From: JACRDV01 sp024860865 [NCBI: Methanobacteriota archaeon] | GTDB lineage: Archaea > JACRDV01 | DNA: 9,673 bases | Reading direction: 5' to 3' | Assembly (NCBI GenBank): GCA_024860865.1 | Contig: JACRDV010000101.1 | Span: forward strand, 1 to 9,673 | Shown here: piece after piece, positions 1-9,673 of the stretch | Numbering within the stretch: position 1 is the stretch's first letter | Layout of the letters: every line of letters begins with the position of its first letter | Position numbers and translations under genes: made by a program | The notes under the pieces: model-generated | What the model was told of the DNA's origin: nothing | Seen by the model: the letters and a program-made list of their open reading frames with translations, nothing else | Database searches by the model: none

Positions 1-408
1 TTTCTCATTGAGAGTCGTTACGGTAAATGTCACTGCTGTTTTTATATCCTTAAGGAGACCAATATCACGGAGTATTAAATCAGACTTTGTAATGATTAGA
101 ATTCTACAATCATTTCTTTTGAAAAGTTCTAAGCAAGCTCTCGTTAGATTAAGATCTTTCTCTATTGGTGGATAGGGATAAGAGGAATTTGACATTGATA
201 TAACTTTAGTCTTATCGATTTTCTTTAGTTCGATTCTTAACCTTTTAATTAAGTCTTTCTTTACCCGGCAATTGTAAAAATTTGGTATGTAGCTGGACCC
301 GTAACAGTAGACGCATCTATGTGAACAACCGGTATATGGGTTGAACCCATATTTGTTTAAACAAGTGCAAAGAGGGTCATTCCAGGGATCAAATTTTGTG
401 ATTAGCAT
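1..408 (-). CDS. SplB-like radical SAM protein (COG1533), N-terminal part
   Basis: Read on the minus strand from ATG 408-406, the frame stays open for 136 codons to the window edge, so the C-terminal part is missing. The protein begins MLITKFDPWNDPLCTC and then has NPYTGCSHRCVYCYG at about residues 23-37. That is the CxxxCxxC cluster (C28, C32, C35) that binds the [4Fe-4S] cluster and S-adenosylmethionine in radical SAM enzymes. The FDPWN-PLCTC opening followed by NPYTGC is typical of archaeal COG1533 proteins related to spore photoproduct lyase; most of these have no known substrate. A later SMSNSSYPYPPIE stretch and an ITKSDLILRDI stretch also fit this family. No clear Shine-Dalgarno site is seen. 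It is transcribed away from the transposase remnant and is the leftmost gene of the decayed zone. Family assignment is firm; the reaction is unknown. Confidence 0.85.
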   Translation of the reverse strand, partial: MLITKFDPWNDPLCTCLNKYGFNPYTGCSHRCVYCYGSSYIPNFYNCRVKKDLIKRLRIELKKIDKTKVISMSNSSYPYPPIEKDLNLTRACLELFKRNDCRILIITKSDLILRDIGLLKDIKTAVTFTVTTLNEK

Positions 409-446
409 AGGAAAAAACTCTAATAATCTCAAACTTTGTCAATTAC

Positions 447-686
447 ATGAGAGATGACTTCCAACTGGAAGGATGGATGTTCATAAATTTCATAGCCCTT
501 GTATTATACTATAGGATCTATAGGTTACTCATTGATAAATCGTTGCTGAATAATTATTCGCCAAATGATGTCCTTATACATCTCTCAAGGATACATAAGC
601 TCAAGATAGAGGAGAAATGGTTGACTTCAGAAATACCAAAGAAAACAAGGAAGATAATTGAGAAACTAAACCTGCATATTACTTAA
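447..686 (+). pseudogene. IS4/IS1634-type transposase, 3' fragment
   Basis: The 79-residue reading frame contains EGWMFINFIALVLYYRIYRLL followed by a SPNDVLIHLSRIHKLKI stretch and SEIPKKTRKIIEKL. This is the usual C-terminal end of large DDE transposases of the IS4/IS1634 (COG5421) type found in many methanogens and other archaea. The Y-x-E-G-W-x-F-I-x-F region carries the glutamate of the DDE triad in this group (here E454-equivalent codon in LEGW), but the two catalytic aspartates and most of the roughly 500-residue protein are absent. Upstream the frame merges with the start region of the radical SAM gene, so the element was cut at about position 441. The ATG at 447 is therefore probably an internal codon and not a true start. 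I infer a dead insertion-sequence remnant; no flanking terminal repeats were recognised with confidence. Confidence 0.7.
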
Positions 687-707
687 AATAGGCGGAGTTA
701 CGGTTTA

Positions 708-724
708 ACTCTCATTTTGAGAGT
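708..724. repeat. Perfect hairpin between convergent genes
   Basis: ACTCTCA (708-714) is followed by three T and then TGAGAGT (718-724), a perfect 7-bp inverted repeat with a 3-nt loop. It lies 22 nt after the stop of the transposase remnant and before the convergent DUF2283 gene. It could be a transcription-end hairpin for either side or a leftover end of the mobile element. No T-tract follows directly. Confidence 0.5.
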
Positions 725-758
725 CATGGCAAATGTCCGAACACTAAGCCATCGAGAA

Positions 759-974
759 CTACACTACAGCCGGGGTTTCTTTTTTCACTGCCAATGCTTG
801 TCCTATCCAGTCTACGAGGTGTCGCTTAGCGTCAAGTATCTCTATCTCAACAGGAGCTTTACTTTCATCGAAATGAACGATTATCCCTCCACCGATGTCT
901 TCACCATAAGCCGGCTTATTATCCTTTATTTTAATCAGCAACACATCTACTTCACCATCATAGTAGGATTTCAT
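759..974 (-). CDS. DUF2283 family protein, predicted antitoxin (pair 1)
   Basis: This 71-residue protein opens MKSYYDGEVDVLLIKI and later has GIIVHFDE and EIEILDAKR, the three blocks of the DUF2283 family (Y-D-x-E-x-D at the start, a middle strand, and E-I-L-D-A near residue 45). The start is set at ATG 974 because GGGGAG at 986-981 sits 6 nt before it. A longer frame beginning at 1007 would add 11 unconserved residues. The gene follows the DUF4258 gene and overlaps it by 17 nt (958-974), so the two are translated from one message. DUF2283 proteins are predicted antitoxin partners of DUF4258 proteins in archaea and bacteria; the biochemical role is not established. It ends in AVV, as does its paralogue at 5731-5937. 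Confidence 0.8.
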   Translation of the reverse strand: MKSYYDGEVDVLLIKIKDNKPAYGEDIGGGIIVHFDESKAPVEIEILDAKRHLVDWIGQALAVKKETPAVV

Positions 975-1215
975 GTTTTTCTCCCCAATATCTTTTTTTC
1001 TCGGCACGATACGCAGTGATTACGATAATGTCTTTCCCACGTTGTTCATATACTACTCGAAGTATATAATCGTTAAGACGTTTATGAGCGATCAACCTTC
1101 TCCCATAGCCATCTACGATCTCCTCAGGGTTCTCCACAGTCTTCTTAACTAACTCTTCGGTTAAGTTGTATGTTTCGATTCGTTTCTTGGCGTGCTTTGG
1201 TATGATAATTTCCAT
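958..1215 (-). CDS. DUF4258 family protein, predicted toxin (pair 1)
   Basis: The 85-residue product starts MEIIIPKHAKKRIETY and has YGRRLIAHKRL in the middle and IIVITAYRAEKKRYW near the end. The histidine at position 8 followed by K-x-R-x-E-x-Y, and the final hydrophobic strand followed by Y-R-x-x-K-x-R-Y, fit DUF4258, a small family related in layout to RelE/BrnT-like toxins. The start is supported by GGAGA at 1225-1221, 5 nt before ATG 1215. A TATA-like TTTAAAATA (plus-strand 1240-1254) lies about 33 bp upstream. The downstream partner is the overlapping DUF2283 gene. I infer a toxin-antitoxin module; toxicity and target (RNA cleavage is a guess from the fold) are not shown by sequence alone. 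Both genes look intact although the surroundings are decayed. Confidence 0.75.
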   Translation of the reverse strand: MEIIIPKHAKKRIETYNLTEELVKKTVENPEEIVDGYGRRLIAHKRLNDYILRVVYEQRGKDIIVITAYRAEKKRYWGEKHEILL

Positions 1216-1595
1216 TTCAATCTCCAGGTGGATTTGTTAAGTTTTATTTTAAACCTTCTGTATTCCAATTCCCCTTCAGAGTTGGGAATTTGCGGGCAAC
1301 ACTATGTTGAATAATTAATTAAGAATTCTCAAAAATTGAGGTTTGACTTTTGAAGAATAGAATTTTACTCATTGCACTATCTTCATGTTATTTGTTAGTG
1401 GTTGCATTCAAGTTAAAGAAGAAACTAAAAGTAAAGGCTGTAAATTTTAAAACTATAGATGCTGGCTGCCACATCAGTTCCTGCCAAGTCCAACCCATGT
1501 TGTGCATAGGATCACGTCGTCCAGTAGTGGCCCAGGCTTAGAAAGAACCGGATTATAGGCTGAACCGCGGACAAACTCGAATTTACTCGGTAAAA
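1216..1595. other. Intergenic stretch without a recognisable gene
   Basis: No gene could be supported here. Contents are the pair 1 promoter, a 7-bp inverted repeat AATTCCC (1267-1273) / GGGAATT (1284-1290) with a 10-nt loop, and an AT-rich ATAATTAATTAAGAATTC stretch near 1311-1327. A 63-residue TTG-started frame at 1350-1541 has a Lys-rich, composition-driven sequence, no ribosome site and no family I recognise. On the minus strand an open frame runs through about 1477-1590 without a start. I searched by eye for a HicA partner next to the HicB remnant and saw none. Confidence 0.5.
1240..1254 (-). promoter_or_regulatory. Candidate TATA box for TA pair 1
   Basis: On the minus strand this reads GGTTTAAAATAAAAC, an archaeal TATA-like element centred about 33 bp before the DUF4258 ATG. 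The purine-rich GAAGG just upstream could serve as a BRE. The predicted start of transcription would leave a very short leader that still contains the GGAG site. Confidence 0.45.
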
Positions 1596-1799
1596 TTAAA
1601 TTTCTTTAAGCAGCTTCAGGAATTCTTCTCTTGTTAACCCTCATGGGGCCCTCAACTTCTAGGTAGAGTTCCACCGCCTCCCTAACCCTCACCATAAGTT
1701 CATCTAACGTCCTAGCCTGGGTGTGACAACCCTGAAGCTCCGGAACAGATGCCGCATAATAGCCATTTCGTCTTTTTCAATAACCATACTAAACTTCAA
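1596..1799 (-). pseudogene. HicB-like antitoxin with two frameshifts
   Basis: Reading from TTG 1799 gives LKFSMVIEKDE, then a one-base deletion near 1765-1767. In the next frame the sequence continues GYYAASVPELQGCHTQAR, TLDELMVRVREAVELYLEVE and GPMRVNKR. This is a nearly complete HicB (COG1598/UPF0150) domain: the G-Y-Y-A-x-x-P-x-L-x-G-C-x-T-x-x-x-T-x-x-E core followed by the A-V-x-x-Y-L helix. A second one-base insertion near 1624-1629 (AAGAGAAGAATTC instead of AAGAGAGAATTC) moves the frame again; the current frame stops at 1606-1608 while the ancestral stop would be 1596-1598. GGTGG lies before the TTG. HicB normally neutralises the HicA mRNA interferase, but no hicA gene is seen beside it. 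I read this as a dead, orphaned antitoxin. Confidence 0.75.
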
Positions 1800-1877
1800 G
1801 AACCACACCACCCATTAATTTAGCTCAAGGTCCTTTAAATTCTTTTCATAGTCTCTTAAACGATTTATCACCAAAAA

Positions 1878-2201
1878 CCAATAGAACTGACTATCTCCAC
1901 AACATAGGCTAACGAGATACCAAAGCTAACAACGGCCATCCTCTACGGCTCAGCTGCAAGAGGGGAACTCGCGGAAGTATCAGATATAGCAGTCACAAAA
2001 TACAGCGATAGGTCAATTTTAATTGTTGCTAGTGAAGACGATCAATATTCTGCAGATTCTTCTAAAAGACTTTATTCTCTCGCTCAAGGCAAAAAGGAAC
2101 TTAAGATTTACCTGAAGGCTGGACATGGGACAAACATGTTTTCTGCTGAAGTTGGGTTAGAAAAATTGATCTTAGATTGGTTAGATGGAACTTTAAAATA
2201 A
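1878..2201 (+). pseudogene. Chimeric remnant: MNT-type nucleotidyltransferase fused to alpha/beta-hydrolase end
   Basis: One frame runs from 1908 to the TAA at 2199-2201 with no start codon. Its first part, EIPKLTTAILYGSAARGELAE then VSDIAV, is the G-S-x-A-R-G-E...S-D-I-D core of small (MNT/KNTase-type) nucleotidyltransferases, with the second metal aspartate changed to Ala (codon GCA 1989-1991). The same frame continues upstream to 1878 across an in-frame TAG at 1905-1907. From about 2001 the protein changes to KYSDRSILIVASEDDQYS and LKIYLKAGHGTNMF, ending in LEKLILDWLDGTLK. That is the C-terminal part of a dienelactone-hydrolase-like alpha/beta hydrolase with its acid (SEDD) and catalytic His (GHG) but no nucleophile. 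I infer two broken genes joined by a deletion. Confidence 0.65.
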
Positions 2202-2221
2202 TGTAACCAGGACTTCGAAAG

Positions 2222-2980
2222 TTAAATCTTTTTAATCAATATTCTCCCTCTTGTGCCTTCGCTAGATCCAACTCTGAGTCCTAATTTTTCGATTATATTA
2301 ATAGTATTTTCTGGCAAGTGGTATTCTCTAAACTTTGAGGAATATTTCATTGCTTTTAAATTGCATATAAGAGTTATTAAATCAGATGCGACATCAATAT
2401 CTGATAATTCATTTAGCAAAAACAAAGGTAGTTTCTTCCTTTCTGCAATATCTGATAAATTCTCGATTTCAATACCACTTGTAAATACTCCCCTAAAATC
2501 AATAGAGAAGTTGCTTTTCAATCCAATTAAATATACTCCACCTTCCCCACTAGGTCCTAAAACAATGCCTCCGCATTTTGCTAAAAATTCAAAAGATTGA
2601 TCGATTATTTTGGGTTGAATGTGGGGGGCATCGCTTCCGATCACAACAATATTGCCATTTTCTTTAGCTACATATTTTAAAGCATTAATAAATCGAGTAT
2701 CGAAATCATCACCCTTCTGAGAAAATAGCGCTAATTTTTTAGATTCTATGTCTATTTTACAATTTTTAATGAGATTGCGAATAGAATTCTCTTCGTTCTC
2801 AGACAAATATGCTATATAAACAGCATCTGCTTTTGATTTGTATGTTAGGATAATGGCATCCATCAAAAATGCAGTATAAAGTTGCAAAATATCTTCATCG
2901 GTTAAGCCTGTATCTTTTTTTAATCTAGTTTTAACTAAACCCTTTACGGGTGCTTTAGCAAATATCAAAACCGAATTCAA
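2222..2980 (-). CDS. DUF2064/TIGR04282-like (COG3222) glycosyltransferase-fold protein
   Basis: The 252-residue product opens with VLIFAKAPVKGLVKTRL (residues 4-20), then VIGSDAPHI (113-121), GPSGEGGVYLIGL (142-154) and ELSDIDVASDL (191-201). This order (nucleotide-binding FAKxPxxGxVKTRL loop, GSDxP metal site, GPxxDGGYYLIGL, and a late D-I-D-T-P-x-D-L) defines the DUF2064/COG3222 family, which has a GT-A (nucleotide-sugar transferase) fold and often accompanies radical SAM genes. Its substrate here is unknown. The motif reads GEGGVY instead of the usual DGGYY. The start is TTG 2980: GTGAT lies just before it and the domain begins immediately after. About 45 residues follow the last family motif, longer than usual. 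It lies 73 nt after polB in the same direction, with its own TATA-like sequence at 3011-3027. Confidence 0.75.
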   Translation of the reverse strand: MNSVLIFAKAPVKGLVKTRLKKDTGLTDEDILQLYTAFLMDAIILTYKSKADAVYIAYLSENEENSIRNLIKNCKIDIESKKLALFSQKGDDFDTRFINALKYVAKENGNIVVIGSDAPHIQPKIIDQSFEFLAKCGGIVLGPSGEGGVYLIGLKSNFSIDFRGVFTSGIEIENLSDIAERKKLPLFLLNELSDIDVASDLITLICNLKAMKYSSKFREYHLPENTINIIEKLGLRVGSSEGTRGRILIKKI

Positions 2981-3010
2981 ATTATCACTGCTTTCGAATC
3001 TTTTTCAAGG

Positions 3011-3027
3011 GATATTTAAATTTAAAG
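3011..3027 (-). promoter_or_regulatory. Candidate TATA box for the DUF2064 gene
   Basis: The minus strand reads CTTTAAATTTAAATATC, a strong archaeal TATA-like stretch centred about 38 bp before the TTG start at 2980. It sits in the 73-nt gap after polB, so the transferase could be transcribed independently of polB. The assignment rests on position and composition only. Confidence 0.4.
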
Positions 3028-3053
3028 AGTTACTAATTAGCACTATTGTGAAA

Positions 3054-5405
3054 TTATTTAAATTCAAAAAGAGTTTTTTGTTTTTTAACCATTTTGAACT
3101 GGTCTTCAGTTACGCCAAAGCTCTCCAGTATCCTATGGGCAGGAGGTATAATTTGATTGTTAACATAATAATCAGTATCAATATCCTCTAGTTTTGCCAT
3201 TGAGTAAGGCTTCGCTCTGTCAGTAAGCCTGCCAGCTCCTTTTGTAATAACAAATCCGATTTTATCCCCCGCATCAAGTCTGCCACCAGCTTTTAACAAT
3301 ATTTTAGCAGCAGAAACATGTGGAGCAGCTATCTCATATTCTTCTGGACTTTTTGTCAGGGTTTTCCATATAATTAGCTCCTCATATGGAATTTGATTAG
3401 CTTGCATTTTTTGAATTATTTCTTGAACATAAACAACCGCTTTTTCTGGCGTTTTTTCCTTTAAAATTATCTCAAAAACTTTCTCTTGAACCTCTCTAGC
3501 TATTTCTGCCCAGTCGCCTCGAACAACTTCAAAACCAGTTATATCGATTCTCCCATCCTTTAACAATCCAGCATATTTTTTCTTCGCTTCAGTAAAGAAA
3601 ATTCTTTCATAAATATCTTTTAACTCAATTTCCAGTTCAAGCTTTTCTCTAACAGTTTCAATTAATTTTTCAACTTTAGGTTTCTCGTACTTAATGAAAA
3701 GTGAATCGGTATCAGCATAAATTATTTGAAGGCCAAGTTTTTTTGCAACTTCTATAGTTTTTGTTATAGTCTCTCGACCCCACGCTGCAGTTGCTTCTCC
3801 AACTTGTTTAAAGTAAAATTTTGCTCCAAGCCATGCATTATAGCCGTAGACTGCGTTTGTAGTCGTTTTGATAGCTTGCTGGCGCGCATCAAGGATTCTA
3901 TATTCAATACTTTTTGGGTCGAGTTTTTTAAGTTGTGTTTTAATTTTTCTACGAACTTTGATTAAATCTGATAGAACTCTCTTATAAAAACCATCAGGAA
4001 CTTTTCTAAATTTATATCCAACTTCAGGGGCGATATTTACTTCAGTTGATTTAACCCCAACATCTTCTGATACGAAAGTATCAGGAGAAATATTTTTTTG
4101 AATCATTAATGCAGGGTACATTGAGGAAAAATCAACGACAGCGACATTTTCATGTATTCCAGGTTTAGGAGCAAGAACGATCGCCCCCCTATATGGAAAA
4201 TATTGTTTCTCAAATCTGCTAGGGATTAGCTCTCCTTCTAAGGATGCTTGCCTAATTAAATACCATTCAACTCTAAACCCCATGGCAGCAGCTCCGACAT
4301 GATCAAGAGGCAATCCAACTACATTTGAAAGTTGAATTGCAAATGGTAATAATTTTTCAGAAACTTCAATTATAGTTTTGACTTCATTTTTAGATTGTTC
4401 TAACAATTTTTCTCTAAGTTTTTTATCATCCCAAAGCTCAGGAATTTTTGTTTCATCAACTTTTAATGGCTTAATTTTTGTTCCTAAAAATTCAGCTATA
4501 TTTTCAAGAGTTTTTACCTTAATATCTACAATATCTTCTGCGAAATCATAAAGATCAATATTAGCTCTGCCTGCGATTGAAACGTGTCCATACATGCTTG
4601 TATGAGGTTCGCCTGGCCTACCAACATCTAGCTTAATTTTTAAATTTTTAGCCCGTTGTCCCAAATAAAGCCAATCAAAAATATTTGATTCATATCCAAC
4701 AATACAATCTGGGTCGAATTCTTGAACGAATTTTGCAAACCCTTGGATTGCTTTTTTATCATTATAATCTGTTGCAATGAATTGCTTTTCAAGGCCATTA
4801 TTAGTTGCAGTTGAGATTGTAATTACTGGATCGGCAGCAGTTTTTGTAGATAAACCGCGCTTGCTGTAGCACTTTATATCAAAGGCCAGGACTTTAAGTC
4901 GTGGAATTTTCGCCTCTTCAATTGGTTTAGGAGTTTTTTTAACCTGATAAATAGCATCGACTTTATAGTTTTTTGATTTTATTTCTTCAACTTCAGTCTG
5001 ATGCCAACCACAGGGAGTCAATTGATTATCAATTAAATATCTGAGCGGGTATCTGACATCATACTCATAACATTCTTGAATTTCTTCTAATTTTGAAATT
5101 ATTTTTTGCAATTTGATTGCTTGGCCAGGATCTCTAAATGTAATTTTTAAAACTTTTACAGGTTTACCGAAGAGCTTTCGGTCTGCAAGCTCTATATTTG
5201 TAATGTTTGTTGAAAGTGCTAGAATTTTAGAAGTTAAACTTTTTATGTCAACTTTTTCTTTCGGTAAAACATAAAAATATGGTAAAAAAGTATCATCAAT
5301 AACTAAAACTTTTTTATTATTTGAGTCAATACACCAGAGTAAAATTTGTGGTTTTTCTTTTTTAACCTCATGAGCTATATCAAGGATCCAAAAATTAAGG
5401 TTCAT
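3054..5405 (-). CDS. polB: Family B DNA polymerase with altered proofreading motifs
   Basis: This is a full-length (783 aa) archaeal B-family replicative-type polymerase. The polymerase site is intact: motif A DFSSMYP (425-431), motif B K513-TTTN-AVYG (to 521), motif C YADTDS (563-568) and KKKY (608-611). The C-terminus QKTLFEFK (776-783) is a PCNA-interacting (PIP) box with Q776, L779 and F782. The N-terminal FYVLP and RYLID regions match the archaeal uracil-sensing domain. The exonuclease domain departs from consensus: Exo I reads D176-I-K178 where DIE is expected, Exo II reads YESNIFD (238-244) where YNxxNFD is usual, and the Exo III Tyr and Asp positions read Q337 and E341. Proofreading is therefore probably weak or absent. 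GTGAT lies 4 nt before ATG 5405, and TTTAAG about 34 bp upstream may be the TATA box. It is divergent from TA pair 2. Whether it is the main replicase cannot be told here. Confidence 0.93.
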   Translation of the reverse strand: MNLNFWILDIAHEVKKEKPQILLWCIDSNNKKVLVIDDTFLPYFYVLPKEKVDIKSLTSKILALSTNITNIELADRKLFGKPVKVLKITFRDPGQAIKLQKIISKLEEIQECYEYDVRYPLRYLIDNQLTPCGWHQTEVEEIKSKNYKVDAIYQVKKTPKPIEEAKIPRLKVLAFDIKCYSKRGLSTKTAADPVITISTATNNGLEKQFIATDYNDKKAIQGFAKFVQEFDPDCIVGYESNIFDWLYLGQRAKNLKIKLDVGRPGEPHTSMYGHVSIAGRANIDLYDFAEDIVDIKVKTLENIAEFLGTKIKPLKVDETKIPELWDDKKLREKLLEQSKNEVKTIIEVSEKLLPFAIQLSNVVGLPLDHVGAAAMGFRVEWYLIRQASLEGELIPSRFEKQYFPYRGAIVLAPKPGIHENVAVVDFSSMYPALMIQKNISPDTFVSEDVGVKSTEVNIAPEVGYKFRKVPDGFYKRVLSDLIKVRRKIKTQLKKLDPKSIEYRILDARQQAIKTTTNAVYGYNAWLGAKFYFKQVGEATAAWGRETITKTIEVAKKLGLQIIYADTDSLFIKYEKPKVEKLIETVREKLELEIELKDIYERIFFTEAKKKYAGLLKDGRIDITGFEVVRGDWAEIAREVQEKVFEIILKEKTPEKAVVYVQEIIQKMQANQIPYEELIIWKTLTKSPEEYEIAAPHVSAAKILLKAGGRLDAGDKIGFVITKGAGRLTDRAKPYSMAKLEDIDTDYYVNNQIIPPAHRILESFGVTEDQFKMVKKQKTLFEFK

Positions 5406-5464
5406 TGAATCACGTCTATATATTAGATGGTACTTCTTAAATCAATTTGGGTGTATTGAATAAA

Positions 5465-5478
5465 CTAAGTATACTTAG
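5465..5478. promoter_or_regulatory. Perfect palindrome, candidate operator of TA pair 2
   Basis: CTAAGTATACTTAG is a perfect 14-bp palindrome centred about 30 bp before the DUF4258 ATG at 5502, in the space shared with the divergent polB promoter. Its GTATACTT core sits where the TATA box should be for a leaderless or short-leader message. A palindrome over the promoter of a toxin-antitoxin pair is the usual place for autoregulation by the antitoxin or the complex. No matching palindrome is seen before pair 1. Confidence 0.5.
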
Positions 5479-5501
5479 AAAAGTTGGTTGGGCTAGATTA
5501 A

Positions 5502-5747
5502 ATGAAAATTATTTATAATAAGCATGCTGAGGTAAAAATTAAAGAAAGAGAGATTGATAAAGGTATAGTTGAAAGTACCATTGTAAGCCCAGACCGAGGT
5601 GTTATTGGTTTTCATGGAAGAACTATTTTTGAGAAGAAAATTAACGAAAAACATAAAATTAGAGTAATATGTGAAATAAAAGGTGAAAATATAAAAGTAA
5701 TATCGTGTTATATTACTAAAGTTGGTAGATATGAAAATCGATTATGA
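5502..5747 (+). CDS. DUF4258 family protein, predicted toxin (pair 2)
   Basis: The 81-residue product begins MKIIYNKHAEVKIKER, has FHGRTIFEKKI in the middle and IKVISCYITKVGRYE at the end. The histidine at position 8, the H/Y-G-R-x-(hydrophobic)-x-x-K-(K/R) block and the closing strand plus R-Y match the protein encoded at 958-1215, though overall identity is low, so the two are old paralogues or separate acquisitions and not a recent duplication. A weak GGTTGGG lies before ATG 5502. The downstream DUF2283 gene overlaps by 17 nt. The predicted role is the toxin of a type II-like module; no activity can be proved from sequence. Regulation through the palindrome at 5465-5478 is inferred. Confidence 0.75.
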   Translation: MKIIYNKHAEVKIKEREIDKGIVESTIVSPDRGVIGFHGRTIFEKKINEKHKIRVICEIKGENIKVISCYITKVGRYENRL

Positions 5748-5937
5748 TAAAGAATATGATATTATCTATCTAAGATTTAGCAAAAAAAAGTATTCTTATA
5801 GTGAAGAAAAGGATAATATTATCGTAGATTATGATAAAGAAGGTAAAGTTATTGCAATTGAGATTTTGGACGCTTCTAGAATATTGAAACATCCAATAGC
5901 AGAAATAATGAGAATAAAAGAAGCTGCAGTAGTTTAG
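5731..5937 (+). CDS. DUF2283 family protein, predicted antitoxin (pair 2)
   Basis: The 68-residue product opens MKIDYDKEYDIIYLRF, then has NIIVDYDKEGK and IEILDASRIL, the DUF2283 blocks in order, and ends KEAAVV. ATG 5731 is preferred over the in-frame TTG at 5722 because it gives the family's normal MKxxYD start and the same geometry as pair 1. GGTAG just before it is only a weak ribosome site, so translation is probably coupled to the upstream gene. The 17-nt overlap (5731-5747) places the DUF4258 stop TGA inside the codons for Y5-D6. A T-rich stretch (about 5946-5960) follows the stop and may end transcription. Very high Lys/Asp/Glu/Tyr content reflects AT-rich codon use. Predicted partner and inhibitor of the DUF4258 protein. 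Confidence 0.8.
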   Translation: MKIDYDKEYDIIYLRFSKKKYSYSEEKDNIIVDYDKEGKVIAIEILDASRILKHPIAEIMRIKEAAVV

Positions 5938-6001
5938 TAGAGATTAATTTTTCTAATTTTATCCTGTAAAGTAAATTAATTTTTAAGATAGTAAGATAGC
6001 T

Positions 6002-6898
6002 ATGCTGGGAGCCAGACTAATTGGAGTTAATTCTGCTATAACTACTCCATTTAAACAAAATGAAGAGTTAGATGAAGAAGCTCTACGAGGGGAAATTAGA
6101 TATCAAATTCGAGCTGGAATTAATGGAGTTGTGGTTAACTCAACGCCAGGTGAAATTTCAAGCTTAACAATTGAAGAGCGAAAAAGAATTTGCGGAATTG
6201 CAGTTGAAGAAGTAAAAGATAGAGCTGCTATAATAACAGATGTCGGAACACCTAGAACAACTTGGTCAATAGAACTTGCAAAACATGCTGAAAAAGTTGG
6301 AACTAATTTTGTGATGGCGCTTACACCTTGGTTGTTGCCGCAAACTGATGAAACGATTTATAATTACTATGCTTCTCTTGCAAGAGAATTGACCGAAGCT
6401 CCATTAATTCTTTATAACTTACCTAAGTACGCAGGATATAATATACCACCAGAGCTTTTTAGACGCCTTTTGAGTGAATATCCCGATAAAATTGCTGGCA
6501 TTAAGGATACCAGTGGTTCTATAGAAAAGCTTAGAACATATATCTCTGCAGCTCAAGGTAAAGCCAGCGTTGTAGTTGGGGACGATAAGCTATTATATCC
6601 TGCTTTAAATGCTGGAGCTAATGGATGTATTTCTGCAATGGCTGCATGTTTTCCCAATCTTGCAGTAAATATGTATGAAGCATTTCTTGTTAAGGACTTT
6701 AAAACAGCAGAATCAATTCAAAAAAAGTTTGATGCAGTCAAAGATATTTTTCATAGATTTCCATATTTGGGCGCACAGAAAGGAGTACAAGAGCTCCAAG
6801 GTCGCAAATCTGGCTTTCCTCGCGCTCCACTAAGAGCGTTAACCCCAGTTGAAAAAGAAGAACTAAAAGCTGCTTTAACCCAACTTGGCTTGCTTTAA
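6002..6898 (+). CDS. DHDPS/N-acetylneuraminate lyase superfamily aldolase, substrate unknown
   Basis: The 298-residue protein has the full length and motif order of the Class I pyruvate-type aldolase superfamily: ITTPF (13-17), NSTPGE (46-51), ITDVGTPRT (78-86), LYNLPKYAGYN (137-147) and GIKDTSG (166-172). K168 should form the Schiff base and Y138 is the conserved active-site tyrosine. It is unlikely to be true DapA. The G-T-T-G-E loop reads S-T-P-G-E, losing the second Thr; the tyrosine pair expected after TP is W110-L111; and the YNxPxR arginine that holds the DapA substrate carboxylate is replaced in YNLPKYAG. Related enzymes include KDG aldolases, hydroxy-oxoglutarate aldolases and NAL-like lyases. 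The ATG at 6002 has no strong ribosome site; AT-rich sequence about 25 bp upstream could be a TATA box for a leaderless message. HflX follows 33 nt later. Confidence 0.8.
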   Translation: MLGARLIGVNSAITTPFKQNEELDEEALRGEIRYQIRAGINGVVVNSTPGEISSLTIEERKRICGIAVEEVKDRAAIITDVGTPRTTWSIELAKHAEKVGTNFVMALTPWLLPQTDETIYNYYASLARELTEAPLILYNLPKYAGYNIPPELFRRLLSEYPDKIAGIKDTSGSIEKLRTYISAAQGKASVVVGDDKLLYPALNAGANGCISAMAACFPNLAVNMYEAFLVKDFKTAESIQKKFDAVKDIFHRFPYLGAQKGVQELQGRKSGFPRAPLRALTPVEKEELKAALTQLGLL

Positions 6899-6911
6899 AT
6901 TTAAAAGCTTT

Positions 6912-6919
6912 AGGAGGAT
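6912..6919 (+). promoter_or_regulatory. Strong ribosome binding site with long spacing (hflX)
   Basis: AGGAGGAT is a near-perfect match to the anti-Shine-Dalgarno end of archaeal 16S rRNA, but it lies 12 nt before ATG 6932, longer than the usual 5-9. A TAA at 6926-6928 closes the frame just upstream, so no earlier hflX start exists. It supports separate, efficient translation of hflX in a message shared with the aldolase gene. Confidence 0.7.
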
Positions 6920-6931
6920 ATAAATTAAAGT

Positions 6932-8014
6932 ATGCGTTGCTTAATTGCTTTGCTAAAAATAAACCCCCATGACCACTATGAGTACTTGATGCAATTAGAA
7001 GAGCTTGAAGCACTAGCGAGTACTATCGGATACGAGGTAGCTGATAGAATAGTCCAAACCCATCAACCTAGACCAAAATATCTGATTGGAGCAGGCAAAG
7101 TAAAAGAAATTAAGGATCTAATCCAAACTAAAGGAATCGATCTTGTTGTTTTCGATAATTTTTTGACATCGCGCCAAGTCTTTGAACTAGAAGAAGCTTG
7201 GGATATTGATGTAATCGATAAATTCGATTTAATTTTAAACGTATTTGAAGCGCATGCAACTTCAAGAGAGGCTAAACTTCAAATTGAGTTAGCTAGGCTA
7301 AACCGAAATGTTCCCTTTGTTAAAACCTTGCTTGGAAGAAGAGTTCGAGCAGAGCACCCTGGTTATGGTGGTGCTGGAGAATTTATTGTTCATAGCTCGC
7401 TAACTGGTATTAGACAAAGAATTTCAAAAGTTAGTTCAGAACTAGATAGACATGAAGCCCAAAAAGAAATTTTAAGAGCCAAAAGAAAAGAAGTTGCAAA
7501 AATCGTATCACTAGCCGGTTATACGAACAGCGGGAAAAGTACGTTGCTTAATACACTAACTGGAGAGGAACAATTAGCTAGAGATGAATTATTCACTACA
7601 CTTCAAACAAAAACTTCTCGAATAAGATGGAATGGCGAAAAAATATTGATTAACGATACAATTGGGTTCATTAGAAAACTTCCACACGTGCTAGTTTCTG
7701 CTTTTAAAGCAACCTTATCTGACATTCGAGAGTCAGATCTAATTCTATTGGTAACTGATTTTAGCAATCCTTTAAAGGAAATTCTCCAAAAATTAAAAGT
7801 TTCTCGAGCAACTCTAAAAGAAATAAATGCTGAAAGTGTTCCATTGATCCATGTATTCAATAAAATAGACAGGTTAAATACAGAAGAAATTCAGTTTAAA
7901 CTCGGAGAGTTAGAATCAGCAGTTCAAAATCCAGTTTTGATCTCCGCAAAATACGGTCTTAACCTTGATGAGCTGAAGAAGAAGATAAATGAGGCTTTAT
8001 ATTCATCTACTTAG
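6932..8014 (+). CDS. hflX: HflX family ribosome-associated GTPase
   Basis: The 360-residue protein has the HflX N-domain with the KYLIGAGKVKEI motif (49-60) and DNFLTSRQ (75-82), then the hallmark GRRVRAEHPGYGGAGE region (135-150) and a coiled linker (about 160-188). The GTPase domain follows: G1 GYTNSGKST (196-204), G2 Thr in FTTLQTKT (221-228), G3 DTIGFI (242-247), G4 NKID (310-313) and G5 SAK (338-340). All GTP-binding motifs are intact. HflX proteins bind the large ribosomal subunit; in bacteria they split stalled ribosomes, and the crenarchaeal homologue has a known GTPase structure, so a role in ribosome rescue or stress is inferred. The length fits archaeal members, which lack the bacterial C-terminal extension. 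The gene's TAG is 8 nt before the nikR ATG, implying a joint transcript. Confidence 0.93.
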   Translation: MRCLIALLKINPHDHYEYLMQLEELEALASTIGYEVADRIVQTHQPRPKYLIGAGKVKEIKDLIQTKGIDLVVFDNFLTSRQVFELEEAWDIDVIDKFDLILNVFEAHATSREAKLQIELARLNRNVPFVKTLLGRRVRAEHPGYGGAGEFIVHSSLTGIRQRISKVSSELDRHEAQKEILRAKRKEVAKIVSLAGYTNSGKSTLLNTLTGEEQLARDELFTTLQTKTSRIRWNGEKILINDTIGFIRKLPHVLVSAFKATLSDIRESDLILLVTDFSNPLKEILQKLKVSRATLKEINAESVPLIHVFNKIDRLNTEEIQFKLGELESAVQNPVLISAKYGLNLDELKKKINEALYSST

Positions 8015-8022
8015 TGAGAGTT

Positions 8023-8427
8023 ATGGAAGAAATCGAAAGAATAAGCATGACATTACCAAAAGACCTTTTAAATGAAATCGATTTAGTTATTAAAAATTTA
8101 GGCTACTCGAGTAGGTCAGAAGCTATTCGCGATGCCATTTTTGGTTTTATTACGGAGTATAAAGCAACAAAAGCGATCAAAGGCGAGATGGCTGGAGTTA
8201 TAACTTTAATTTACAACCATGATCAAGTTGGTTTATTGAATAAATTAACTGAGGTTCAACATTTTGCTCGAGATGTAATTGAATCGAGCCTTCACATCCA
8301 TCTGGATGAGGAAAGATGTTTAGAGGTAATTGTAGCTAGAGGAAAAGCAGAAAGGATAAGGACTATTGTTGAAAAATTGATTGGATTAAAAGGAGTTTCT
8401 CAAGTTAAATTGACAGTTGCTTCATAA
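8023..8427 (+). CDS. nikR: NikR nickel-responsive transcription regulator
   Basis: The protein (134 aa from ATG 8023) has an N-terminal ribbon-helix-helix domain (RISMTLPKDLLNEID strand-helix, then GYSSRSEAIRD, residues about 6-37) and a C-terminal ACT-like nickel domain. The four square-planar nickel ligands of E. coli NikR (H76, H87, H89, C95) are all present: H80 in VQHFARD, H91 and H93 in LHIH, and C99 in ERCLEV. YNHD and the closing LKGVSQVKL match archaeal NikR closely. An in-frame GTG at 8014 overlaps the hflX stop by 1 nt, but ATG 8023 gives the normal MEEI-RI start and has GTGAG 5 nt before it. NikR represses nickel uptake or nickel-enzyme genes when nickel is ample; no such gene is in this window, so its targets lie elsewhere. 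Nickel metabolism (hydrogenase, CODH/ACS or urease) is implied for the host. Confidence 0.93.
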   Translation: MEEIERISMTLPKDLLNEIDLVIKNLGYSSRSEAIRDAIFGFITEYKATKAIKGEMAGVITLIYNHDQVGLLNKLTEVQHFARDVIESSLHIHLDEERCLEVIVARGKAERIRTIVEKLIGLKGVSQVKLTVAS

Positions 8428-8466
8428 ACGATCAATTTTATGCAATCAAAAATTTTTTTACTCATT

Positions 8467-8501
8467 TTTAATTGATAATGATAATTAAATTTCATTTTTT
8501 T
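8467..8501 (+). terminator. Hairpin plus T-tract after nikR
   Basis: TTTAATT (8467-8473) and AATTAAA (8483-8489) form a 7-bp AT-only inverted repeat with a 9-nt loop, followed by a run of seven T at 8495-8501. Another T-run lies at about 8452-8458. Archaeal RNA polymerase stops at T-tracts with little need for a stem, so either run could end the aldolase-hflX-nikR message. Confidence 0.5.
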
Positions 8502-8555
8502 GTGCAATGGAATACTTTCACTGGCAGACGAAGCAAAATAGAAATCGTGGGCTCT

Positions 8556-8648
8556 GGCATTTCATATAACGTTCTTGATGTAAAAGAAGTTTTGCGAAGC
8601 AAAATTTGAACGCAGTGAAACGTAGTCTTTTACATCATGTTATCTGCC
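8556..8648. repeat. Nested 93-nt inverted repeat, attC-like or structured RNA
   Basis: The core is a perfect 12-bp stem TGATGTAAAAGA (8576-8587) / TCTTTTACATCA (8626-8637). Outside it, ATAAC (8566-8570) pairs with GTTAT (8639-8643) and GGCA (8556-8559) with TGCC (8645-8648), separated by unequal internal loops. Inside it, TTTTGC (8590-8595) / GCAAAA (8599-8604) makes a hairpin with a 3-nt loop. The ends AAC...GTT, interrupted pairing and total size resemble integron cassette attC sites, which fold as single-stranded hairpins with terminal AAC/GTT triplets. The 7-base consensus boxes are only partly matched. A MITE-like element or a non-coding RNA remain possible. Confidence 0.55.
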
Positions 8649-8870
8649 GTTGCGGCCATTATCATGCTTTAATTTCTGCCAAATTCTTAATGCTTTTAAA
8701 TTGCCTTAAGCTGCCCCACGAATGAATTCTCCGTCCAACACAATTCTATGTTGTTCATAACCTTGCCCAATGCTGATTCCCATATGACCTACTGAAGTCT
8801 CTGGCATGCTTTATGTCAGACTTGTCAGCCAAGTGGCACCTCTATCAATATATACCTCATTTACACTGAA
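8640..8870 (-). other. Decayed minus-strand coding remnants, possibly transposase
   Basis: No intact gene is present between the nested repeat and the KaiC-like gene. Minus-strand frames give EVYIDRGATWLTSL (about 8858-8814), which resembles the aspartate-bearing D-x-G-x-W strand of some DDE transposases, then after a stop a 33-codon frame from ATG 8807 to TAA 8706. In another frame GRRIHSWGSLRQFKSIKNL appears further on. These fit one gene broken by several frameshifts, but the family is not certain. The frame through 8807 would end at TAA 8642-8640, inside the GTTAT box of the repeat. Confidence 0.3.
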
Positions 8871-8888
8871 TAAGTAAGCAAAAGTTGC

Positions 8889-8893
8889 AGAGG
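8889..8893 (+). promoter_or_regulatory. Ribosome binding site fixing a TTG start
   Basis: AGAGG lies 7 nt before TTG 8901. The frame is closed upstream by TAA 8871-8873 and no ATG or GTG occurs between that stop and 8901, so this site supports TTG as the start of the KaiC-like gene. Confidence 0.6.
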
Positions 8894-8900
8894 CTATAAT

Positions 8901-9673
8901 TTGGAGTCAGTTTTGGTTACAGGTACAAAATTTAAACTCTTAGAAAAATTGATTGATGTAATTCCAAATGGAAGCTGCATTTCTTTAATCGGATTGCCAG
9001 GTTCCGGCAAAACGGTTTTTTGTGAGAACTTATTGGGTGAAAGTTTGAAGCAAGAAATTAGTTCCTTATACATTATTACCCAATCACCACCAGATACTGT
9101 TAGAAAATATTTGCAATTTACCGTACCTAACATCGACATGCTTGAACAAAACAAAAAATTTGCCATTGTAGACGCATATTCATGGTTGTTAAATAAGAAA
9201 GTTGAAAAATATGCCGTAGATGACCTAAGTGATCTTTCACATTTTAATGCTACAGTATCCAAAGCAACTAATGAACTCGGTGAAAATAAATTTGTTATTT
9301 TCGATTCGCCATCTGCTCTCACTCAATATAACAGCGAAGAAGTTGTTATAAAATTTTTGCGCAGCTTTTTTGCTAAAGAGAGGGCTTTGAATGATATATG
9401 TATTTGTCCGCTAGAATGGGGAGTCCACTCAGATTCTTTTTACAATATTGTTAACTCTAATGCTGATGGTATATTCGGGATAAAGATCGAACAAATAGAG
9501 GACAAGTTAGAAAGGCTATTTCGTGTATTTAGTTTTCGAACAGTTGCTCATAACACTAAGTGGGTCAATTTCAAAATAGTTAATCCACGCAAGGTTATCA
9601 TGGAGAAATATATATCAACTGCAATTGAACTAAGACTTAGTGAAGCAAGAGAAAAATTAAACAATATAGAAAA
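8901..9673 (+). CDS. KaiC/RAD55-like P-loop ATPase, C-terminus beyond window
   Basis: The frame is open for 257 codons to the window edge. It opens VTGTKFKLLEKLIDVIPNGS, the usual lead-in of archaeal single-domain KaiC-like proteins, followed by Walker A GLPGSGKT (31-38) and Walker B KFVIFD (130-135). The segment after the second strand reads YIITQSPPDTVRKY (57-70); RecA/KaiC ATPases usually carry catalytic glutamate here (T-x-E-E/S-P), and this copy has Gln. ATP binding is likely; hydrolysis may be weak. Archaeal proteins of this group are thought to act in signalling, motility control or repair, often next to a sensor or response-regulator gene, which would lie past 9673. The last residues (about 238-257) form a charged helix. 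Start TTG is supported by AGAGG at 8889-8893. It follows a non-coding, rearranged stretch, so it probably has its own promoter. Confidence 0.8.
   Translation, partial: MESVLVTGTKFKLLEKLIDVIPNGSCISLIGLPGSGKTVFCENLLGESLKQEISSLYIITQSPPDTVRKYLQFTVPNIDMLEQNKKFAIVDAYSWLLNKKVEKYAVDDLSDLSHFNATVSKATNELGENKFVIFDSPSALTQYNSEEVVIKFLRSFFAKERALNDICICPLEWGVHSDSFYNIVNSNADGIFGIKIEQIEDKLERLFRVFSFRTVAHNTKWVNFKIVNPRKVIMEKYISTAIELRLSEAREKLNNIE

What the first reader, a model, noticed from the sequence alone, without database searches (positions are those of the whole stretch)
3054..5405. PolB with intact synthesis site but degenerate proofreading motifs
Seen: Exo I is D176-I-K178 (codon AAG, plus-strand 4872-4874) where D-I-E binds the catalytic metals in B-family enzymes; Exo II has E239 where Asn is usual; Exo III has Q337 and E341 where Tyr and Asp are usual. 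Polymerase motifs A, B, C, KKKY and the PIP box are conserved. Known: changing the Exo I Asp/Glu pair abolishes proofreading in Pfu-type enzymes. Inference: this is a processive, PCNA-tethered but error-prone or specialised polymerase. Three motifs altered together argue against a single sequencing error.
Basis: partly seen in the sequence, partly recalled or inferred. Interest (0 to 1): 0.62.

Follow-up and report, generated by a model that had tools for sequence, protein, structure and literature searches.

The report
Archaeal DNA polymerase without proofreading site
This archaeal DNA-copying enzyme keeps its synthesis site but has lost key parts of its error-correcting site, and the same has happened in a large group of related enzymes, mostly in archaea that also have a second, unrelated replication polymerase.

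Summary
The 783-residue PolB at 3054-5405(-) has K178, E239, Q337 and E341 where relatives have E, N, Y and D; D176, D244 and the polymerase catalytic residues are kept. It is a PolB3-type enzyme near TACK/Asgard ones; the nearest found is about 54-55% identical. It is not a one-off: of 191 fetched relatives (176 distinct) 72 (68) lack at least one of the four exonuclease carboxylates, including 30 of 30 Bathyarchaeota-labelled loci; all keep the polymerase residues. In the careful tree the window protein sits with Sigyn-/Jordarchaeia (89/89), apart from the large altered clade; one shared loss with that clade is not rejected (p 0.27), one loss for all altered rows is. Altered PolB3 goes with PolD: DP2 in 33 of 36 altered against 4 of 75 intact rows, but too few independent contrasts exist to test the link. 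The own genome has PolD, a second PolB with intact motifs, and no Y-family match. Best reading: an accessory polymerase without proofreading in a PolD cell, probably for gap filling or repair. 'Error-prone' is untested.

The parts
3054..5405 (-). PolB3-type DNA polymerase, 783 aa, ATG start
   Evidence: AlphaFold2 mean pLDDT 87.1, pTM 0.81; Foldseek best hit 5mdn_A TM 0.90/0.92
5016..5405 (-). N-terminal domain, residues 1-130
   Evidence: alignment to 5mdn_A, model; limits are those chosen
4371..4904 (-). 3'-5' exonuclease domain, residues 168-345; fold kept in the model, site altered
4872..4880 (-). Exo I D176-I-K178 (E to K)
4674..4691 (-). Exo II E239...D244 (N to E; Asp kept)
4383..4397 (-). 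Exo III Q337xxxE341 (Y to Q, D to E)
3096..4310 (-). polymerase domain, residues 366-770
   Evidence: limits chosen
4113..4133 (-). Motif A D425FSSMYP with steric-gate Tyr430
   Evidence: Y430 in 191 of 191 relatives
3840..3893 (-). Motif B, residues 505-522 with K513
3705..3719 (-). Motif C YAD565TD567
3573..3584 (-). KKKY, residues 608-611
3057..3080 (-). PIP-like tail QKTLFEFK, residues 776-783
   Evidence: residues 774-783 have pLDDT under 50 in the model

Best explanation
The gene encodes a PolB3-type enzyme, close to those of TACK and Asgard archaea, whose polymerase is intact and whose proofreading site is inactivated, while the exonuclease domain stays as a structural module (shown by sequence and model; loss of activity is inferred). 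It works beside PolD and a second PolB with intact motifs. The inferred role is an accessory polymerase, held on PCNA through its C-terminal PIP-like tail, that does short synthesis: gap filling and strand-displacing synthesis in Okazaki-fragment maturation or repair. Without 3'-5' excision it would idle less and displace more. PolD would carry bulk, proofread synthesis.
For: Motif changes in a gapless ORF. Polymerase catalytic residues kept in it and in 191 of 191 relatives. 72 of 191 relatives (68 of 176 distinct) have the site altered, with a recurrent S-I-G-D-F-N pattern in Bathyarchaeota-labelled loci, so loss is tolerated and stably inherited. The exonuclease domain of altered enzymes is still under purifying selection: exo dN/dS 0.04-0.29 in 10 of 13 close altered pairs (3 saturated), 0.03-0.23 in 13 of 17 intact pairs (4 saturated). 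Own genome: DP1 and DP2 side by side, two PolBs and no third, the other with intact motifs, no Y-family match. DP2 found with 33 of 36 altered and 4 of 75 intact PolB3 rows. In the PolD archaeon T. kodakarensis, PolB is dispensable, gives strong strand displacement and Okazaki maturation where PolD gives little, and a D141A/E143A PolB was easily installed in cells (PMC13136892, passages).
Against: No activity was measured. D176 and D244 remain and D341E is conservative, so residual exonuclease cannot be excluded. The PolD link is mostly one clade: 4 independent pairs on starred branches, 6 on all, not significant. Three altered rows lack a DP2 match (L066, L100, L106). Exo-domain dN/dS of altered pairs is about twice that of intact pairs by median (0.11 against 0.06), so constraint is relaxed. 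10 of 94 highly conserved polymerase columns also differ in the window protein. In altered relatives the Gln-type PIP motif is rare (3 of 71 against 76 of 119 intact), so PCNA tethering may not be part of a common role. In T. kodakarensis exonuclease-deficient PolB that also had a changed steric gate was not tolerated (same paper). That exonuclease loss favours strand displacement is recalled from other polymerases, not tested.
Confidence: 0.55

Rival explanations
1. Translesion polymerase or extender, as eukaryotic Pol zeta or archaeal PolB2 work: without excision it can extend from lesions or mismatches and stands in for a missing Y-family enzyme.
For: No Y-family match in the own genome. 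In the phylum sample 25 of 36 altered PolB3 rows come from genomes without a Y-family match over the cut-off (two of these, G085 and G101, have matches below it). PolB2 (Dpo2) lacks exonuclease and extends past lesions (PMC8764526, abstract and passages).
Against: 11 of 36 altered rows are from genomes with a Y-family enzyme, against 3 of 75 intact rows, the opposite of simple replacement. Polymerase motifs are canonical, unlike PolB2. No damage-response gene recognised among the ten window proteins scanned. The own genome is 92% complete, so absence is not sure.
Confidence: 0.25
2. Proofreading is weakened, not lost: D176, D244 and E341 still bind one metal and excision is slow; or proofreading is supplied in trans by PolD DP1 or another nuclease.
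For: Two Asp kept and D341E conservative; Jordarchaeia relatives (L204/L207) show only N239D and D341E. DP1 is present with its phosphoesterase motifs.
Against: E178K puts a positive charge where intact relatives have a metal-binding carboxylate; Y337 is lost too. In the related altered clade both Exo I carboxylates are usually gone (position 176 is S in 42 of 59, position 178 I in 37 of 59).
Confidence: 0.15
3. Decaying gene, sequencing error, or a foreign contig wrongly binned.
For: Only genome of its phylum held, no close relative, the window is the whole contig; in 1.2 Mb of about 2.2 Mb of G417, a distant relative, the one PolB found is a counterpart of the second PolB (46%; 33% to the window protein). 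GC of the contig (0.346) and of polB (0.335) is at the low side of the genome.
Against: Uninterrupted 783 codons; 84 of 94 highly conserved polymerase columns kept. Contig tetranucleotide r 0.914 lies within 0.841-0.961 of 19 other own contigs; polB alone 0.748 against 0.754 (sd 0.065) for 68 pieces of equal length; nine loci of other archaea give 0.14-0.72. Window HflX is far closest to G417 (55%, next 43%, of 39 genomes), and own DP2, on another contig, is also among the better matches there (57% over 655 residues, 14th by score of 149 genomes); shorter DP2 pieces reach 60% in G396 and G376, so this kinship argument is weak.
Confidence: 0.07

Closest known systems
Archaeal PolB3 (P. calidifontis Pol 5mdn; KOD/Pfu Pol)
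   Same: Domain order, polymerase motifs, fold (TM 0.90/0.92 to 5mdn), PIP-like tail; 703.8 bits to 5mdn
   Different: Exo I, II and III each altered
Archaeal PolB2 (Dpo2)
   Same: Exonuclease motifs not conserved; accessory role likely
   Different: PolB2 also has a changed motif C with one conserved Asp (PMC7544198 section 15); here both Asp are present
Eukaryotic Pol alpha and Pol zeta
   Same: B family with an inactivated exonuclease domain beside proofreading polymerases (PMC7544198 passages)
   Different: No Cys-rich C-terminal domain here: the protein ends in a PIP-like tail
Engineered exonuclease-minus PolB, D141A/E143A
   Same: Exo I carboxylate pair hit (PMC13136892 passages)
   Different: Natural, different residues, three motifs altered

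Membership tests
Archaeal PolB3 | Groups with PolB3 sequences in a tree | tested here: met
   Lies inside the Thermoproteota/Asgard PolB3 set and apart from the outgroup PolBs; no row of the trees is a named reference PolB3, the label comes from best solved hit 5mdn, called PolB3 in PMC7544198
Archaeal PolB3 | Motifs A, B, C with D425, K513, D565, D567 | tested here: met
Archaeal PolB3 | Exo I-III intact (usual; clade membership does not require it) | tested here: not met
Archaeal PolB3 | DNA synthesis and excision activity | not testable with these tools
   needs protein
Archaeal PolB2 | Motif C with one Asp only | tested here: not met
   both Asp present
Pol alpha/zeta-type | Inactivated exonuclease site | tested here: inconclusive
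   by motif yes; activity not measured
Pol alpha/zeta-type | C-terminal zinc-binding domain | tested here: not met
   tail without Cys, ends QKTLFEFK

The most novel reading that the evidence does not exclude
Archaea repeatedly disarmed PolB3 proofreading where PolD carries bulk replication, in at least two and perhaps three separate lineages, so that a eukaryote-like division of labour between proofreading and non-proofreading replication polymerases arose independently. The window protein would be a lineage caught part way, and K178 may take the place of a metal ion and hold the dead site together.
Probability: 0.35. Interest if true: 0.75.

Novelty: new variant of a known kind. Interest (0 to 1): 0.6.

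Why it matters
PolB3 is treated as a proofreading replicase or repair enzyme. A large set of archaeal PolB3s, including all 30 Bathyarchaeota-labelled loci fetched here, seems to lack that proofreading. What PolB does in cells that have PolD is an open question, and natural exonuclease-minus enzymes give a direct handle on it. They could also serve as ready-made exo-minus polymerases.

Tried and rejected
A phylogeny-aware test of PolD against exonuclease state was too weak. Decay of the whole exonuclease domain: mild for the window protein (residual -0.028; 10 of 97 intact rows as low), clearer for the altered clade (-0.058 against intact rows). Y-family replacement as the cause is not supported by counts. 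A single origin of all altered rows is rejected (p-AU 7e-39); window protein plus the large altered clade is not (p-AU 0.27). Rfam and tRNA scans of the window gave no hit; repeats were short two-copy or imperfect inverted ones, not followed. Rows dropped: 22 more distant PolBs before the trees, 21 of which keep the four carboxylates and the intein-bearing L011 likewise by eye; 33 rows at 93% identity or more to a kept row. Of the PolB3 rows (list cut short), 30 came as loci and 80 more were asked for; with L005 that is 111. 15 of these 111 are the same proteins as named loci, so 191 rows are 176 distinct ones.

Full report
What is there. The minus strand of 3054-5405 codes for a 783-residue B-family DNA polymerase. 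In 97 non-redundant relatives chosen for having all four exonuclease carboxylates, N239 is found in 96 and Y337 in 97. The window protein departs at E178, N239, Y337 and D341. Of columns at least 95% conserved in those 97, it differs in 3 of 17 in the N-terminal domain, 6 of 37 in the exonuclease domain and 10 of 94 in the polymerase domain. D425, K513, D565, D567 and the steric-gate Tyr430 are intact.

Fold and family. The best solved relative is P. calidifontis Pol 5mdn (703.8 bits). AlphaFold2 gives mean pLDDT 87.1 and pTM 0.81; Foldseek puts 5mdn first (TM 0.90/0.92). So the exonuclease domain is still folded in the model.

Not a one-off. From a sample of 300 genomes of the phylum of G025 I took 111 PolB3 rows, and from a named scan 80 more. 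In each set 36 rows have at least one of the four carboxylates changed, so 72 of 191; without 15 proteins present in both sets it is 68 of 176. All keep the polymerase residues. All 30 Bathyarchaeota-labelled loci are altered, mostly D to S, E to I, N to G and D to N. The other six altered named loci are L153 (uncultured archaeon), L159, L179 and L196 (Thermoproteota), and the Jordarchaeia L204 and L207, altered only by D341E and N239D. Sigynarchaeota L164 keeps the carboxylates but has D at 239. Baldrarchaeota L146 and L166 are intact. Both sets were chosen by closeness to the window protein, so the fractions are not prevalences. That the unnamed phylum is Thermoproteota is inferred from records shared with the named set.

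Tree. With the exonuclease domain left out, a careful tree of 48 rows puts the window protein with L164, L204 and L207 (89/89), 18 altered Thermoproteota/Bathyarchaeota rows in one clade (98/98), and L063 and L100 in a separate altered pair. Quick trees of the polymerase domain alone place it as sister to 34 altered rows (support 84, no Asgard rows in the set) or in an unresolved group with L164, L204 and 59 altered rows (support 83; the 59 have 96). One clade of the window protein plus the large altered clade is not rejected (p-AU 0.27); one clade of all altered rows is (p-AU 7e-39). So the altered state arose at least twice, perhaps three times; whether the window protein shares its loss with the large clade is open.

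Genome. The own genome (1.54 Mb in 160 contigs, 92.45% complete, 0.73% contamination) has two PolBs and DP1 and DP2 next to each other; DP1 shows D-x-H, GDxVDG, GNHD and HxH (motifs recalled). No Y-family match was found. Own DP2 scores best in G418, G024 and G001 (52-54%, 149 genomes). Window HflX is 55% to G417, next 43% (39 chosen genomes). The contig's composition fits the genome. The PolB of the finding is thus probably an extra enzyme beside a vertically inherited PolB; gain by lateral transfer is inferred.

PolD. In the phylum sample DP2 was found with 33 of 36 altered and 4 of 75 intact PolB3 rows. In 15 genomes behind named loci it was found in 7 of 7 altered and 2 of 8 intact; five of these 15 PolBs are also in the phylum sample, which leaves 6 of 6 altered and 1 of 4 intact as new. 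The altered rows are mostly one clade, and independent pairs are too few to test the link. Y-family enzymes are commoner with altered PolB3 (11 of 36) than with intact (3 of 75).

Constraint. In close pairs, exonuclease-domain dN/dS of altered enzymes is 0.04-0.29 (10 of 13 pairs; 3 saturated) and of intact ones 0.03-0.23 (13 of 17; 4 saturated; one pair, L007/L008, is an outgroup pair). Medians are about 0.11 and 0.06. The domain is kept, with some relaxation. The Gln-type PIP motif is in 76 of 119 intact and 3 of 71 altered full-length rows, or 65 of 108 and 2 of 67 distinct ones; in the last 14 residues a looser hydrophobic-xx-aromatic pattern is in 118 of 119 and 62 of 71. The window protein keeps the full motif.

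Function. In T. kodakarensis, a PolD archaeon, PolB is dispensable, displaces strands and matures Okazaki fragments far better than PolD, and tolerates D141A/E143A, though not together with a changed steric gate (PMC13136892, passages). That makes gap filling and fragment maturation the likeliest niche for a PolB without proofreading. Translesion extension, as by PolB2 (PMC8764526, passages), is the main rival.

Novelty. Makarova 2014 (PMC4104785, passages and section 5 part 1 of 2) and Kazlauskas 2020 (PMC7544198, passages and section 15) describe PolB2 as the group with lost exonuclease motifs; the parts I saw do not say so of PolB3. Searches of the held open library listed no paper whose title or abstract start is on exonuclease-less PolB3 (listings only, 20 of 41 and 20 of 34 papers shown). 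Supplements and most subscription journals were not seen.

Noticed in passing
759-1215 (-) and 5502-5937 (+): Two DUF4258/DUF2283 gene pairs, a toxin-antitoxin-like arrangement (inference), lie on both sides of polB; the second starts 96 bases past the polB start on the other strand, and its DUF4258 match is below the curated cut-off.
   Followed up: no
8901-9671 (+): KaiC-like ATPase running off the contig end.
   Followed up: no
L066 (G070), L100 (G274), L106 (G121): Altered PolB3 in genomes without a DP2 match; G070 is 98% complete, G274 and G121 76 and 77%.
   Followed up: no
C-terminal tails of altered PolB3 rows, such as L037, L172, L187: The PIP-box Gln is missing in most altered PolB3s (present in 3 of 71, against 76 of 119 intact), often with a T-R-x-L-T-D-F-F tail instead; PCNA contact may have changed with exonuclease loss.
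   Followed up: partly
L063 (G304) and L100 (G274): A separate pair of altered PolB3s with Exo I nearly intact but the Exo II Asp and Exo III lost.
   Followed up: partly
1216-2221: About 1 kb in which the only listed ORF of 60 aa or more is one of 63 aa.
   Followed up: no
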